Source of the DNA: Synechococcus sp. LA31
GTDB taxonomy: Bacteria > Cyanobacteriota > Cyanobacteriia > PCC-6307 > Cyanobiaceae
Reading direction: 5' to 3'
NCBI RefSeq assembly: GCF_018502385.1
Contig: NZ_CP075523.1
Location: 2,356,001-2,420,000 of the forward strand
Length of the DNA: 64,000 bases
Below the pieces are notes generated by a model. It was not told where the DNA came from. It searched no databases and saw only the letters and a list, made by a program, of their open reading frames with translations. Numbering within the stretch: position 1 is the first letter of the stretch; the number at the start of each line of letters is the position of its first letter. Of this stretch, positions 1-64,000 are shown in pieces. Made by a program: the position numbers and the translations under genes.

Positions 1-87
1 TGCAGAGAGCTCTTCAGTGTTTCAGCCCAGCGCTGCCCGTGGCCACCAGGGCCTTCCATAGGATCGGCCAACGCTTGGAGATGAACG

Positions 88-1569
88 ATGGCAGCTGAGG
101 CCGCCTGGGAAGCCGTGATCGGCCTGGAGACCCACGTGCAGCTGGGGACCAACAGCAAGATCTTCACCAGTGCCTCCACGGCCTTTGGCGACGATCCCAA
201 CACGCACATCGATCCTGTGGTGTGCGGGTTGCCGGGCACGTTGCCGGTGCTCAATCAGAAGGTGCTCGAGTATGCGGTGAAGGCGGCCATGGCGCTCAAC
301 CTCAACATCGCGGAGCACAGCAAGTTCGACCGCAAGCAATATTTCTATCCCGATCTGCCGAAGAACTACCAGATCTCCCAATACGACGAACCGATCGCTG
401 AAGACGGCTGGATCGAAGTGGAGGTGGCTGAAAAAGGGAAAGACACCTATCTCAAGCGTATTGGGATCGAGCGTCTGCACATGGAAGAGGACGCCGGCAA
501 GTTGGTGCATGCCGGTAGCGATCGCCTAGCGGGTTCCACCCATTCGCTGGTGGATTACAACCGCGCCGGCGTGGCTCTCGCTGAGATCGTGAGTAAGCCG
601 GACCTACGCACTGGCCGCGAGGCTGCTGAATACGCCTCCGAGATCCGTCGGATCATGCGTTATTTGGGGGTGAGCGACGGCAACATGCAGGAGGGATCCC
701 TGCGTTGCGACGTGAACATCTCCGTGCGCCGTGGGCCCGATGCGCCCTTTGGCACGAAGGTGGAGATCAAGAACATGAACTCCTTCTCGGCCATTCAGAA
801 AGCGTGTGAACACGAAATCCAGCGCCAGATCAAGGCCTATGAGGCCGGTGAGCCTGTGGTGCAGGAAACGCGCCTCTGGGATGAGGGCAAGCAGCTCACC
901 AAGAGCATGCGTAGCAAGGAAGGTGCCAGTGACTACCGCTATTTCCCCGATCCCGATCTCGGCCCGATCGAGGTGAGTGTGGAGCGGCGTGAAGGCTGGC
1001 GCGCTGACTTGCCTGAGCTGCCGGCTGCCAAGCGCCACCGCTACGCCGAAACGCTTGGACTATCGCAATACGACGCCCGAGTGCTGACGGATGAGCGCCC
1101 CATGGCTGAATACTTTGAGGCCGCCGTGGCCGCCGTGGCCGCCGGCGCCGATGCCAAGGGCCTGGCCAATTGGATCACCGGCGACATCGCCGCCTTCGTG
1201 AATGCCAACCGCCTCTCCTACGCCACGCTGCCGTTCCGCCCGGAGCAGTTGGCCGAGATGGTGCAGCTGATCGATGGCGGCAAGATCAGCGGCAAGATCG
1301 CCAAGGAGATCCTGCCCGAGCTGCTGGAGAAGGGTGGTTCGCCGGCCGCGATCGTGGAGGCCAAGGGCCTGGGCATGATCAGCGACCCGGCCGCGATCAC
1401 CGCGATCGTGGAGGAGTTGCTGGCGGCCCACCCGGAAGAGGTGGAGGCGTTCCGCGGCGGCAAAACCAAGCTGCAGGGCTTCTTCGTGGGGCAGCTGATG
1501 AAGAAAACCGGCGGCAAGGCCGATCCGAAGCTGGCGAACCAGATCCTCAATCAGAAGCTGAAGGGCTGA
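88..1569 (+). CDS. gatB: Asp-tRNA(Asn)/Glu-tRNA(Gln) amidotransferase subunit B
   Basis: This is the tRNA-binding subunit of the GatCAB amidotransferase, which converts Glu-tRNA(Gln) and Asp-tRNA(Asn) to the amidated forms in the cytoplasm. The 493-residue protein has the full family length. The N-terminal half carries the GatB/PET112 catalytic-domain signatures (IGLETHVQL near residue 11, then NYQISQYDEPI and EIVSKPDLR). The C-terminal 150 residues form the helical GatB/Yqey tail domain ending in LANQILNQKLKG. The ATG at 88 has a GGAG about 9 bases upstream. gatA and gatC are not in the window, as is usual where the subunits are scattered. Identification is certain. Confidence 0.97.
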   Translation: MAAEAAWEAVIGLETHVQLGTNSKIFTSASTAFGDDPNTHIDPVVCGLPGTLPVLNQKVLEYAVKAAMALNLNIAEHSKFDRKQYFYPDLPKNYQISQYDEPIAEDGWIEVEVAEKGKDTYLKRIGIERLHMEEDAGKLVHAGSDRLAGSTHSLVDYNRAGVALAEIVSKPDLRTGREAAEYASEIRRIMRYLGVSDGNMQEGSLRCDVNISVRRGPDAPFGTKVEIKNMNSFSAIQKACEHEIQRQIKAYEAGEPVVQETRLWDEGKQLTKSMRSKEGASDYRYFPDPDLGPIEVSVERREGWRADLPELPAAKRHRYAETLGLSQYDARVLTDERPMAEYFEAAVAAVAAGADAKGLANWITGDIAAFVNANRLSYATLPFRPEQLAEMVQLIDGGKISGKIAKEILPELLEKGGSPAAIVEAKGLGMISDPAAITAIVEELLAAHPEEVEAFRGGKTKLQGFFVGQLMKKTGGKADPKLANQILNQKLKG

Positions 1570-1599
1570 GTTTCAGCAGCTAAGCAAACCCCTCAGGAC

Positions 1600-1626
1600 A
1601 AAAAACCTCAGGCTTGTGGCCTGAGG
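1600..1626 (-). terminator. Rho-independent terminator of the glycine-zipper gene
   Basis: A perfect 8-bp stem (1606-1613 with 1619-1626, 5-base loop) is followed, reading the minus strand, by six T residues (A-run at 1600-1605). It lies just past the stop of the minus-strand gene at 1648 and may also stop gatB transcripts coming the other way. Confidence 0.75.
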
Positions 1627-1647
1627 TATCGCCAGTCGTGGGGTAGA

Positions 1648-1989
1648 TCAGAAGGGCAGTCGACCGCCCAGGTTGCCAGGAAGGGTGACTTTGCGGGAGG
1701 GCTTGGTTTCCGCAGTGGTTTTGTCAGCATTGTTCCCGCGCTTCTGATCGTGGTAGCGATGCACCTCCGTGCGGTTGCTGCCATTGATGGCATTGCCGAT
1801 CACACCGCCAATGGCGCCACCGAGCACACTGCCAAAGAAGGATTCACCAGCTGAAGGCGCAGGAGTCACAGACGCCTGCTCAGGAACAGCCTGCACATAT
1901 GACACCTGAGCGCCAACACCGTTTTGCACGCAGGCCAGGTTTTCGTTGCTCAGATCCAGGCAGGGCTGTACCGGCAGCGGCAACGGCAA
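1648..1989 (-). CDS. Small glycine-zipper protein, probably exported; signal peptide lies in another frame
   Basis: The open frame encodes 113 residues from a TTG at 1989. A central glycine zipper (SFFGSVLGGAIGGVIGNAIN, about residues 50-69) resembles the 2TM glycine-zipper motif of small outer-membrane or cell-envelope proteins. The tail is basic. Immediately upstream, an ATG at 2035 begins a convincing signal peptide (MPAFFAQKAITGFAALAVAA) in a different frame. Joining the two needs a one-base shift within the GCC/GCT-rich stretch near 1970-1990. Either the gene carries a frameshift (mutation or sequence error) or the TTG start is real. Function is unknown. A terminator follows at 1600. Confidence 0.5.
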   Translation of the reverse strand: MPLPLPVQPCLDLSNENLACVQNGVGAQVSYVQAVPEQASVTPAPSAGESFFGSVLGGAIGGVIGNAINGSNRTEVHRYHDQKRGNNADKTTAETKPSRKVTLPGNLGGRLPF

Positions 1990-2139
1990 GAGCAGCGAAA
2001 CCGGTGATGGCCTTTTGAGCGAAGAAAGCAGGCATGACGGTTAGGGGGTGAGGAGTGGAGGGAGAGGCGTGCTTCCCTCTCGATGACCACAACCTCGCCG
2101 AAATCAGAGGATCTCTTGATGACTGGGCTCAAGGCCTGC

Positions 2140-2155
2140 TGTGATGTTCATCACA
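2140..2155. promoter_or_regulatory. CRP-type palindrome TGTGA-N6-TCACA
   Basis: The 16 bases form a perfect inverted repeat (TGTGATG, TT, CATCACA) and match exactly the half-sites and spacing of cAMP receptor protein operators. It overlaps the coaE stop codon and lies about 105 bases upstream of the ATG at 2035 of the exported glycine-zipper gene, a reasonable activator position. A role as a coaE terminator is unlikely because the loop is only two bases and no T-run follows. Confidence 0.45.
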
Positions 2156-2789
2156 GGTCGTCGAACGGTTTGTTGAGCAGTTGCATCAGCTGTTGATTCA
2201 GGCCTTCTCTGTCTCCCCTGTTGTTAATGACGTGATCCGCCAGCGACCGTTTGCGCTCCAATGGCCACTGGGCCTCGATACGGGTCTGGGCCTCCTCTGC
2301 GCTGAGCCCATCGCGTTCCATCAGGCGCTGCAGCTGCTGTTCTGCTTCACAGTCCACCAGCCACACCTCGCTGCACAGTTGTTCGAGGCCTACCTCGAAC
2401 AGCAGTGGAATCACCAGCACCACGCCCGGAGCTGACTTGAGCGCTGCAAGCTCCGCATCGAACCGCTCGCGCACCAGCGGATGCACCAAGTTCTCCAGCC
2501 ATTGCCGTTCCAACGGATCACGAAACACGATTCGCCCCAGCTCAGCGCGATCGATCACGGCTGCAGCTGGCGCGCTCCCCGCCGCTTGAGTCACCTCGCC
2601 GTAGCGATCGATCACTGCCTTAGCGCCGGCGCTGCCCGGCGCAAGCGTTTCCCGTGCAAACACATCCGCATCCAGCACGGGTAGTCCTTGCCCCGCCAGC
2701 CAACGGGCCACCGTGCTCTTGCCGCTGGCAATCCCGCCGGTCAGGCCAATGAGGCGTTGCGGGCCACGCCAGCGGGGTGAGACAGGCAT
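2151..2789 (-). CDS. coaE: Dephospho-CoA kinase
   Basis: This enzyme catalyses the last step of coenzyme A synthesis, phosphorylating the 3'-OH of dephospho-CoA with ATP. With the ATG at 2789 the protein is 212 residues. It has a P-loop GGIASGKST near residue 19, the LDADVFARE acceptor-binding segment, HPLVRERF and VPLLFE-like VIPLLFEVGLE motifs. The frame is open far upstream, but that part overlaps argJ on the other strand and has no family resemblance, so the internal ATG was chosen. It is divergent from argJ with a 64-base gap. Confidence 0.94.
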   Translation of the reverse strand: MPVSPRWRGPQRLIGLTGGIASGKSTVARWLAGQGLPVLDADVFARETLAPGSAGAKAVIDRYGEVTQAAGSAPAAAVIDRAELGRIVFRDPLERQWLENLVHPLVRERFDAELAALKSAPGVVLVIPLLFEVGLEQLCSEVWLVDCEAEQQLQRLMERDGLSAEEAQTRIEAQWPLERKRSLADHVINNRGDREGLNQQLMQLLNKPFDDL

Positions 2790-2853
2790 GTGTAGGCCGG
2801 TTGCCGGGCGATCACCGCTCAGAATCGCAGCAGTCCTGTAAGAAGCGCCGGCC

Positions 2854-4083
2854 GTGACGCAGCCCTGGCACCCCATCTCTGGCGGCATCACGGCCCCGCA
2901 AGGATTTCTCGCTGCCGGCATCACCGCTGGTCTCAAGCCCTCCGGCAAGCCTGATCTCTCGCTGTTGCTCGCTCCCGAGGGGGCTGTTTGTGCCGGCACC
3001 TTCACCACCTCCCTGGTGCGCGCCGCCTGCGTGGATCTCTGCGCTGAACGGCTGCATGCCAGTGGCGGCAGAGCCCGGGCCGTGCTCACCAATTCCGGCC
3101 AGGCCAATGCCTGCACAGGCGATCGCGGCTTGATTGATAGCCAGCGCGCTACTCAGGCCATGGCCGAGCGCTTGGGGCTCTCGGCAGACGAGGTGCTGAT
3201 CTGCTCCACCGGCGTGATCGGCGTGCCGATCCCAATGAACACACTGCTGGCAGGCCTCGATCCACTGCTTGAAGCCCTCAGCCCAAGCGGTGGTGCTGCG
3301 GCCGCCAGTGCCATCCTCACAACCGATCTCACCGACAAGCAAATCGCCCTGGAGGCGGAGCTCGGTGGCCGCACCGTGCGGATTGGCGGCATGGCGAAGG
3401 GCTCGGGAATGATCCACCCGAACATGGCCACCATGCTCGGCTACCTCAGCTGCGATGCCGGAGTGCCAGCGGAGGTTTGGCAGGCGATGGTGCAGCGGGC
3501 GGTGGATCGCTCGTTTAATGCGATCACGGTGGACGGCGACACCAGCACCAACGACACGTACCTGGCGTTTGCAGCCGGTGAGCCCCTGAACTCCGAGCAC
3601 TTCGATGCACTGGAGGCCGGCCTGACGGCGGTGTCGCAACACTTGGCCAAAGCCATCGCCCGTGATGGTGAGGGAGCCACCTGCCTCGTGGAAGTGCAGG
3701 TGGAGGGTGCGGGCGATGATGCCGCCGCTCGCGCCATCGCCCGCACCATCTGCGGTTCTTCGTTGGTGAAGTGCGCCGTGCATGGCCGGGACCCCAACTG
3801 GGGCCGCATCGTGGCGGCCGCGGGCCGCGCTGGTGTGGCTATGGATCCCGATGCAGTGGCCCTGTGGCTGGGGGATCATCAGCTGATGGCGGCCGGTCAG
3901 CCGCTCGAGTTTGATCGCCCAGCGGCATCGGCTTACATGCGTGATCGTGCCGCTGGTGCTTATCTCGAGGACGACACGGTGCTGATTCAGATCCAGGTGG
4001 GTTCGGGCTCCGGGGTTGGCTCTGCCTGGGGATGCGACCTCTCTGATCAATATGTCCGTATCAACGCCGATTACACGACGTAG
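2854..4083 (+). CDS. argJ: Bifunctional ornithine acetyltransferase / N-acetylglutamate synthase
   Basis: ArgJ recycles the acetyl group in arginine biosynthesis, moving it from N-acetylornithine to glutamate. The 409-residue protein starts at GTG 2854. It contains the self-cleavage and nucleophile site in KGSGMIHPNMATMLG, where Thr after Ala is expected to become the N-terminal nucleophile of the beta chain, plus the NSGQANACTG and GRDPNWGRI signatures and the usual C-terminal YVRINADYTT. Both chains are intact. Whether it can also use acetyl-CoA (bifunctional) cannot be decided from sequence by eye. Confidence 0.96.
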   Translation: MTQPWHPISGGITAPQGFLAAGITAGLKPSGKPDLSLLLAPEGAVCAGTFTTSLVRAACVDLCAERLHASGGRARAVLTNSGQANACTGDRGLIDSQRATQAMAERLGLSADEVLICSTGVIGVPIPMNTLLAGLDPLLEALSPSGGAAAASAILTTDLTDKQIALEAELGGRTVRIGGMAKGSGMIHPNMATMLGYLSCDAGVPAEVWQAMVQRAVDRSFNAITVDGDTSTNDTYLAFAAGEPLNSEHFDALEAGLTAVSQHLAKAIARDGEGATCLVEVQVEGAGDDAAARAIARTICGSSLVKCAVHGRDPNWGRIVAAAGRAGVAMDPDAVALWLGDHQLMAAGQPLEFDRPAASAYMRDRAAGAYLEDDTVLIQIQVGSGSGVGSAWGCDLSDQYVRINADYTT

Positions 4084-4221
4084 GACAAAAATCGTTCTGC
4101 TGCAAAGGTTCTGATGGGCACCTGGTCAACGTATGACGCAATGCTTACCTCGAAGTTGGCCGTAAACCCAAGTGGATCGATGGCAAGCGGTTCTGGGATC
4201 GCTGAGACGATTGCCATCCAG

Positions 4222-4473
4222 TTAATCGTCCACAGCCTCCAATAAATCCTCGATTCCGCAATCCAGCACCGTAACAATCTTGGATGCCAAATCTAGTGAT
4301 AGTGCTGACGCTGCTTTCTCATCGGTTCGCGCCAGTCTGGTCACGGTGGTTGCCGCCACTCCCGCCTGAACTGCTAACGCGTTCATGGTGATGGGTTTCT
4401 CGCCTGCTTCAGCGCGGCGCAGGTTTGCCTTGGCGATTGCCTTGGCGAGGGTCAGTCGAACTTGCTTTGCCAT
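4222..4473 (-). CDS. Small XRE/Cro-type HTH regulator
   Basis: The 83-residue protein is almost entirely one helix-turn-helix domain. MNALAVQAGVAATTVTRLAR forms helices 2-3, and SLDLASKIVTVLDCGIEDLLE is the C-terminal helix pair with the IxDLLE ending common in Cro/C1-type proteins. An ATG at 4485 is in frame, but the ATG at 4473 has GGAG six bases upstream, so 4473 was preferred. It stands alone in a low-density region with no partner toxin or prophage gene beside it. It may be a leftover antitoxin-like or phage-like regulator. Confidence 0.75.
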   Translation of the reverse strand: MAKQVRLTLAKAIAKANLRRAEAGEKPITMNALAVQAGVAATTVTRLARTDEKAASALSLDLASKIVTVLDCGIEDLLEAVDD

Positions 4474-4485
4474 CAAGAGCTCCAT

Positions 4486-4962
4486 ACTCCCAGCACCCAG
4501 AGATCATATGTTGGCGCCAGGAGCATGATGCTTAGCGCTTGGCGCTACGACAGCCTGAGTGCTAACTCCAACGTGAAGAACCCTGCGACGGCGGCGAGCG
4601 CCAGCAAGGAAGGCAAGGCGAGCAAGAGATGCGCCCAAAGATCCCATCCTTTCTAAAGCAAATCTGAAGGCGGAACCCGTCACCACACGAGCCAGAACAA
4701 CTCGGGTCATTTCGCAATGTCTGGCAGCGCCAGAAGCTGGTAATGCTGCGTCATGTGCTCTTTCTATTGCGTTGAGAGCAGGAGGCCTGTAGAGGACTGC
4801 CCTTTCAACCCTTCCTCGAGCCCCGCAGGGACTCGGCCCATGCCTTCGGATCTCTCCACGCTTCACCTGGCGTCAGTGATTCAGGCAAACCACCAGAGCG
4901 CCAACCAAGCCACCACCCTCTCTGTGGCCTACGCGCGTAGCCCCACGAAAAAAGGGGGTAAG
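4486..4962. other. Gene-poor accessory stretch, no supported gene
   Basis: Several frames stay open here but none has a convincing start, ribosome-binding site and protein-like composition together. The minus strand near 4545-4650 reads as a strongly hydrophobic 30-residue segment (WAHLLLALPSLLALAAVAGF) preceded by a stop and lacking a start codon, so it could be a decayed membrane-protein fragment. No tRNA or repeat was seen. Confidence 0.3.
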
Positions 4963-4985
4963 ATGTTGCAACTTGTAAAGCGGTT

Positions 4986-5285
4986 GTGTTCGCCAGTCTC
5001 TTCGGATTTCTCTTTGCAATGTTGTCCTTCGTCCAGGTGCCCCAGTGGGACAACGATTGGACCAAATGCTCTGTCTCAGTCCCAGACACCGCTTGCCATT
5101 GGTATGTCGTGAATCCCGATAACACCTTTGGTAAAGGCTTTAGTTGGATCACTGCTCCTGAATACGACGTGAAGACCCTTCGTGACATCGGCATGCAGCA
5201 TGAAGTCACAGTGGCACAGGGTTATCAGACCACCGTTGAGATGATGGATGCCGACTCAACTGTTAAATATGGGGACGACTACTGA
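4986..5285 (+). CDS. Short hypothetical protein with hydrophobic N-terminus
   Basis: The 99-residue frame starts at GTG 4986 with a hydrophobic segment (FASLFGFLFAMLSFVQV) that looks like a signal peptide or anchor. It continues with a Trp- and Asp-rich polar part containing two Cys residues (KCSVSVPDTACHW), plausible for a small exported protein with a disulfide. There is no good ribosome-binding site at 4986. A strong one (AAGGGGG) with ATG 4963 sits just upstream in another frame, encoding MLQLVKRL, a typical signal-peptide start. The gene may therefore be frameshifted. No family was recognised. Confidence 0.4.
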   Translation: MFASLFGFLFAMLSFVQVPQWDNDWTKCSVSVPDTACHWYVVNPDNTFGKGFSWITAPEYDVKTLRDIGMQHEVTVAQGYQTTVEMMDADSTVKYGDDY

Positions 5286-5317
5286 ACGTTCGGACAACCT
5301 GAAGGTTTACCTCGGTA

Positions 5318-5578
5318 TCAGCGGCGGAAGATTCGCTTGAGGTGGACAATTGGATTATTCTGATCGTGACCTCGTACGGTCCAGAATTCTGTGTCACCGC
5401 TGGTTAGTAGCGCACGAAAGTCGTCGGCATCAATCAAGATGCCTGTCTCAATTGCAAGATTCACCATCTCCTCTGGCGTGTTGGCGGCATAGAAATCATG
5501 CTCAACGTCAGGATCGCCTTCCACCTGATGGCAGAGGTGATCCAGCGCATCCAGTAGTGGTTGCGAGTAGCAGTCCAC
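5318..5578 (-). CDS. Nif11-like domain protein
   Basis: The 86-residue product (GTG start at 5578) resembles the Nif11 domain: a leading helix LLDALDHLCHQVEGDPDV, then the conserved NTPEEMVNLAIETGILIDAD segment that matches the 'xPEExxxLAxExGxxxxxxD' core. Nif11 domains serve as leaders of lanthipeptide and other RiPP precursors in picocyanobacteria, but many cyanobacterial Nif11 proteins have no known role. There is no double-glycine cleavage site and no Cys-rich core; the tail (TEFWTVRG then a basic end) resembles the aromatic tails of non-precursor members. No modification enzyme or transporter lies nearby. Confidence 0.55.
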   Translation of the reverse strand: MDCYSQPLLDALDHLCHQVEGDPDVEHDFYAANTPEEMVNLAIETGILIDADDFRALLTSGDTEFWTVRGHDQNNPIVHLKRIFRR

Positions 5579-5715
5579 GCTTCTTCAGCGGGTGCTCATA
5601 AGCTTACGAAAGCACCGGCAGCAGCAGCACATAACTTTACAGTGAGAATGTTAAGCGCTATGTCCGTCGCGTCGAAATCTATAAAGGATCCAGTGAATAC
5701 ACAAGCTTGCAATCT

Positions 5716-5858
5716 ATGAAATTCATGCGCCCAGTATCCTCGGTGCCCTCACCTTCGCCTTGTGTCTCACTGCTGAAGCCCTGGCAGATCTGATAGGCCC
5801 CATAGACCCTCCTCACCCCAGGATCAGGAAGCAGGGCCAGTCGACGCTGACGGGCTGA
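5716..5858 (+). pseudogene. Possible remnant of a small secreted protein gene
   Basis: An ATG at 5716 encodes MKFMRP. A second frame, shifted by one or two bases, reads ILGALTFALCLTAEALA, a typical signal-peptide core and cleavage site, and then about 23 polar residues to a TGA at 5856-5858. Neither frame alone is a complete gene. I read this as a short secreted ORF broken near 5730. It is weak evidence because the piece is so short. Confidence 0.25.
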
Positions 5859-6079
5859 GCCTGGAACACAATGGCTGACCAATTTCCTCGCCGGGTCCCT
5901 GGGTAGTGATGGAGGTTCCATCGCTTCAGCAGGTTGGTGGAGCTGTGTTAATTGCTGGGTGGATCCGGTACTCGAGTGCTGCTTGCGCAGGTCTGATTGG
6001 GTTTCATTTCGTTTCGATTGAGTTGCATTGTAGTTAAAATTGTAGATCTAATCTACTCAGGGCCTATCAGCTTCGCTTT
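5859..6079. promoter_or_regulatory. Upstream region of the LysR-like gene with a 15-bp dyad
   Basis: No gene is supported here. The last 60 bases are A+T-rich. They contain a perfect dyad GTAGAT-CTA-ATCTAC (6042-6056), 23 bases before the ATG at 6080, and a direct repeat ATTGTAG at 6027-6033 and 6039-6045. An operator for autoregulation by the adjacent LysR-like protein is the simplest reading. Confidence 0.35.
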
Positions 6080-6913
6080 ATGTTCTCCTTTCGGCAGCTA
6101 TGTTGTCTGGACTATTTGGTTTGGCTGAGGTCTGGAAATGAGGCGGCGAAGCGTTTGCATTGTGATCAGTCGTTGATATCCCGCAATGCGGCTCTGATCG
6201 TGAAGTCTCTGGGTTTGCGGTCGTTTAAGGGTGATGGTGAGTGGCGGGTTGATGGTGATGCCACTCTCCTCAATCTGGAGCGAGAGGTGCATCAGCTCAG
6301 TCGTTGGAAGCAGAAGAGCGGTTTGCGCATCGACGCTATTTATGGAGATGCTCCCCTGTATTTCAAGGAGCCAGTTGATGGTTGGGTTTTGGGAAGCTTT
6401 GATTTTATGAACATGGCATTCCCTTTGTCTTTACTCAGGGATGGGGTGATCGATGCCTGGATGGGGATTTATCCAGATGTTCCCGAAGCAGATGATGAAG
6501 AGTTTTCTGTTTTTCACTTAACGCGTTTCCCGGCTCATCTGGTGGTTGATCCGGAGCATCCGCTGCTGCGCTCGGCTGAGGGCCTGTCCTGGTCGGATCT
6601 GGCCGGCTATCCGTTTACATCGTTGCCGGATCAGGCGTTTCCGAAGATGGCAGCGATGTTGCGCAGTCTTGGGTGTGGCTCTGCAACGCCTGGAATCACG
6701 AGATATAGCCATGCGAAGTGGGAGGGACGCACCGCCGATCAGCTCACGATTTCCTACGCCTCTCCATTGACCCTTCAGCAACGTGCAGCTGGTCGGGTGG
6801 TGCTACCGGTGGGTAGCCCTTTCTCTCTGGGTGATTCTCTGGTCGTGAAAAGGAAGTTTGCTGATCACGCCACCCTCGCGCACCTGCTGGATGTCTTGAG
6901 GGATCGAGCTTAG
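6080..6913 (+). CDS. LysR-like transcriptional regulator, paralogue 1
   Basis: The 277-residue protein begins with an HTH region (LDYLVWLRSGNEAAKRLHCD then QSLISRNAALIVKSLGL, residues about 9-47). The pattern is that of LysR-family domains: one hydrophobic helix, an 'AA..L..SQ..IS+' core, and the recognition helix. The remaining 200 residues look like a small periplasmic-binding-type effector domain (VIDAWMGIYPDVP, FPAHLVVDPEHPLL). It is about 25 residues shorter than usual. It faces a clear paralogue ending only 11 bases away at 6925. A dyad lies just upstream. Its regulon is unknown. Confidence 0.65.
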   Translation: MFSFRQLCCLDYLVWLRSGNEAAKRLHCDQSLISRNAALIVKSLGLRSFKGDGEWRVDGDATLLNLEREVHQLSRWKQKSGLRIDAIYGDAPLYFKEPVDGWVLGSFDFMNMAFPLSLLRDGVIDAWMGIYPDVPEADDEEFSVFHLTRFPAHLVVDPEHPLLRSAEGLSWSDLAGYPFTSLPDQAFPKMAAMLRSLGCGSATPGITRYSHAKWEGRTADQLTISYASPLTLQQRAAGRVVLPVGSPFSLGDSLVVKRKFADHATLAHLLDVLRDRA

Positions 6914-6924
6914 CAGCTTGCCCG

Positions 6925-7911
6925 TCAGTTTGCTGAGGTGGAGTTGGTTAATGGTTGAGTCACGTTCCGGTGAATCACCACATCGGGGTGGCCGGCGGCC
7001 TGGACGGTGAGGTGATCGAGCAGCTGCGCGCGCAACATCAGCGTGCGGGGATGCGCGCTGAACTCCTGATGCACCATCAGTACATCGCCCGCCTGCACGG
7101 GTAGTTGTTGCTCGAGCCGCACCCATCCTGGGCCGTAGGCGTGCAGCGTGAGCGGTGAGCTGTAGCCAATCAGCATCTCCTCCACCGTTCGCTTGCCCCA
7201 CCAGGGGGCCTGGCGCATGGCTTGTTCTCTCTCGGGGCATGGCAGCAGGCTGCAGCGCTCAAGCACGCTTTCAAACACTGGGAAGGCGCCATGGGGCAGG
7301 GGAAGCACTGGATAGGGCAGGAGCTCCTCCCAGGGGATGGTGCCGCGGTGCTCCGCCAACGGATGGCCGATCGGCACCATCAGGTTTATGGGCATGGTGG
7401 TGAGTCGCAAAGCACTCAATCCAGGCCGTACAGGTGCATCCGGTTCTGAGCAGATCCAGGCGTCGATCACCCTGTCTTCGAGCAGGGCGAGGGGTTGTTC
7501 GTAGTCGAGTTGGTTGAAGTTGCCCCGTTGCCAGTCGGGCAGATCCAATGCGTCCAGCCCGGGTGCCGACCAGTGCTGGGCTTCCAGACGCAGCTTGAGG
7601 TTGCGTTCCCAGCGCGTTTTCTGGTGCACCCGTCGCTCCAGATTGATCAGCTCGGTGTCGCCGATCAGGCGCCACTCGCTGCGTTTACGGGCGAGCTCTA
7701 GGCCGAACACCTCCAGGCACTTCCGGCTGTTGCGGCTCACCGTGGGCTGCGCGCAGGCGAGGGCAGCGGCGGCGCGTTGACCAGTGCGCAGCCAGATCAT
7801 GTAATCGAGGGCGGCCAGGCACTCCAGCGAAATCACGGCGGTTTGACCCTGGCTCGAAGCAAAAATAAGGGAAGGAATTGCCAAAACCTGGCTGATTGCC
7901 GGCATTCGCAC
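6925..7911 (-). CDS. LysR-like transcriptional regulator, paralogue 2
   Basis: Up to 328 residues if read from GTG 7911. A GTG at 7836 gives 303 residues and an N-terminus (ISLECLAALDYMIWLRTG) that lines up with the neighbouring paralogue, so 7836 may be the true start. HTH core AAAALACAQPTVSRNSRKCL is followed by shared landmarks with the plus-strand gene (INLERRVHQ..RW, VIDAWI..PDAP, PINLMVPIGHPLAE, GYSSPLTL). These landmarks show that the two genes arose by duplication and now sit tail to tail. The C-terminus is about 20 residues longer than in paralogue 1. Confidence 0.65.
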   Translation of the reverse strand: MRMPAISQVLAIPSLIFASSQGQTAVISLECLAALDYMIWLRTGQRAAAALACAQPTVSRNSRKCLEVFGLELARKRSEWRLIGDTELINLERRVHQKTRWERNLKLRLEAQHWSAPGLDALDLPDWQRGNFNQLDYEQPLALLEDRVIDAWICSEPDAPVRPGLSALRLTTMPINLMVPIGHPLAEHRGTIPWEELLPYPVLPLPHGAFPVFESVLERCSLLPCPEREQAMRQAPWWGKRTVEEMLIGYSSPLTLHAYGPGWVRLEQQLPVQAGDVLMVHQEFSAHPRTLMLRAQLLDHLTVQAAGHPDVVIHRNVTQPLTNSTSAN

Positions 7912-7927
7912 ATCGGAGTGGCGCTTG

Positions 7928-7942
7928 ATGCAAAATCTGCAT
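7928..7942. promoter_or_regulatory. 15-bp dyad upstream of LysR-like paralogue 2
   Basis: ATGC-N7-GCAT forms a perfect 4-bp dyad within an A+T-rich core, in the divergent region between the minus-strand regulator and the plus-strand gene at 8033. Size and place suit a LysR-type operator (T-N11-A class). The match is short and could be chance. Confidence 0.3.
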
Positions 7943-8032
7943 AAGCGGAGGGGGTGGCTGAGTTGGTGCGCTGGCGCTGTTCTGGTGTCGTAGCCGGTTT
8001 TTGCTTAAGGTCGCTTCTCCCTTAAACGGCTC

Positions 8033-8566
8033 ATGGCACGGGTGTCTCAGTCAGCCCAGCCCAGGCCGCAGCAGATCTGGCGGGGGCCGTTGGTGGCGGG
8101 TCTCTGTTTTGGTGTCGCCTACGGCGTCACCCAGCGGTTGCTCAGCGTCAACGTGGTTGAGCTGATCCGTTTCGGCCCTGGCTTCGATGTGCAGGTGTTC
8201 CCGGGCACGAGCCTCGAGAGCATGAAGCTGCGCTACGGCGCCGCCGAGGCGGAGATCCGCGGTGATCTCGAACTGCAGGAGCTGGAGCGGCAGCAGCAGG
8301 CGGAAGCGAAGAAGCGGGCCGAAGAAGCGAAGCAGGCCGAGGAAGCGCTCAAGCGTTCTGCCGCCGCTGAGCCCCTGAGCGAGCCCGATCTTCCGGCGGT
8401 CGATCCACTCCCCGCACCCGAACCTCTGTTGGCACCGAAGCCCAAGCCCAAACCCAAACCCAAGCCTGATCCGGCTCAGCAACCCAGGCCCGCGGCAATG
8501 CCAGCTCCTCTGCCCGTGCCCGCGCCACAACCGGTTCCAACGGCGCCTCCCGCTCCCCAGCTCTGA
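8033..8566 (+). CDS. Membrane-anchored hypothetical protein with coiled coil and Pro-rich tail
   Basis: The 177-residue protein has one N-terminal hydrophobic segment (about residues 19-38, LVAGLCFGVAYGVTQRLL), a short structured part (FPGTSLESMKLRYG), then a charged Glu/Gln/Lys/Ala coiled coil (about 78-112) and a low-complexity tail rich in Pro, Ala and Lys with a run of KP repeats. It resembles conserved picocyanobacterial proteins of unknown function. It is codirectional with the next gene and the UbiB-like kinase, suggesting a small operon. No catalytic motif is visible. Confidence 0.7.
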   Translation: MARVSQSAQPRPQQIWRGPLVAGLCFGVAYGVTQRLLSVNVVELIRFGPGFDVQVFPGTSLESMKLRYGAAEAEIRGDLELQELERQQQAEAKKRAEEAKQAEEALKRSAAAEPLSEPDLPAVDPLPAPEPLLAPKPKPKPKPKPDPAQQPRPAAMPAPLPVPAPQPVPTAPPAPQL

Positions 8567-8616
8567 TCTGCCACAGTTTCAGCAGATCTCCCCTGGCCTC
8601 GGCCCGATCGGCTGCC

Positions 8617-8922
8617 ATGAGCACACCCCAGACCCTGGTGCAGGCAGCACTGAATCGGCTTTCGGCCCGCCTTGGCAGTGGTTTGGCTGATGTGGCGGCC
8701 GGCTTGGCCGTGCTCGCCCAGGACGCGCCTGAGCGGTTTCGCCAGGAGTGGGATCTGTTTCGTGAGGAGGTGGAACTGGAGGCTCAACGGCTTGAGCGGA
8801 GTGAGCCTGATCCTGCTGTGGATCCTGAGGTGCACCCCGTGCCGGCGGATCCTCAGCAGCAGATTGATCAGCTGCGCGCCCAGGTGGCTCGGGTGGCGCG
8901 GTGCCTGGAGGAGCAGGCCTGA
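8617..8922 (+). CDS. Conserved hypothetical protein upstream of the ABC1 kinase
   Basis: A 101-residue, mainly helical acidic protein with no membrane segment. The first half (TLVQAALNRLSARLGSGLAD) is amphipathic, and the end (DPQQQIDQLRAQVARVARCL) is a probable coiled coil. Its TGA overlaps the ATG of the following UbiB-like gene (8920-8924), so the two are translationally coupled and may work together. No family was recognised. Confidence 0.75.
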   Translation: MSTPQTLVQAALNRLSARLGSGLADVAAGLAVLAQDAPERFRQEWDLFREEVELEAQRLERSEPDPAVDPEVHPVPADPQQQIDQLRAQVARVARCLEEQA

Positions 8923-10601
8923 TGCCCGCTCTCACGCAGGGCTTTCGCAGCGCTAGCCGGGTGCTGCGCATTTGGTCGGCCGTGTTTCAGCTTTTGCTCT
9001 GGCTGTGGCTCGATGCCCGCAACTGGAGCTACCCCGGTGGCGTGAGCGAGGCACGCCGCGCGGCGCGTCAGCGGCGCCGGGCCCGTTGGCTCACGGCTGA
9101 ACTGCTCGAGCTGGGCTCGGCCTTCATCAAATTGGGGCAGCTGCTCTCGGCACGGCCTGATGTGCTGCCCGCCAGTTGGGTGGACGAGCTCTCTCGCTTG
9201 CAAGACAGCGTTCCCGCGTTCTCGTTTGAAACCGCACAGGCGCTGCTGGAGCAGGAACTGGGCGACCGCTGTGCCGAGATCATCGACCTCGACCCCGATC
9301 CCCTCGGCGCCGCCAGCCTTGCGCAGGTGCACCGCGCCAGCTTGCGCAGCGGGCGCCAGGTGGTGTTCAAGATCCAGCGCCCAGGTCTGGAGCGGTTGTT
9401 CCGACTGGATTTGGAGGTGATGCAGCAGGTGGCCGCTGTGTTGCAGCGCCATCCCAGCTGGGGCGTGGGGCGCGATTGGGTGTCGATCGCCCAGGAGTGC
9501 CGGCGGGTGTTGTTGCGGGAGCTGGATTTCCGCCTGGAAGCGGAGCATGCCGCCCGTTTCCGCCAGCAGTTTCTCGACGATCCAGGCATTCGCATTCCAG
9601 CGGTGGTGTGGGAGCTCACCACTCGGCGAGTGCTCTGCCTTGATTACGTGCCTGGCATCAAGATCAACGACCGCGAAGCGATTCTTGAGGCCGGTATCGA
9701 TCCGGCTGTGGTGGCGGAGAAGGGAGCAGCGAGTTATCTGCAACAGCTGGTGCGCTTTGGTTTCTTTCACGCCGATCCCCATCCGGGCAACCTGGCCGTG
9801 GCCCGCGATGGCGCGCTGATCTACTACGACTTCGGCATGGTGGGCAGCCTGTCGCAAGGGCTGCGCAGTCGCTTGGGCCGCATGGTGACGGCCGCCGCTG
9901 CCAGGGATGCCGGCGCTTTGGTGAGCGAATTGCAGGCCGCCGGTGTGATCGCTGCCGATATCGACCCAGGCCCGGTGCGGCGTCTGGTGCGGGTGATGCT
10001 CACCGAAGCGCTCACGCCACCCTTCTCCGCCAATGTGATTGAGAAGCTCTCGGGAGATCTCTATGAGTTGGTATACGGCCAGCCATTCCGGCTACCGCCG
10101 GAGCTGATCTTCGTGATGCGCGCTCTGTCCACCTTTGAGGGGGTGGGCCGCAGCCTCGACCCCAGCTTTAGCCTCGTGGCCATCGCCCGCCCCTACCTGC
10201 TGCCGCTGATGACTGGTTCTGGCAATGCTCCCAACGACCTGTTCAATCAGCTGGGACGCCAGGCGGTGGAGGTGGGCAGCCGCGCACTGGGCTTGCCCCA
10301 GCGCTTGGATGACAGTTTGGTGCGGATTGAGCAGGGTGACCTGCAGGTGCAAATCCGCGCTGGCGAAACCGACCGCCAATTGCGGCGCATGGTGACCGCT
10401 CAGCACGCGATTGGTCAGTCGGTGTTGCTGGGGTGTCTAAGTCTGGCCACAGCACTCCTCGCCGCAAGTGCGCGGCCAGCGTTGGCGGTGGCACCGTTGA
10501 TCCTCGGTGTACCGGTGGGATTGAGCTGGCTGAAGCTGCAGACACGCTTGCGCCGGGACATACGCATTGAAAAGCTGCCCGGCGCAAGCGCAGGCAGCTG
10601 A
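8922..10601 (+). CDS. ABC1/AarF/UbiB-like atypical kinase
   Basis: A 559-residue member of the ABC1 (UbiB/COQ8, ABC1K) family. The N-terminal KxGQ signature is present (ELGSAFIKLGQLLSARPDVL), along with the Ala-rich loop region (DPLGAASLAQVHRA), the ATP lysine in VVFKIQRPGL, and the catalytic FFHADPHPGNLAV and YYDFGMVG motifs. Two hydrophobic helices close the protein (about residues 500-545). Family members act in prenylquinone (plastoquinone/tocopherol) metabolism at membranes. ATG 8922 overlaps the upstream stop and was preferred over GTG 8901. Confidence 0.92.
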   Translation: MPALTQGFRSASRVLRIWSAVFQLLLWLWLDARNWSYPGGVSEARRAARQRRRARWLTAELLELGSAFIKLGQLLSARPDVLPASWVDELSRLQDSVPAFSFETAQALLEQELGDRCAEIIDLDPDPLGAASLAQVHRASLRSGRQVVFKIQRPGLERLFRLDLEVMQQVAAVLQRHPSWGVGRDWVSIAQECRRVLLRELDFRLEAEHAARFRQQFLDDPGIRIPAVVWELTTRRVLCLDYVPGIKINDREAILEAGIDPAVVAEKGAASYLQQLVRFGFFHADPHPGNLAVARDGALIYYDFGMVGSLSQGLRSRLGRMVTAAAARDAGALVSELQAAGVIAADIDPGPVRRLVRVMLTEALTPPFSANVIEKLSGDLYELVYGQPFRLPPELIFVMRALSTFEGVGRSLDPSFSLVAIARPYLLPLMTGSGNAPNDLFNQLGRQAVEVGSRALGLPQRLDDSLVRIEQGDLQVQIRAGETDRQLRRMVTAQHAIGQSVLLGCLSLATALLAASARPALAVAPLILGVPVGLSWLKLQTRLRRDIRIEKLPGASAGS

Positions 10602-10624
10602 TCAAGAAGGCTGAGGCGTGGGGA

Positions 10625-11923
<1,299 letters not shown>

Positions 11924-12042
11924 CTAGGTGTGTCTCGGTGGTCCTTGAAGGGGATCCTATGGGTCGCCCCTGCCGCCCCTCTTGTGCCCGTTGGCACCGA
12001 ACGGTGAGCTCTGGTCAGAATGCGCCTGGCTGATTTGCTTCC

Positions 12043-12444
12043 ATGCGCTTACTCCACACGATGCTGCGGGTCGGCGACCTGGACCGCTCGATCACCTTCT
12101 ATACGGAGGTGCTGGGCATGCGATTGCTACGCCGCAAGGACTACCCCGGTGGACGCTTCACCCTCGCCTTTGTGGGTTATGGCGAGGAGAGCGACACCAG
12201 CGTGCTCGAACTCACCCACAACTGGGACACCAGCAGCTACGAGATCGGTACGGGCTATGGCCACATCGCTCTCGGGGTAGACGACATCGTGGGGGTGTGC
12301 GATCAGATCCGCGCCAAGGGCGGCCGGGTGGTGCGTGAACCGGGTCCAATGAAGAACGGCAGCACGGTGATCGCCTTCGTGGAAGACCCCGACGGCTACA
12401 AGGTGGAACTGATCGAGTTGAGCTCCCGCACCCATGCGGCCTGA
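12043..12444 (+). CDS. gloA: Lactoylglutathione lyase (glyoxalase I)
   Basis: GloA isomerises the methylglyoxal-glutathione hemithioacetal to S-lactoylglutathione, detoxifying a glycolytic by-product. The 133 residues form two vicinal-oxygen-chelate modules. Metal ligands are expected at the His in [16 protein letters not shown], the Glu in [11 protein letters not shown], the His in [11 protein letters not shown] and the Glu in YKVELIEL; all four are present. The length is that of the Ni-type bacterial enzyme. Its 3' end overlaps the clpB-type gene by 11 bases. Its position next to enolase suits the role. Confidence 0.95.
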
Positions 12445-15124
12445 CACCCTCACCGCCGAACCCGATCGCTTCAGCGAAGCCGCCTGGGATCTTCTGCTGG
12501 CCAGCCAGGAGCAGGCCCGCCGCTGGCGCCACAGCGAGATGGATGTGGAGCATCTGCTGCAGGTGCTGTTCAGCGATGCCCGCTACGCCAGCTGGATCGA
12601 CCCACTGCCCTTGGATCCCGAGGCACTGCTCGATCAGCTGGATGATTTCTGCGCGGATCAGCCCACCGGCTCGGGCCGTGAGCTCTACATCGGCGAAGCG
12701 CTTGAAGCGCTGCTCGACGGCGCTGAGCGCCGCCGGGCTGTTGCCGGTGCCCAGCTGATTGATGTTCCCCAGATCCTGCTTGCCCTCCTGGAAGATCCAC
12801 GCCTGGGCCGCCCCTTGCTGGTGGCTCAGGGCTTGAGCGAAGACCTGTTGCTGCGTCAGCAACGGCCTGAACCGGTGCGTCGCGCTCCTGAGCCCTCTCC
12901 CCCGCCAGCGGCACCTTCCGCGCCGCCTCGCTCGGCGCCAGCTCCGATCAGCGCAGCAGCCCCAGAGCAGCCTGCGCTCACCTTGGAGCAGGAACCCAGC
13001 GCTCTCGAGCAGTTCGGCCGCGATCTCACCGCCGCCGCCCGCGCCGGCGAGCTGGATCCCGTGATCGGCCGCGACACCGAGATTCGCCGCTTGATGCAGG
13101 TGCTCTCCCGCCGCGGCAAGAACAACCCCGTGCTGATCGGAGAACCGGGCGTGGGTAAAACCGCCATCGCGGAGCTGCTGGCCCAGCGGATCGTGGCCGG
13201 TGAGGTGCCCGATGCCCTCAAGGGTCAGCGCCTGATCAGCCTCGATCTGGGGGCCCTGATCGCCGGTGCCAAATTCCGCGGGCAGTTTGAGGAGCGCCTG
13301 CGCAGCGTGCTCAACGAGGTGCGCGAGGCCGAGCGGGACGGCGCCGGCGTGATCCTCTTCATTGATGAGCTGCACACGGTGGTGGGGCCTGAGCGCTCCA
13401 GCAGCGATGCGGGCAGCATCCTCAAGCCGGCCCTGGCCCGCGGCGATCTGCGCTGCATCGGTGCCACCACCCCTGAGGAGTACAGCCGCACGGTGGAGAA
13501 GGATCCGGCCCTCAACCGCCGTTTCCAGCAGGTGCTGATCAAGGAGCCCGGGCTCGAGGAGAGCACCCTGATCCTGCGCGGCCTGAAAGAGCGCTACGAG
13601 CTGCACCACGGCGTGGCGATCACCGATGGCGCGGTGGTGGCGGCGGCGCGGCTAGCGGATCGCTACATCACGGATCGCTGCCTGCCCGATTCAGCCATTG
13701 ATCTGATTGATGAGGCGGCAGCCCAGCTGCGCATGGAGGTCACCTCCAAACCGCGCCTGGTGGAGGAGGCCGAAGCGGAATTGCGGCGGGTGGAGTTGGC
13801 ACTGCTCTCGGCGGAGAGTGCCCCGGAGGTTGAGCGGGTGACGTTGCAGGAGCAGCGCCGCCTGGCCAGCAGCGCCCTGCAGGAGTTGCAACAGCGCTGG
13901 CAGGGCGAGCGCGAGGAGCTGGCCGAGCTGCGTCAGCTGCTGGCCGACGACGAGAGCCTGCGGCTGCAGATCGCGGAGGCCGAGCGCGATGGGGATCTGG
14001 AAGAGGCGGCGCGCCTGCAATACGACCAGCTGCATGGGGTGCAGCAACGGCGCAGCACGCTGGAGGAGCAGCTGTTGGAGCAGCAGCGCTCGGGCCAGTC
14101 GTTGCTGCGTGAGCAGGTGGAGGAGGGCGATATCGCCGATGTGGTGGCGCGCTGGACGGGTATTCCCGTGCAACGTCTGCTGGCGGGAGAGCGCCAGAAG
14201 CTGCTGGAGCTGGAGCAACGGCTGGGCAAGCGGGTGATCGGGCAGCGGGAGCCGGTGGCGGCGGTGGCTGCGGCGATTCGCCGTGCCCGGGCCGGCATGA
14301 AGGATCCCCGCCGGCCGGTGGGCTCGTTTTTGTTTCTTGGCCCCACGGGTGTGGGCAAAACGGAGCTGGCCAAGGCCCTGGCCGCGGCCCTCTTCGACGA
14401 AGAGGACGCGCTGGTGCGGCTCGACATGAGCGAATTTATGGAGCGCAATGCCGTGGCCCGGCTGCTGGGGGCTCCTCCCGGCTATGTGGGCTACGAGGAG
14501 GGTGGCCAGCTCACCGAGGCCGTGCGCCGCCGCCCGTATGCGGTGCTGCTGCTCGATGAGGTGGAGAAGGCCCACCCGGATGTGTTCAATGTGCTGCTGC
14601 AGGTGCTCGACGACGGCCGCCTCACCGACTCGCAGGGCCGCACCGTGGATTTCCGCCACACCGTGGTGGTGATGACCAGCAACCTGGCCAGTCGCGCCAT
14701 CCTCGACAACGCCCGCGGTGGCGGCGATCCTGCGGCGCTGGAACAACAGGTTGATCAGGCCCTGGCCAGCCAGTTCCGGCCGGAATTCCTCAACCGTATC
14801 GACGAGGTGATCCGCTTCCAGCCCCTTGGGCCTGAAGAGCTGCAGAGCATCGTGCATCTGCAGCTGGCCGAGCTGGCGGCGCTGCTGCGGGAGCAGGGCC
14901 TGGAGCTCCAGGTGGATCCGCCGGTGGTGCCGTGGCTAGCCCAGCAGGGATACGAGCCGGAGTACGGCGCACGGCCGCTGCGTCGTCTGCTGCGTCGCCG
15001 CATCGAAAATCCTCTGGCCACCGAACTGCTCGAGGAGCGCTTCCTCGGCGCGGCCGCCGTGCAGGTGAGCCTGGCTGAGGCTGAGGGCGCGCTGCACTTC
15101 AGTCCCGTCGGCCAGGCCGTTTGA
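12434..15124 (+). CDS. clpB: ClpB-type AAA+ disaggregase/chaperone (second, ClpB2-like form)
   Basis: The 896-residue protein has the class-I Clp layout: a divergent N domain (residues 1-150), a Pro/Ala-rich linker (about 155-185), first AAA+ module (Walker A GEPGVGKT, Walker B ILFIDELH, Arg-finger region ALNRRFQQ), a coiled-coil middle domain (about 430-540), and a second AAA+ module ([39 protein letters not shown]). There is no recognisable ClpP-binding IGF-type loop, which favours ClpB over ClpC. The Pro-rich linker and weak N domain suggest the cyanobacterial ClpB-II type, often constitutive rather than heat-induced. It lies directly before secE-nusG. Confidence 0.9.
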
Positions 15125-15196
15125 TCACGTCCGGTAGGGTGGCTGTTTGCGCAACAGCGTGAGCGCTCGCTGTGCGAACCCCTTCTGGACACTCCG

Positions 15197-15409
15197 GTGG
15201 AAACCCCGACAGAGCCACAACCCAACCCGCCAGCCTCCGAGGGCTTTGTGGGCAACACCGTGGCCGAGCTCCGCAAGGTGGTGTGGCCCAGTCGCCAGCA
15301 GCTGTTCGCCGAGTCGGTGGCTGTGATCCTGATGGTGACCCTCTCGGCCTTCGCCATCGCCGCCATCGATCGCTTCTACAGCTGGGTGAATGCCCAGGTG
15401 TTCCGCTGA
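15197..15409 (+). CDS. secE: Preprotein translocase subunit SecE
   Basis: The 70-residue product (GTG start) is the short single-span SecE found in cyanobacteria and Gram-positives. The amphipathic clamp helix with the conserved VAELRKVVWPSRQQLF motif (residues 22-38) is followed by one transmembrane segment (about 41-60). SecE stabilises SecY in the SecYEG channel. It is placed 27 bases before the likely nusG start, the classic secE-nusG-rplK order. Confidence 0.96.
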   Translation: METPTEPQPNPPASEGFVGNTVAELRKVVWPSRQQLFAESVAVILMVTLSAFAIAAIDRFYSWVNAQVFR

Positions 15410-15436
15410 TTCATCGTTCTTCCCTTGCCGTTGCCC

Positions 15437-16096
15437 GTGTCCGACGTTGATCTGAGCCCCGAAGAGTTGGCTGTTGCCGATGTGGCCGAGGTGGCTGAAG
15501 CCCCGGCTCCTGCCGTTGCCGAAGGGCGTGCTCCGATCGCCCGCTGGTATGCGGTGCAGGTGGCCTCCAGCTGTGAGAAGAAGGTGAAGGCCACGCTCGA
15601 GCAGCGCGCCGTGACCCTGGGCGTGGACAACCGCATCCTCGAGATCGAAATCCCGCAGACCCCGGCGGTGAAGCTCAAGAAAGACGGCAGCCGCACCAGC
15701 ACCGAAGAGAAGGTGTTCCCCGGCTATGTGCTCGTGCGCATGGTGCTGGATGAGGACACGATGATGGCGGTGCGCAGCACCCCGAACGTGATCAACTTTG
15801 TGGGCGCTGAAGATCGCCGCGCCACCGGCAAGGCCCGCGGTCACATCAAACCCCGCCCCCTCAGCCGCTCCGAGGTGGATCGCATCTTCAAGCGCGCCGC
15901 TGAGAAGAAGCCTGTGGTGAAGGTCGACCTCACCGAGGGCGATCAGATCTTGGTCACGGCTGGTCCGTTCAAGGATTTCCAGGGCGAGGTGATCGAAGTG
16001 TCGGGCGAGCGCAACAAGCTCAAGGCCCTGCTCTCAATCTTCGGCCGGGAAACCCCGGTGGAACTCGAGTTCTCCCAGATCAGCAAGCAGAGCTGA
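15437..16096 (+). CDS. nusG: Transcription antitermination/elongation factor NusG
   Basis: NusG binds RNA polymerase and tunes pausing and termination. GTG 15437 gives 219 residues beginning [14 protein letters not shown] four codons upstream is also in frame. After an acidic Ala-rich extension of about 30 residues comes the NGN domain ([15 protein letters not shown], then FPGYVLVRM and [10 protein letters not shown]), and then the KOW domain ([19 protein letters not shown]). It lies between secE and rplK and is probably cotranscribed with both. Confidence 0.96.
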
Positions 16097-16105
16097 TTCC
16101 GGTGC

Positions 16106-16130
16106 GGCCGTCTCCCTGCGGAGGGCGGCC
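16106..16130 (+). other. Hairpin between nusG and rplK
   Basis: GGCCG (16106-16110) pairs with CGGCC (16126-16130), and TCC with GGA inside. No T-run follows. It may be a processing or regulatory element in the rplK leader, the region where ribosomal protein L1 binds its own mRNA in other bacteria. This role is inferred. Confidence 0.35.
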
Positions 16131-16214
16131 ACAGGCGGTGTTCCGGTCTCCGGGATCCGCCGCACCCGCTGCCCTAGGGTCGCGGATCCGCAGATTGCTC
16201 AAGACGCCAGGACG

Positions 16215-16640
16215 ATGGCAAAAAAAGTTGTAGCTGTGATCAAGCTGGCCCTCCAGGCCGGTAAAGCCAACCCCGCGCCGCCGGTGGGCCCTGCCCTCGG
16301 TCAGCACGGCGTGAACATCATGGCGTTCTGCAAGGAGTACAACGCTCGGACGCAGGACAAGGCTGGCTATGTGATTCCGGTTGAAATCTCGGTTTTTGAA
16401 GACCGCAGTTTCACCTTCATCACCAAGACCCCTCCCGCTTCCGTGCTGATCAACAAAGCAGCCGGCATCGAGAAGGGTGCTGCCACCTCCTCCAAGGGTT
16501 CCGTGGGCGCCATCAGCCGCGCACAGCTCGAGGAGATCGCCAAGACCAAGCTGCCCGACCTCAACTGCACCAGCGTTGACTCGGCTATGCGCATCATCGA
16601 AGGCACCGCCCGCAACATGGGCGTTGCCGTGAAGGACTGA
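16215..16640 (+). CDS. rplK: 50S ribosomal protein L11
   Basis: A 141-residue L11, part of the GTPase-associated stalk base of the large subunit. The N-terminal domain has the classic [20 protein letters not shown] stretch, and the C-terminal RNA-binding domain ends with the family signature ([20 protein letters not shown]). A Lys-rich start [11 protein letters not shown] fits the family. It is followed 93 bases later by rplA, as in most bacteria. Confidence 0.98.
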
Positions 16641-16641
16641 A

Positions 16642-16668
16642 ATCAGCGGGCCTCGGCCCAACGCTGAT
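16642..16668 (+). other. Hairpin between rplK and rplA
   Basis: ATCAGCG (16642-16648) pairs perfectly with CGCTGAT (16662-16668), and an inner GGCC-TC-GGCC can extend it. There is no T-run, so termination is unlikely. An RNA processing or translational control element for rplA is possible. Confidence 0.4.
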
Positions 16669-16733
16669 CCCCGTCCCCTTCTTGTCCCTTATCGGGGGAG
16701 AGCCCTTGGGCTCGCCTGCACCCCACGCCTGAC

Positions 16734-17441
16734 ATGCCCAAAGTTTCCAAGCGTTATTCCGCCGCCTTCGGCAAGGTTGAGACCCGCACCTATTCCCCGT
16801 TGGATGCGGTGGAACTGGTGAAGGCCAACGCCACCGCCAAGTTCGACGAGACCGTTGAGGCCCACGCCCGCCTCGGCATCGACCCGAAGTACACCGACCA
16901 GCAGCTGCGCACCACCGTGGCGCTGCCCCACGGCACCGGCCAGAGCATCCGCATCGCCGTGATCGCCCGTGGTGAAAAGGTTGCCGAGGCCAAGGCTGCC
17001 GGCGCCGACCTGGCTGGTGACGACGAGCTGGTGGACACCATCGCCAAGGGCGAGATGGAGTTCGACCTGCTGATCGCTACCCCCGACATGATGCCCAAGG
17101 TGGCCAAGCTGGGTCGTGTGCTCGGCCCCCGTGGCCTGATGCCCAACCCCAAGGCAGGCACGGTCACCACCGATCTGGCTGGCGCCATTAGCGAGTTCAA
17201 GGCCGGCAAGCTTGAGTTCCGCGCTGACCGCACCGGCATCGTGCACGTGCGTTTCGGGAAAGCCAGCTTCGACGCCGCCAAGCTGCTCGACAACCTCAAG
17301 GCCCTCCAGGAGACCATCGACCGCAACAAGCCCAGCGGTGCGAAGGGTCGCTATTGGAAGAGCCTCTACATCACCTCCACCATGGGTCCCTCGGTGGAAG
17401 TGGATGTGTCCGCCCTGCAGGACATCAAGCAGGACGGCTGA
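16734..17441 (+). CDS. rplA: 50S ribosomal protein L1
   Basis: A 235-residue L1 protein that binds the mobile L1 stalk of 23S rRNA and in many bacteria represses the rplK-rplA mRNA. Signatures include [20 protein letters not shown], the central [11 protein letters not shown] motif of L1, and the C-terminal [16 protein letters not shown] strong terminator follows at 17479. Confidence 0.98.
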
Positions 17442-17478
17442 TCGTCAGCGCCTGTCGGCGGGGATCCCCTGCCGCCTT

Positions 17479-17505
17479 GCCCCCGCTCCGGCGGGGGCTT
17501 TGTTG
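17479..17505 (+). terminator. Rho-independent terminator after rplA
   Basis: A perfect 8-bp GC stem (17479-17486 with 17491-17498) with a TCCG loop is followed by TTTGTTGT. It separates rplK-rplA from the rplJ-rplL unit, so rplJ needs its own promoter in 17506-17660 or partial read-through. Confidence 0.75.
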
Positions 17506-17659
17506 TATGTTTGCAAGCTGGCTAACGCCAGAAGGGCACGCGCCCTACCCAAGACAGCAGGTCTGCCCAAGTTCGGCGTTCACTCCGGTGATTCGCTGCC
17601 GTAAGCCGTAAACCCTGCCGAGGTGCACGCGACTGGTTTTGCCCTGGCGGTTCGCTGCT

Positions 17660-17726
17660 GGGGGAATGCAAGCCGCAGCCCCTCGAGTGCATCCGCACTG
17701 GGGCTGCGTACCCGGCTTGTTCCCCC
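17660..17726 (+). promoter_or_regulatory. Structured rplJ leader, probable L10(L12)4 autoregulatory site
   Basis: The leader folds into one long interrupted hairpin: GGGGGAA (17660-17666) with TTCCCCC (17720-17726), AAGCC (17670-17674) with GGCTT (17714-17718), GCAGCCCC (17675-17682) with GGGGCTGC (17700-17707), and AGTGC (17686-17690) with GCACT (17695-17699). Asymmetric bulges of 6 and 3 bases resemble the bent L10-binding leaders known upstream of rplJ in other bacteria. It ends 17 bases before the rplJ ATG. Binding of the L10-L12 complex is expected to repress translation. The rest of the 302-base gap (17506-17659) shows no gene and presumably holds the promoter. Confidence 0.65.
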
Positions 17727-17743
17727 GATCCGATCCGTTTCCT

Positions 17744-18277
17744 ATGGGCCGCACGCTGGAGAACAAGCAACAGATCGTCGAAGAGCTCAAGCAGCTCCTC
17801 GGTGAGGCCGAAATGGCGCTGGTTCTTGATTACAAGGGCCTGTCCATCAAGGAGATGTCTGATCTGCGGACCCGTCTGCAGGCCAGCAACGGTGTGTGCA
17901 AGGTGACCAAAAACACCTTGATGCGCCGTGCCATTGATGGCGACAGCGCTTGGTCGGAACTGGATTCCCTCCTCACCGGCACCAACGCCTTCGTGCTCGT
18001 CAAGGGCGACGTGGGTGGTGCCGTGAAGGCCGTTCAGGCCTTCCAGAAGGACACCAAGAAATCGGAAACGAAGGGCGGCCTTTTCGAAGGCAAGCTCCTC
18101 TCGCAGACCGAAATCAAGGCCATCGGGGATCTGCCCTCCAAGGAGGTGCTCATGGCGCAGATCGCAGGTGCGATCAACGCTGTGGCTACCAAGGTGGCTG
18201 TGGGCATCAACGAAGTTCCCTCCGGTCTTGCCCGGGCGCTCAAGCAGCACGCCGACGGCGAGGGCACGGCCAACTGA
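17744..18277 (+). CDS. rplJ: 50S ribosomal protein L10
   Basis: L10 forms the stalk base that carries L7/L12 dimers. With ATG 17744 the protein is 177 residues and begins [19 protein letters not shown], as in other cyanobacterial L10 proteins. Further upstream codons in the same frame lie inside the structured leader and are not coding. Conserved [17 protein letters not shown] and [11 protein letters not shown] are visible. The C-terminal helix binding L12 is intact. rplL follows after 62 bases. Confidence 0.97.
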
Positions 18278-18339
18278 GGCCTGCTCTGCTGAGCTCTCCG
18301 CTCCGACTGTTCACACAGATCTGTTGCTGATTCCCAACC

Positions 18340-18726
18340 ATGTCTGCTACAACCGACCAAATTCTCGAGCAACTGAAGTCGCTCTCTCTGCTTGAAGCTT
18401 CCGAGCTCGTCAAGCAGATTGAAGAGGCTTTCGGTGTGTCCGCCGCCGCGTCTGCCGGCGTTGTGATGGCCGCTCCCGCCGCTGGTGGTGGTGCTGAAGC
18501 CGCTGAAGAGAAGACCGAGTTCGACGTCGTTCTCGAAAGCTTCGACGCTGCTGCCAAGATCAAAGTGCTCAAGGCCGTGCGCGAAGCCACCGGCCTGGGC
18601 CTGGGCGAAGCCAAGGCTCTCGTGGAAGGCGCCCCTTGCTCCGTCAAGGAAGGCGTGTCCAAGGCTGATGCCGAGACCCTCAAGAAGGCCATTGAAGAGG
18701 CCGGCGGCAAGGTCACCATCAAGTGA
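18340..18726 (+). CDS. rplL: 50S ribosomal protein L7/L12
   Basis: The 128-residue stalk protein recruits translational GTPases. It has the N-terminal dimerisation helices ([20 protein letters not shown]), an Ala/Gly hinge (about residues 38-55) and the globular C-terminal domain with [20 protein letters not shown] and the [10 protein letters not shown] ending. It is the last gene of the rplJ-rplL unit, with terminator hairpins right after the stop. Confidence 0.98.
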
Positions 18727-18734
18727 TCACGCCC

Positions 18735-18794
18735 GTGGCCCGCTCGTTGGGCCACACCACTCCATCGCCAGCCGGTCCTTCGGGGCCGGCTTTT
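18735..18794 (+). terminator. Terminator region after rplL (two hairpins)
   Basis: The first hairpin pairs GTGGCCC (18735-18741) with GGGCCAC (18749-18755). The second is a classic terminator: an 8-bp stem (18771-18778 with 18783-18790) closed by a TTCG tetraloop and followed by TTTT. Confidence 0.85.
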
Positions 18795-18835
18795 CTCATG
18801 CGGGTCACACCGGTTGGCTGCCCTGCGACCTGCCA

Positions 18836-18865
18836 ATAAAAAAGCCCCGCCGAAGGCAGGGCTTT
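18836..18865 (-). terminator. Rho-independent terminator of the DUF3747 gene
   Basis: AAAGCCC (18841-18847) pairs with GGGCTTT (18859-18865), with an inner GCC/GGC pair. Read on the minus strand it is followed by a T-run (A residues at 18835-18843). It lies about 130 bases beyond the stop of the minus-strand gene at 18998. Confidence 0.75.
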
Positions 18866-18997
18866 GAGTTCGGAACGCTTCTGGGAGTCTGTCCTCGTTT
18901 CGACCCCGGAAGTGGTGTCCCGCACTCCTCACACAAGAGAAACTTACGGCAGGAGGAAAACATGGGCCAGGGGAGGTGGACCGCTGTGTGAGCTGGC

Positions 18998-19666
18998 CTA
19001 CGGCTTGTAGGGGATCACTTGCAGGGCGATGGGGCCGCTGCTGTTGTCCGGTTGCGGTGGCAATGGCTTGAGCGCGCCGAGGGCGGCCGGCATGGCGGTG
19101 GTGGTGCTGTTGCGGCTGGCTTTGGCGATCAGCTGGCTGAGAGGGGTGCCGTTGGCGAAATACACGTGGCTCAGGGTCTGGCTGCCGTAGGCGCGCCGCT
19201 CCAGGTTCCAGCCCGGCTCCAGCTTGATGGCCACGAAGCCATTGCGGTCGCGCTTGGGCAGGGGCCCTGTGCCCACCAGGAGTTCCGCGGGCTGGCTGGG
19301 GCTCATCGCGACCAGTGCCACGCCCTGGCCCTGCTGCTCCAGTCGCAGCCGGTAGCGGCTGGCCAAGTCTTGATCAGCCACCCGTAGCGAGTAGCCGTTG
19401 CTGTCCAGGTAGCGGCTGCAGATGCCGCTGAAATCAAAGCGGTTGAGGGCCGGATCGATCAGCCCATCGCCGCGTTGTTCCCAGCAGAGGGGCTGTGGCT
19501 TGATCTGCTCGAGCACCAGCAGCTTCCACTCGCTGTTGCCCACGGGCTGCGCCAGCACGGCGAAGCGCTCCTGCTCCAGCGGCTGGCTGCTGAACACACC
19601 GGCTGCCCAGGTGGGCGCTGCGGCTGCCGCGACCACGGCCAGGAACGGCAGGTAGGTTCGCTGCAT
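18998..19666 (-). CDS. DUF3747-family exported protein
   Basis: From ATG 19666 the product has 222 residues with a clear signal peptide ([19 protein letters not shown]). The mature part starts with the family pattern [19 protein letters not shown], then [14 protein letters not shown] and [20 protein letters not shown], which I recognise as the cyanobacterial DUF3747 domain. The role is unknown; an envelope location is inferred from the signal peptide. An in-frame start eight codons upstream is possible. The Pro-rich C-terminus is likely disordered. Confidence 0.85.
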
Positions 19667-19728
19667 GGGGGTCTCTCCTGCGCTCGGCAACAGGAGAGAG
19701 TTGTACCGGACTTGGAGGTGAACGCCCA

Positions 19729-20493
19729 GTGCCCGATCAGCCAGTGGTGGTAGCGGCCGCCTGTGATGGAGCCTGTAGCGGCAACCCCGGTCCCGGAGGC
19801 TGGGGGTGCCTGCTGCGTTTCAGCGATGGTTCGGTGCAGGAGTTTGGTGGCTTTGAAGCCAACACCACCAATAACCGCATGGAGCTCACAGCAGCGTTAA
19901 CGCTGCTCGAGAAGCTGGCAGTGCTGCCGCGTGATCCCAACCTCACGATTCGCACCGATTCCAAATATCTGATCGATGGCTTCAGCAAGTGGATCAATGG
20001 CTGGAAGCGCAAGGGCTGGCGCACCGCTTCCGGCAGCCCTGTGCTCAACCGCGATCTCTGGGAGGCTCTTGATGCCGCTCGCGTGAACGGTCTGCCGTTC
20101 TCCTACGTGAAAGGTCACAGCGGCGATCCCGATAACGACCGCTGCGACGCCATTGCCGTGGCCTTCTCGAAACGCCAGCAGCCCCAGCTGGCGCAGGGCG
20201 ACTACGGCGGTCTGATGGTGAGCGAGCCTGAGCCGGCGCCCGACCTGGCGCCGCCGGCACTGCAGCAGCTGCTCACCCGCCTGGAGTTGGCTGATCGCCT
20301 GGCGGATGGTGGCTATGGCCTCAGCCTGATGGAGCTCGCCCAGCTGGTGGAGCAGCCACTCAAAAAGCTTGAGGCGCGCACGGAATCCTGGCGCTGGCGC
20401 GACTGGCAGGTGCAGCCAACCGCTGACGCGCGCTGGCGCCTGGCCAGGGACGCGTCAGGATCAGGTGAGGTGGAGAGAGATCTGGATGGCTGA
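19729..20493 (+). CDS. rnhA: Ribonuclease HI with C-terminal extension
   Basis: RNase HI degrades the RNA strand of RNA-DNA hybrids. The N-terminal 155 residues form the catalytic domain: Asp in [15 protein letters not shown], Glu in [14 protein letters not shown], Asp in [11 protein letters not shown] and the final Asp in [13 protein letters not shown] are all present. The remaining roughly 95 residues are not part of the standard enzyme. They look helical, with a repeated-domain-like segment ([20 protein letters not shown]) ending in a Trp-rich piece ([12 protein letters not shown]). GTG start at 19729; the 3' end overlaps pyrD by 8 bases. Confidence 0.93.
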
Positions 20494-21646
20494 ACTCGGC
20501 ACCGGGGCTCTCTATCAGCGTTTTGTAGGGCCACTGCTCAGCCGCGATGAGGGGGCAGATGCCGAGCAGCTCAGCCAGCTCACCCTCCAGGCCTTAGGCC
20601 AGGCCTCGCTGCGGCGCAACTGGCCGCTGGTGAGCGGCAGCCTGGCAGGGTTGGGCGCCGAGCTGGAGGTGCGCGATCTGCGCCTCGAGCAAACGCTGTT
20701 TGGTTGCCGCTTCCGCAATCCCGTGGGTCTGGCCGCCGGGTTCGACAAAAACGCCGTGGCCGCTGGCATCTGGCATTTGTTTGGTTTCGGCTTTGCCGAG
20801 GTGGGCACGATCACCTGGCATGCCCAGCCCGGCAACCCCAAGCCCCGGCTGTTCCGGCTGGCGGCGGAGCGGGCGGCCCTCAATCGCATGGGTTTCAACA
20901 ATCGTGGTGCCCTGGCGGCCCGCCGCACCCTGGAGCGGCAAGCCTTGCCAGCGGTGGGTCAGCGGCCGGCGGTGCTGGGGATCAATCTCGGCAAGTCCAA
21001 AATCACCTCCCTGGAGCAGGCGCCAGACGATTACGCCTCGTCGCTGGAGCTGCTGGCTCCCCTGGCGGATTACGCCGTCATCAACGTGAGCTCCCCCAAC
21101 ACCCCGGGCCTCAGGGAGTTGCAAGACGATGCCCAGCTGCGCCGTCTGGTGGAGCGGTTGCGGCGCCTGCCTGCCTGCCCGCCGCTGCTGGTGAAGATCG
21201 CTCCCGATCTCGAGGATGAAGCCATCGATGCGATTGCCCGCCTGGCCTACGAGGAGGGCCTGGCCGGCGTGATCGCAGTGAACACCAGCCTCAACCGCCT
21301 CGGCCTGGAGCAGCGCCGCATCGTGCAAACCGGCCGCAGCCTGGCCGAAGAAGCCGGTGGCCTCAGTGGCGCCCCGCTCCGCGGCCGCGCCTTGGAGGTG
21401 CTGCGGCGCTTGCGGGCGGTGGCGGGTCCCGGCCTGCCCCTGATCGGTGTGGGCGGCATCGATTCCCCCGAGGCGGCCTGGGAGCGCATCTGTGCTGGCG
21501 CCTCGTTGATTCAGCTCTACACCGCCTGGATCTATGAGGGCCCGCAGCTTGTGCCCACGATCTTGGAGGGGCTGGTGCAGCAGCTGGATCGCCACGGCTT
21601 CCGCAGCATCAGCGAAGCGGTGGGCAGCGGCGTGGGCTGGCGATAG
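20486..21646 (+). CDS. pyrD: Dihydroorotate dehydrogenase (quinone), class 2
   Basis: PyrD oxidises dihydroorotate to orotate in pyrimidine synthesis, passing electrons to membrane quinone through FMN. From ATG 20486 the protein has 386 residues. The class-2 N-terminal extension ([20 protein letters not shown]) is followed by [15 protein letters not shown], the substrate loop [25 protein letters not shown] with the catalytic Ser typical of class 2, and the FMN-phosphate site [11 protein letters not shown]. Overlap with rnhA suggests joint translation. Confidence 0.96.
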
Positions 21647-21674
21647 GTTGCGCGCAGATGGCAGCTGAGCTGCG

Positions 21675-22529
21675 GTGGTGCTTGCGGGCGTCCGAGATCG
21701 TTTAGCGCCGCTGCAGAGCTGGCTGTTCCCGCGCCGGGTGTACCTCCAGCTGGAGGATCAGGCTCTCGTGGCGATGGTGCTGGAGGCCGAGCGCCTGGTG
21801 TGGCATGAGCGGGTGCCTCTGCCTCAGGGCGTGTGTGAGAACGGGGCGCCTGTAGCGGTGGAGGCCTTGGGCGATCTGCTCGGGGATTGGCTGATTGAGC
21901 GCGGTTATCCCGGGGCGCATGTGAAGGCCGTGTTGCCTCGGGCAGCCACCGCCTGGCGGGTGATCGAGTGGCCCGATGGGCAGTGGCCCGAGGCTCCCGA
22001 GCTGGTGGTGCGCCAGCAGCAGGGAGAGCTGGATCTGCCCTGGTCGTTGCAGGATGCAGACCTGTGGATCGAGCCGTTGCTGGGCGATCCGCCGCGGTCG
22101 TTGTTGTTGGCAGTGCAGCGGCAGCTGCTGGAGGCCTGGATCGAGGTGTGCAGCCAGGCGGGCATCGCCCTCGATGGCCTCGAAGCGCTGCCGATCTGCC
22201 TCTGGCGCGCCGTGAAGCCTCAGCTCGAGGATGGCGTGCAGGTGGTGCTGCAGCTGGACGACCAGCAGAGCTGGCTCTTGGCCCTTGAGCAGGGTCAGCC
22301 GCTGGGGGAGTGGCCCTGCCCACCGGCTGGCGAGCTACTGGAGGCACCACTGCGCCGCTGGGCTCAGCGCTACAGCCCCAGCGCCGGACTCTTGATCGGC
22401 TCGGAATCCATGGTGCAAACGTGGCTTCCACAGCTGACGGCCTGGTTGGGCTGCCCGGTGACGCCCTTTGAGCCTGGAGCAGGCACCGCAGCGCTTTGGG
22501 GGCTGGCAGCGGGAGAGCGGCAGCCGTGA
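21675..22529 (+). CDS. pilM: Type IV pilus assembly protein PilM-like
   Basis: The 284-residue cytoplasmic protein is assigned as PilM mostly by position: it begins the pilM-N-O-Q order with stop-start overlaps. It has an actin-like layout with VYLQLEDQALVAMVL at the start and a late VLQLDDQQSWLLALEQGQPL segment, but it is shorter and more divergent than the roughly 350-residue PilM of other bacteria, and the ATP-binding loops are weak. PilM binds the N-terminus of PilN at the inner membrane. GTG start at 21675. Its TGA overlaps the GTG of pilN. Confidence 0.7.
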   Translation: MVLAGVRDRLAPLQSWLFPRRVYLQLEDQALVAMVLEAERLVWHERVPLPQGVCENGAPVAVEALGDLLGDWLIERGYPGAHVKAVLPRAATAWRVIEWPDGQWPEAPELVVRQQQGELDLPWSLQDADLWIEPLLGDPPRSLLLAVQRQLLEAWIEVCSQAGIALDGLEALPICLWRAVKPQLEDGVQVVLQLDDQQSWLLALEQGQPLGEWPCPPAGELLEAPLRRWAQRYSPSAGLLIGSESMVQTWLPQLTAWLGCPVTPFEPGAGTAALWGLAAGERQP

Positions 22530-23221
22530 GCAGGCCGAGCTGGCTGGAGAGCGATGGCGACCTTCTGCGTCAGCGGCGCCTGGAGCGCGGTTTGCCGCCA
22601 CAGGCGGAGCCGTTGCCGCCGGCCAAGGGGCTGCTGCTGCGTGGGGCTGCCCTGGGGGGAGGGTTGTTGGCGGCTGTGCTGTTGGGTTGGGGTTGGCTGC
22701 TGTGGCGCCAGAGCCAGATCAACCAGGAGTTGCAGGATCTGCGGGGCATCACGGCTCAGGTGCAAGCGCTGGAGAGCCAGGCCATGGGCCAGCGCCGCAA
22801 GCTCAGCAGCTTGCAGCGCAGCAACGACGGGCTGGCCAAAGGCTTGGTGGCGGTGTCGTCGGGATCGGCTCTGATGGCGCAGTTGGCTGCGATCACTCCT
22901 CAGGGCGTTCAGCTCACGGAGGCTCAGGTGCAGGGCAGCAACTTGAAGCTGAAGGGGGTGGCCGCAGATCCGCAGGCGTTTCGGCGGGTGAATGCCTTGA
23001 GCCTCTTGCTGGCTGAATCCCTCTTGTTTGACGCGAAGGGTGTGAAGGTGGTGAAGCTCAGCCGTGATCCGGCGAAGCCAGGCGCACCGGTGGATTGGGA
23101 CCTAACCGCGGCTTTCGCAGCAGTGCCTGCACCGCAGCAGGTTCAGCTGCTCGAGACACTCGGCGCGCAGGGGTTGGCCAGGCGCCTGCAGATCCTGGAC
23201 CAAGCGGGGGTGCTGCCATGA
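22526..23221 (+). CDS. pilN: Type IV pilus assembly protein PilN-like
   Basis: A 231-residue bitopic inner-membrane protein. A cytoplasmic N-terminus (SRPSWLESDGDLLRQRRLER) is followed by one transmembrane helix (about residues 38-58) and a periplasmic coiled coil (QINQELQDLRGITAQVQALE). The end of the protein is the PilN fold seen in the family (LAAITPQGVQLTEAQVQGSN). GTG 22526 overlaps the pilM stop, so coupling decides this start. PilN forms a heterodimer with PilO in the pilus alignment complex. Confidence 0.82.
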   Translation: MSRPSWLESDGDLLRQRRLERGLPPQAEPLPPAKGLLLRGAALGGGLLAAVLLGWGWLLWRQSQINQELQDLRGITAQVQALESQAMGQRRKLSSLQRSNDGLAKGLVAVSSGSALMAQLAAITPQGVQLTEAQVQGSNLKLKGVAADPQAFRRVNALSLLLAESLLFDAKGVKVVKLSRDPAKPGAPVDWDLTAAFAAVPAPQQVQLLETLGAQGLARRLQILDQAGVLP

Positions 23222-23883
23222 CCAACCTGCAGACGGGGCAGTCGCCCCCCTTCAAGCGCCACTGGTTGCTGGTGGGGTTGCCCATTGCTGCCGGTGTGAT
23301 CTTGAGCGTTGGGTTGGCAGCGGGGGGAGTGTGGCCCGCCTGGCAGCGCTTGCAGATTGATCAGCGAGAGCTTGAGCAACTGGCGGAGCAGCGCCAGCGC
23401 TTGCCTTTGCTGCGGGCCCAGCTCGTGAAGCTGAGCGACAACGTTGCACAAGAGGAGCAACGCAGTCGCCAGATCCTCGGCTTGATTGCAGGCAGCGGCC
23501 AGATCAAGACCTTCATGGCCCAACTCAGCGCTGAAGCCCAGCGCAGCGGAGTGGCTCTCGATGGGTATGAGCCGATCACGATCGCGGCACCGAGGGCTGA
23601 TGCCCAAGCGGCCAAACCCAATGCAGCCAAGGACAAAACCCCAGCTCCCCCACCCGATCCGTTGTTGGCACCAGGTCTGCAGAAAACGTCGTTCCTGCTG
23701 AGCGCCAGGGGTTCAGGCCCCCAGCTGCTCAATTTTTTGAGGAGGCTCGAGGCCCTCAGCCTGCTCGTGGTGCAGAGCGATCTCAGCCTGAAGCACGACA
23801 GCAACGATGCCGCCACTGCCACGCAACTGCGCCTCAATTTGAGCCTCTACAGCCAAGCCGAGCCGGGCAACGCATCCCCCTGA
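23218..23883 (+). CDS. pilO: Type IV pilus assembly protein PilO-like
   Basis: A 221-residue protein with the same plan as PilN: a short cytoplasmic head (TNLQTGQSPPFKRHW), a transmembrane helix (residues 18-38), a periplasmic coiled coil (about 45-85), and a C-terminal ferredoxin-like domain (FLRRLEALSLLVVQSDLSLK). A Pro/Lys-rich linker precedes that domain. The ATG overlaps the pilN stop (ATGA). The separate pilP gene found in proteobacteria is absent, as usual in cyanobacteria. Confidence 0.82.
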   Translation: MTNLQTGQSPPFKRHWLLVGLPIAAGVILSVGLAAGGVWPAWQRLQIDQRELEQLAEQRQRLPLLRAQLVKLSDNVAQEEQRSRQILGLIAGSGQIKTFMAQLSAEAQRSGVALDGYEPITIAAPRADAQAAKPNAAKDKTPAPPPDPLLAPGLQKTSFLLSARGSGPQLLNFLRRLEALSLLVVQSDLSLKHDSNDAATATQLRLNLSLYSQAEPGNASP

Positions 23884-23943
23884 AGCCTGGCCTGGCCTGG
23901 TATTTGCCGATACCATCCGCCTAAAACCGCCTGGGGATCAAGC

Positions 23944-26106
23944 GTGACGCTGCGTTGTGGCCTGGTTGTGGCCGTGTTGGCCGCCGCGGCAACGCTGCAG
24001 CCCATGGCGGCCATCTCCCGACCAACTGGTGCAGCTGCTCCGTCTGCACCGCCATCAAGCACGGGTGGTTCCATGGTGCTCACCCTCAGGCGTTCCACCG
24101 AGAGCGTTGAGCTGGTGATCGAAGGCACGGGGGCAGCCCCGGTGTTGCAACAGAGCCGCGATGGACAGCGTTGGCGTGGTGATCTGCAGATTGGTGCCCC
24201 GGCAGCGCTGCGTGTGGGGCCACAGCGCATCACGCTGCCTGAAGCCGGCTTGCAGAGCGTGAGTCTGGCCGGATCAGGCCGGGACTATCAGCTTGAGGTG
24301 GTGCCGATGCCCGGTGCGCCGCTGAGTCGGCCGGTGGTCAGTGCCGATGGCCGCAATCTGATCATTCGTTTTTCAACGCCGACCCAACCCACGGATCAGT
24401 CAGCTCGGTTGAATCTGCGGCAACCCGGCGCTGTTCCTCAGCCCTCCTATGCACCACCGCTTCAGCCCCGGGCGGTGGCACCACCGCTTGGGGATATGGC
24501 GGTGGGAACGATGGTGCTCTCCAACCGCAGTTTTCTGAAGCTGGATGGCCCACCGGTCACGATGACGCTGCGGAATGCACCACCCAAAGATGCCCTGATG
24601 GCGCTGGCGCAACTGGGGGGATATGGCTTCGTTTACGTGGCAGATGATGCCTCGTCTACGCGGGCCAGTGCTGCTGGCCAGCCGTCAACGGCATCGACGC
24701 CTGAGGCATTGGTGTCGTTGGCGTTTCGCGGTGAATCGTATGCACGGGCAGTGAATTCAGTCTTGCTGGCTGCAGGCTTGCAGGGCAGGCTCGAGGGTCG
24801 GATGTTGATGGTTGGCCCCTCTGTGTTGGGCAAAACGTTTGGTGCACAACTTTCGAAGGTGTATCGGCTGAATCAGGTCTCCGCTGACTCGGCAGCTAAC
24901 TATCTGGCCAGCTTGGGAGCGCGGATCACCAAAGTCACCTCGATCACCAATGTTGTGACGTCGGGTCAGTCACTGTCTAATCAGGTTGCAGGTGCGGAGC
25001 AAATCCAGCAGAGCAAGCAGGAAACCATCACATCGACTGAAACCTATGGGTCTGCATCGGGTCCGTTGCTGGGTTTGATTGGTACGACCGACTCTCGGCT
25101 TCAGACAGTGACCTTGGTTGGTGATGGACAGCTGGTGAGTATCGCAGAGAACTATTTGCGTCAGATCGATCTTCGCCAGCGGCAGGTTGCTTTGACCGTG
25201 CGGATCCTGGATGTCACGCTGAAAAATGATACCGACATCAAGAATAGCTTTGCTTTTAGGAATGGAAATAATTTCATCGTTAGCCAGGAGGGGCAAATGG
25301 TTGGAGCCTTTAACAGCCGGCTCCCTCCTATCTCGGCGGACCCGTTGATCCCTGGCCCTGTCAATCCTGGCGAGAACTATGCATCCAACAATTTCTACGA
25401 TCTGGTTCGTGCGCAGATTCAGTCTGAAAATACCAAGGTTTTGGCGAGTCCTACGCTGATTCTGAGTGAAAATTCGGAGCCGATCCAGGGAGGAGCCGCC
25501 GTTGCTGCGGCAGCGGGTGAGGGCGGTAATGCCGTGCTCAATACGGCATCGATTGGACGTCCGTTTGCCAATGAATCATTTGTGACTGTTGGCACCCAGG
25601 TGATTACGGATTACACAGTTCAGGCTGGGCAGAATGGTGCCCCTAATACCTGCCAGCCTGAGTTTGGTACGGCTGGGCTCACATTTGGCGCCAAGGTGTC
25701 CAAAATTGATGACAATGGATTTGTAACCTTTGCCTTGTCGCCGGCTGTTTCGGCGGTGGCTGATACGCCCCAGCAGATTCAGGGCTGTGGCAGCGTCAGT
25801 ATTTTGCGTGTGCGTCGCCTGGATACGGGATCTGTGCGTGTTCGTGATGGGCAAACGCTGATTCTCACCGGTGTGATTTCGGATGAAGATCGGCAGGCTG
25901 TCACCAAGTGGCCGATTCTTGGTGACCTGCCTTTTGTGGGACAGTTTTTTAGGTCCTCGTCGAATACGCGCTCCAAAAACGAGCTGGTGATTTTGGTTAC
26001 GCCAAGAATCGTTGACGATGTTCAAGGTGGTGCCTTTGGTTATGGTTATCAGGCGACCACTCAGGATGCGCGCCAGTTCATCGGTGCACCTGCGCCTGCG
26101 TTTTAG
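23944..26106 (+). CDS. pilQ: Type IV pilus secretin PilQ
   Basis: PilQ forms the outer-membrane gate for type IV pili, used for motility and DNA uptake. The 720-residue protein (GTG start) has a signal peptide (residues 1-25), an AMIN-type N-terminal domain (about 40-140), a Pro-rich linker, secretin N modules (about 180-400) and the secretin channel domain with the signature VRDGQTLILTGVISDEDRQ and GDLPFVGQFFRS near the end. The first third is GC-rich like its neighbours. From about 24.8 kb to the stop the sequence is clearly more A+T-rich and uses different codons. It overlaps the next gene tail to tail by 4 bases. Confidence 0.93.
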   Translation: MTLRCGLVVAVLAAAATLQPMAAISRPTGAAAPSAPPSSTGGSMVLTLRRSTESVELVIEGTGAAPVLQQSRDGQRWRGDLQIGAPAALRVGPQRITLPEAGLQSVSLAGSGRDYQLEVVPMPGAPLSRPVVSADGRNLIIRFSTPTQPTDQSARLNLRQPGAVPQPSYAPPLQPRAVAPPLGDMAVGTMVLSNRSFLKLDGPPVTMTLRNAPPKDALMALAQLGGYGFVYVADDASSTRASAAGQPSTASTPEALVSLAFRGESYARAVNSVLLAAGLQGRLEGRMLMVGPSVLGKTFGAQLSKVYRLNQVSADSAANYLASLGARITKVTSITNVVTSGQSLSNQVAGAEQIQQSKQETITSTETYGSASGPLLGLIGTTDSRLQTVTLVGDGQLVSIAENYLRQIDLRQRQVALTVRILDVTLKNDTDIKNSFAFRNGNNFIVSQEGQMVGAFNSRLPPISADPLIPGPVNPGENYASNNFYDLVRAQIQSENTKVLASPTLILSENSEPIQGGAAVAAAAGEGGNAVLNTASIGRPFANESFVTVGTQVITDYTVQAGQNGAPNTCQPEFGTAGLTFGAKVSKIDDNGFVTFALSPAVSAVADTPQQIQGCGSVSILRVRRLDTGSVRVRDGQTLILTGVISDEDRQAVTKWPILGDLPFVGQFFRSSSNTRSKNELVILVTPRIVDDVQGGAFGYGYQATTQDARQFIGAPAPAF

Positions 26107-26903
26107 AAGGGGATCGGAAGCATCGTTTTTGCTGCGAGTGGGGCGAGCATTTGAAAGGCGGTGATTGCTGCACCCACCAGTTGTGAGCCTGCTCCATTGC
26201 CTCCTTTAGGTCGAGGGGCAGGTTCAAGTAGCAGGGTGGCGGCTTTGTTGAGCGCTTCAGCCTGTTCTGTGTCACCCATCGAGGCGTAAAGCGAGGCTGC
26301 GTAGCGGAGGTCGCGAGCGGCCATGGGCACATGGCCTTGTTCGGCTCTGCTCAGGCCTCGTGCAACCCAGCTGATCGCTGCATCGGGCATGCGTTGAATG
26401 GCACTGCTAAACCAATGCTCTGCATCAGGGTGGCGCCCTGCTTGAGTAGCCCTGATTCCCGCGTTGTGCAGTTCTGCGTAGCTGTGGGCTGATAGGGAAA
26501 TTCCCTTCGTTTGTTGCCAGTGGCTTCGGCTCAGGGCCCCGCTGTCCAGTTGGGCACCGCTGAGATCGGCATGACGCAGATCGGTTCCGATCAGCCTGGC
26601 TCCGCGAAGATCAGCGCCGCGTAGTGATGCACCTGAAAGGCTGGTGAAGCTGAGATCAGCCTGTTGAAGATTGGCACCATCCAGCCTTGCTCCGCTGAGA
26701 TTGGCCCGTTGAAGCTTGGCTCCCTGCAGCCGGGAATCTCTCAGGTCGGCGTGAACCAGATCCGCATCTTGCAGGTCGCAACCTTCACATCTTCTCTGCT
26801 CCAGTGTGCGGATCACAGCTGTTGCCTCCGCGGCGCCCACCGGCAGGGCGTTCAGGGTCGCGGCAAACGCCAAGGCACGGGCCAGCAAGCCGAGCTGTGG
26901 CAT
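26103..26903 (-). CDS. Secreted pentapeptide-repeat protein with TPR-like tail
   Basis: From ATG 26903 the protein is 266 residues. A signal peptide (LGLLARALAFAATLNALPVG) precedes about 15 tandem pentapeptide units of the A(D/N)Lxx type (DLQDADLVHADLRDSRLQGA and onward, residues about 45-125), which fold as a right-handed beta helix. The C-terminal half has two or three TPR-like helical pairs (HPDAEHWFSSAIQRMPDAAI). It was not extended upstream because the signal peptide marks the N-terminus. Likely periplasmic or lumenal; function unknown. Confidence 0.85.
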   Translation of the reverse strand: MPQLGLLARALAFAATLNALPVGAAEATAVIRTLEQRRCEGCDLQDADLVHADLRDSRLQGAKLQRANLSGARLDGANLQQADLSFTSLSGASLRGADLRGARLIGTDLRHADLSGAQLDSGALSRSHWQQTKGISLSAHSYAELHNAGIRATQAGRHPDAEHWFSSAIQRMPDAAISWVARGLSRAEQGHVPMAARDLRYAASLYASMGDTEQAEALNKAATLLLEPAPRPKGGNGAGSQLVGAAITAFQMLAPLAAKTMLPIPF

Positions 26904-26971
26904 TCGCGGCGGGGAGGAGCTCAGCTGTTTTAACGGTTGCTTGGCGTGGCGTCGATCAGGCTGGTGGTCGT

Positions 26972-28105
26972 GTGTGCTGGTGTGGTGTGCCCGAAGCCCA
27001 CGGTGGCAATGTTGAGGATGCAGCGCGCCGCTTGGGCTGTCGGCCCGACCAGCTGCTGGATGCCAGTGCATCACTGGCCCCCTTCCGTCTGCCTTGGGGA
27101 GCTCGCGCGAGGCGTCTAACTGCCCCGTTCAATGCCTATCCAGATCGCCGATTGGCAGGCCTCACCGGTTGCATCGGTGCAGTGCATCGATTGCCAGCGG
27201 CGTATGTGCTGCCCGGGAACGGGGCCGCTGAACTCTTCACCTGGGTGGCCCGCGATGCGGCAGCAGCGGGATCATCCTTGCTGCCTCAACCCGGCTTTGC
27301 CGACTATCAGCGGGCTCTGGCGTGCTGGAGCGGTTCCACGGTTGCGTTGCCGTTGCCGCTGAACTGGGGAAGTCCGGGGCCTGCTCCCTTCCCTGCCGTG
27401 TCATGTCATGCAGAGGTTGCCTGGATCACCAACCCCCACAACCCCACCGGTCAGCTGTGGAGTCGCGCTTCGCTTGAGCCCCTGTTGCAGCGCTGTGCCC
27501 TAGTGATTTGCGACGAAGCCTTTCTACCCCTGGTGCCCGGTGGCGAGGCGCAGTCCCTGATCCCTCTGGTGGAGGTCTACCCCAACCTTGTGGTGATCCG
27601 CAGCCTCACCAAGCTGTATGGCATCGCTGGGCTGCGGTTGGGCTACGCCGTGGCCCAGCCTGAGCGGTTGCAGCGCTGGGCGCGATGGCGCGATCCCTGG
27701 CCCGTGAATGCCATGGCAGCGGCGGTGGCTCAGGCGTTGCTCCGCAGCCCCGCGCGTCATTCGGCCTGGATGCGCCGTGTTCAGCGCTGGACGGCGGAGG
27801 AGGGTGCTTGGCTGACGCAACAGATCGCTGATCTGCCCGGCCTTGTGCCGATGCCTTCGGCGGCGAACTATCTGTTGATCCGTGGTGAGTGTGCTGGGGT
27901 GCCGTGCTCGCTTCAGCCCTTGCGGGAGGCCTTGGAAACGCGCCATCGCATCCTGTTGCGCGATTGCCGCTCGTTTGAAGGGCTGGATGACTCCTGGTTG
28001 CGCATCGGCTATCAAAACCGACGCGGCAATCGGCGCATCATTCATGCGATGCGCCAGGAGCTTCCTCAGGCGCTCAACTCCAGCAACACCCCCGCCAGCA
28101 ACTGA
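26972..28105 (+). CDS. cobC: Threonine-phosphate decarboxylase / histidinol-phosphate-aminotransferase-like PLP enzyme
   Basis: A fold-type I PLP enzyme of up to 377 residues. The start is uncertain: GTG 26972 or GTG 26987, just before the [17 protein letters not shown] segment that opens CobC/CobD proteins. The PLP motifs are [32 protein letters not shown] and the Schiff-base lysine in [17 protein letters not shown]. The HGGN start favours L-threonine-O-3-phosphate decarboxylase of cobalamin lower-loop synthesis over a true HisC; a proper HisC is encoded at 57143. It overlaps murG tail to tail by 40 bases. Confidence 0.8.
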
Positions 28106-29142
28106 TCGGCATCGCGCACCGCCAGCCGCTCCATCCCGGCCCGCAGCTGCAGCAGCGGATCCATAGCCGGATCGCAGCCCCGCAGCCGCGGACCGAGCAG
28201 CCGCCAGATCGCCTGCCCCAGGGCGGGGTGATCTGGCGGGTGTTGCCACACGATCACGGCGGCGCCAAAGGCTGCGGCGGCACCGGCATTGGCGTCTTGG
28301 TGTTTGTCGGCCGCTTGGGGGAAGGGCACCAGGATTGTGGGGCTGCCGCACACCGCCAGTTCGCTGAGGCTGCCGGCGCCGGCGCGGCTGATCACTAAGT
28401 CGGCGTGTTGAAGCAGGCCTGGCACCTCATCGCTGAAGCGGCGCTCGCCGTAGGCGGGGTGCTGCAGCTGGCCGCTGTCGGGATCGTTGCTGCCGCTGAG
28501 GTGCACCACCCGGCAGCCTGCAGCGAGCAATTGGGGCAGCAGCGGCCGCACCATGCGGTTGAGCCCCACGGCCCCCTGGCTGCCGCCCATCACCACCAGC
28601 AACGGCCCGGATCCTGCGGGCATCCAGGCGGGCAGCGGCGCTGGTTCCAAAAACTCCCGTCGCACGGGGGTGCCCGTCACCCGGGGCTGGCAGCCGGGTA
28701 GGCGTTCGGCGGCCTGGGGCAACCCCACGGCTACGCGGCTGCAGAGCTTGCCGAGCAGGCGCGTGACCCGGCCGGGCACGCCGTTGGATTCGTGCAGCAC
28801 CACGGGCACGCCGCACCAGCGGGCCGCCAGGATCGCTGGTGCGGCGATGTAGCCGCCGGTGCTGAACACCACGCGGATCCCCTCGCGGCGGATCAGCTGG
28901 CGCACGCTCCAGCTGGCCCCGAGCAAGCGCAAGAGGTTGAGCAGTTTCTGCAGGCCGCGCCCTTGCAGGCCGCCGGCGTTCACGGTGTGGAGCGGGATGT
29001 CGGCGGGCACCAGTTCGGTTTCGAGCCGGTTGGGCACCCCCAGCCACTGGAGTTGCCAATCGGCCGGCAGGGCCCGGGCCACCGCCAAAGCCGGAAACAC
29101 ATGTCCGCCGGTGCCGCTGGCCGCGATCAACAGGCGGGACAT
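28066..29142 (-). CDS. murG: UDP-N-acetylglucosamine-lipid II transferase MurG
   Basis: MurG adds GlcNAc to lipid I, giving lipid II, on the inner face of the plasma membrane. The 358-residue GT28 protein has the N-terminal [19 protein letters not shown] loop, [15 protein letters not shown], the C-terminal-domain [13 protein letters not shown] loop and the UDP-binding signature [20 protein letters not shown] followed by [14 protein letters not shown]. Length and all hallmark loops are normal. It is divergent from the secreted hypothetical gene at 29197. Confidence 0.97.
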
Positions 29143-29196
29143 GGGCGCGGCGGGAAGGCGCGCCTAACTTAAGGGCCGTGTGTTGGTTGAGTTCCA

Positions 29197-29931
29197 GTGC
29201 TGTTGCGCCCTCTCCTGCCGGCTGCCCTTGCCCTGGCCGGCCTGGTGACGGCCGCACCGCTGCGGGCGGCCCCCAGCCTGCAGGCGCTGCAGGAGGCCCT
29301 CAACAGCAGCTCCCCTGAGGTGCTCACCACGGTGCTCGAGCCCGGCAAGGGCCTCGACCCCGACGAAGTGGCAAATCGCCGACTCCTGCTGCGCGAGCAG
29401 TTCCCCGATGCCAGCTGGACTGTGCAACCCGGTGCTCCGCTGAAAGATGGACGCGCCACCACGCAGATCAACGTGGCGGGCAGCCGCGAGGAAGGGGCTT
29501 ACCGCTTCCGCTTTGAGGCGCAGCAGCAGCTGGTGCTCGGCGCCAGCGGCGATCGCTTCAACAGCCAGGAGGTGATTCGGGAGAGCTCGATCCTGCGCAG
29601 CGGTGACAGCGACCTCAAGGTGAGCCTGTTGATCCCCGATGCCGTGCTCACCGGCCAGCGCTACGACGTTGATGTGGTGTTCGATGAACCCCTCGACGGC
29701 GCGGTGGTGGCCGGTGCGCTCCAGCCGGTCTCCGCTGCCGACCTCCTTCGAATGCGCACTCCCGACCTGCAGCTCGAAGCCCTGGGCGGTGGCGGCATCT
29801 TCAAGAGTGCCCAGGCGCCTTATCAGCCCGGTACCCAGACCTGGGCTGTGCTCCTGGTGCACCCCAAGGGCATCGTGGCCGCCAGCAAGCAGGTGAAGGT
29901 GGTGGCCGATCGGGCCGCGCTCAGCTTCTGA
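29197..29931 (+). CDS. Exported conserved hypothetical protein
   Basis: A 244-residue protein from GTG 29197 with a clear signal peptide (LLRPLLPAALALAGLVTAAP). The mature region starts with a helical piece (SLQALQEALNSSSPEVLTTV). It continues as beta-rich sequence (EGAYRFRFEAQQQLVLGASG, LKVSLLIPDAVLTGQRYDVD), suggesting an immunoglobulin-like or NTF2-like fold. No family was recognised, but similar proteins occur across picocyanobacteria. Its end overlaps the dehydrogenase gene on the other strand by 11 bases. Confidence 0.75.
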   Translation: MLLRPLLPAALALAGLVTAAPLRAAPSLQALQEALNSSSPEVLTTVLEPGKGLDPDEVANRRLLLREQFPDASWTVQPGAPLKDGRATTQINVAGSREEGAYRFRFEAQQQLVLGASGDRFNSQEVIRESSILRSGDSDLKVSLLIPDAVLTGQRYDVDVVFDEPLDGAVVAGALQPVSAADLLRMRTPDLQLEALGGGGIFKSAQAPYQPGTQTWAVLLVHPKGIVAASKQVKVVADRAALSF

Positions 29932-30826
29932 ACCAGCGGGCCAGGGCCGACACATCGAGATCGCCGTGGCCGCTGGCGAGCAGGGCGTCTTCCATGGCGG
30001 CCACCTGTTCGGTGACGGGCAACTCCAGCTGCTGGGCCGCGGCGGCCTCCAGGGCAATGCCCAGATCCTTGCGGTGCAGCGCCAGCTTGAACCCCAGCGG
30101 GTAGTGATCGTTGATCATCCGCTCGCTGCGGTGCTCGAGGGCCCAGGAGCCGGCGGCACCGCCCTTGAGGGCCTCCACCACCTGCTCACGGTTGAGCCCC
30201 AGCCGCTCCGCCAGGATCAGGGCTTCGGCCACCGCGGCGTAGCTGCCGGCCACCAGCACCTGGTTCACCGCCTTGGCCTCCTGGCCGGCGCCCACCGGGC
30301 CGAAGTGGGTGATCGAGCTGCCGAGCACCTGCAGCAAGGGGCGGGCCCGCTCCAGTTGGTCGGTTTCGCCCCCCACCAGCACCGAAAGCGTGCCGGCCTT
30401 GGCGCCTTCTGTGCCACCGGTGACCGGGGCATCGAGGTAGTGAATCTGCTTCTCAGCCAAGGCGGCAGCGAGGCGGCGGCTGGTGGCGGGGGCGATGGTG
30501 GAGCAGTCGATCACCAGGGAGCCTGGGCTCAGGCCGTGCAGCGCCGCATCGCGTAAATCCGTACAGTCTGTACAGAAATCGAGCAGTGCGGCCTTTGCGG
30601 CGCGATCGTCGCTCACGCACAGCAGCAGCACCTCGGCGTTGCGCGCTGCCTCCGCCGGGCTGGCCGCCACGTGGGCACCGGCCTCCTTGAGGGGTGCGCA
30701 GCGGCTAGCGGTGCGGTTGAACACGGTGAGTGCGTACCCGGCTTGCAGCAGGTTGAGGGCCATCGGTGTGCCAAGTGCCCCCAGCCCGATCCAGGCCAGG
30801 CGCAGGTGAGATGGATCGGCGTTCAA
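29921..30826 (-). CDS. NAD(P)-dependent beta-hydroxyacid dehydrogenase (3-hydroxyisobutyrate dehydrogenase family)
   Basis: A 301-residue two-domain oxidoreductase. The Rossmann motif is IGLGALGTPMALNLL with VFNRTASR after it, the substrate-binding signature is LDAPVTGGTEGAKAGTL, and the catalytic lysine lies in GAGQEAKAVNQVLVAG. The helical C-terminal domain is complete. Substrate cannot be fixed; glyoxylate/succinic-semialdehyde reductase and 3-hydroxyisobutyrate or tartronate semialdehyde enzymes share these motifs. The start is TTG 30826, overlapping the stop of the EF-hand gene, so the two are coupled. Confidence 0.88.
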   Translation of the reverse strand: MNADPSHLRLAWIGLGALGTPMALNLLQAGYALTVFNRTASRCAPLKEAGAHVAASPAEAARNAEVLLLCVSDDRAAKAALLDFCTDCTDLRDAALHGLSPGSLVIDCSTIAPATSRRLAAALAEKQIHYLDAPVTGGTEGAKAGTLSVLVGGETDQLERARPLLQVLGSSITHFGPVGAGQEAKAVNQVLVAGSYAAVAEALILAERLGLNREQVVEALKGGAAGSWALEHRSERMINDHYPLGFKLALHRKDLGIALEAAAAQQLELPVTEQVAAMEDALLASGHGDLDVSALARWFRS

Positions 30827-31296
30827 GGCTGGGCAGGGGCGGAGAGTTGGCGGCGCTGCTCGGCCAGGCCCTGCAGCTCCTGCCGATCCACACTGCCATC
30901 ACCGTTGCGATCGGCCTTGCCGAAGTGGCGCAGCAGCCAGCTGTAGGCCTCCGCTTCGCGCCGGTCGATGCGGCCATCGCCATTGCGATCGGCCTGGCTG
31001 AAGAAGCGTGTTGCCCGTTCACCCCGAGGCGTCTGGGCCGGCATCAGATCCGTTGGGGTGAGGTAGCCGCGCCGGCGGCTGTCCAGCCGCTCGAAGTGCC
31101 GTTCCAGATAGGGCTGGCCTTGCACCTCCTGACGCTGCAACCGCTGATCGCTATTGCGATCGAGCTGCCGGAACAGTTGCTGCATCCGCTGCTGATAGCT
31201 CTGCTGCTCGGCCGGGGTCTGCCCCCAGGCGGCACCGGACGTGCCCAGGCTGATGCCTAGAACAATCGCCAGGATGGGAAGGCGGCAGCGTCGCAT
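30823..31296 (-). CDS. Exported EF-hand calcium-binding protein
   Basis: The 157-residue protein has a signal peptide (LPILAIVLGISLGTSGAAWG) and four EF-hand-like loops. Two are canonical (DRNGDGRIDRRE and DRNGDGSVDRQE) and two are weaker (DRNSDQRLQRQE and DSRRRGYLTPTD). The canonical pair probably binds Ca2+ in the periplasm. It overlaps the dehydrogenase start by 4 bases and is divergent from the two-component pair. A role as a calcium buffer or sensor is inferred. Confidence 0.82.
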   Translation of the reverse strand: MRRCRLPILAIVLGISLGTSGAAWGQTPAEQQSYQQRMQQLFRQLDRNSDQRLQRQEVQGQPYLERHFERLDSRRRGYLTPTDLMPAQTPRGERATRFFSQADRNGDGRIDRREAEAYSWLLRHFGKADRNGDGSVDRQELQGLAEQRRQLSAPAQP

Positions 31297-31425
31297 GGCT
31301 CCAGGCTATGGAGCGGGCCCGGATGGGAGGCAGCTGGCACCCCGCCAACCTGTGACCAGATCTGTCTGGTGCGGTTGCAGCGCCGTGATCTCCATACAGT
31401 CGAGCCAGCCTCGCTGAACCCGTCC

Positions 31426-32166
31426 ATGGTTGTTGCGCAGCGCAGCTCCCAGGCGCGCATCTGGGTGGTCGACGACGACCCCGAACAGCGGCGACTGCTC
31501 GGCACCTATCTCATCGATCAGGGTTACGACGTGCGCTGCCTCAGTAGTGGCGAGCAGCTGGTGGCCCGGCTGGAGGGTCAACGCCCTGATCTGGTGGTGC
31601 TTGATGTGATGCTCCCCGGCGATGACGGCCTCACCCTGCTGCGCCGTCTGCGCGATGGCGGCGACGATCTGCCCGTGGTGATGCTCACCGCCCGCGGTGA
31701 TGGTGTGGATCGCATTATTGGCCTGGAACAAGGGGCCGATGACTATCTCGGCAAGCCCTTCCTGCCCCGCGAACTCACCGCCCGCATCGAGGCGGTGCTG
31801 CGCCGCCGTGTCGCCCTGCCTGCAGGGACACCCCTGGCTGAAGGCCGCCTGGTGGAATTCGGCGATGCCCGCTTGGATCTGGCGGCCCGCAGCCTCGAAC
31901 GGGCCGGTGAGCCGGTGGTGATCACCAGCGGTGAATTCAGCCTGTTGGCGGCCTTTGTGCAGCACCCCCACCGGCCCCTCTCGCGTGAGCGGCTGATTGA
32001 GTTGGCCCGCGGCCCAGGCTCCGATACCGATAGCCGCAGCATGGATGTGCAGGTGTCGCGGGTGCGCAAGCTGGTGGAGCCCGATCCCGCTCGGCCCCGC
32101 TACCTGCAGACGGTCTGGGGCTACGGCTATGTGTTTGTGCCCGATGGCCAGCCCCGCAGCCGTTAG
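31426..32166 (+). CDS. OmpR-family response regulator
   Basis: The 246-residue protein has a receiver domain (residues 10-125) with acidic pair VVDDDPEQ, phospho-acceptor Asp in LVVLDVMLPGDDG, Thr in MLTARGD and Lys in YLGKPFLPRE. The C-terminal winged helix is of the Trans_reg_C type (SRERLIELARGPGSDTDSRS, then VWGYGYVFV). ATG 31426 gives a standard N-terminus. The histidine kinase follows with a 23-base overlap, so this is a cognate pair; the signal is unknown. Confidence 0.92.
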   Translation: MVVAQRSSQARIWVVDDDPEQRRLLGTYLIDQGYDVRCLSSGEQLVARLEGQRPDLVVLDVMLPGDDGLTLLRRLRDGGDDLPVVMLTARGDGVDRIIGLEQGADDYLGKPFLPRELTARIEAVLRRRVALPAGTPLAEGRLVEFGDARLDLAARSLERAGEPVVITSGEFSLLAAFVQHPHRPLSRERLIELARGPGSDTDSRSMDVQVSRVRKLVEPDPARPRYLQTVWGYGYVFVPDGQPRSR

Positions 32167-33430
32167 GTACGCCCTGGTGGGGGCCGGCGTGTCGGCCCTG
32201 AGCCTGGCGCTGCTGCAGACCCTGCTAGCCCAGCGGCTGGAGCGGGCCCAGATCATCCAGCTCGGCCCTGAGGTGGCGTTCAACCTGCGGCTGGGCGAGC
32301 TGGCCCTTGATCGCCTGCCACCGGCGGCTCTCTCCCGCCTCAGTGGCTTGCCGCTGCGGGTGGGGGCCAACCCTCCCTTGAGTCGCGACGGTCGTCTGCA
32401 GCGCCAGGCCCGCCAGCTGCAGCAGGAGCTCTGCCGTGAAATCAAGCCCTGCCCGCCTGTGCTGCCGTCGGCGGGTGAGCGACCAGGGGTGTGGGTGGAG
32501 CTGCTGTCTCCGCTCGAGCCGGTGTGGTTGTTTACACCACTTGATGTGGCCAGCGGCAGGGCGCCTGATCCGCTGTTGCTCGCGCTGGCGCTGCTCGCGG
32601 GCAGCATCTCCAGTTCGCTGCTCTACCTGTGGTGGGAGGTGCAGCGGCCGCTGCAGCAGCTGGAGCAGGCCCTGGCGCAGGTGGGCAACCACGATCCAGC
32701 CGCGGTGCCCCTGCCCGCGGCCGGCTCCGGTGCGGTGCGGCGGCTCACGGCACGGTTCAAGGCGATGGTGCAGCGGCTGGCCGCCAACGACCGCGAGCGC
32801 GCCACCATGCTTGCCGGCATTGCCCACGATCTGAAAAGCCCTCTCACCCGGCTGCGGTTGCGGCTGGCGGGACAGAGCGAGCAGCAGCGGGCCGAGGCTG
32901 ATCTCGATGCCCTCGAGCGCATCACGGGTCAGTTTCTGCTGTTCGCCGGTGGTGGTGATGCGGAACCGGCGGTGTCGCTCCCCCTGGATCAGTGGCTGGC
33001 GGAGCTCAGCGCACCGATCGAGCCGGATCAGCTGCAGCTGGATCTCGAGCCCCTGCAGGCCTGCGTGCAGCCCATCGCCCTCGGCCGGGCTGTGAGCAAC
33101 CTCATCGACAACGCCTTCAGCCACGGCCGTCCGCCCCTGCGCCTGGTGCTCCGCTCTGAGCAGGGGAATGGCTTTCGTATTGAGGTCTGGGACCAGGGCC
33201 CCGGCGTCAGCGCTGAAGCCTGGCCCCAGGCCCTGCAGCCGTTTCTGCGGCTCGATCGCGCCCGCGGCGGTAGTGGCCACTGCGGTTTGGGCCTGGCGAT
33301 TGCGGCGCGGGTGGCGGCAAGTCATGGCGGCCAGCTGGAGTGCCGCCGTAGTGAGCTGGGGTTTGCCGTGGTGCTGCGCGGCCGCTCAGTTGCATCTGGT
33401 CATAGCTGTGTCGCCAGCGGAAGCATGTAA
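32144..33430 (+). CDS. EnvZ-like sensor histidine kinase
   Basis: A 428-residue membrane kinase. It has two transmembrane helices (about residues 7-27 and 145-165) enclosing a periplasmic sensor of about 115 residues, then a HAMP linker (VQRPLQQLEQALAQVG). The phospho-accepting His is in GIAHDLKSPLTRLRLRL, with ATP-binding N box (LGRAVSNLIDNAFSHGRPPL), G1 (EVWDQGPGVS) and G2 (GHCGLGLAIAARVAASHGG). ATG 32144 lies within the end of the response regulator gene. Partner of the regulator upstream. Confidence 0.9.
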   Translation: MASPAAVRYALVGAGVSALSLALLQTLLAQRLERAQIIQLGPEVAFNLRLGELALDRLPPAALSRLSGLPLRVGANPPLSRDGRLQRQARQLQQELCREIKPCPPVLPSAGERPGVWVELLSPLEPVWLFTPLDVASGRAPDPLLLALALLAGSISSSLLYLWWEVQRPLQQLEQALAQVGNHDPAAVPLPAAGSGAVRRLTARFKAMVQRLAANDRERATMLAGIAHDLKSPLTRLRLRLAGQSEQQRAEADLDALERITGQFLLFAGGGDAEPAVSLPLDQWLAELSAPIEPDQLQLDLEPLQACVQPIALGRAVSNLIDNAFSHGRPPLRLVLRSEQGNGFRIEVWDQGPGVSAEAWPQALQPFLRLDRARGGSGHCGLGLAIAARVAASHGGQLECRRSELGFAVVLRGRSVASGHSCVASGSM

Positions 33431-33476
33431 ATGGCTTTGCCTTCCGCAGGATGGGTGGGCTTTGTTTCGTTGCCCC

Positions 33477-33860
33477 ATGGCCCATCGCATGCTTCGTTCC
33501 CGTGCCGCCCTTGCCCTGGCTGGTGTGCTGCTGCTCGGAGCTGGATCCAGCTTGAGCAAACCCCAGAAAGCTGACGCAAGCAGCCCGCTGATGGATGCCC
33601 TCGGCCGCCTCAGCCCCTCCCAGCGCATGGACTACATCCAGGGCCTGCGCGGCATCGAGGAGGCCCGCAGCAGCGAGCGCCTCCAGCACCTCGATCAGGC
33701 CCAGGCCTGCCTGGCCAAGGCCTCCAACCCCACGGCCGTGAAGGGTTGTTGGCAGGGGTTCACGAGCGCTAGCCAGAAGTCGCGTGCTGAACAGGTTCAG
33801 CAACAGCAAGCTCTGGCCCAGCGCCTTGGCCTGCCAGCGGGCGACAGGAAGAAGAAATAA
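33477..33860 (+). CDS. Small exported hypothetical protein
   Basis: A 127-residue protein with a signal-peptide-like N-terminus (MLRSRAALALAGVLLLGAGS). The mature part is helical, with SPSQRMDYIQGLRGIEEARS, a pair of Cys residues (QACLAKASN and GCWQGF) that may form a disulfide, and a basic KKK end. It follows the sensor kinase gene after 46 bases on the same strand. No family recognised. Confidence 0.65.
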   Translation: MAHRMLRSRAALALAGVLLLGAGSSLSKPQKADASSPLMDALGRLSPSQRMDYIQGLRGIEEARSSERLQHLDQAQACLAKASNPTAVKGCWQGFTSASQKSRAEQVQQQQALAQRLGLPAGDRKKK

Positions 33861-33866
33861 CGACGA

Positions 33867-35072
33867 TCAGGCTTCGTCGAGGGCGGCCACACCGGGCAGC
33901 ACCTTGCCTTCCAGCAGCTCGAGGCTGGCGCCGCCGCCGGTGGAGATGTGCGACATCTTGTCGGCCAGGCCAGCCTTCTCCACAGCCGCCACGGAGTCAC
34001 CGCCGCCGATGATCGTGCAGCAGCCCTTGCCGCTGAGGTCGGCCAGGGTGGTGGCGATGGCGTTGGTGCCGGCGGCGAAGGCGTCGAACTCGAACACGCC
34101 CATGGGGCCGTTCCAGATCACGGTCTTGCAGTCGGCCAGGGCGTCCTGGAACACCTTCACGGAATCAGGGCCGATGTCGAGACCCATCCAGCCGTCGGGG
34201 ATGGCATCCACCTTGGCGACCTGGCTGTTGGCGTCGGGGGCGAAGTTGTCGGCCAGCACCACATCGGTGGGCAGCAGGAACTGCACGCCCTTGGCAGCAG
34301 CCTTGGCCTCGAGCGCCTTGGCGAGCTCGAGCTTGTCGTCTTCCACCAGGCTCTTGCCGACGGCCAGTCCGCGGGCCTTGTAGAAGGTGAAGATCATGCC
34401 GCCGCCGACAAGGATCTTGTCGCACTTGTCGAGCAGAGCCTCGAGCACGCCGATCTTGGAGCTCACCTTGGAGCCGCCCACGATCGCAGCCAGGGGGCGC
34501 TTGGGCTCATCGATAGCGCCCTGCAGGTACTGCAGCTCCTTCTCCATCAGGTGGCCGGCCACGCTGGGGCTCAGGTATTGGGTCACACCCTCGGTGGAGG
34601 CGTGGGCGCGGTGGGCGGCGCCGAAGGCGTCGTTCACGTACACGTCAGCCAGGGCTGCCAGCTGCTTGGCGAAGTCGCCCTCGTTCTTCTCTTCCTCAGC
34701 GAAGAAGCGCACGTTTTCGAGCAGCACCACGTCGCCTTCGGCCATGGCAGCCACCTTGGCTTCGGCATCGGGGCCGATGCAGCTGTCGGTCTTCACCACG
34801 CTCTTGCCCAGCAGCTCGCCCAGGCGCGCAGCCACAGGGGTGAGGCGCATGCTCTCGTTCACCTGACCCTTGGGACGGCCGAAGTGGGCCGAGAGGATCA
34901 CCTTGGCGCCCTTGCCGCTGAGGTCGTTGATGGTGGGCAGGGCAGCGCGGATGCGGGTGTCATCGGTGATGGCGCCGGCATCGTTGAGGGGCACGTTGAA
35001 GTCGACCCGAACCAGCACGCGCTTGCCGCGCAGTTCATCAGCGGAGAGGCTGGCCAGGGAGCGCTTCGCCAT
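33867..35072 (-). CDS. pgk: Phosphoglycerate kinase
   Basis: Pgk transfers phosphate between 1,3-bisphosphoglycerate and ADP, serving glycolysis and, in reverse, the Calvin cycle. The 401 residues include the signature [21 protein letters not shown], the hinge and nucleotide motifs [13 protein letters not shown] and GGGMIFTF, and [13 protein letters not shown] with [12 protein letters not shown] near the end. Normal length and convergent with the small exported gene (6-base gap). Certain. Confidence 0.98.
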
Positions 35073-35196
35073 GGGGGAGAGCTAGTGGAAAGGTCGGGCG
35101 AATTTAGCGGGCCGGTCAAGGGGGGAACCACAACGTTGGGATTCCTGGTGCTCAGCCGTTCTGGCGCTAAACAAAGAGAGCACCGGCCAGTCGGCC

Positions 35197-35574
35197 ATGT
35201 TCGAGACCGTTCTCTTCCCGATCGATCGCAGCCGTCAGGCTGCGGAAACTGCTGCCACGGCCCTCAAACTCGCCCAGCAGCACCAGAGCACGTTGGTGCT
35301 GCTCTCGGTGGTGGAACCCGAGCAGGACGATCCGGTGGCGGTGGCCGAGCTGCTCGAGCAAGCCCGCAGCCGCTTCCAGGAGCAGGGGGTGAGCTGTGAG
35401 GTGATCGAGCGGGAGGGCAAACCAGCCTTCGTGATTTGCGACGTGGCCGATGAGATCAATGCCGATGTGATCGTGATGGGCACGCGAGGGCTCACGCTGG
35501 AGGCTGACGAAGCGCCCAGCACCGCCTCGCGTGTGATCCAGCTGGCGCCCTGCCCTGTGTTGGTGGTTCCGTGA
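35197..35574 (+). CDS. Universal stress protein (UspA family)
   Basis: A single-domain, 125-residue Usp with the start pattern FETVLFPIDRSRQAAETAAT, the VIVMGTRGLT segment and the terminal CPVLVVP strand. The usual ATP-binding G-2x-G-9x-G(S/T) motif is only partly kept (GTRGL then A and S instead of Gly), so ATP binding is doubtful. Its stop overlaps the GTG of the GTPase gene, forming an operon with ylqF-like and rluD-like genes. Confidence 0.88.
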   Translation: MFETVLFPIDRSRQAAETAATALKLAQQHQSTLVLLSVVEPEQDDPVAVAELLEQARSRFQEQGVSCEVIEREGKPAFVICDVADEINADVIVMGTRGLTLEADEAPSTASRVIQLAPCPVLVVP

Positions 35575-36440
35575 GTGAGTTGCTGAGTTCCGCCGCACCG
35601 GCTATCCAGTGGTATCCGGGGCACATCGCCAAGGCGGAGCGCTCACTCACCGGCAACCTCGCCAAGGTGGATTTGGTGATCGAGGTGCGCGATGCGCGGA
35701 TCCCCACTGCCACCGGCCATCCGCGCCTGCAGCGCTGGATCTCGGGCAAGCAGCACCTGCTGGTGCTCAACCGGCGCGACATGATCCCAAGAGTGGCGCA
35801 AGACGCCTGGGATGCCTGGTTCCGCAGCCAGGGGCAGACCCCCTGGTGGAGCGATGCCAGGGCCGGCACAGGCGTGAAGCAGCTGCAGCAGGCGGCGATC
35901 CGCGCCGGTGATGCGCTGAATGAACGCCGCCGCTCGCGCGGCATGTTGCCCCGTCCGGTGCGGGCCCTGATGCTCGGCTTCCCGAACGTGGGCAAGTCGG
36001 CCCTGATCAACCGCCTCGTGCGTCAAAAGGTGGTGGACAGCGCCCGCCGCGCCGGCGTGACCCGCAGCCTGCGCTGGGTGCGTCTGGGGCAGGACTTGGA
36101 CCTCCTGGATGCCCCCGGCGTGCTGCCTCCCCGTCTCGATGACCAGCTTGCGGCGCTGCGGCTCGCTCTGTGTGACGACATCGGCCAGGCCGCCTACGAC
36201 GGTGAGGCCGTGGCGATGGCCTTTGTGCAGATGCTGGCGGGCTTGGAGGGCGTAGCAGCCTCTGGCGTGAAGCCCGGCTTGCTCGAGAGCCGCTACGGGG
36301 TGCCGGTGCCAGATGCCCACGGTTGGCTTGAAGCGGCCGCTGCTCGCCACACCAGCGGCGATAGGGCGCGTATGGCGCAGCGTTTTCTCGACGATTTCCG
36401 CCGCGGCACGCTGGGCCCTCTGGCCCTGGAATTGCCGTGA
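35571..36440 (+). CDS. ylqF: Ribosome biogenesis GTPase YlqF/RbgA-like
   Basis: A circularly permuted GTPase of 289 residues that assists late 50S subunit assembly. The permuted motif order is visible: G4 NRRDM (residues about 64-68) comes before G1 LGFPNVGKSALIN (about 136) and G3 DAPGVLPP (about 184). The C-terminal helical RNA-binding part is present. GTG 35571 overlaps the stop of the stress-protein gene, and the stop overlaps the GTG of the next gene, so translation of all three is coupled. Confidence 0.93.
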   Translation: MSELLSSAAPAIQWYPGHIAKAERSLTGNLAKVDLVIEVRDARIPTATGHPRLQRWISGKQHLLVLNRRDMIPRVAQDAWDAWFRSQGQTPWWSDARAGTGVKQLQQAAIRAGDALNERRRSRGMLPRPVRALMLGFPNVGKSALINRLVRQKVVDSARRAGVTRSLRWVRLGQDLDLLDAPGVLPPRLDDQLAALRLALCDDIGQAAYDGEAVAMAFVQMLAGLEGVAASGVKPGLLESRYGVPVPDAHGWLEAAAARHTSGDRARMAQRFLDDFRRGTLGPLALELP

Positions 36441-37651
36441 GCGGATTCGGCGAAGGCGAAGGGGAGCTGCTCACCCTCACCTACCCCAAGCCGCTGCCGA
36501 TGCGGCTGGATCGCTGGCTGGTGGCCCAGCGGCCAGAGCAGAGCCGTGCCCGCATCCAGAAGTTCATCGAGGCGGGGTATGTGCGGGTGAATGGCGTCAC
36601 AGGCCGCGCCAAAACTCCCCTGCGCCACAGCGACACGGTGGAGCTCTGGATGCCGCCGCCGGAGCCTCTTCCTTATTTGATCCCCCAGGAGATCCCCCTG
36701 GATGTGCTGTTTGAAGACGAGCACTTGATCGTGCTCAACAAACCGGCCGGCCTCACGGTGCACCCGGCCCCGGGCAACAAAGACGGCACCCTGGTGAACG
36801 GCCTGCTGCACCACTGCCCCGACCTGCCGGGCATCAGCGGCAAGCTGCGCCCCGGCATCGTGCACCGCCTGGATAAGGACACCACCGGCTGCATCGTGGT
36901 GGCCAAGAGCCAGGAAGCGCTGGTGAAACTGCAGGTGCAGATCCAAAAGCGCATCGCCTCGCGGGAGTACTTGGCGGTGGTGCACGGTGTGCCTGCTGCA
37001 GAACACGGCACGATCGTGGGGGCGATCGGCCGTCATCCCGCCGACCGCAAGAAATACGCCGTGGTGCACGACGACAGCGGCCGCCATGCCTGCACCCACT
37101 GGACCCTGCTGGAGCGTCTCGGCGACTACTCACTGATGCGCTTCAAGCTCGATACCGGCCGCACCCATCAGATCCGCGTGCATTGCGCCCATATCGGTCA
37201 CCCGATCGTGGGTGATCCGGTGTATTCACGCTGCCGCAAGTTGCCGATGGTGCTGCCCGGGCAGGCCCTGCATGCGTTCCAGTTGGGGCTCGATCACCCG
37301 ATCAACCGTGAGCGGATGCTGTTTGAAGCACCGCTTCCGGAGGTGTTCGACAAGTTGCTGGCCGTTCTGCGTCGCCGCACCCAGACTGGGGCTTCCTTCC
37401 CTCCCGAGGCCTTGTCGATGGCCGAACACAGCCTTCAGGCCTTCATCGTTGCCGTGCGTCAGGATCCGGCTCTACAGCAGCAACTCTCCGGTACGGCTGC
37501 GGCCGACGCTGATGAGGTCGCAGCCATTGCCCGACAAGCTGGCTTCGAGGTGCGCTCCTCTGATCTGGTCAACCATGCCGATGGTGCCCTGGTGGATTAT
37601 GAGGATGAGGACTACTTCATGAAGCCCCAGTGGTGGGAGTTGGCTGGCTGA
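36437..37651 (+). CDS. rluD: RluD-type 23S rRNA pseudouridine synthase with C-terminal Nif11-like domain
   Basis: Residues 1-327 form a normal RluA/RluD-family synthase: an S4 RNA-binding domain (MRLDRWLVAQRPEQSRARIQ), then the catalytic domain with the essential Asp in GIVHRLDKDTTGCIVVAKS and the RTHQIRVH motif. The frame then runs without a stop into residues 328-404, which resemble a complete Nif11 domain (SLQAFIVAVRQDPALQQQL, then ADADEVAAIARQAGFEVRSS) with a Trp-rich tail (PQWWELAG). Related synthases normally end near residue 325. The fusion is unusual and is described separately. Start is GTG 36437, overlapping the upstream stop. Confidence 0.9.
   Translation: MSGFGEGEGELLTLTYPKPLPMRLDRWLVAQRPEQSRARIQKFIEAGYVRVNGVTGRAKTPLRHSDTVELWMPPPEPLPYLIPQEIPLDVLFEDEHLIVLNKPAGLTVHPAPGNKDGTLVNGLLHHCPDLPGISGKLRPGIVHRLDKDTTGCIVVAKSQEALVKLQVQIQKRIASREYLAVVHGVPAAEHGTIVGAIGRHPADRKKYAVVHDDSGRHACTHWTLLERLGDYSLMRFKLDTGRTHQIRVHCAHIGHPIVGDPVYSRCRKLPMVLPGQALHAFQLGLDHPINRERMLFEAPLPEVFDKLLAVLRRRTQTGASFPPEALSMAEHSLQAFIVAVRQDPALQQQLSGTAAADADEVAAIARQAGFEVRSSDLVNHADGALVDYEDEDYFMKPQWWELAG
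37418..37651 (+). other. Nif11-like domain at the end of rluD, possible internal start
   Basis: The segment encoding residues 328-404 of the synthase starts with an in-frame ATG (37418) preceded eight bases upstream by GAGG, so a free 77-residue Nif11 protein could also be made from the same mRNA. It begins MAEHSLQAF, just as free-standing Nif11 proteins do. There is no GG cleavage site or Cys-rich core, so it is not an obvious peptide precursor. Confidence 0.55.
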
Positions 37652-37719
37652 GTAGGCAAGCAGAAGCCTTATTGCGCGATCGGATGGACCGCCACTGACG
37701 TAGGGACCTTGTCTTCCCT

Positions 37720-38190
37720 CTAGTCGTTATTTCCTTTCCAGCCTGAATCACTCAGCGTGAGGGCCGGCTTGATCACGCCGAGGAAAATTTCCATCGACCA
37801 GAGCGCTAGGCCGATGCACGCCAGATTCACCAGCCACCCCAGCAACAATAGTGGGGCTAGAAGAGGTGTAACGCTGGCTGTCATCCCGCTAATCGCCACA
37901 TCCATGCAGCCATCAATGACCGCCAAGAGTGAGGCGAGGAACATCCGAATTGAAGCGCGATAAGCATCAGAAGCTTCTTTTCGTGAAGCTACGCTGAGAA
38001 GTAGGCGTGAAACGCTTACTTGAAAGCTGCCCACCACAAAAAGCACTGCGAAAATGCTGAATGTGGTGAGCTGCCGTAGCTGCGTTATTTCACGCCCTTC
38101 CACTGTGAGGTAGAGGGCCGCAAGCGCCCAGATCATCAATCTGGAGCCCTGGATGAGCCAGGAGCGGGATTGTTTCTTGGGTGCTTGCAT
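37720..38190 (-). CDS. Small multi-span membrane protein
   Basis: About 156 residues (ATG 38190; ATG 38196 is also possible) with four hydrophobic segments: LMIWALAALYL, FSIFAVLFVVGSFQVSVS, FLASLLAVIDGCMDVAISG and LAPLLLLGWLVNLACIGLAL. The N-terminus is basic (QAPKKQSRSW). Its start is 7 to 13 bases from the stop of the calcium-repeat protein gene, so it is likely cotranscribed with it and could help place or export it. No family recognised. Confidence 0.7.
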   Translation of the reverse strand: MQAPKKQSRSWLIQGSRLMIWALAALYLTVEGREITQLRQLTTFSIFAVLFVVGSFQVSVSRLLLSVASRKEASDAYRASIRMFLASLLAVIDGCMDVAISGMTASVTPLLAPLLLLGWLVNLACIGLALWSMEIFLGVIKPALTLSDSGWKGNND

Positions 38191-38203
38191 GGTCATTTGG
38201 CGG

Positions 38204-39610
38204 TTAAGCTAGGTAGTATGAGTCCGCGCCGTTGTTATAGACGATGATGGTGCTTGAGCCATCATTCAAGCCAAGAAGGGAGTCGGTTGTTTGCCGATGG
38301 CCACCGATCAGCTCAAAGCTGGTGAGATTCATGGATGTGTTATTCACCGATGTGTTTGTAAGAGCGCCCGTTTCAGTTGTGCTGTCCCAGCTCAGAATAT
38401 AGGTGCCGTCTGTAAGTCGAATCTGGTCGTTGCCATCGTCTCCGCTGAAGTTGCCTGCGCCGAATCCTGTCACGCTGTCATCGCCAGATCCCATCTTGTA
38501 GGTGCCACCTGTGTATTGGCCAGTGCTTCGATTCTTTTTACCGCCAAATCCACCAATCTGAGCGATCAGGCGATCGTCTCCATCGCCCATGTCAATGGTG
38601 CCCAGGTTCGTTACCCCCTTGGTATCCGTTGCATAGCCGAGAGACTGGCCCCCTTGCCCTGTGATCAGATCATTGCCATCCCCTGTTTTGATGACTGATG
38701 TCGATTCAAGATAAATGCCTGTTCCGATGGCCCCTTGGTTGCCGGCGTTGCCAGTGATTCGGTCGTCGCCATCTCCGGTGTTGATCTTGCTGCCCGATCC
38801 ACCCCAAATTCCGTAGGCAGTTCCCTTGATAAGTCCTGTCGGCTCTGCATCTGCCAGAAGCGTGTCATCCCCTTTGCCGGTTTTGATAATTCCCGTATTA
38901 ACGATGCCATTTTGTCCGCCACTACCGATCACTTGATCGTTGCCGCCGCCGGTTTCAATTGTGCCACTGCTAACGATGCCTGATCCTCCATCTGTTCCTT
39001 GAATCAGATCATTGCCGGATTTAGTCTTGATCGATGCTCCATCGCGGTTGAGTAAACCGGTGTTCCTGCCAGCCCCGTCGCCCTTGATTATGTTATTGCC
39101 GTGACCTCCATCAATCAGGGCTGATTTGTTATTGAGGATGCCAGCATTCGAGGAGGTGCCTTCAACGATGTCATCCCCATCTCCGAGAAGAATTGATGCG
39201 TTTTCGTCGTTGTATACCCCTCCTGAATTGGGTACTGGCAATGGGTCTGAGCCTCCTGATCCGATGACTTGATCATTGCCATCTCCAAAGATTAGACTCG
39301 AGGTAGGAGCGTTGTAAACGGCAGTTTCTCGAGAGTCTCCAGTAACAACATTATTGCCATTGAGTAGATCGGCAAAGCCTGCTGTGAATGGAATATTCCG
39401 GGTCTCTGGAAAGCCATTGGAGATCCGTGCTGGCCGGCCGCCACCCCACTGTTCGGGGACATCATCTGCTTCATTCGTATAGTCGCTGTTGTAGTCAGAC
39501 GGGTTGACGATCTTTTCGTCATTGATCAACGACTGAGGTTGTGAGGTGATGCCAAGTTCAGCAATCAAGCCTTTGGTGAATCCAATCGCTTTGCCTTTGT
39601 TTGCTGGCAT
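38204..39610 (-). CDS. Repeat protein with RTX-like calcium-binding motifs
   Basis: A 468-residue acidic protein without signal peptide. From about residue 110 to 420 it carries about ten units of 22-33 residues built on the pattern G-x-G-(D/N)-D-x-(I/V/L)-x-G followed by G-(I/L)-x-N-x-G-x-I (for example GDGNDQVIGSGG, GDGDDIVEGTSS, GKGDDTLLADAE, GDGDDRITGNAG). This resembles RTX beta-roll repeats that bind Ca2+ in proteins exported by type I systems. No type I transporter is in the window. Composition is lower in GC than the flanks. It lies between a LuxR-type regulator and a membrane protein, all on the minus strand. Confidence 0.75.
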   Translation of the reverse strand: MPANKGKAIGFTKGLIAELGITSQPQSLINDEKIVNPSDYNSDYTNEADDVPEQWGGGRPARISNGFPETRNIPFTAGFADLLNGNNVVTGDSRETAVYNAPTSSLIFGDGNDQVIGSGGSDPLPVPNSGGVYNDENASILLGDGDDIVEGTSSNAGILNNKSALIDGGHGNNIIKGDGAGRNTGLLNRDGASIKTKSGNDLIQGTDGGSGIVSSGTIETGGGNDQVIGSGGQNGIVNTGIIKTGKGDDTLLADAEPTGLIKGTAYGIWGGSGSKINTGDGDDRITGNAGNQGAIGTGIYLESTSVIKTGDGNDLITGQGGQSLGYATDTKGVTNLGTIDMGDGDDRLIAQIGGFGGKKNRSTGQYTGGTYKMGSGDDSVTGFGAGNFSGDDGNDQIRLTDGTYILSWDSTTETGALTNTSVNNTSMNLTSFELIGGHRQTTDSLLGLNDGSSTIIVYNNGADSYYLA

Positions 39611-39662
39611 GGTGGTTCTGTGTGCACTCTTTTGTATTTTGGAGATGCTCGTGCTGGCTGCC

Positions 39663-39680
39663 TACCCTCCGTTGAGGGTA
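39663..39680. other. Inverted repeat between the LuxR-type and RTX-like genes
   Basis: TACCCTC (39663-39669) pairs perfectly with GAGGGTA (39674-39680) around a 4-base loop. There is no T-run on either strand. It could be an operator for the upstream LuxR-type protein or a transcript-processing hairpin. Confidence 0.35.
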
Positions 39681-39717
39681 TTTGGGACAGGGCTTCCAGA
39701 GGAGCTTTGGGGCTTGT

Positions 39718-40434
39718 TTAGCTCGCGATCTTGCTGATCCCCATGGCAACTGCTTTGAGCAGGGCTTTTTGTCTGTTCTTGACACCAAGCTTGGCAAGCA
39801 AATCTGAGCTGTATGTCTGAACTGTGTACGTTGAAAGCCCAAGGGCTTGGGCTGCTTCCCGGTTTGTGAGGCCCATTGAATAACAGCGTAGAATGTCATG
39901 CTCTCTGGAAGTTAGCTGAATCGCCGAACTGTCGTCGCTGTTTGTCGCGAGGTCAAGCGCTGTATGTAGCTCGAGGATCCCTGTGCTGCGATATTGCGTG
40001 TTGGTTAGCATGGCCATTAGGCCTTGGTAAACGGGGAACTCATCGACCCCGATGTCGGCATCAGCGATCAGGGCGTGAAACTGAGTGCAGCGTTGACTGC
40101 TGATCGGGTCTTGAAGGATCGCCATCATGCGAAGATTGGGCTGGATTTTGGTTGCCCGTGCTCCAAGAGAAGTGATTTGGCCTTCTTTTAGTCGATCACC
40201 TACAACCATCAGTCCGACGCGTTGTTCTTTCAGAGCGTTGATTGCTTCGCTCTCTCCCTCGCAGGCGGCAATCACATTGAGGTGCTTGAACTGATCGGCC
40301 AGCAGCCCAAGCAAGGCGCGCGATTGAAACACCAGGATGATGGATCGATCAATGTCAGAACACGCAACCGCATGCATGATCCTTCGCCTGAGGATGCTAA
40401 AGCGCTGGTTGGAGCTCGCCTTCAGCGGAAACAT
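39718..40434 (-). CDS. LuxR-type transcriptional regulator with receiver-like N-terminus
   Basis: The last 65 residues are a clear GerE/LuxR helix-turn-helix (QLTSREHDILRCYSMGLTNR, then EAAQALGLSTYTVQTYSSDL). The first 140 residues have the alternating pattern of a receiver domain (SIILVFQSRALLGLLADQF, VGLMVVGDRLKEGQITSLGA), but the position of the phospho-acceptor reads VVGDRL and the acidic pair near the start is missing, so phosphorylation is doubtful. Starts at 40434 or 40377 are both possible. It precedes the RTX-like gene on the same strand and is its likely regulator. Confidence 0.78.
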   Translation of the reverse strand: MFPLKASSNQRFSILRRRIMHAVACSDIDRSIILVFQSRALLGLLADQFKHLNVIAACEGESEAINALKEQRVGLMVVGDRLKEGQITSLGARATKIQPNLRMMAILQDPISSQRCTQFHALIADADIGVDEFPVYQGLMAMLTNTQYRSTGILELHTALDLATNSDDSSAIQLTSREHDILRCYSMGLTNREAAQALGLSTYTVQTYSSDLLAKLGVKNRQKALLKAVAMGISKIAS

Positions 40435-40474
40435 CTCTTGGTGCCGGCGAATTCGATCACGTGATGGTTCCCAC

Positions 40475-40624
40475 TTAATTGCTAAAGGTTAGTGCCCCCG
40501 CAAACCAAGCCTTCGAATCCAGTGCGACTTCGTCACTGATGTCATCCACGATCTTGCTGGCGAGCTGGTTGTAGCTGCCGTGGGCGTTGATCGGCTCGTC
40601 GTCGCCACTCCAAGCGTTGTCTGA
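40475..40624 (-). pseudogene. C-terminal remnant of an unidentified gene
   Basis: In the 378-base gap between two minus-strand genes, one minus-strand frame reads about 50 protein-like residues to a TAA: SDNAWSGDDEPINAHGSYNQ, then LASKIVDDISDEVALDSKAW and FAGALTFSN. It has a stop just upstream and no start codon, so it looks like the surviving 3' end of a longer gene. Family unknown; the acidic style recalls exported hydrolases. It fits the idea that the 37.7-40.8 kb segment has been rearranged. Confidence 0.35.
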
Positions 40625-40666
40625 CCCCAATCAGGTTGAGGTGGTGTCAAACCAGGGTCATGGTTG

Positions 40667-40700
40667 TTCCCCCTCGGCTACGCCGGGGGGAGGTTGGTTT
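40667..40700. terminator. GC-rich hairpin followed by T-rich sequence
   Basis: CCCCC plus CGGC on the left arm pairs with GCCG plus GGGGG on the right, around a TAC loop, and TTGGTTTT follows on the plus strand. It lies 110-140 bases beyond the stop of the ABC ATPase gene (40813, minus strand). For that gene the T-run would be on the wrong side, so direction is uncertain. Confidence 0.4.
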
Positions 40701-40812
40701 TGCCAAATCTTGGAGCTGCGAAATAAGGCGACCCAGATACCCCTTCGCGTTTTAGCGATCAGCCCACTTTTGTTTCTGTGGTGAGTGGTTTCAGAGCGAC
40801 TGCCATGGTGGA

Positions 40813-42444
40813 TCAAGCCGCTGATGGCAACCGTGGGCATGCATCCACCAGCGTGCGGGTGATGGCTGCCTGCGGATGCTCCAGCAGTTGATCGCCGGGC
40901 CCCTGCTCCACGATCCGGCCCCCGTCGAGCACGATCACCCGCTGGCAGAAGCCGCTGGCCACCGAGAGGTCGTGCGTCACAAAGATCATCCCGAGCCCCA
41001 GCCGTTCCTGTAGCTCCCGCAGCAGTTGCAACACCTCGGCTTGGATCTCAGCGTCGAGCATGCTCACGCTTTCATCGCACAGCAGCACCTGGGGTTGCAG
41101 CACCAGGGCGCGCGCGATCGCCACCCGTTGCTGTTGGCCGCCCGAGAGCTGGCGCGGCAGGCGGTTGGCATAGGCCTCTGGTGGGTTGAGCCCTACGGCC
41201 GCCAGTAGCTCCCGGGCCCGTTCGCGGGCTTCGGCGCGGCTGGCCATCCCGTGAATCAGTAGTGGATCGGCGATGGCGTCGGCCACGGTCATCACCGGGT
41301 TGAGGCAGGCCAGCGGGTCTTGGAACACCATCTGAATGCGTCGCCGTGCCCGCCGCAGCGGCTCGCCTCGCAATCGGCGTAGATCCTGGCCCTGGAGCCG
41401 CACGCTCCCGCCGCGCACCGGTACCAGACCCATCAGGGCCCGGCACAGGGTGCTCTTGCCGCAGCCTGAGGCCCCCACCACGCCCACGGTTTCACCCTGG
41501 CGCAGTTTCAGGCTGACCCCATCCACAGCCCGGTACCAACGCCGCTGCCAGGGAAGGCCCGGCAGCGGATGCCAGCAGCGCAGATCCTCCAGTTCCAAAA
41601 GCAGCGGTGCATCGGCCGGGGCTGCCGGCGTGCGGCTGCCCTCGCGAGCACGGGCTGCGTGCACCAGCCGTTGCCCCAGATCGGATTGCGGCTGGGTGAG
41701 CAGCTGGGTGGCGGCTGCCTGCTCCACCAGGCGCCCCTGATCGAGCACGGCGATCTGCTGGCACCAGCGGCCCGCCATGGCCAGATCGTGGCTGATGAGG
41801 AGCAGTGCCGTGCCTGATTCCTCGCACAGCCGGCAGAGCTCCTCCATCACCTGCCCCGCCACGGCCACATCCAGGCTGGTGGTGGGTTCATCGGCGATCA
41901 CCAGCGCTGGCTCCAGCGCCATCGCCAGGGCGATCGCCAGCCGCTGGCGCATGCCGCCACTGAACTCGTGGGGGTAGCTGCCGTAGCGATCGCAGCTGAT
42001 GCCGACCCGCTCCAGCAACATCTCTGCCCGCAGCCGCACTTGGTGGCGTTTCCAGCTGGGGCGGTGTTGGGCGAGGGTGTCGGCGAGGTGCTCGCCAATG
42101 TTCAGCAGCGGGTTGAGCCGCGTCATCGGGTCTTGAAACACCAGGCCCACCGCCTCGCCCCGTAGCTGCCGCAGCGCGCCACGCCGCAACGCCCGCGGAT
42201 CTTTGCCGCCTAGCTCCAGCCCGCCGCTGCAGGTGCTCCCCAATGGCAGCAGCTGCAGCACCGCCCGGGCCACGGTGCTCTTGCCGCAGCCAGAGGGACC
42301 CACCAGGGCCAGGCGCTCGCCGGCGTTGAGGGTCAGCGTCAGCCCGGCCAGCGTGTCGCTGGTGGCAGCCGGGTAGCGCACCACTAATTGATCGAGCTTC
42401 AGCACCGGCTCAGCGCTCTGCCGTGCGGCCATCGGTTGAGGCAC
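40813..42444 (-). CDS. Fused oligopeptide/dipeptide ABC transporter ATPase (DppD-DppF type)
   Basis: The 543 residues contain two complete ABC ATPase domains. The first has Walker [16 protein letters not shown], signature [12 protein letters not shown] and Walker [13 protein letters not shown]. The second has [29 protein letters not shown] and [12 protein letters not shown]. Both also have the MtR-like FQDP motif of the Opp/Dpp family. The two normally separate ATPases of a peptide or nickel transporter are thus one polypeptide that supplies both sites. No permease or binding protein gene is near. ATG may be 42444 or a few codons later (MAARQ). Confidence 0.92.
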
Positions 42445-42546
42445 TGCTAGTCAGTGATCACCTTGCCAGTGGTTTCGCCTGCAAACCCGCACGTGGGGTC
42501 GGTTTGTTTCAGCTGCTGCATACGATGGTCTGAACGGCAGAGCGTC

Positions 42547-44882
<2,336 letters not shown>

Positions 44883-44886
<4 letters not shown>

Positions 44887-46160
44887 GCGTCTCCCGCAAC
44901 GCCCTCGCGGCGCTGCTCACCTGGCTTGGCCTGGGCCTGCTACTCGGCTTGCTGGAGCGGCCGTATCAGTGGCTGTCGCAACTGGGCTTTGCATTGCAAC
45001 GCCGTCTCTGGCTGGATGAGTCTGGAGTGCCCTGGCACGGGGCGGCGCTGGTGTTCGTGGGGGGCCTGCTGTTGCTCTGGCTGGCCTGGGGGCCGTTGGC
45101 CGCTGGTCGCGGAGGCGGGCTCACCCCCGCTCTGGCGATGCAGCAAGGTGCGCCGGACGCGGCGATGCAGGAGCGTCTCAGCCTGCGCACGCAGCTCATC
45201 CGCCTCCCCCTGATGGTGCTCACTCACCTTGCGGGCATGAGTGTGGGCGTCGAGTCGCCTTCCGCCAGCCTCGGGGCTGCGTTCTTTCTGGCGATGCGTC
45301 GCCGTTGGCCTAGCCATCACGCCTGGGCGGGTATGCCTCTGCCGCTGTTCACCGCCATCGGTGCCGGTGCCGGCCTCGGGGCTGCGTTCCGCTCACCCCT
45401 CCTGGGGGTGACCTACGCCATTGAGGAGCTCAGCCGCGAGAAAGGGCTGCCGCTGGTGCTGCCCACCCTTTTGGTGGCCGGCAGTGGTGCGCTGGTGGCC
45501 TCCCGCCTCGGCCAGCCGGCTCGCCTCGCAGGCCTGGAGCTTGGGGTATTGCCTGGGCATCTCTGGGGATGGGCGCTGCTGGTCACCGTGCTGGGTGCGC
45601 TGCTCGGTGCTCTGTTTGTACGCCTCCTGATTCCCCTGGCCGGTTGGCTGGGCCGGTGTCTGCGGGCGCAGCACCTGCCGGCTGCGGTGGCGGTTGCAGG
45701 CGTGCTCACCCTGCTGGCGTTGCTCAGTGGCGGCCTCAGCCTTAACGACGGTTCCCTGTCGCTGGCGGCTGAGCTGCAGGGTGAGCCGGGCGGCACGGTC
45801 GCCACGCTGCTCTGGCGCTATCTGGCCTCGTTGCTGAGCATTGCGGCGGGGTCGCCCGGGGGCCTGATGCACGACAGCATGAGCCTTGGGTCGCTGCTCG
45901 CGGCACCGCTGCGATTCCTGCCGCCTGAGGCCCAGGCCCAGCTGGCGGCCATTGGTGCCACCGCTTTGTTTGCGGCTGCCAATCGCACCCCTTTGTTTTG
46001 TGCCCTGTTCGTGTTCACCCTGCAGGGAGATCCGCAGCTGGTGCTTCCGTTGTTGCTCGCGAGCTCGATCAGTGCGGCCCTGGCCGAGCCGCTGCGGGGC
46101 ATCACATGGAATGAAGCGCAGGTCGACACGTCTTTGGCGTTGGTGCAACGCAGGCCATGA
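44883..46160 (+). CDS. ClC-family chloride channel/antiporter, divergent
   Basis: A 425-residue polytopic membrane protein with about ten hydrophobic segments. Degenerate ClC anion-pathway motifs can be aligned: AGRGGGLTPAL for the GSGIP region, VGVESPSASLGAA for GREGPxxxxGA (the gating Glu is kept, the Arg is not), and GSPGGLMHDSMSLGSLL for the G-x-F-x-P region. Because the central Ser is missing, selectivity may differ from chloride. GTG 44883 overlaps the relA stop. The next gene starts inside its stop codon (ATGA), so all three may be one operon. Confidence 0.8.
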
Positions 46161-47305
46161 ACCTCCAGGTGCTGCTGGTTGATTCCCCCGAGCAACGGGA
46201 GGCGATCTATGCAATCCGCTACGCCATTTATGTGGAGGAGATGGGCAAATCGCCTCCGGCGGCCGATCACCAGCGCCGCTGGATCCGCGATGGTCTTGAT
46301 CCCAGCGCCCGGCTCTATGCCGTTCACAACGAGGCCGGTGGCCTGGTGGGCACGTTGCGCCTCAATCGCCTCAGCGATCTAAGCGATCCGCTTAGGGAAT
46401 TGGAGCCTCTGCCAATTGCGTCGCTGCTCGAGCGTTTCCCGCCGGAGGCGATCTCCTACACCTCGCGCCTGATGCTCCTGCCCGCCTGGCGCGGCGGTGC
46501 GGCGCTTGGGATGCTGTTCAACCGCTGCTATGGCGATGCCGCTGAGGCCGGAATCCGCGTGGATCTGTGCCACGCCAAGCCAGGCCTGGTGGAGCTCTAT
46601 GAGCAGCTGGGCTACCGCCGCTTCTGCCCCGGTCTTGATCTGGTGGGGGTGGGCTATCAGGTGCCGATGCTGCTGGCTCTGCACGACCGCGAGCATCTGC
46701 GCCATAGCCGTTCTCCGCTGCTCCGCCACCCGGCCAGTCGCCAGGGTGAAGACCGCTGGGGTGATGCCGGCTGGATGGCCTCGATCGGCGAGAGCTACCG
46801 CGGCCTCAATCACCGCCTGGTGGAGCCCGACGACTTCTGGGCAGTCGTGGGGAATGCCCTGCGTGAGGGTGTTCAGGAGATCCCGCTGTTCCGAGGGCTA
46901 AGCGACGAACAGGCGCGCGCCCTGCTCAAGACCGGCACCGTGCTCAGCTGCGAGCCCGGTGATCGCTTGGTGGGCGAGGGGGAGCCGCAACAGGAGCTGT
47001 TCGTGGTGCTTGAGGGGGTCGCTGAAGTGTGGCGTCAGCAGGACGGCCATCGGCTTTCCCTGGCGCTGCTGGAGCGGGGCGCCGTGTTCGGGGAGATGGG
47101 CTTCCTTGGCCGGGCGCAACGCAGCGCTGATGTGATCGCTGTGACGCCGATGCAGGTGCTAGTGCTCACCCAGCCCTTTCTGAATCGTTCCATTCGACAT
47201 CAACCGGATGCAGCGGCGTTGCTGCTCCGTAACCTCTCGATGGTGCTGGCGGAGCGGTTGGCGCAGACCACCGATCGCCTCTGGCAGCTGAGCCAATCCA
47301 CCTGA
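46157..47305 (+). CDS. FeeM-like GNAT acyltransferase fused to a cyclic-nucleotide-binding domain
   Basis: Residues 1-200 match the autoinducer-synthase/FeeM-like acyltransferase fold (AIYAIRYAIYVEEMGKSPPA, then LVGTLRLNRLS and ISYTSRLMLLPAWRGGAALG). FeeM proteins make N-acyl amino acids from acyl-ACP. Residues about 245-375 form a cNMP-binding domain of CRP type with a good phosphate-binding cassette (FGEMGFLGRAQRSADVIA: Glu and Arg-Ser are as in CRP), so cAMP binding is plausible. No DNA-binding domain follows. ATG 46157 overlaps the channel stop; a methyltransferase follows after 14 bases. Confidence 0.82.
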   Translation: MNLQVLLVDSPEQREAIYAIRYAIYVEEMGKSPPAADHQRRWIRDGLDPSARLYAVHNEAGGLVGTLRLNRLSDLSDPLRELEPLPIASLLERFPPEAISYTSRLMLLPAWRGGAALGMLFNRCYGDAAEAGIRVDLCHAKPGLVELYEQLGYRRFCPGLDLVGVGYQVPMLLALHDREHLRHSRSPLLRHPASRQGEDRWGDAGWMASIGESYRGLNHRLVEPDDFWAVVGNALREGVQEIPLFRGLSDEQARALLKTGTVLSCEPGDRLVGEGEPQQELFVVLEGVAEVWRQQDGHRLSLALLERGAVFGEMGFLGRAQRSADVIAVTPMQVLVLTQPFLNRSIRHQPDAAALLLRNLSMVLAERLAQTTDRLWQLSQST

Positions 47306-47319
47306 ACCCCGCGCTCCCG

Positions 47320-48132
47320 ATGGCTGCTGCCTCCTCTGCCGGTTCCTACGACTTCAACGCCCTCGGCACCGCCAGCGGAGAGCTGGACCGTCTGCAGCTG
47401 CAGGCCCGCCGCTCCGCGGAGCTTGAGCGCAGCCTGCTGCTGCAGATGGGCTTGCAGGATGGACAGGACGTGCTGGATCTGGCCTGCGGTCCGGGTGTGA
47501 TCAGCCGCCTGATCGCCGAGACCCATTCCGCCAGCCGGGTGACGGCGATGGACCTCAATGGTGACCTCTTGGCTGCCGCGCGCCAGGAAGCCGCCGCCGC
47601 CGGCCTGGAGCGGATCACCTTTGTGCAGGGCGATGTCTACGCCCCGCCGCTGGAGCCCGGTCGCTTCGATTTCATCTACGCCCGGCTGCTCTTTCAGCAC
47701 CTGGAGGATCCACTGCGGGCCTTGCAGGCGGTACGCGCCCTGCTCAAGCCCGGCGGCAAGCTCTGCATCATGGACATCGATGATGCCTGGCTGACCTTGG
47801 TGCCCGAACCCAAGGGCTTCCGTGCCTTCACCAAGGCTGCCGCCCAGGCCCAGGCCCGCCAAGGGGGTAATCGCAACATTGGCCGCGAGCTGGGCCGGCT
47901 GCTCGAGGCGGCGGACTTCAGCGATGTCGAGGTGCACGTGGAAACCGTCAGCTCCCGCCAGCTCGGCATGCGTGCGTTCCTCGATATCACCCTCGGCTTC
48001 AAACGCCTGTTGCTAGCCGGTGACGAGCTCGATGCCGCTGCCAGCACGCTCGCGGCGGCGGATGCCTTGGTGGATGACCCTCAATCCTGGGCCTTTGTCG
48101 GGGTGTTCCTGGCCAGCGGTTGCCGCCCATGA
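47320..48132 (+). CDS. Class I SAM-dependent methyltransferase
   Basis: A 270-residue methyltransferase with motif I VLDLACGPGVISRLI, the acidic residue in VTAMDLNGDLLAAA, motif II-like FIYARLLFQHLEDPLRALQA and KPGGKLCIMDIDD. The C-terminal roughly 90 residues are variable and would set the substrate. It directly follows the FeeM-like fusion gene, so it may methylate that enzyme's product. This link is inferred from order only. Confidence 0.82.
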   Translation: MAAASSAGSYDFNALGTASGELDRLQLQARRSAELERSLLLQMGLQDGQDVLDLACGPGVISRLIAETHSASRVTAMDLNGDLLAAARQEAAAAGLERITFVQGDVYAPPLEPGRFDFIYARLLFQHLEDPLRALQAVRALLKPGGKLCIMDIDDAWLTLVPEPKGFRAFTKAAAQAQARQGGNRNIGRELGRLLEAADFSDVEVHVETVSSRQLGMRAFLDITLGFKRLLLAGDELDAAASTLAAADALVDDPQSWAFVGVFLASGCRP

Positions 48133-48261
48133 GCTCGTCGGCGTTCCTCTTGTTGCTGCCGGCAGCGTTCTGATCCCCCCACACAAGCCAGGCCCGGTGG
48201 CGTGCACTACAGCTCCACCCTGTTGCTGCGCCTACGACGGTGCCACGCTGCAGCCGATGCC

Positions 48262-48450
48262 ATGACCTCTGAACAGGCCGCTCAACTGATCGACGACACC
48301 CTCGATCTGGTGCATCAGCGATTGATCTCCCTGGAGCACGAGGAGCAGACCCAGGCCCACCGGGCCCTTGCGGAAGAGTTCCGCGAGTGGCGCCATCCCA
48401 GCGGGGGCCACATCGATCTGATGGTTTGCCCGGGATTCCCGCAACCCTGA
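48262..48450 (+). CDS. Short hypothetical protein
   Basis: The 62-residue frame begins MTSEQAAQLIDDTLDLVHQR at ATG 48262. It is a mainly helical acidic protein with the end HIDLMVCPGFPQP. A GTG or CTG upstream in the same frame would add a Cys/Arg-rich stretch with no support. It lies between the methyltransferase and mnmE on the same strand. No family recognised. Confidence 0.55.
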   Translation: MTSEQAAQLIDDTLDLVHQRLISLEHEEQTQAHRALAEEFREWRHPSGGHIDLMVCPGFPQP

Positions 48451-48496
48451 GCCGCGCAGCGCCGGGAGACACTGGAGGCATCGCCTGCCTCTTGCC

Positions 48497-49855
48497 TTGC
48501 CGGACGACACCATCGCTGCTGTGGCCACGGCCATCGCCCCCGGCGAGGGCAGCGTGGCGATTGTGCGGGTGTCGGGCCCAGAGGCAGAAGCGATTGGCCA
48601 ACGGCTGTTTTCAGCACCGGGAGAACAGCCCTGGGAGAGCCATCGGGTGCTCTATGGCTACGTGTGTGATCCCGCCAGCGGCGAGCGGGTGGATGAGGCG
48701 CTGCTGCTGTTGATGCGCGCGCCGCGCAGCTTCACCCGCGAAACGGTGGTTGAGTTTCATTGCCATGGCGGCTTGATCAGCGTGCAGCGAGTGCTTGCCC
48801 TGGTGCTGGCCAGCGGTGCACGGCGCGCCCTCCCTGGCGAATTCAGCCAGCGGGCCTTTTTGAATGGCCGCCTCGATCTCACCCGCGCTGAGGCGATCAG
48901 CGAGTTGGTGACGGCCCGCAGCCGCCGAGCCGCACAGCTAGCGATGGCCGGCCTCGATGGCGGTTTGCAGGTGCGCATCGGCGCCCTGCGTGAGCGCTTG
49001 CTCGATCAGCTGGCGGAGCTGGAGGCGCGGGTGGATTTCGAAGACGATCTGCCGCCCCTCGATGGCGCGGCTGTGGCGCATGCGCTGATTGGGGTGCGAA
49101 CGGAGCTCGAGCACTTGGTGGCGGATGCCGAGCGCGGCCAGCTGCTGCGTGAGGGTCTGCGGGTTGCCATCGTGGGCCGGCCCAATGTGGGTAAATCCAG
49201 CCTGCTCAATCGGCTCAGCCGCCGAGAGCGCGCGATCGTGACCGACCTGCCCGGCACCACCCGCGATCTGGTGGAGAGCGAGCTGGTGCTTGAAGGGGTG
49301 CCCCTCACCCTGCTCGATACCGCCGGTATCCGCACCACCACTGACCGCGTGGAGCAGATCGGCATTGAACGCAGCCGTGCTGCCTTGCAGGCCGCCGATG
49401 CGGTGTTGCTGCTGTTTGATCTCAGCGCCGGCTGGTGCCGTGAGGATGAAGCCCTGCGTGCGTTGGTGCCTCCTGGCGTGCCCCTCCTGCTGGTGGGCAA
49501 CAAAGCCGATCAGCTCGCCTCGGGCGATCGCGATCGCGATGTGGTGGCGGATGTGTGCATCAGTGCCCTCACCGGTGCTGGGCAAGACACGCTGGTGCAG
49601 CAGCTGCTCAGGCGCTGCGGCCATAGCGATCCTCAGGGGGTGCAGTTGGCGCTGAACCGCCGTCAGCAAGATCTGGCAGCTGCAGCTGCAGCGAGCCTGG
49701 CCGCCAGCCTGGAGGCAGCGCAGCAACAGCTGCCCTGGGATTTCTGGACCATCGATCTGCGCGCAGCGGTGCGCGCCCTGGGGGAGATCACCGGCGAGGA
49801 GGTGAGCGAGGCGGTGTTGGAGCGGGTGTTCTCCCGCTTCTGCATTGGTAAGTGA
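48497..49855 (+). CDS. mnmE: tRNA uridine-5-carboxymethylaminomethyl GTPase MnmE
   Basis: MnmE with MnmG modifies U34 of several tRNAs. The 452-residue protein (TTG start, MPDDTIAAVATAIAPGEGSV) has the N-terminal tetrahydrofolate-binding domain (VEFHCHGGLISVQRVLALVL), helical middle, and G domain with G1 GRPNVGKSSLLN, G3 DTAGIR and G4 NKAD. It ends in FCIGK with the conserved terminal Cys. The gene is complete and normal. Confidence 0.97.
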   Translation: MPDDTIAAVATAIAPGEGSVAIVRVSGPEAEAIGQRLFSAPGEQPWESHRVLYGYVCDPASGERVDEALLLLMRAPRSFTRETVVEFHCHGGLISVQRVLALVLASGARRALPGEFSQRAFLNGRLDLTRAEAISELVTARSRRAAQLAMAGLDGGLQVRIGALRERLLDQLAELEARVDFEDDLPPLDGAAVAHALIGVRTELEHLVADAERGQLLREGLRVAIVGRPNVGKSSLLNRLSRRERAIVTDLPGTTRDLVESELVLEGVPLTLLDTAGIRTTTDRVEQIGIERSRAALQAADAVLLLFDLSAGWCREDEALRALVPPGVPLLLVGNKADQLASGDRDRDVVADVCISALTGAGQDTLVQQLLRRCGHSDPQGVQLALNRRQQDLAAAAAASLAASLEAAQQQLPWDFWTIDLRAAVRALGEITGEEVSEAVLERVFSRFCIGK

Positions 49856-49903
49856 TGGAGGTCCATTGCCGGCACACAATGAGGCCACGTCGCCGCTTCT
49901 TTG

Positions 49904-50410
49904 ATGGCTGATCCGTTGGCCGGCCTGAGCCCCTCGCAGCAGGCGCAATTGCGGTTGGTGTGTTGGGTGGCTTGTGTGGATGGAGTGTTTGCGGAGGAGG
50001 AGCGCGAGCTATTGAGTCGCCTGGCCTCACGCCTTCTACCGAGTGTTGATCCCTACGAGGCTGTGGCGGCGCTGGTGGCGCAAAACTCCGATGATCTCGA
50101 TCAGCTGGTGGCGCAGTTGAGCGGTCACGATCAGCGCCTGGCTCTGGCGAAGCTCGCCTTCGAGATGGCGTGCAGCAGCCAAGACCCTGGCGACACCAGC
50201 CCCATTAACAACGCTGAGCGCGGTGCCTATCGGCGCTTGCTGGAGGCCCTGGATCTGCCAGAGGCCGAGGTGAACGAGGCGGAATGGGCTGCACGGCAGG
50301 CCATGCAGGAAGCGCCCGCTCTGCTGGATCGGTTCAATCGCATCCTGTTTGGCTGGGGGGCCTGGCCTTCGGTGGACTCCCTGGAGTTCGCGGGCACCCA
50401 CTGGCTCTGA
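49904..50410 (+). CDS. TerB-like domain protein
   Basis: A 168-residue soluble helical protein. The first part (VCWVACVDGVFAEEERELLS) has the acidic pattern of TerB-like domains, where a DGxxxxxE motif may hold a metal ion. The second part contains a helix pair (NNAERGAYRRLLEALDLPEA). Function is unknown. Its TGA overlaps the ATG of nadC (TGATG), so translation is coupled. Confidence 0.65.
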   Translation: MADPLAGLSPSQQAQLRLVCWVACVDGVFAEEERELLSRLASRLLPSVDPYEAVAALVAQNSDDLDQLVAQLSGHDQRLALAKLAFEMACSSQDPGDTSPINNAERGAYRRLLEALDLPEAEVNEAEWAARQAMQEAPALLDRFNRILFGWGAWPSVDSLEFAGTHWL

Positions 50411-51264
50411 TGGCCTTGTCTCTGGCTCTCACCCCACAGCTGCGCGCCCAGCTCCAGGCCTGGCTGATGGAAGATCTCGGCCGCGGCGATCTCAGTGCTG
50501 CCGCGTTGCAGGGATGTCAGGGCCGCGCCCACTGGATCGCCAAGGCTCAAGGGCGCTTCTGCGGAGGTGTGCTGCTCCAGCCCTTGCTGAAGGAGCTGGA
50601 TCCCAACGGGCAGGTGCGGTTGCTGGTGGAGGAGGGGGCGCCGGTGCTATTGGGCCAGCGCTTGCTCGAGCTGGAGGGTTCGGCGGCGGCGTTGGTGGGC
50701 GTGGAGCGCACGGCACTCAATCTGGCCATGCGGTTGTCGGGCATTGCCACGGCCACCGCAGTCCTGGCGGCGGAACTGCTCCACACGGGGGTGCACCTGG
50801 CGGACACCCGCAAAACCACCCCAGGGCTGCGGGTGTTGGAGAAATACGCGGTGCGTTGCGGCGGCGGGGTGAACCACCGCATGGGCCTCGATGATGCCGC
50901 CATGCTCAAGGAAAACCACCTGGCCTGGGCCGGTGGTGTGCGCCAGGCCGTGGCGGCGGTGCAGGCCTCAGCCCCTTGGCCCGCGCGGGTGATCGTGGAG
51001 GCGGAAACGGAGCAGCAGGCCCATGAGGCGGTCGAGGCGGGGGCTGATGGGGTGCTGCTGGATGAGTTCACTCCGGAGGCTTTGGCTGCCCTGGTGCCAG
51101 TGCTACGCCGGTTGGCGGCCGGTCGGTCGGTGATCCTTGAGGCTTCCGGCGTTCAGCCCGAGCAGCTACGGGCCTATGCAGCCACGGGCATTGATCTGAT
51201 TTCCACCAGCGCGCCTGTTACCCGCAGCCGCTGGTTGGATCTGAGCATGCGCTTCGAGAACTGA
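50410..51264 (+). CDS. nadC: Nicotinate-nucleotide pyrophosphorylase (carboxylating)
   Basis: NadC turns quinolinate and PRPP into nicotinate mononucleotide in NAD synthesis. From ATG 50410 it has 284 residues. Signatures are EDLGRGDLSA at the start, ERTALNLAMRLSGIATATA, the substrate-binding DTRKTTPGLRVLEKYAVRCG, KENHLAW, and VEAGADGVLLDEFTPE with EASGVQPEQ. All are in place, so the enzyme should be active. It is the last housekeeping gene before the signalling operon. Confidence 0.96.
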   Translation: MALSLALTPQLRAQLQAWLMEDLGRGDLSAAALQGCQGRAHWIAKAQGRFCGGVLLQPLLKELDPNGQVRLLVEEGAPVLLGQRLLELEGSAAALVGVERTALNLAMRLSGIATATAVLAAELLHTGVHLADTRKTTPGLRVLEKYAVRCGGGVNHRMGLDDAAMLKENHLAWAGGVRQAVAAVQASAPWPARVIVEAETEQQAHEAVEAGADGVLLDEFTPEALAALVPVLRRLAAGRSVILEASGVQPEQLRAYAATGIDLISTSAPVTRSRWLDLSMRFEN

Positions 51265-51351
51265 GTTCAGCCCGCTTGTGTGCGGTCGCATCGGGGGCTG
51301 TTGCTTTTGCAGCGCGCCCCTTACCTTGTGGGGGCGAACTGTGGCTGCCAC

Positions 51352-52296
51352 ATGAAGTTTCCGGTGCTTCAGAGCTGGATGGTCGGCTCCGGACAGCGGC
51401 CGCTCCGCAAGCAGTTGGCCATCACGTTGTCGGCCATTTTCTCGGTGTCGATTCTGGTGGCTGTGCTGCTGTTAAATCAGCTCTTTGGCCTCCAGGCACG
51501 CAGCCTGATTGATCAGCGCTCCAGCTTCTTCATGGATGCGATGTTGGCCGTTCGGGAATACACCAGTAAAGACGTTAACCCCATTGTTGCGCCGCTGAAC
51601 GAGGGGCCGGGTGCGTTTCGTCCTGAGTCTGTACCCAGCTATTCCGCTCAGACGGTCTTCTCGTATCTGAAGGCCAAGCCCGAGTACAGGGACTATTCCT
51701 ATCGCGAAGCGGCGCTCAATCCCACAAACTTGCGCGATAAGGCCGATAGCTTTGAAACAGGGGTGATCGAGCGCTTTCGCAATGAACCATCGCTGACCAC
51801 GCTGGCGGGGGAGAAGAGCACACCGCTTGGCCCGATGCACTTTGTGGCGCGGCCGATCAAGATCACCAAAGAGAGTTGCCTGGTTTGTCACTCCACTCCG
51901 AATCGGGCGCCCGCCAGTCAACTGCTCACCTACGGCGATAGCAGCGGCTTTGGCTGGAAGCTCAATGAGATCGTGGGCGCTCAGATTGTCACGGTGCCTC
52001 AGAAAGCTGTGTTTGCGGCGAAAGACCGTTCGCTGTTCACCACAGCCTTGCTGTTTGTGATCGCGTTTGTGGCCGTAGGGCTGATCACCAACAGCGTGCT
52101 GAATCAATTGATCTTGCGCCCGATGCGTGAGATCAGCCGTAAGGCGGAGGAGGCCAGCGTCACCCCGGCCACCGTGTCGTTTGATGAGCGCAGCCGCAGC
52201 GATGAGATCGGTCTGCTGGCCCGCAGCTTTGAGCGCATGAAGCAGAGCTTGGCCATCTCGATGCAGATGCTCAAAGACCGGCAAGGGCGTCCATGA
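51352..52296 (+). CDS. Tll0287-like (DUF3365) heme-sensor protein with HAMP domain
   Basis: A 314-residue membrane protein. TM1 is at residues 22-45 and TM2 at 228-252. Between them is a periplasmic DUF3365 domain (about 50-225) with a c-type heme site CLVCH at 176-180. A HAMP domain follows (about 250-305) and then the protein ends, so it has no output domain of its own. ATG 51352 was chosen because the upstream codons are not family-like. A sensor for redox or a small ligand is the likely role. Its stop overlaps the start of the lipoprotein gene (ATGA). Confidence 0.85.
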   Translation: MKFPVLQSWMVGSGQRPLRKQLAITLSAIFSVSILVAVLLLNQLFGLQARSLIDQRSSFFMDAMLAVREYTSKDVNPIVAPLNEGPGAFRPESVPSYSAQTVFSYLKAKPEYRDYSYREAALNPTNLRDKADSFETGVIERFRNEPSLTTLAGEKSTPLGPMHFVARPIKITKESCLVCHSTPNRAPASQLLTYGDSSGFGWKLNEIVGAQIVTVPQKAVFAAKDRSLFTTALLFVIAFVAVGLITNSVLNQLILRPMREISRKAEEASVTPATVSFDERSRSDEIGLLARSFERMKQSLAISMQMLKDRQGRP

Positions 52297-53231
52297 GCGT
52301 TGCTGGGTTGGGGGTGCGGCGGCCGCTGCTGGCCGTTGCGTCGATGCTGTCGATCTTGATGGGCTGTGGGCAGCGACCTTCTGCGCAGGTGAGCCTGTGC
52401 GGCCCGACTGGTCAACTACGGGTGGGTTATGTGGGTGCTGAAGAAGGTCGTGGATCGGCGGGGCAATCCGTGTTGCTTGACCCCGATATCTCCCGGCTGC
52501 GCGATCTGCTCACCATCGCCAGTCGTTGTGAGGTGTCTCTGGAGCCGGTAGCCAGCCCGGAGCAGGCACGGCAACGGCTCGGGGCCGGCGAATGGGATCT
52601 GGCATTCCTGCCGCCGGGTCTGGCCGCGTTGGCGATGGAGGGGACAGGCAACCGTGATTACAGTCTGCTGCGCCCGCTCGGGCAGCGCAGTCAGTCACGC
52701 TCGCAGTTGTTGGTGTCGTCCGGTAGTGATCGGCGTACGCTCGCGCAATTGAACGGCGCCCGGTTAGGCCTGTTGCCGCGGGGTTCGCTCACGGGTTTTT
52801 ATCTGCCCCTTTACAACCTGCACGGGTTGCGTCTGCAGTCGGTGCACTATGCCCTCAGTTACCAAGAGTTGCTCGATCAATTGCAGGCCGGCAGGCTGGA
52901 TGTGATCGCTTGGGATGCTTCGCTGCCTGATCCCGGCGTCGATGTTCGGGTGATCGTTGATGATCCAAATCTGATCCCTGTGGGTGCGCTGGTGCTCAGT
53001 CAGCCCCTGGTGGCAGCTGACCACCAACCGTTTCTTAAGCTGCTGGATCAGAGTGCTGCCCAGCTCCCTCCCGGCCTGGGTTATGTGGCTGGAGTGTTGC
53101 CGGAAGCGCAGCGTTTGCAACGGCTACGCACGGTGGTCACCAACGTGGAGAGCTGGTCATTGCCGTTGAAAGGGCAGCCTTATGCCGTCTACGGTCGTAA
53201 ACAGCAACTCAATGCTGAGGGAGCGAATTGA
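52293..53231 (+). CDS. PhnD-like substrate-binding lipoprotein
   Basis: A 312-residue protein with a lipobox (SMLSILMGCG, Cys at about residue 25) and a type-2 periplasmic-binding fold of the PhnD/phosphonate-binding family (LRVGYVGAEEGRGSAGQSVL, VASPEQARQRLGAGEWDLAF, LNGARLGLLPRGSLTGFYLP). In this setting there is no transporter; the neighbours are a heme sensor and a cyclase-kinase, so it more likely serves ligand sensing than uptake. Its start and stop overlap both neighbours. Confidence 0.82.
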   Translation: MSVAGLGVRRPLLAVASMLSILMGCGQRPSAQVSLCGPTGQLRVGYVGAEEGRGSAGQSVLLDPDISRLRDLLTIASRCEVSLEPVASPEQARQRLGAGEWDLAFLPPGLAALAMEGTGNRDYSLLRPLGQRSQSRSQLLVSSGSDRRTLAQLNGARLGLLPRGSLTGFYLPLYNLHGLRLQSVHYALSYQELLDQLQAGRLDVIAWDASLPDPGVDVRVIVDDPNLIPVGALVLSQPLVAADHQPFLKLLDQSAAQLPPGLGYVAGVLPEAQRLQRLRTVVTNVESWSLPLKGQPYAVYGRKQQLNAEGAN

Positions 53232-55300
53232 TGGCCGGGCGTGAACGCCAGCTCAAGGCCATCGTGTTCAGCGATGTGGTCGATTCCTCCGTGAAGATCT
53301 TTGCCGATGAGCTGATTGCCATTCAGCGCATCAAAGAAGATCTGGCGTTGATTCGTGATGAGCTGCAGCGCCATGGCGGGTCCTTGGTGAAATCGCTGGG
53401 TGATGGCCTGCTGGCCACGTTCGATGGCCCCACACAGGCGCTGGAGTTTATTCAGTCCTGCGTGCAAAACCTGTCAGCGAGGGGGCGTCAATCACTGGCC
53501 CATCGCTTTGGTCTGCATACCGGCGAGATTTACGCCGATGGTGACGACATCCTCGGGCAGGGGGTGCATCTGGCCTCGCGTCTGCAGACCGTGAGCCCTG
53601 CCAATGGTGTGGCGTTTGTCCGCTCCACCTACGACCTGATCGATCCCCGTTTCCGTCGCCTGGCGCAGCCCATGGGTGAGGTGGAGCTCAAGGGGTTACC
53701 GGAGCCGATGCAGGCCTATTGCCTGGGCCAGGAGCAGTTGCTCGACTTTGCCCAGGGCCATGCGACTGAGGCGGTGCAACTGGAGATGCTGCTGGCGCAT
53801 ACGCCGTTTGAGCTGGTGCGCCCGTTGGGACGCTCTTCCGCTCAGCAGACCCTGCTGCTCCAGGAGCGGCAACGGGAGCGCCAGGCGGTGATGAAGCTGA
53901 TCCCTGCGGGACCCACGTTGGTGGAGGCCCTGCAGGTGGAGGCTGCCTGTCTGGATCGGCTGCGCCATCCCCGTATCCCGCGAGTGCTGGATGGCTATGC
54001 CCGCTCAGGGATGTTCTGCTTCATTCAGGAATACATTCCTGGCCCATCCCTCCAGGGATCGCTGGATTTGCTGCGTCGTAAGCAGCGGTTGGCAGAGTTG
54101 CTGCGGCAAGTGCTGCACGTGCTCGAGCAGGTTCATGCTGCCGGCCTGGTGCATGGCGATTTGCATCCCGCCAACCTGATCCCCCCTCAGGAGGAGGGCC
54201 CCCTCTTTCTGGTGGATTTCTCGTTGCTGAAGGCCCGCCTGGATACGGGATCCGATCAACGCTCCGCAGGGTTCACGGGTGTCTCGGAGGCGGGGCGTCC
54301 GTTTTTCTCAGCGCCGGAGCGTGCTCGCTTCGGCCGGCTGACACCAGCCGCCGACCTTTACGCCTTGGGGGTGTCGGCCTTGAGCCTCTACACCGGTCAA
54401 GATCCCGCCAGCCTCTACGACGAAGCCCAGGGCTGTTGGTCACTACAGGGGGTAGAGGCGGAGGTGGCCGGTTGGCTGGCACCCCTGCTGGAAGACCTGC
54501 CGGCCCGGCGTGTGCAGCAAGCGGCCGATGCCCTGCGGCTGCTCGATCAGCCGCCCACCGCTCCGTTGGCCAGCTCCCTCCCTGCGCTGGGGAGCCCGGC
54601 GCCCGGCCTTGGTGCACTCAGCAAGCCCGTGCTGCATCAGCAGCTGGTGAGCACCTACGGCCCGATGGTGGAGTTGCTGCTCGACAGCCAGCCCAGCGTG
54701 ATTGCGGCCGTGCAGGTGCCTGCGCTGCAGGAGCGGTTGGTGGCGGCTGGCTTGTCGCGCGCTGACGTGGAGGAGGCCTGCCGCACCGCGCAGGTGCAGC
54801 CGGAGCCGGCGGTTGCGGTCGAGCCTGAGCTCCCGCAGGCCTCCGTGCCGTCCCCTGCTCAACCGGCGGGGCCTGACCTGGGCTATATGCCGGCGCTGCG
54901 CCTTGCGATTGGTCCGATCGCTGATCTGATCTGGACGGCGGAGATGGAGCGGGCTGCGGCTGCTGATCCTCGGCGCTTGCGCGAGTTATTGCTCCAGGCC
55001 AGCGTTCCTGAGGCCGCTGTGGAGTTGTTGTTGCAGCAGGTTTCAGAGGCGGTGGCTGAGTCGGTTCCTGTCGTGGTGGAAGCCATTCAGCCCACCACCC
55101 CCGAGCAGGAGGCGCCTGCGGCCGTCGATGGGGAGCAGTTGCTGCTGCGCCTGATCGGCCCCATTGGCAGCACGGTGTGGCAAGAGGTGGCCCACTTGCC
55201 GGCGGAGCAGCGGCTGGTGGCTCTGGAAACCACCCTGCGGGGCTACGGCCTGGATGCGTTCACCCTCGCTGATCTGCGCCGGCAGCTTCAAGGGGGATGA
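53231..55300 (+). CDS. Class III nucleotide cyclase fused to a Ser/Thr-kinase-like domain and three C-terminal repeats
   Basis: The 689-residue cytoplasmic protein starts with a class III cyclase domain (about 8-165). Metal-binding Asp residues are in FSDVVDSS (Asp15) and SLGDGLLATF (Asp58), but the transition-state Asn is replaced by His113 (GQGVHLASRL). A kinase-like domain follows (190-450): Lys222 in AVMKLI, catalytic loop HGDLHPANLI (Asp310), DFS in place of DFG (Asp329), then APER and DLYALG. The P-loop is poor. Three related blocks of about 55 residues end the protein (YGPMVELLLDSQP, IGPIADLIWTAEM, IGPIGSTVWQEVA). ATG 53231 overlaps the upstream stop. Confidence 0.85.
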   Translation: MAGRERQLKAIVFSDVVDSSVKIFADELIAIQRIKEDLALIRDELQRHGGSLVKSLGDGLLATFDGPTQALEFIQSCVQNLSARGRQSLAHRFGLHTGEIYADGDDILGQGVHLASRLQTVSPANGVAFVRSTYDLIDPRFRRLAQPMGEVELKGLPEPMQAYCLGQEQLLDFAQGHATEAVQLEMLLAHTPFELVRPLGRSSAQQTLLLQERQRERQAVMKLIPAGPTLVEALQVEAACLDRLRHPRIPRVLDGYARSGMFCFIQEYIPGPSLQGSLDLLRRKQRLAELLRQVLHVLEQVHAAGLVHGDLHPANLIPPQEEGPLFLVDFSLLKARLDTGSDQRSAGFTGVSEAGRPFFSAPERARFGRLTPAADLYALGVSALSLYTGQDPASLYDEAQGCWSLQGVEAEVAGWLAPLLEDLPARRVQQAADALRLLDQPPTAPLASSLPALGSPAPGLGALSKPVLHQQLVSTYGPMVELLLDSQPSVIAAVQVPALQERLVAAGLSRADVEEACRTAQVQPEPAVAVEPELPQASVPSPAQPAGPDLGYMPALRLAIGPIADLIWTAEMERAAAADPRRLRELLLQASVPEAAVELLLQQVSEAVAESVPVVVEAIQPTTPEQEAPAAVDGEQLLLRLIGPIGSTVWQEVAHLPAEQRLVALETTLRGYGLDAFTLADLRRQLQGG

Positions 55301-55344
55301 TCACATCACCTTGAAGGCCGCCCCTGGGGGTGGTGGGTGATCCC

Positions 55345-57138
55345 ATGCTCCGCATCGCTGCAACCCTGAACAATCAGCTGCGAGCAGCGATGGAGCGTGC
55401 CTTTCCTGAGGCGGCGCCGCCGGCGGGAGGGTTCGATCCCCAGTTGGCCCCCGCCAGCAAGCCCGAGTTCGGCGATTTTCAGGCCAATGGAGCCCTGCCG
55501 CTGGCTAAACCGCTGGGGCAGCCGCCGCGGGCGATTGCCACGGCGGTGGTGGAGCAGCTGAAGGCGGATCCGAGCTTTACGGAGCTGTGCCTCGAGCCCC
55601 AGATCGCAGGACCTGGGTTCATCAACCTCACCCTGCGCCCCGAGCGGCTCGCGGCTGAAGTGCAGGCCTGCCTCCAGGACCAACGCCTTGGGGTGCCGGC
55701 TGTGCCGGGCGGCGCACCGGTGGTGGTGGATTTTTCCAGCCCCAACATCGCTAAAGAGATGCACGTGGGGCACCTGCGCTCCACGATCATTGGCGACTCG
55801 CTGGCGCGGGTGCTCGAGTTTCGCGGCCACCCGGTGTTGCGGCTCAACCATGTGGGCGACTGGGGCACCCAGTTCGGGATGCTGATCACGCATCTCAAAC
55901 AGGTGGCCCCTGAGGCGCTCGAGACTGCAGATGCGGTGGATCTGGGCGATCTCGTGGCCTTTTACCGCCAGGCCAAGCAGCGCTTCGACGACGACGAGGC
56001 CTTCCAGACCACCTCTCGTGAGGAAGTGGTGAAGCTGCAGGGCGGTGATCCGGTGTCGCTGAAGGCCTGGGGTCTGCTCTGCGATCAGAGCCGCCGTGAG
56101 TTCCAGAAGATCTACAACCGGCTCGATATTCGCCTCAGCGAGCGCGGCGAATCCTTCTACAACCCCTATCTCGAAGCAGTGGTGGCTGATTTAGAGGCCA
56201 CCGGGCTGCTGGTGATCGACGACGGCGCGCGCTGCGTGTTTCTCGAGGGTGTGAGCGGTAAGGACGGCAAGCCGCTGCCGGTGATCGTGCAGAAGAGCGA
56301 TGGCGGTTTCAACTACGCCACCACGGATCTGGCCGCCATTCGTTACCGCTTCGGCTCCTCTCCCGATGGAGATGGTGCTCGCCGCGTGATTTACGTGACC
56401 GATGCCGGCCAGGCCAATCATTTCGCCGGAGTGTTCCAAGTGGCACGCCGCGCCGGCTGGCTGCCAGACGACGGGCGACTGGAGCACGTGCCCTTCGGCC
56501 TGGTGCAGGGGGAAGACGGCAAAAAACTCAAAACGCGTGCGGGCGACACGGTGCGTTTGAAGGATCTGCTCGATGAGGCGGTGGAACGCGCCGAAGCGGA
56601 TCTGCGACGTCGTCTGGACGAGGAGGGCCGCGAAGAAGACGATGCCTTCATTGAGCACGTGGCCACCACCGTGGGATTGGCGGCGGTGAAGTACGCCGAC
56701 CTCAGCCAGAACCGGATCACCAATTACCAGTTCAGCTTTGATCGGATGTTGGCCCTGCAGGGCAACACGGCCCCCTACTTGCTCTACGCGGTGGTCCGCA
56801 TTGCCGGCATCGCCCGCAAAGGTGGTGACCTGGAAGGAACATCGGCGCCGGAAGCCCAATCCCTCAGCTTCACCGAGCCGCAGGAGTGGGCCCTGGTGCG
56901 GGAGCTGCTCAAGTTCGATGCGGTGATCGCTGAGGTGGAGGAAGAGCTGCTCCCCAACCGCCTCTGCACCTATCTGTTCGAACTGAGCCAGGTGTTCAAC
57001 CGCTTCTACGACCAGGTGCCGGTGCTCAAGGCGGAAGACCCGGCCCGTTCCTCCCGCTTGGCTCTCTGTCGCCTCACCGCCGACACCCTCAAACTGGGAT
57101 TGGGCCTGCTGGGGATTTCCACCCTGGAGCGGATGTGA
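55345..57138 (+). CDS. argS: Arginyl-tRNA synthetase
   Basis: A 597-residue class I synthetase. It has the N-terminal additional domain (residues 1-105), the HIGH-like [20 protein letters not shown] after [27 protein letters not shown], and the KMSKS equivalent KKLKTRAGD. The C-terminal DALR anticodon-binding domain is complete. ATG 55345 begins [16 protein letters not shown] as in related proteins. hisC follows 4 bases after the stop. Confidence 0.97.
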
Positions 57139-57142
57139 GCGC

Positions 57143-58249
57143 ATGACGCACGATCAGAGCAGCGCGGTGGGCTCGTTTCCTCAGCCCCGCGCCGAGGTGG
57201 AGAGCCTGCACGCCTACAGCGCACCGCTGGAGGGGCGGCGTCAGATGCTGCGGCTCGATTTCAACGAGAACACCATCGGCCCGAGCCCGCAGGTGGTGGA
57301 AGCGTTGCGCGCCATCCCTGCTGATCACATCGCCATTTATCCCGAATACGACGGCCTGCAACAGGCGGTGATCGCCAACCTGGATTTGCCGCTGCAGCCC
57401 GATCAGGTGGGCTTGTTTAACGGCGTGGATGCCGCGATTCACGCCATCTTTCATGCCTATGGCGACCGTGGTGAGACGTTGCTCACCACATCTCCCACCT
57501 TTGGTTATTACACCCCCTGCGCGCAGATGCAGGGCATGGTGATTCAGGCCATTCCCTATGAAGGCGCCGCGTTTGCCTTTCCGCTCGAGGCGATCCGCAA
57601 CGCGCTGGAGTCCACCCCTCGGCTGCTGTTGATCTGCAACCCCAATAACCCCACCGGCACGCGCCTGGCGCCGCAGCAGATCCTGGAGCTGGCTGCCGCT
57701 GCCCCGCAAACCTTGGTGGTGGTCGATGAGCTCTACGAGGCCTTCACCGGCGACAGCGTGCTGCCCCTGGCCGATTTCAGCGCTCTGTCCAATCTTCTGG
57801 TGCTTCGCTCCCTGGCTAAAACGGCCGGTTTGGCAGGCCTGCGCATCGGTTTTGCCATCGGCCACTCCGCCGTGGTGGATCGCATCAGCCGGGTCACTGG
57901 CCCCTACGACATCAACAGCTTTGCGGTGACAGCCGCCTTCGCCGCGCTTCAGGATCAGGCCTACACCGATGGCTACGTGGCTGAGGTGATCGAGGCCCGA
58001 ACCTGGATGGCGGAGCAGTTGCAAGCTGCCGGGGTGCGCCATCACGTGGAGGGTGGCAACTATCTGCTGCTCTGGCCTCAACATGATCCGGCTGTCGTGG
58101 ATCAGCAGCTGCGCGCAGCCGGGATCCTGGTGCGGGCGATGACGGGTAAGCCTTTGATCGATGGTTCCCTCAGGGTGAGCATCGGCACAAGGGAACAGAT
58201 GCAGCGGTTCTGGGCGGCCTACCGGCAGATCGAATCGATCCCGGGATAA
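57143..58249 (+). CDS. hisC: Histidinol-phosphate aminotransferase
   Basis: A 368-residue fold-type I aminotransferase: RLDFNENTIGPSPQVVEALR, ICNPNNPTGTRLAPQQILEL, VVVDELYEAF, the PLP lysine in RSLAKTAGLAGLRIGFA and C-terminal LRVSIGTREQMQRF. The sequence fits HisC in histidine synthesis, though aromatic aminotransferases look alike. The 4-base gap to argS suggests joint transcription. It converges on the MBL-like gene. Confidence 0.88.
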   Translation: MTHDQSSAVGSFPQPRAEVESLHAYSAPLEGRRQMLRLDFNENTIGPSPQVVEALRAIPADHIAIYPEYDGLQQAVIANLDLPLQPDQVGLFNGVDAAIHAIFHAYGDRGETLLTTSPTFGYYTPCAQMQGMVIQAIPYEGAAFAFPLEAIRNALESTPRLLLICNPNNPTGTRLAPQQILELAAAAPQTLVVVDELYEAFTGDSVLPLADFSALSNLLVLRSLAKTAGLAGLRIGFAIGHSAVVDRISRVTGPYDINSFAVTAAFAALQDQAYTDGYVAEVIEARTWMAEQLQAAGVRHHVEGGNYLLLWPQHDPAVVDQQLRAAGILVRAMTGKPLIDGSLRVSIGTREQMQRFWAAYRQIESIPG

Positions 58250-58274
58250 AGCCCCCTGCTTTGTCGTCGAACGA

Positions 58275-59021
58275 TCAGCGCATCACGTCGATCTGGGTGC
58301 CATCGCCGAGGGTCGCCGGCAGGGTGAGCACGCGCCCCACGCGCTTCACCGGTGTGCCGCTCATCGCCTGCAGGAAGGGATCCACGCTGCTTTGATCGCA
58401 GTCTTTCGGGGTGGTGCCGCTCACGTATTGCACCGGGATGACGCGGCGGGGGTTGAGTTCGCGCACGACGGCGGCTGCTTCAGCGCCGGTGTACACCTTC
58501 GCGCCGCCGCCCACCCCGATGATCAGCACATCGGGTTTGCCGAGCAGCACCCGGTCTTCAGGCGTGAGCTGGGCTGCGGTGCCTCCCAGATGGGCAAACT
58601 CAAGGCCACCCTGCTTCCAGCGCCAGAGGGTGGATTGGCCGAAGCGACGGCCACCGAAGCGGTCGTGGGGGGCGGAGATGCCTTCGATCTTCAGACCGGC
58701 CACCCGGTAGGAGCCGGGGCTGCTCAGCATGCGGCCACTGGCCACGGGGGCGCCTTCATCCAGCAGGCGACTGCTAGCCAGGATCACATTGGCGCTCACG
58801 CGCGGCTCCGCCAGACCCGCTGCACAGGCCACGGCCTTGAACGGATTGAGCAGCACCGTGGCGCCACCACCGCGGATCAGCAGTGCGCTGTGGCCGTAGC
58901 TGGTGATCGTCACCCCCGTATTGGCACTCGCTGCCAGGGGCAGGGCGACGGCCACTGCCGCCAGGGCACGGACCGGCAGAAATGAGGAGCTGGGCCGTGC
59001 CGTGGTGGTGGGCTGGGCCAT
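58275..59021 (-). CDS. Exported metallo-beta-lactamase-fold protein, degenerate
   Basis: A 248-residue protein with a signal peptide (VRALAAVAVALPLAASANTG) and the UlaG-like MBL fold (ITSYGHSALLIRGGGATVLL). The zinc motif HxHxDH is replaced by ASSRLLDEGAP, and the later metal ligands are mostly lost (EFAHLGGTAAQLTPED keeps one His). Hydrolase activity is doubtful; a structural or binding role is likelier. It closes the prfB operon on the minus strand. Confidence 0.78.
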   Translation of the reverse strand: MAQPTTTARPSSSFLPVRALAAVAVALPLAASANTGVTITSYGHSALLIRGGGATVLLNPFKAVACAAGLAEPRVSANVILASSRLLDEGAPVASGRMLSSPGSYRVAGLKIEGISAPHDRFGGRRFGQSTLWRWKQGGLEFAHLGGTAAQLTPEDRVLLGKPDVLIIGVGGGAKVYTGAEAAAVVRELNPRRVIPVQYVSGTTPKDCDQSSVDPFLQAMSGTPVKRVGRVLTLPATLGDGTQIDVMR

Positions 59022-59058
59022 GGTGGAGAGGATCGCCCGGGTTGCGTCGGGCGGAACA

Positions 59059-59655
59059 CTAGCCGGCTGCAGCTTGAGCCAGAAAATTGCTCAGCAGCTG
59101 GTGCCCGCTCTGGGTGAGCACGCTCTCGGGGTGGAACTGCACCCCCTGCAGGTGGGGGTAGTGGCGGTGGCGCAGGCCCATGATCGTGCCGTCTTCCAGC
59201 CAGGCGGTGATCTCCAGGCAGTCGGGGAGCGATTCCCGCTCGGCGATCAGGCTGTGATAGCGGGTGGCGGTGAGGGGATTCGGTAAGCCGGCGAACACGC
59301 CCGCCCCCTCATGTAGCACCGGCGAGGTTTTGCCGTGCATCAGCTCCTTCGCTCGCACCACCTTGCCGCCGTAGACCTGCGCAAGCGATTGGTGGCCCAG
59401 GCATACCCCCAGGGTGGGGATGGTGGGGCTCAGATCCCGCAGCACGTCAAGGCATACGCCGGATTGGTCGGGGTCACCGGGGCCGGGGGAGATCAGGATC
59501 GCGTCGGGGCTCAGTTCGCGGATCTGCTCGAGGGTGAGGGCGTCGTTGCGCTCTACCCGTAGCTCGTCGGTGATCGGGTGATCGCTGGCGAGCTCACCCA
59601 GGTACTGCACCAGGTTGAAGGTGAAGCTGTCGTAGTTGTCGAGAACGAGAAGCAT
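59059..59655 (-). CDS. trpG: Anthranilate/aminodeoxychorismate synthase glutamine amidotransferase
   Basis: The 198-residue class I amidotransferase starts at ATG 59655 ([20 protein letters not shown]). It has the oxyanion/nucleophile motif [16 protein letters not shown] (catalytic Cys), HG(K) loop [12 protein letters not shown] and the His-Glu pair in [11 protein letters not shown]. Both TrpG and PabA share these motifs; in cyanobacteria one protein may serve tryptophan and folate synthesis. The partner TrpE/PabB is not in the window. Confidence 0.93.
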
Positions 59656-59678
59656 CGCCGCGCCTGGCCAGGCCCTAT

Positions 59679-60152
59679 TCAAACGCCCAGACGCGCGATC
59701 AGGGCGGGCAACAGCAGTAGCGCCGCGATCACCAGGGAGCTGATGGCCGCCACGAGCACTGCGGCCGCGGCGCAGTCTTTAGCGATGCGGGCCAAGGGGT
59801 GGAAGCGGCGGCCGATGGCCAGATCCACCACAGCCTCGGTGGCGGTGTTGATCAGCTCCAGCACCAGGACTGCCGCCACCGTGAGCACCAGCACCGCCAG
59901 CTGGGCCAGGGGCAGCTGCAGCCAGAGCCCGAGGGCGAACACCACGGCTCCCGTCACCACATGGATGCGGAAGTTGCGCTGGCTGCGGAAGCTGTAAATC
60001 AGCCCCTGGGCGGCGTAGCGAAAGCTGGCGGGCAGGTCGCCGGCCACGGTCCAGGCGCCGAGGCGGCGCACTTTGGGGTGCTCAGACGGTCTCTCTTGCA
60101 CGTCGCGCAGGGCCGGTCTCAGGTCCGGGCTGGGTTCCTGGGGAACGAGCAT
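59679..60152 (-). CDS. dgkA: Diacylglycerol kinase (DgkA family)
   Basis: A 157-residue small integral membrane kinase. After a basic N-terminal segment come the family motifs [20 protein letters not shown] and [20 protein letters not shown] with the catalytic Glu residues, and three transmembrane helices. It may phosphorylate diacylglycerol or undecaprenol. The N-terminal extension of 40 residues is longer than in typical DgkA. It follows ybeY on the minus strand. Confidence 0.92.
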
Positions 60153-60188
60153 GCGCAGAGGCCCCCGGTCGGTCTGAATGGCCGCACC

Positions 60189-60764
60189 TTACCGCTGGTG
60201 TGTAGCGGAAAGAAGTCGCTCTTGCCGCGCCAGCATCGCCGCCAGGCTGGCCTCATCGGGGTGATCCCAGCCCAGCAGGTGCAAGAGCCCGTGGGTGACG
60301 AGAAACAGCAGCTCATGGGGCAGGTCGTGGCCGTGCTCCACCGCTTGGCGAGCCGCAGTGTCTAGGGAAATCACCACGTCGCCGAGCTCCAGCGGTTCGA
60401 TGCTGTCGTCGTCCAGGTCGGGCATCGGCAACGGTGGTGCGTCATCGAGGCCGTCGTCCTGGGCGGCGAAAGCCAGCACATCCGTGGGGCCAGCTTTGCC
60501 GCGCCAGTCGCTGTTGAGCTCCGCGATCTCCGCATCGCTCACCAGGCTCAGGCCCAGGCTGTAAGCCGGTGCTTGCAGCTCAGCTGGCAACTCGGGAGCA
60601 ACCTGCTCCAGCCATTGGCTGATGCGTTCATGCCACAGCTCAGCTCCGGCCAGCGGGTCGGCCAGATCACCGGCAGCGGCTAGCACCGCTGCCGCCAGGC
60701 TGTCGTCAGCCTCGAAGGCCAGGTCCAGATCGGGCGACAGGTCGCTGCTCTCGCTGAATGGCAT
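60189..60764 (-). CDS. ybeY: rRNA maturation endonuclease YbeY
   Basis: A 191-residue metal-dependent RNase for 16S rRNA 3'-end maturation. The zinc site is HGLLHLLGWDHPDE with the conserved three His, and a GDVVISLDTAARQAVEHGHD segment precedes it. A roughly 45-residue acidic N-terminal extension is present, as often in cyanobacteria. It starts 3 bases after the stop of the DUF3285 gene, so coupling is likely. Confidence 0.95.
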   Translation of the reverse strand: MPFSESSDLSPDLDLAFEADDSLAAAVLAAAGDLADPLAGAELWHERISQWLEQVAPELPAELQAPAYSLGLSLVSDAEIAELNSDWRGKAGPTDVLAFAAQDDGLDDAPPLPMPDLDDDSIEPLELGDVVISLDTAARQAVEHGHDLPHELLFLVTHGLLHLLGWDHPDEASLAAMLARQERLLSATHQR

Positions 60765-60767
60765 CGC

Positions 60768-60926
60768 TCAGCCACCTGGGATCTGTGGCCGGCCCAGGTA
60801 GGCCACCAGCACGATGAAGCCGAGGAAGCCCAGGGCTGTGAGGCCGAAGTGGGTGAGGCTGAGCTTGCCTTTGCGCACCATGTTGCGCATGGCCAGCTTG
60901 GTGAAGCTGGGGTTCTCTTCAGTCAT
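60768..60926 (-). CDS. DUF3285-family small membrane protein
   Basis: A 52-residue gene between prfB and ybe[21 protein letters not shown], then [20 protein letters not shown] and [12 protein letters not shown]. The [17 protein letters not shown] pattern is that of the cyanobacterial DUF3285 proteins, which have one transmembrane helix and no known function. The ATG overlaps the prfB stop by 8 bases, and the stop is 3 bases from ybeY. Confidence 0.88.
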
Positions 60927-62047
60927 CGCTGGTGCCTCCGGCTACGTCGACGCCCGCATGCAGCAGGCTCTGGATGAAGGGATCGAGGTCGCCATCCATC
61001 ACGCCCTGCACGTCGGTGGTTTCGTGTTGGGTGCGCAGGTCTTTCACCATTTGGTAAGGGTGGAACACGTAGTTGCGGATCTGGTTGCCCCAGGCCGCTT
61101 CCACGATGTCGCCGCGGATGTCGGCGATCTCGGCGGCGCGTTGCTCTTGGGCGATCACCAGCAGCTTGGCCATCAGCAGGGCCATGGCCTTTTCCTTGTT
61201 CTGGAGTTGGGAGCGCTCCTGGGTGCAGCGCACGAACAGTCCAGTGGGGATGTGCAGGATGCGCACGGCCGTTTCCACCTTGTTCACGTTCTGGCCGCCA
61301 GCGCCACCGGAGCGTGAGGTGGTGATCTCGAGGTCTTTATCGGGGATGTCGAGCTTCACCTCCTCCTCGATCTTGGGCATCACCTCCACGCCAGCGAAGC
61401 TGGTTTGGCGCTTGTCGTTGGCATTGAAGGGTGAGATGCGCACCAGGCGGTGGGTGCCCTTCTCGTTGCGCAGATAGCCGTAGGCGTAGCGGCCCTCGAT
61501 CTCGATCGTGCAGCTCTTGATGCCCGCTTCTTCCCCTTCGCTGAGTTCGTCCACGGTCACCTTCATGCCGTGGTCTTCCGCCCAGCGCGTGTACATGCGC
61601 ATCAGCATCAGGGCCCAGTCCTGGGCGTCGGTGCCGCCGGCACCGGCGTTGATGCTGATCACGGCGCCTTCCTTGTCGTAGGAGCCGCTGAGTAGGCGCT
61701 CCAGCTCCCAACGATCCAGATCAGCACGCAGGTTCTGCAGAGCCTCGTTGGATTCGGCCAGCAGCTCCTCGTCGGGCTCAAGCCCATAGATCTCCACCGT
61801 GGCATCGCCATCGGCCACGGCGCTCTGCCACTGAGCCAGTTGCTCGAGTTGGGCTTTCACCTCATCGAGCTGACGCATTTTGGCCTGGGCCAGCTTCTGG
61901 TCGTCCCAGAAATCGGGCTGCGAGGCCAGCTGTTCGAGGTCTCGCTGGCGTGCTTTCAGTGCAGGAACGTCAAAGACAGTCCTGGGCATTGCCCAGGCGG
62001 TCAGTGAGCTCGGAAAGGTCGCGTTTGAAGTCGGTGAGATCGAGCAC
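60919..62047 (-). CDS. prfB: Peptide chain release factor 2, expressed by programmed +1 frameshift
   Basis: RF2 ends translation at UGA and UAA. Translation starts at GTG 62047 and reads 25 codons ([20 protein letters not shown], then AQDCL) to a TGA at 61970-61972. The site is CTT-TGA-C, the classic RF2 shift sequence, with AGGA just upstream. A +1 slip continues with [20 protein letters not shown] to 60919, giving 375 residues. The main frame has the GGQ-containing [16 protein letters not shown] and an RF2-type SPF motif (ISPFNAND). Low RF2 would favour the shift, so the gene regulates itself. Reading only the frame that opens at 61989 would miss the conserved first 25 residues. Confidence 0.95.
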
Positions 62048-62140
62048 CGGCAGGTGTTGAACGTTGAATCGACCGTACCTAATGGCGAGCCTTGCAGTGA
62101 CTTGCCGCTTCTAAGATCACCATCACCGAAGAGCGCCCTG

Positions 62141-62404
62141 ATGGCGAACGTTGAGATCTACACCTGGCGTGCCTGTCCGTTTTGCGTTCGGGCGAAAGGG
62201 CTGCTGGATCGCAAGGGTGTGACCTACACCGAATACGCCATCGACGGTGATGAAGCAGCCCGGGCTGAGATGGCAGCCAAGAGCGGCGGCCGGCGCAGCG
62301 TGCCGCAGACCTTCATTAACGGTCAGCACGTGGGCGGCTGCGACGACCTGCATGCCCTGGAGCGCAGCGGTCAGCTCGATGCGCTGCTTGGAGCGGCCGC
62401 TTGA
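62141..62404 (+). CDS. grxC: Glutaredoxin 3
   Basis: A small 87-residue dithiol glutaredoxin: active site [11 protein letters not shown] (residues 12-22), cis-Pro in [14 protein letters not shown] and [11 protein letters not shown] glutathione-binding region. It reduces protein disulfides with glutathione. Its stop overlaps the TTG start of gshB, so glutathione synthesis and use are encoded together. It is divergent from prfB with a 93-base gap holding both promoters. Confidence 0.95.
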
Positions 62405-63396
62405 GCCTGATTGACCGTGGGCGTGAGCCCCAGTTGTTTGTGATCGATCCGATCGCACAACTTCGCCCCACCAAGGATTCCAGTGTTGCGCTGATGCAGG
62501 CGGCCCAGAGGGCTGGTCAGCAGGTGTGGGTGTGCACGCCGGCTCAGTTGGCAGTGCGCGGCAGCGATCAGGCCCATGAGCCGATGGTGCTGGCCCAGCC
62601 CATTCGGCTGGCCGATATCCGACCAACCGAGAGCGGTTGGGAACTGCCTGAACCCTGGTTTGAGGCGGAGCCATCGCGTTGGCTGCCGCTCACGGCCTTC
62701 CCGCGGGTGTGGATGCGCAAAGACCCCCCCGTTGATGAGGCCTACCTCTACGCCACCCATTTGCTCGAGCTGGCAGAGCGCCAGGGGGTGCGCGTGCTCA
62801 ATCGCCCCGCTTCACTGCGGGCCTGGAATGAGAAGCTCGGCGCCCTTCGCTGGAGCCATCTGATGGCGGCCAGCGTGGTGGGCAGCAACGTTGAGCACCT
62901 GGCTGCCTTTGCCGCCGACCATGGAGAGGTGGTGCTGAAGCCCCTGGGCGGCAGGGCCGGTCAGGGTGTGGTGCGCAGCCATGCCGGCGCCCCTGGCTTC
63001 AAAGCGCTGTTGGAGCTGGTCACCAACCAGCAATCTCTGCCGGTGATGGTGCAGGCGTTTCTGCCGGCGGTCACGGCCGGCGACAAGCGCATCCTCCTGG
63101 TCAACGGTGAGCCCCTGGGTGCAGTGAACCGCAAACCGGCCCCCGGAGAATTCCGGAGCAACTTGGCGGTTGGCGGAGAGCCGGAAGCCACCGAGCTGAG
63201 CGATCAGGAACGCCGTATTTGCGCGGAACTGGCCCCGGCGCTTCAGGCGGAGGGGCTGTTTTTCGTGGGGATCGATGTGATCGGCGGCCGCCTCAGCGAG
63301 ATCAACGTGACCAGCCCCACAGGTGTGCGCGAAGTGGAGCGCTTGGGGGGCATCGCCCTGGCGGATCACACGATGTCGCGCCTGTTGGCGGCCTGA
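62401..63396 (+). CDS. gshB: Glutathione synthetase
   Basis: GshB joins gamma-glutamylcysteine and glycine using ATP. The 331-residue protein has the prokaryotic layout: N-terminal [20 protein letters not shown], the acidic [19 protein letters not shown] motif, and ATP-grasp with [33 protein letters not shown] and [19 protein letters not shown]. The start appears to be TTG 62401, overlapping the grxC stop. It is complete and normal. Confidence 0.96.
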
Positions 63397-63408
63397 GTCG
63401 AGCCCGAT

Positions 63409-63723
63409 TCAGCGTTGTTTGGCTCGCAGCGCCAGCAGCCCCAGGCTGAATCCGGCGGGTGAGAGCCCCAGGGCGAAGGCCATTCCGCACTGAAGGGTGT
63501 AATCAGGTAAGCCAGTGGGTTGATCGCTGAATAGTGGTGCGCTGACGAGCGCCGCGGCGGCGAAGGTCAGCGCAAACCCCAGGAGCGCCAGGCCCAGGAA
63601 CATCAGGGGATTGCGCCGGTTGCGCCGGGCCTTGAAGACGAGGAACCCAGCGATGCTGGCCGCGGCGATGGCCAGGCCGATCACAGCGCCGAATAGGCCG
63701 CTGAGCACTAGGACGAGCCCCAT
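63409..63723 (-). CDS. Small membrane protein
   Basis: A 104-residue hydrophobic protein with three or four membrane helices (LSGLFGAVIGLAIAAASIAG, LGLALLGFALTFAAAALVSA, LGLSPAGFSLGLLALRA) and a basic loop KARRNRRN. It follows the K+ channel gene by 36 bases on the same strand and could be cotranscribed. No family recognised. Confidence 0.65.
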   Translation of the reverse strand: MGLVLVLSGLFGAVIGLAIAAASIAGFLVFKARRNRRNPLMFLGLALLGFALTFAAAALVSAPLFSDQPTGLPDYTLQCGMAFALGLSPAGFSLGLLALRAKQR

Positions 63724-63759
63724 GAGGTTTGCGGATCCGGCTCGCGCCTGGTGTTGGGT

Positions 63760-64000
63760 TTAGTGCTTGGTGAGGTCCGCACCACAGTGCGGACAGGGGT
63801 TGGTGTTGGATGGGCGCCTCTGGCGTTGCGCCTCCTGCAGGCTGGCGGTCACGATCCCTGTTGGCACCGCAATGATGCTGTATCCCAGCAGCATCACCAG
63901 GGAGGCCACGAAGCGGCCCAGGGTGGTCACCGGGGCGACATCGCCGTAGCCCACGGTGGTGATCGTGACGATCGCCCAGTAGATCCCCACCGGGATGCTG
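63760..64000 (-). CDS. Voltage-gated-type K+ channel, C-terminal part, cut by the window edge
   Basis: Only the end of the gene is in the window; the reading frame is open to base 64000. The potassium selectivity filter TVGYGD appears in VTITTVGYGDVAPVTTLG, followed by the inner pore helix (VASLVMLLGYSIIAVPTGIV). The C-terminal tail is short and ends with a zinc-ribbon-like NPCPHCGADLTKH, with one Cys pair visible here. The family is the 6TM Kch/ion transport type. No start codon can be given. Confidence 0.88.
   Translation of the reverse strand, partial: SIPVGIYWAIVTITTVGYGDVAPVTTLGRFVASLVMLLGYSIIAVPTGIVTASLQEAQRQRRPSNTNPCPHCGADLTKH

Follow-up and report, generated by a model that had tools for sequence, protein, structure and literature searches.

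Can a small Nif11 domain be a lasting part of an enzyme that modifies ribosomal RNA, and what could it do there? The question is raised by a gene in the window, i.e. the whole stretch of 64,000 nucleotides analysed here (G000:C1:2356001-2420000), which comes from the one-contig genome of a picocyanobacterial genus (g1 in the following). The gene (36437..37651, plus strand) encodes, in an open frame, a protein of 404 amino acids in which a pseudouridine synthase of the RluA/RluD family is joined to Nif11. The original prediction, made from the DNA alone, held that Nif11 domains are known as leader peptides and not as tails of rRNA enzymes. This matches the accessible parts of the literature searched, although Nif11 also occurs there outside of plain leaders (Nif11-cupin proteins, unk10). 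In these parts no description of an RluD-Nif11 architecture was found, nor is the fusion described in the available portions of PMC2887384, PMC3877281, PMC10783134 and PMC12455567. We regard the locus as a real fusion between two known components, an rRNA enzyme and a small domain, which is conserved but patchily distributed among some lake picocyanobacteria, an arrangement undescribed within these sources; the function of the tail we can only infer.

Architecture of the fused gene

The frame runs without internal stop from a GTG at 36437 to a TGA at 37649-37651. Along its product lie, in this order, an S4 RNA-binding domain (residues 22-68, 36500..36640; PF01479, 35.2 bits, cut-off 22.8), the catalytic domain PseudoU_synth_2 (residues 96-252, 36722..37192; PF00849, 109.9 bits, cut-off 26.8), a linker of low model confidence (residues 317-327, 37385..37417) and a complete Nif11 domain of 77 amino acids followed by the stop (residues 328-404, 37418..37651), all on the plus strand. 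The Nif11 profile PF07862 matches residues 328-377 (43.7 bits, cut-off 23.8). The tail begins with a methionine of its own, Met328, and has a Trp-Trp end, a C-terminal beta-hairpin and Trp-Trp helix (DEDYFMKPxWW, 37592..37642, plus strand) recognised from structure model and alignment. The translation and the profile matches hence bear out what had been predicted for this gene, namely one continuous frame with a complete RluD-type synthase in residues 1-327 and a complete Nif11 protein, with its own Met and Trp-rich tail, in residues 328-404. The distance from Gln316-Thr317 to the Nif11 Met is constant in all 16 fused genes reported below (in G416 the dipeptide is Gln-Ser), two of which have 3 and 7 extra residues in the part that precedes it.

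The synthase part exceeds the cut-off of TIGR00005 (rluA_subfam; 290.1 against 192.7 bits) and stays below that of NF008385, the equivalog model of E. coli-type RluD (244.4 against 351 bits), so that an RluD function is assigned here by homology. In RluA/RluD synthases the active-site aspartate sits in an HRLDxxTSG-like motif. The motif of the fused protein reads HRLDKDTTG, its residues H143, R144, L145 and D146 are invariant in all 43 aligned rows, and Asp146 is presumably the catalytic aspartate. Among solved structures the nearest are of E. coli RluD, one of which shows the enzyme on a pre-50S particle; by homology to RluD, the synthase would still modify helix 69 of the 23S rRNA.

The tail as a domain and as a putative leader

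Modelled alone (m4de3111f9025), the tail reaches a mean pLDDT of 86.2 with four helices, a beta-hairpin and a short Trp-Trp helix, and is thus predicted to fold independently. In the full-length model (pLDDT 70.0), the Nif11 helices are at 57-74, and both linker and C-terminal tail portion fall below 50, a confidence too low for any docking of the domains to be read from it. A Foldseek search with the tail gave no match at E 0.001 or better. VIA-align returned a best Z of 5.6, several winged-helix-type proteins and, with a Z of 3.4, the Nif11 leader 9zn4; all these scores lie in the range that the tool calls common, and therefore no function is read from the fold.

One could suppose that the leader of a ribosomally synthesised peptide (RiPP) was fused to rluD by chance and is processed as a natural-product precursor. 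The leader_Nif11 model TIGR03798 indeed scores above its cut-off (38.1 against 32.3 bits, covering only positions 1-53 of the 68 in the profile), and the tails of some relatives contain a Gly-Gly (e.g. NHAGGALV), albeit outside a leader context. The hallmark of Nif11 leaders, as given in the accessible part of PMC2887384, is a Gly-Gly cleavage motif (ELSDEELEAVAGG) and then a region rich in Cys, Gly and Ser. The window tail ends in ...DEDYFMKPQWWELAG and has neither a Gly-Gly nor, by that measure, a leader cleavage site; a site of the ELSDEELxxVAGG type is absent from the tails, and no core peptide lies behind the domain in the window or its relatives. A search for one modifying-enzyme family, the lanthipeptide dehydratase PF13575, gave no match in any of the 16 fused genomes, of which several are incomplete (68-88%). 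The same profile detected the dehydratase in the added genomes G275 and G208 and in G135, a genome with a split gene pair, and in none of the 14 standard control genomes. Because cleavage site and core peptide are missing and no dehydratase was found in the fused genomes, the tail is, judging by its sequence, not a typical leader peptide, and we consider its processing as a natural-product precursor very improbable.

Further Nif11 proteins are present in the window's genome, where nine matches exceed the Pfam cut-off, the fused one included. Two near-identical ones (MSWSELERFVADVEADAALQ...) lie about 54 kb apart (G000:C1:285959-286099 and 340242-340382; L128, L129), and there is one copy of a Nif11-cupin protein (TIGR03890), a full-length profile against which the fused protein itself scores 13.9 bits (cut-off 159.45). 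A contig scan gave one match in Opitutae, a short Nif11 protein ending in a leader-type Gly-Gly stretch.

Distribution among relatives

When 99 genomes were searched, among them that of the window, full-length matches were obtained in the latter and in seven others, and searches with the tail lifted the total to 16 fused genomes. These belong to three genera of one picocyanobacterial family (7 of 25 genomes in g1, the window's genus, 6 of 13 in g30 and 3 of 16 in g70), and identity to the window protein is 95-97% within g1 and 80-85% outside. Three of the fused genomes consist of a single contig (G000, which is the window's own, G013 and G218). Among the 25 g1 genomes, G003, G009 and G017 were left out, having no complete rluD; G460 and G314 gave no rluD match at the cut-off.

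In two relatives the domains are separate neighbouring genes: nif11 starts 28 nt past the rluD stop and in a different frame in G340 (g80), and 39 nt past it in the same frame in G135 (g72). The contigs of G437 and G456 start inside nif11, and these two genomes enter neither the fused nor the split count. A profile search up to 1.5 kb downstream finds no nif11 at 46 of 64 compared rluD loci (four of the 46 have just 310-750 nt of downstream sequence), which shows that the tail is dispensable. Across a family sample of 400 genomes, 29 carry such a tail, comprising the 16 fused and 2 split cases, 2 at contig ends and 9 free-standing elsewhere, and among 386 genomes across the phylum matches at 1e-12 occur in seven, all of the same family. 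Six of the nine free-standing cases were inspected. Five of them, all in g34, adjoin a gene for a short-chain dehydrogenase (identified by a Pfam run on one of the five genomes) and not a ribosome gene, so the Nif11 domain has no fixed ribosomal role. In L047 of g34, this gene pair occupies L047:244-1242 and L047:1486-1722; the tail relative is located just upstream of the dehydrogenase gene, which has a conserved DADKAYKDSKLCN stretch in the five genomes inspected.

These data also bear on the idea that a sequencing or assembly error deleted a stop. The original prediction named, as what would speak for an error, relatives in which rluD stops normally and nif11 is a gene of its own, together with reads that reveal a wrong base; such relatives exist in G135 and G340. 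The open frame is common to 16 genomes, three of them in one contig, with many differing silent bases, and recurrence of the fusion in 15 genomes besides the window's own excludes a local sequencing error; we give this reading practically no weight. The split pairs are another state of a patchy gene and no indication of a wrong base in the window.

Gene neighbourhood

Directly upstream lies ylqF (35571..36440, plus strand; TIGR03596, 281.3 bits, cut-off 208.2), the gene of a ribosome-biogenesis GTPase, whose stop overlaps the rluD GTG (GTGA). Downstream, a convergent gene for an ABC transporter ATPase (40813..42444, minus strand) follows about 3 kb from the fused stop. In this distance the window is the exception, as 15 of the 16 fused genomes have an ABC gene whose 3' end either reaches into the fused gene or stops at most 45 nt short of its stop; an overlap with the end of the fused gene is seen in the other six fused g1 genomes. 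At 29 of the 46 loci without nif11 the ABC gene lies at most 50 nt from the rluD stop or overlaps it. By these distances in fused and unfused loci, nif11 occupies the exact junction of two genes that in its absence are often in contact. An Rfam search over 36000-38400 found no family.

The roughly 3 kb that separate the fused gene from the ABC gene in the window (37720-40434, minus strand) hold genes for a protein of 158 amino acids and one of 468, both without a Pfam match and the latter with repeated Gly/Asp-rich stretches, and for a LuxR-type regulator. In 11 unfused g1 genomes (L009-L017, L019, L022) the last codons of rluD are antisense to the convergent ABC gene, with whose 3' end rluD shares 16-43 nt. 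A similar overlap is seen in G290 (g30) and in G458 and G213 (g70), and therefore can arise more than once.

History and selection

On a tree of ylqF plus rluD (64 rows, YlqF missing from five), the presence of nif11 is patchy and needs seven changes, and the fused genes as one clade are rejected (AU p 0.0089). The fused g1 members fall inside the grade of the 11 unfused g1 genomes with the rluD/ABC overlap, and the fused form may therefore have come there by exchange, although the overlap is also known from the three genomes of other genera named above. The tree of the tails unites the split and contig-end tails (bootstrap 91, SH-aLRT 100), the remainder being poorly resolved. At four sites the split tails agree with the free-standing relatives against the fused ones and at no site the other way round, a small count, made on 11 of the 16 fused tails, 2 split and 3 free-standing ones, on account of which the sequences suggest that nif11 was first separate and was fused later.

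Silent differences between genera amount to 0.499 in the tail and 0.377 in RluD for g1-g30, to 0.555 and 0.462 for g1-g70, and are about equal for g30-g70 (0.443 and 0.464). These values do not support the idea that one sampled genus recently passed the tail to another, its silent divergence being similar to or higher than that of RluD, and no donor is indicated among these genera; the patchiness may stem from gain by exchange with an unsampled relative or from repeated loss. The ratio pN/pS is 0.114 for the tail and 0.039 for RluD within g1 (21 pairs), 0.457 and 0.229 in g30 (15 pairs), and 0.164 and 0.046 in g70 (3 pairs); over all 120 pairs it is 0.307 for the tail, 0.186 for RluD and 0.607 for the linker. 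The tail is under purifying selection, which is weaker than that on RluD.

One product or two

Besides the fusion, a free Nif11 protein of 77 residues could be made from an internal promoter or translation start inside rluD. All 16 fused tails have kept Met328, yet this invariance says little, since 38 of the 77 tail columns are invariant anyway. The GAGG noted in the original prediction before this Met is present (37406..37409, plus strand) and pairs with the anti-Shine-Dalgarno sequence at -5.9 kcal/mol (-5.6 to -9.5 in the other six fused g1 genes). As an argument for an internal start it stays at the level of chance, because, of 268 in-frame ATG codons inside rluD, 36% are preceded by a pairing of -5.6 or better; moreover, the pairing is weak (-3.2 or weaker) in 4 of 6 fused genes of g30 and 3 of 3 of g70. 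An internal Shine-Dalgarno function of the GAGG was hence rejected.

A second element, the DNA motif CAGACTG (37382..37388, plus strand), speaks more for a second product. It lies 36 nt before the nif11 ATG in all 16 fused genes (13 exact, 2 CAAACTG, 1 CAGAGTG) and in split G340, where its last bases start the rluD stop, and 34 nt before the ATG in split G135. With respect to reading frame, the motif is out of the rluD frame and in the nif11 frame in G340, and out of the nif11 frame in G135. All 16 fused genes share the T at the third position of its ACT or AGT codon; a third-position T in at least 15 rows is found in 2 of 382 codon columns, the other being an Asp codon, and in 94 four-fold columns T reaches 6 of 16 at most. 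As the motif of G340 keeps the nif11 frame, only G135, among the split genes, and this silent T argue against a cause at the protein level.

A usp start could be recognised in 32 relatives, and 18 of these, members of g30, g70 and g72, also have the motif 28-64 nt before the usp ATG, in the pgk-usp intergenic region (e.g. L111, L116, L076). Its density per kb is higher in intergenic sequence than inside predicted genes (0.125 against 0.016 in G053 and 0.137 against 0.048 in G000). Both observations count in favour of a second product, but the intergenic excess may have its cause in mere codon bias. As a general -10 element, CAGACT was rejected: it is not enriched before predicted genes (1 observed and 2.5 expected in G000, 2 and 1.6 in G053), whereas TANNNT is, in a test on 384 kb of G000 and 400 kb of G053 with a home-made gene-start predictor that could miss a weak signal. 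Within 80 nt upstream of the other Nif11 genes of G000, with starts set mechanically, none of 11 shows CAGACT, CAAACT or CAGAGT. In the whole window CAGACTG is not over-represented (6 against 11.5 expected), its combination with an ATG at such a spacing occurs once (1.7 expected), and no sigma-70-like promoter was found in 36900-37900. Among the hexamers most enriched before predicted genes of G000 (L147-L162, window) are TGATCA-like ones (TGATCA, CTGATC, GATCAG, GTGATC).

Weighing the position of CAGACTG and its silent T against these negative results, we consider a free Nif11 protein beside the fusion rather unlikely; such a protein can coexist with the fusion explanation preferred below. 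A more specific version, to which we assign still less credence, would have the locus yield, next to the ribosome-assembly enzyme with its built-in Nif11, a free Nif11 protein expressed from a nif11-specific control element around CAGACTG that outlasted the fusion within the rluD coding sequence, with the balance of fused and free Nif11 tuning late 50S maturation to a signal that Nif11 reads. If true, the reading of a tethered/free balance would be a role of Nif11 outside peptide biosynthesis.

A probable tethered accessory domain

On balance, we think that the fusion, which is real, probably serves to tether Nif11 to RluD as an accessory domain. A small nif11 downstream of rluD, as in some relatives, would have been joined in frame to give a single protein of 404 residues, composed of an RluD-type synthase with intact motif and a Nif11 domain that folds by itself, connected by a linker that is short and flexible. 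The Nif11 domain would serve as a tethered protein-binding module that recruits a partner to RluD or adjusts RluD itself, possibly during late 50S assembly, the YlqF gene being adjacent. For G135 and G340, this explanation has the module working in trans, as a small protein of its own that is presumably translated from a transcript shared with rluD. The link of the fusion to ribosome maturation is something we infer. This explanation draws on the 16 fused and two split genomes, the constraint on the tail and its model when folded alone (pLDDT 86.2), and further on the rluA-subfamily match, the structural kinship to RluD in the pre-50S particle, ylqF upstream and the polarity count. Against it stand the dispensability of the tail, the g34 copies beside a dehydrogenase, the undocked model and a tail that evolves faster than RluD in terms of pN/pS.

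Part of the same evidence would also suit a functionally neutral fusion, in which RluD simply carries a Nif11 that has a task of its own, without effect on the enzyme. Both the split state and absence are tolerated, the linker varies and is modelled with low confidence, and free-standing relatives exist elsewhere; on the other hand, three genera have retained the fusion, and its tail is constrained, a weak objection, as the constraint may serve the tail alone. We hold neutrality to be possible but doubtful, and prefer the tethered module.

For Nif11 proteins outside of peptide biosynthesis, no role was found in the accessible parts of the literature searched. The conserved fusion provides a way in, as the target of the enzyme is known and a Nif11 partner can be sought via RluD, and the locus displays the states of a fusion side by side in living relatives, with no gene, a separate neighbour or a fused one.

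Comparison with known systems

With RluD (TIGR00005; PDB 1v9f, 2ist, 7bl5) the fused protein shares S4 and PseudoU_synth_2 across the whole length as well as the invariant HRLDKDTTG motif; it differs in the additional Nif11 domain of 77 residues and, from E. coli-type RluD, in scoring under the NF008385 cut-off. The Nif11 helices are shared with Nif11 leaders (TIGR03798; MppE leader, PDB 9zn4, the latter matched by profile at E 2.3e-7), but the fused domain sits C-terminally on an enzyme, ends in a beta-hairpin and Trp-Trp motif, and is devoid of a leader-type cleavage site and core peptide. Nif11-cupin proteins (TIGR03890) likewise combine Nif11 with another domain in one protein; there Nif11 is N-terminal and its partner a cupin, unlike the C-terminal Nif11 on RluD. 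Finally, unk10, a small Nif11 protein encoded in the chromatic-acclimation island of marine Synechococcus, is not presented as a RiPP in the accessible part of its description (PMC3877281) and, unlike the Nif11 fused to RluD, is the product of a separate gene of that island.

Follow-up and report, generated by a model that had tools for sequence, protein, structure and literature searches.

The archetypal receptor that ends at a HAMP domain is Af1503 of Archaeoglobus fulgidus, to which a small STAC protein, Af1502, is translationally coupled (PMC4834066). Af1502 stands alone as a four-helix domain of 68 residues without an enzyme, and the LGPx(x)A motif of STAC lies between its helices 1 and 2 (PMC4834066); the same operon has an MgtE-type transporter. 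In the histidine kinases CbrA and CrbS, STAC follows an SLC5 transporter within the same chain and relays the membrane signal to the kinase. Among the sCache_heme (DUF3365/Tll0287) sensors, a HAMP-bearing receptor of Pseudomonas azotoformans, which has a periplasmic domain and two membrane helices but neither an output nor an axial Cys, is reported to be a tight NO binder that forms no stable O2 complex, and the text consulted names no partner for it (PMC12889525). PhnD-like sensor lipoproteins, i.e., AioX and ArrX, are likewise known (PMC5908839). Together with ArxX, these are PhnD-like periplasmic proteins of arsenic sensing (with AioS-AioR) that lack a transporter and are encoded with a membrane sensor.

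A three-gene set in Synechococcus sp. LA31

We analysed a stretch of 64,000 nucleotides of Synechococcus sp. LA31, referred to here as the window, in which three consecutive genes resemble these systems in part. An earlier note had read them as one signalling route for which no described system was known. A literature search found no paper describing this three-gene set; for parts of its architecture, however, Af1503/Af1502 (PMC4834066) and AioX/ArrX (PMC5908839) are precedents. The features are as follows.

51352..52296, + strand: gene 1, 314 aa, two-pass membrane receptor with a periplasmic c-type heme Cache domain (Tll0287-like/sCache_heme) and a cytoplasmic HAMP domain
51877..51891, + strand: c-type heme attachment motif CLVCH (CXXCH), seen in the sequence
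52099..52251, + strand: HAMP domain (Pfam), then only a short conserved tail (RMKQSLAISMQMLKDR region)
52293..53231, + strand: gene 2, 312 aa, orphan PhnD-like periplasmic binding lipoprotein
52365..52367, + strand: lipobox cysteine Cys25, predicted lipid anchor, invariant in 42/42 aligned homologues
53231 (ATG) or 53228 (TTG)..55300, + strand: gene 3, 689 or 690 aa, cyclase and protein kinase domains with STAC-like repeats at the C-terminus (Pfam, alignment A3)
53258..53725, + strand: class III nucleotide cyclase domain (Guanylate_cyc PF00211, E 1.1e-7; alignment A3)
53810..54548, + strand: Ser/Thr protein kinase domain (PF00069, E 1e-17; alignment A3)
54629..54775, + strand: STAC-like repeat 1 (YGPMVELLL), iterated HMM; hhalign against other cyanobacterial repeats, P 1.1e-4
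54890..55039, + strand: STAC-like repeat 2 (IGPIADLIW), iterated HMM; hhalign P 9.6e-7
55133..55285, + strand: STAC-like repeat 3 (IGPIGSTVW), iterated HMM; hhalign P 7.6e-9

The overlaps of 3-4 bases that had been claimed throughout were found between genes 1 and 2 (4 bases, ATGA), whereas genes 2 and 3 overlap by a single base if gene 3 starts at its ATG (TGATG) and by 4 only if it starts at the TTG. The ATG start of gene 1 is kept in relatives.

A receptor that stops at HAMP and an enzyme with C-terminal repeats

Pfam assigned residues 48-216 of gene 1 to the Tll0287-like family PF11845 (E 1.8e-37, 129.4 bits against a cut-off of 24.1) and residues 250-300 to HAMP (PF00672, E 2.5e-8), and detected no domain beyond the latter. 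Only 14 residues, forming the conserved tail, separate the end of the HAMP match from the end of the protein. Together with the CLVCH motif, these matches bear out the earlier description of gene 1 as a periplasmic c-type heme domain and HAMP without an output. The best PDB match of its HAMP domain was that of Af1503 (4gn0, E 3.7e-6).

The product of gene 3 was previously taken to be a soluble cyclase-kinase with no input. Both domains were recovered and no membrane segment was evident. Within the cyclase, Asp15, Lys54, Asp58, Asp106, His113 and Arg117 were invariant in orthologues (alignment A3), thereby providing the metal-binding aspartates (D15/D58), substrate residues (K54/D106) and transition-state arginine (R117) of class III enzymes; activity is predicted. 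The closest solved cyclase, and the top PDB match, was the class III enzyme LipJ (Rv1900c, 1ybt), which shares with gene 3 a histidine (His113) in the usual Asn position, although in LipJ the cyclase is fused to a lipase and in gene 3 to a kinase. The kinase domain, in which Lys222, Glu237, Asp310, Asn315 and Asp329 were invariant in orthologues (alignment A3), has the Hanks-type residue set (Lys, Glu, Asp-Asn, DFG Asp), with HGD replacing HRD, and is also predicted to be active.

What did not stand was the absence of an input, since the last ~240 residues of gene 3 hold three copies of a conserved ~55-residue repeat, which matched no known domain in Pfam and appears to be the input region. 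In a whole-genome search whose profile itself contains repeat 2, that repeat scored E 1.5e-10; with an HMM built without picocyanobacterial sequences, gene 3 was the best of all window ORFs, at an E-value of only 1e-3. When a repeat profile from relatives was compared with the PDB, Af1502 (5A1Q) was the sole match below 0.1 with the widened segment (profile A6, E 0.0016), while the short profile (A5) gave E 0.15. The AlphaFold model of a relative's repeat (pLDDT 93) was a four-helix bundle (helices 5-19, 23-33, 39-47 and 53-64) with a GP(x)A motif at residues 19-23, between helices 1 and 2, as in Af1502. Its top PDB fold was again 5A1Q, with a Foldseek probability of 0.97 (next best 0.30) and a TM score of 0.66; given that the Foldseek E-value of 0.46 is not significant alone, we base a probable homology to Af1502 on the combination of profile match, fold rank, motif and genomic context. 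By profile and model, Af1502 is the nearest solved sequence and fold to the repeat.

Genes 1 and 3 thus resemble Af1503 and Af1502 in that the receptor stops at HAMP without an effector and the coupled partner gene apparently has a four-helix domain. They differ in that gene 3 has its repeats in tandem, on the same chain as a cyclase and a kinase, and in that the sensor of gene 1 is a c-heme Cache domain. The system is also akin to CbrA and CrbS in its probable use of STAC as a relay, but Pfam found no SLC5 match in genes 1-3.

The repeat follows receptors that lack an output

Eighty related cyanobacterial loci were chosen by gene 1 alone, and their neighbours were counted against control offsets. 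A kinase or cyclase lay within two genes of gene 1 in 59/80 loci (control, 11/508). The repeat was present in a neighbour in 71 of the 80 and in the next gene in 58/79, as compared with 0-1 of 77-80 at offsets -4 to -1. The catalytic heads borne by the repeat were exchanged among loci: kinase in 50 proteins, cyclase-kinase in 11, cyclase in two, a caspase-like domain in nine (four verified by Pfam) and histidine kinase in one. Beyond close relatives, the association was kept across Cyanobacteria but gene order was not. Five proteobacterial plasmid loci encode a HAMP-only heme receptor and a Ser/Thr kinase with C-terminal repeats; querying with only the C-terminus of the kinase returned five plasmids, all of them already found via gene 1.

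Among 244 cyanobacterial genomes, the receptor was found in 35, the repeat in 23 and gene 2 in 18. All 23 repeat genomes and all 18 gene 2 genomes have the receptor, as do 17/17 when counted by genus (P 1e-13), orthologues from related genomes not being fully independent events. Copy numbers correlated across genomes (rho 0.89). The repeat occurred in 23/29 genomes with an output-less receptor, as opposed to 0/6 with a receptor fused to its own output (Fisher P 6e-4). The short receptor was present without a detected repeat in six genomes (G045, G075, G101, G300, G313 and G315), and in several of those surveyed the receptor and the repeat protein are not neighbours.

These counts bear on the possibility that the three genes do cooperate, but that the repeats are an oligomerisation or spacer region, gene 1 being sensed through the kinase or cyclase domain or by a second, unlinked partner. 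The contact between repeat and HAMP is one that we infer, and the window's own repeats have diverged and are separated by proline-rich linkers, both of which would suit such a role. Nevertheless, the repeat is the only element that partners differing in their heads all share, and it is absent from the six genomes whose receptor has its own output. Because the repeat tracks receptor type in a way not expected of an oligomerisation spacer, we consider this explanation unlikely and favour the repeat as the part that meets HAMP.

A PhnD-like lipoprotein without a transporter

The match of gene 2 to PF12974 was weak (43.8 bits, cut-off 27), but a profile of 42 homologues matched the structures of PtxB, PhnD and ArrX. 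The AlphaFold model (pLDDT 85.8) had XAC2383, ArrX, PhnD and AioX as its nearest folds, with ArrX at ranks 2 and 5-7 and AioX at ranks 12-13, all with a probability of 1.00. The likeness to AioX and ArrX stands at the level of fold, and in those systems, unlike here, a histidine kinase paired with a response regulator serves as the receptor. No ABC ATPase or permease gene of a PhnCDE-type transporter adjoins gene 2, which, with the lipobox and the PF12974 match, agrees with its earlier reading as a binding lipoprotein without transporter. We rejected its identification as GrrP (TIGR04262), for which there was no model match up to E 1; the true GrrP occurs as a gene of its own in two loci (L047 and L048).

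A PhnD-like gene was found within three genes of gene 1 in 52/80 loci, as compared with 3/523 at control offsets, and these genes form one coherent subfamily. By sequence search, gene 2 had no match on plasmids; in the proteobacterial loci it is absent or replaced by FecR, PG_binding_1 or unknown genes, and is therefore not essential to the receptor-enzyme pair. It could be an uptake or scavenging lipoprotein of the phosphonate, phosphite or selenate type that is only a neighbour, the real system being genes 1 and 3. That the receptor-kinase pair occurs in Proteobacteria without PhnD, and that PhnD-like proteins are common, would fit such a role. We nonetheless give it little credence: a single subfamily recurs beside the receptor in the majority of the 80 loci, receptor and repeat are both present in all 18 gene 2 genomes, and the missing transporter genes do adjoin the selenate-type PhnD relative of the same genome (positive control L055). 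We therefore retain gene 2 as a probable component of the system.

The heme domain and the genomic site

CLVCH was invariant in all nine aligned orthologues of gene 1 and in 11 distant homologues, and its two cysteines are the only ones in the protein, leaving no axial Cys. With its membrane helices and HAMP, gene 1 thus has the features of the signalling (cluster 2) sCache_heme proteins, as does the P. azotoformans receptor, a distant homologue to which the demonstration of tight NO binding is confined (PMC12889525). It is improbable that gene 1 is instead an electron-transfer protein like Tll0287 and no sensor, with gene 3 regulated by something else. P. putida Target 1 and other stand-alone heme Cache proteins are poor NO binders suited to redox roles (PMC12889525), but gene 1 spans the membrane twice, carries HAMP as a signal relay and has no axial Cys, and the HAMP-bearing homologue that was tested is the tight NO binder. 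We accordingly treat gene 1 as a probable sensor.

The three genes lie between nadC and argS, a gene-rich point of insertion at which three relatives also carry grr genes. We rejected the idea that grr is generally linked to the set, in that grr genes adjoin in only three loci of two genera; further matches at L068 and L092 were weak and GrrP-like, with low scores, and are probably ordinary amino-acid-binding proteins. GrrM was found in all seven sampled genomes, which is weak evidence for a link because 55/151 genomes have it.

The conservation of gene order that had been proposed as a check was borne out: order and strand were kept in 7/7 sampled genomes of three genera and in five further picocyanobacterial loci (12/12), even though from genus to genus the identity of genes 2 and 3 is only 45-57%. 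Chance adjacency without joint function, which a site open to grr genes might suggest, can be dismissed as highly improbable, since order and strand recur in these 12 loci, the same gene set turns up across Cyanobacteria at unrelated sites and in different orders, and the pairing of receptor and kinase is found again in Proteobacteria.

Discussion

Our computations show which genes and motifs are present, how the set is conserved and co-occurs, how catalytic heads are exchanged and which fold the repeat has in relatives, and the association of receptor, lipoprotein and repeat-bearing partner is well supported. The enzymatic activities of gene 3 and the direction of signal flow we infer. The single route proposed earlier for the three proteins is strongly supported by conservation and by genome-by-genome co-occurrence. 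On balance, we think it probable that a receptor which ends at HAMP, and which is tuned by both a c-type heme and an AioX/ArrX-like lipoprotein, uses the STAC-like repeats to drive a separate enzyme.

In such a system, gene 1 would be a dimeric membrane receptor holding a Cache domain with covalent c-type heme in the periplasm, and the heme signal would most likely be NO binding or redox state. Lipid-anchored gene 2, with its ligand bound, probably docks on gene 1 from the periplasmic side, as thought for AioX with AioS. In the cytoplasm, by analogy with Af1502 and Af1503, the STAC-like four-helix repeats of gene 3 may bind the free HAMP end, and this docking would pair two gene 3 chains and switch cyclase and kinase. 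Class III cyclases work as dimers, so joining two chains would be expected to switch the cyclase.

Whether the repeat acts in general as a cytoplasmic plug, through which heme receptors of the HAMP-only type control separate and exchangeable effectors in trans, we regard as evenly poised. The effectors would then be Ser/Thr kinases, nucleotide cyclases, histidine kinases and caspase-like proteases, a layout that, with the same even weighting, would differ from both two-component systems and chemoreceptor arrays.

Receptors ending at HAMP, long a puzzle in the case of Af1503 and lately reported as NO-binding Cache proteins without output, now gain a concrete candidate partner, together with a rule for locating the partners of others, namely to search for a STAC-like repeat. 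Relatives appear to keep the repeat as a plug and to swap the enzyme, including for a caspase-family protease. Signal transfer from HAMP to a separate protein becomes directly testable with small soluble parts, and in cyanobacteria periplasmic heme sensing would be tied to cAMP, Ser/Thr phosphorylation and caspase-like proteases.

Results

A receptor, a lipoprotein and a cyclase-kinase encoded together

Between nadC and argS, three genes follow one another on the plus strand:

Genes of the set in the window
51352-52296, +, gene 1: Tll0287-like heme domain, then HAMP, where the protein ends
52293-53231, +, gene 2: lipoprotein with weak PhnD similarity
53231-55300, +, gene 3: class III cyclase and protein kinase domain

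Genes 1 and 2 share 4 bases, within the 3-4 bases claimed for the whole set in the earlier note; genes 2 and 3 share 1 base, or 4 only with a TTG start of gene 3. Domain matches agreed with the description of gene 1 as a heme and HAMP protein lacking an output, and its cysteines were confined to CLVCH. Gene 3 had been read as a cyclase-kinase without input: both catalytic domains were found, their catalytic residues invariant in seven aligned orthologues, but the C-terminal repeats (the proposed adapter) had been overlooked.

About 4 kb upstream, 46157-47305 (+) encodes an N-terminal acetyltransferase-like region and a C-terminal cyclic-nucleotide-binding domain. This protein matches CRP and mycobacterial Pat models and could be a target of cAMP made by gene 3.

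Conservation of the gene set

When the three-gene order was checked in 151 sampled genomes from the family, seven contained gene 2, the same seven that carry near full-length gene 3 orthologues. In all seven, from three genera, genes 2 and 3 adjoined gene 1 with order and strand unchanged, and the order was identical in five additional picocyanobacterial loci. Identity to the window proteins in other genera was 61-76% (gene 1), 45-52% (gene 2) and 47-56% (gene 3), indicating that gene order has survived much divergence. In three relatives from two genera, grr genes lie between nadC and gene 1:

grr genes in the three relatives
L045, 3468-5026, +
L047, 1540-4183, +
L048, 8007-10623, -

They encode a GrrM radical SAM maturase with GrrA or GrrP, a cyclophane peptide system; in the window's genome, grrA-grrM is distant from the set (G000:C1, about 7.0-8.5 kb).

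Scanning bacteria and archaea, with gene 1 homology as the sole selection criterion, yielded 80 loci, nearly all labelled cyanobacterial. A PhnD-like gene lay at most three genes away in 52/80 (control offsets, 3/523) and a kinase or cyclase at most two genes away in 59/80 (11/508). Order and orientation varied, often with a convergent kinase and a divergent PhnD-like gene. Gene 1 homologues on plasmids of Caballeronia, Paraburkholderia, Skermanella and Rhodovulum had a Ser/Thr kinase as the following gene, with upstream FecR, peptidoglycan-binding or unknown genes in place of PhnD.

Several neighborhoods were distinctive. Receptor-kinase pairs on Caballeronia, Skermanella and Paraburkholderia plasmids (L057, L058, L059, L060) sit beside or inside type VI secretion clusters, one with a PP2C phosphatase. 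A Kovacikia minuta plasmid encodes a 524-aa gene 1 homologue with a putative C-terminal cyclic-nucleotide-binding domain (L062:6974-8548, +), downstream of putative contractile injection system baseplate genes. In Nodosilinea (L120:5545-6273, +; L122, about 9175, +), a TIR-domain protein is immediately 3' of the receptor. Nostocales loci, including L072, L073 and L076, have a second, repeat-less kinase of ~600 residues upstream of the receptor and a repeat-bearing kinase downstream.

A C-terminal repeat common to the partners

Side-by-side reading of the partner proteins revealed a common C-terminal repeat in one to three copies (consensus xxxCExELxxxIGPIAxxxxxxxLxxxPxxSxxxLVxxLAxxIPxxxxAxxFRxx), for which Pfam has no covering model. 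It occurred in the gene next to the gene 1 homologue in 58/79 loci and anywhere in the locus in 71/80. An HMM from which picocyanobacterial and proteobacterial sequences had been left out detected the five kinases of proteobacteria (E 1e-9 to 2e-18) and ranked gene 3 top among window ORFs (E 1e-3). Profile-profile comparison of the three gene 3 repeats with other repeats gave P 1e-4, 1e-6 and 8e-9, each a P-value from a single comparison, and linked them to those repeats. In the window's genome, gene 3 was the sole carrier.

The kinase/cyclase-seeded HMM also matched one histidine kinase and caspase-domain proteins at the same position. The latter end in the repeat near the heme receptor (L098, L105, L107, L112, L113, L124, L126, L139, L142; caspase domain Pfam-verified in four), which suggests heme-controlled proteases.

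Among 244 cyanobacterial genomes (108 genera), 23 had the repeat, 35 the full-length receptor and 18 the gene 2 type; every repeat-bearing and every gene 2-bearing genome had the receptor. Co-occurrence with the receptor was 17/17 by genus (P 1e-13). The repeat was found in 23/29 genomes having an output-less receptor, versus 0/6 whose receptors all sit in a longer, fused frame (Fisher P 6e-4); these P-values are inflated by genome relatedness, the more robust parts being the count by genus and the contrast between fused and unfused receptors. Copy numbers of output-less receptors and repeat proteins were correlated (rho 0.89, 23 genomes). Searching plasmids with the kinase C-terminus alone returned five records, each previously recovered with gene 1.

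Against PDB, the repeat profile matched Af1502 (E 0.0016; 0.15 with a shorter first profile), the sole match below 0.1. For a repeat taken from a relative, AlphaFold confidently predicted a four-helix bundle (pLDDT 93), whose top Foldseek match among 350,542 chains was again Af1502 (probability 0.97, TM 0.66, E-value 0.46, weak alone; second-best probability, 0.30). Independently, the best PDB match of the gene 1 HAMP was Af1503 (E 3.7e-6), the alignment extending through the tail. Af1502 is the defining member of the STAC domain, which consists of four helices and carries an LGPx(x)A motif between helices 1 and 2; the Af1502 gene is translationally coupled to that of Af1503, a receptor ending at HAMP (PMC4834066). 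On this basis, we term the repeat STAC-like, short of a proven STAC domain.

Gene 2 and gene 1 as proposed sensors

Modeled from 42 homologues, gene 2 adopts a predicted binding-protein fold closest to XAC2383, ArrX, PhnD and AioX. Of these, AioX and ArrX resemble PhnD and serve as sensors for a separate histidine kinase (PMC5908839). As the earlier note had it, no transporter genes lie beside gene 2, whereas at another site in this genome a relative of the selenate type is accompanied by them. On balance, we favor a co-sensor role.

In a 2026 preprint on heme Cache domains, a HAMP-bearing member without output or axial Cys, features that gene 1 shares, binds NO tightly, whereas stand-alone members look redox-like; the sections consulted name no cytoplasmic partner (PMC12889525). 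NO is a tentative candidate for the signal.

Discussion

The joint system proposed from the sequence is borne out by association across loci, and its logic was well guessed; the three proteins very probably work together, with gene 3 probably docking through its repeat. In the most likely mechanism, the state of the heme and gene 2 loaded with its ligand would alter the gene 1 dimer, HAMP would relay the change to gene 3, held in place by its STAC-like repeats, and pairing of gene 3 chains would switch cyclase and kinase; class III cyclases are active as dimers. Like Af1503/Af1502, this is a HAMP-only receptor with a STAC-like partner; what is new are the heme sensor, the sensor lipoprotein and the exchangeable catalytic heads. 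The proposed C-terminal adapter would explain the system and make it general.
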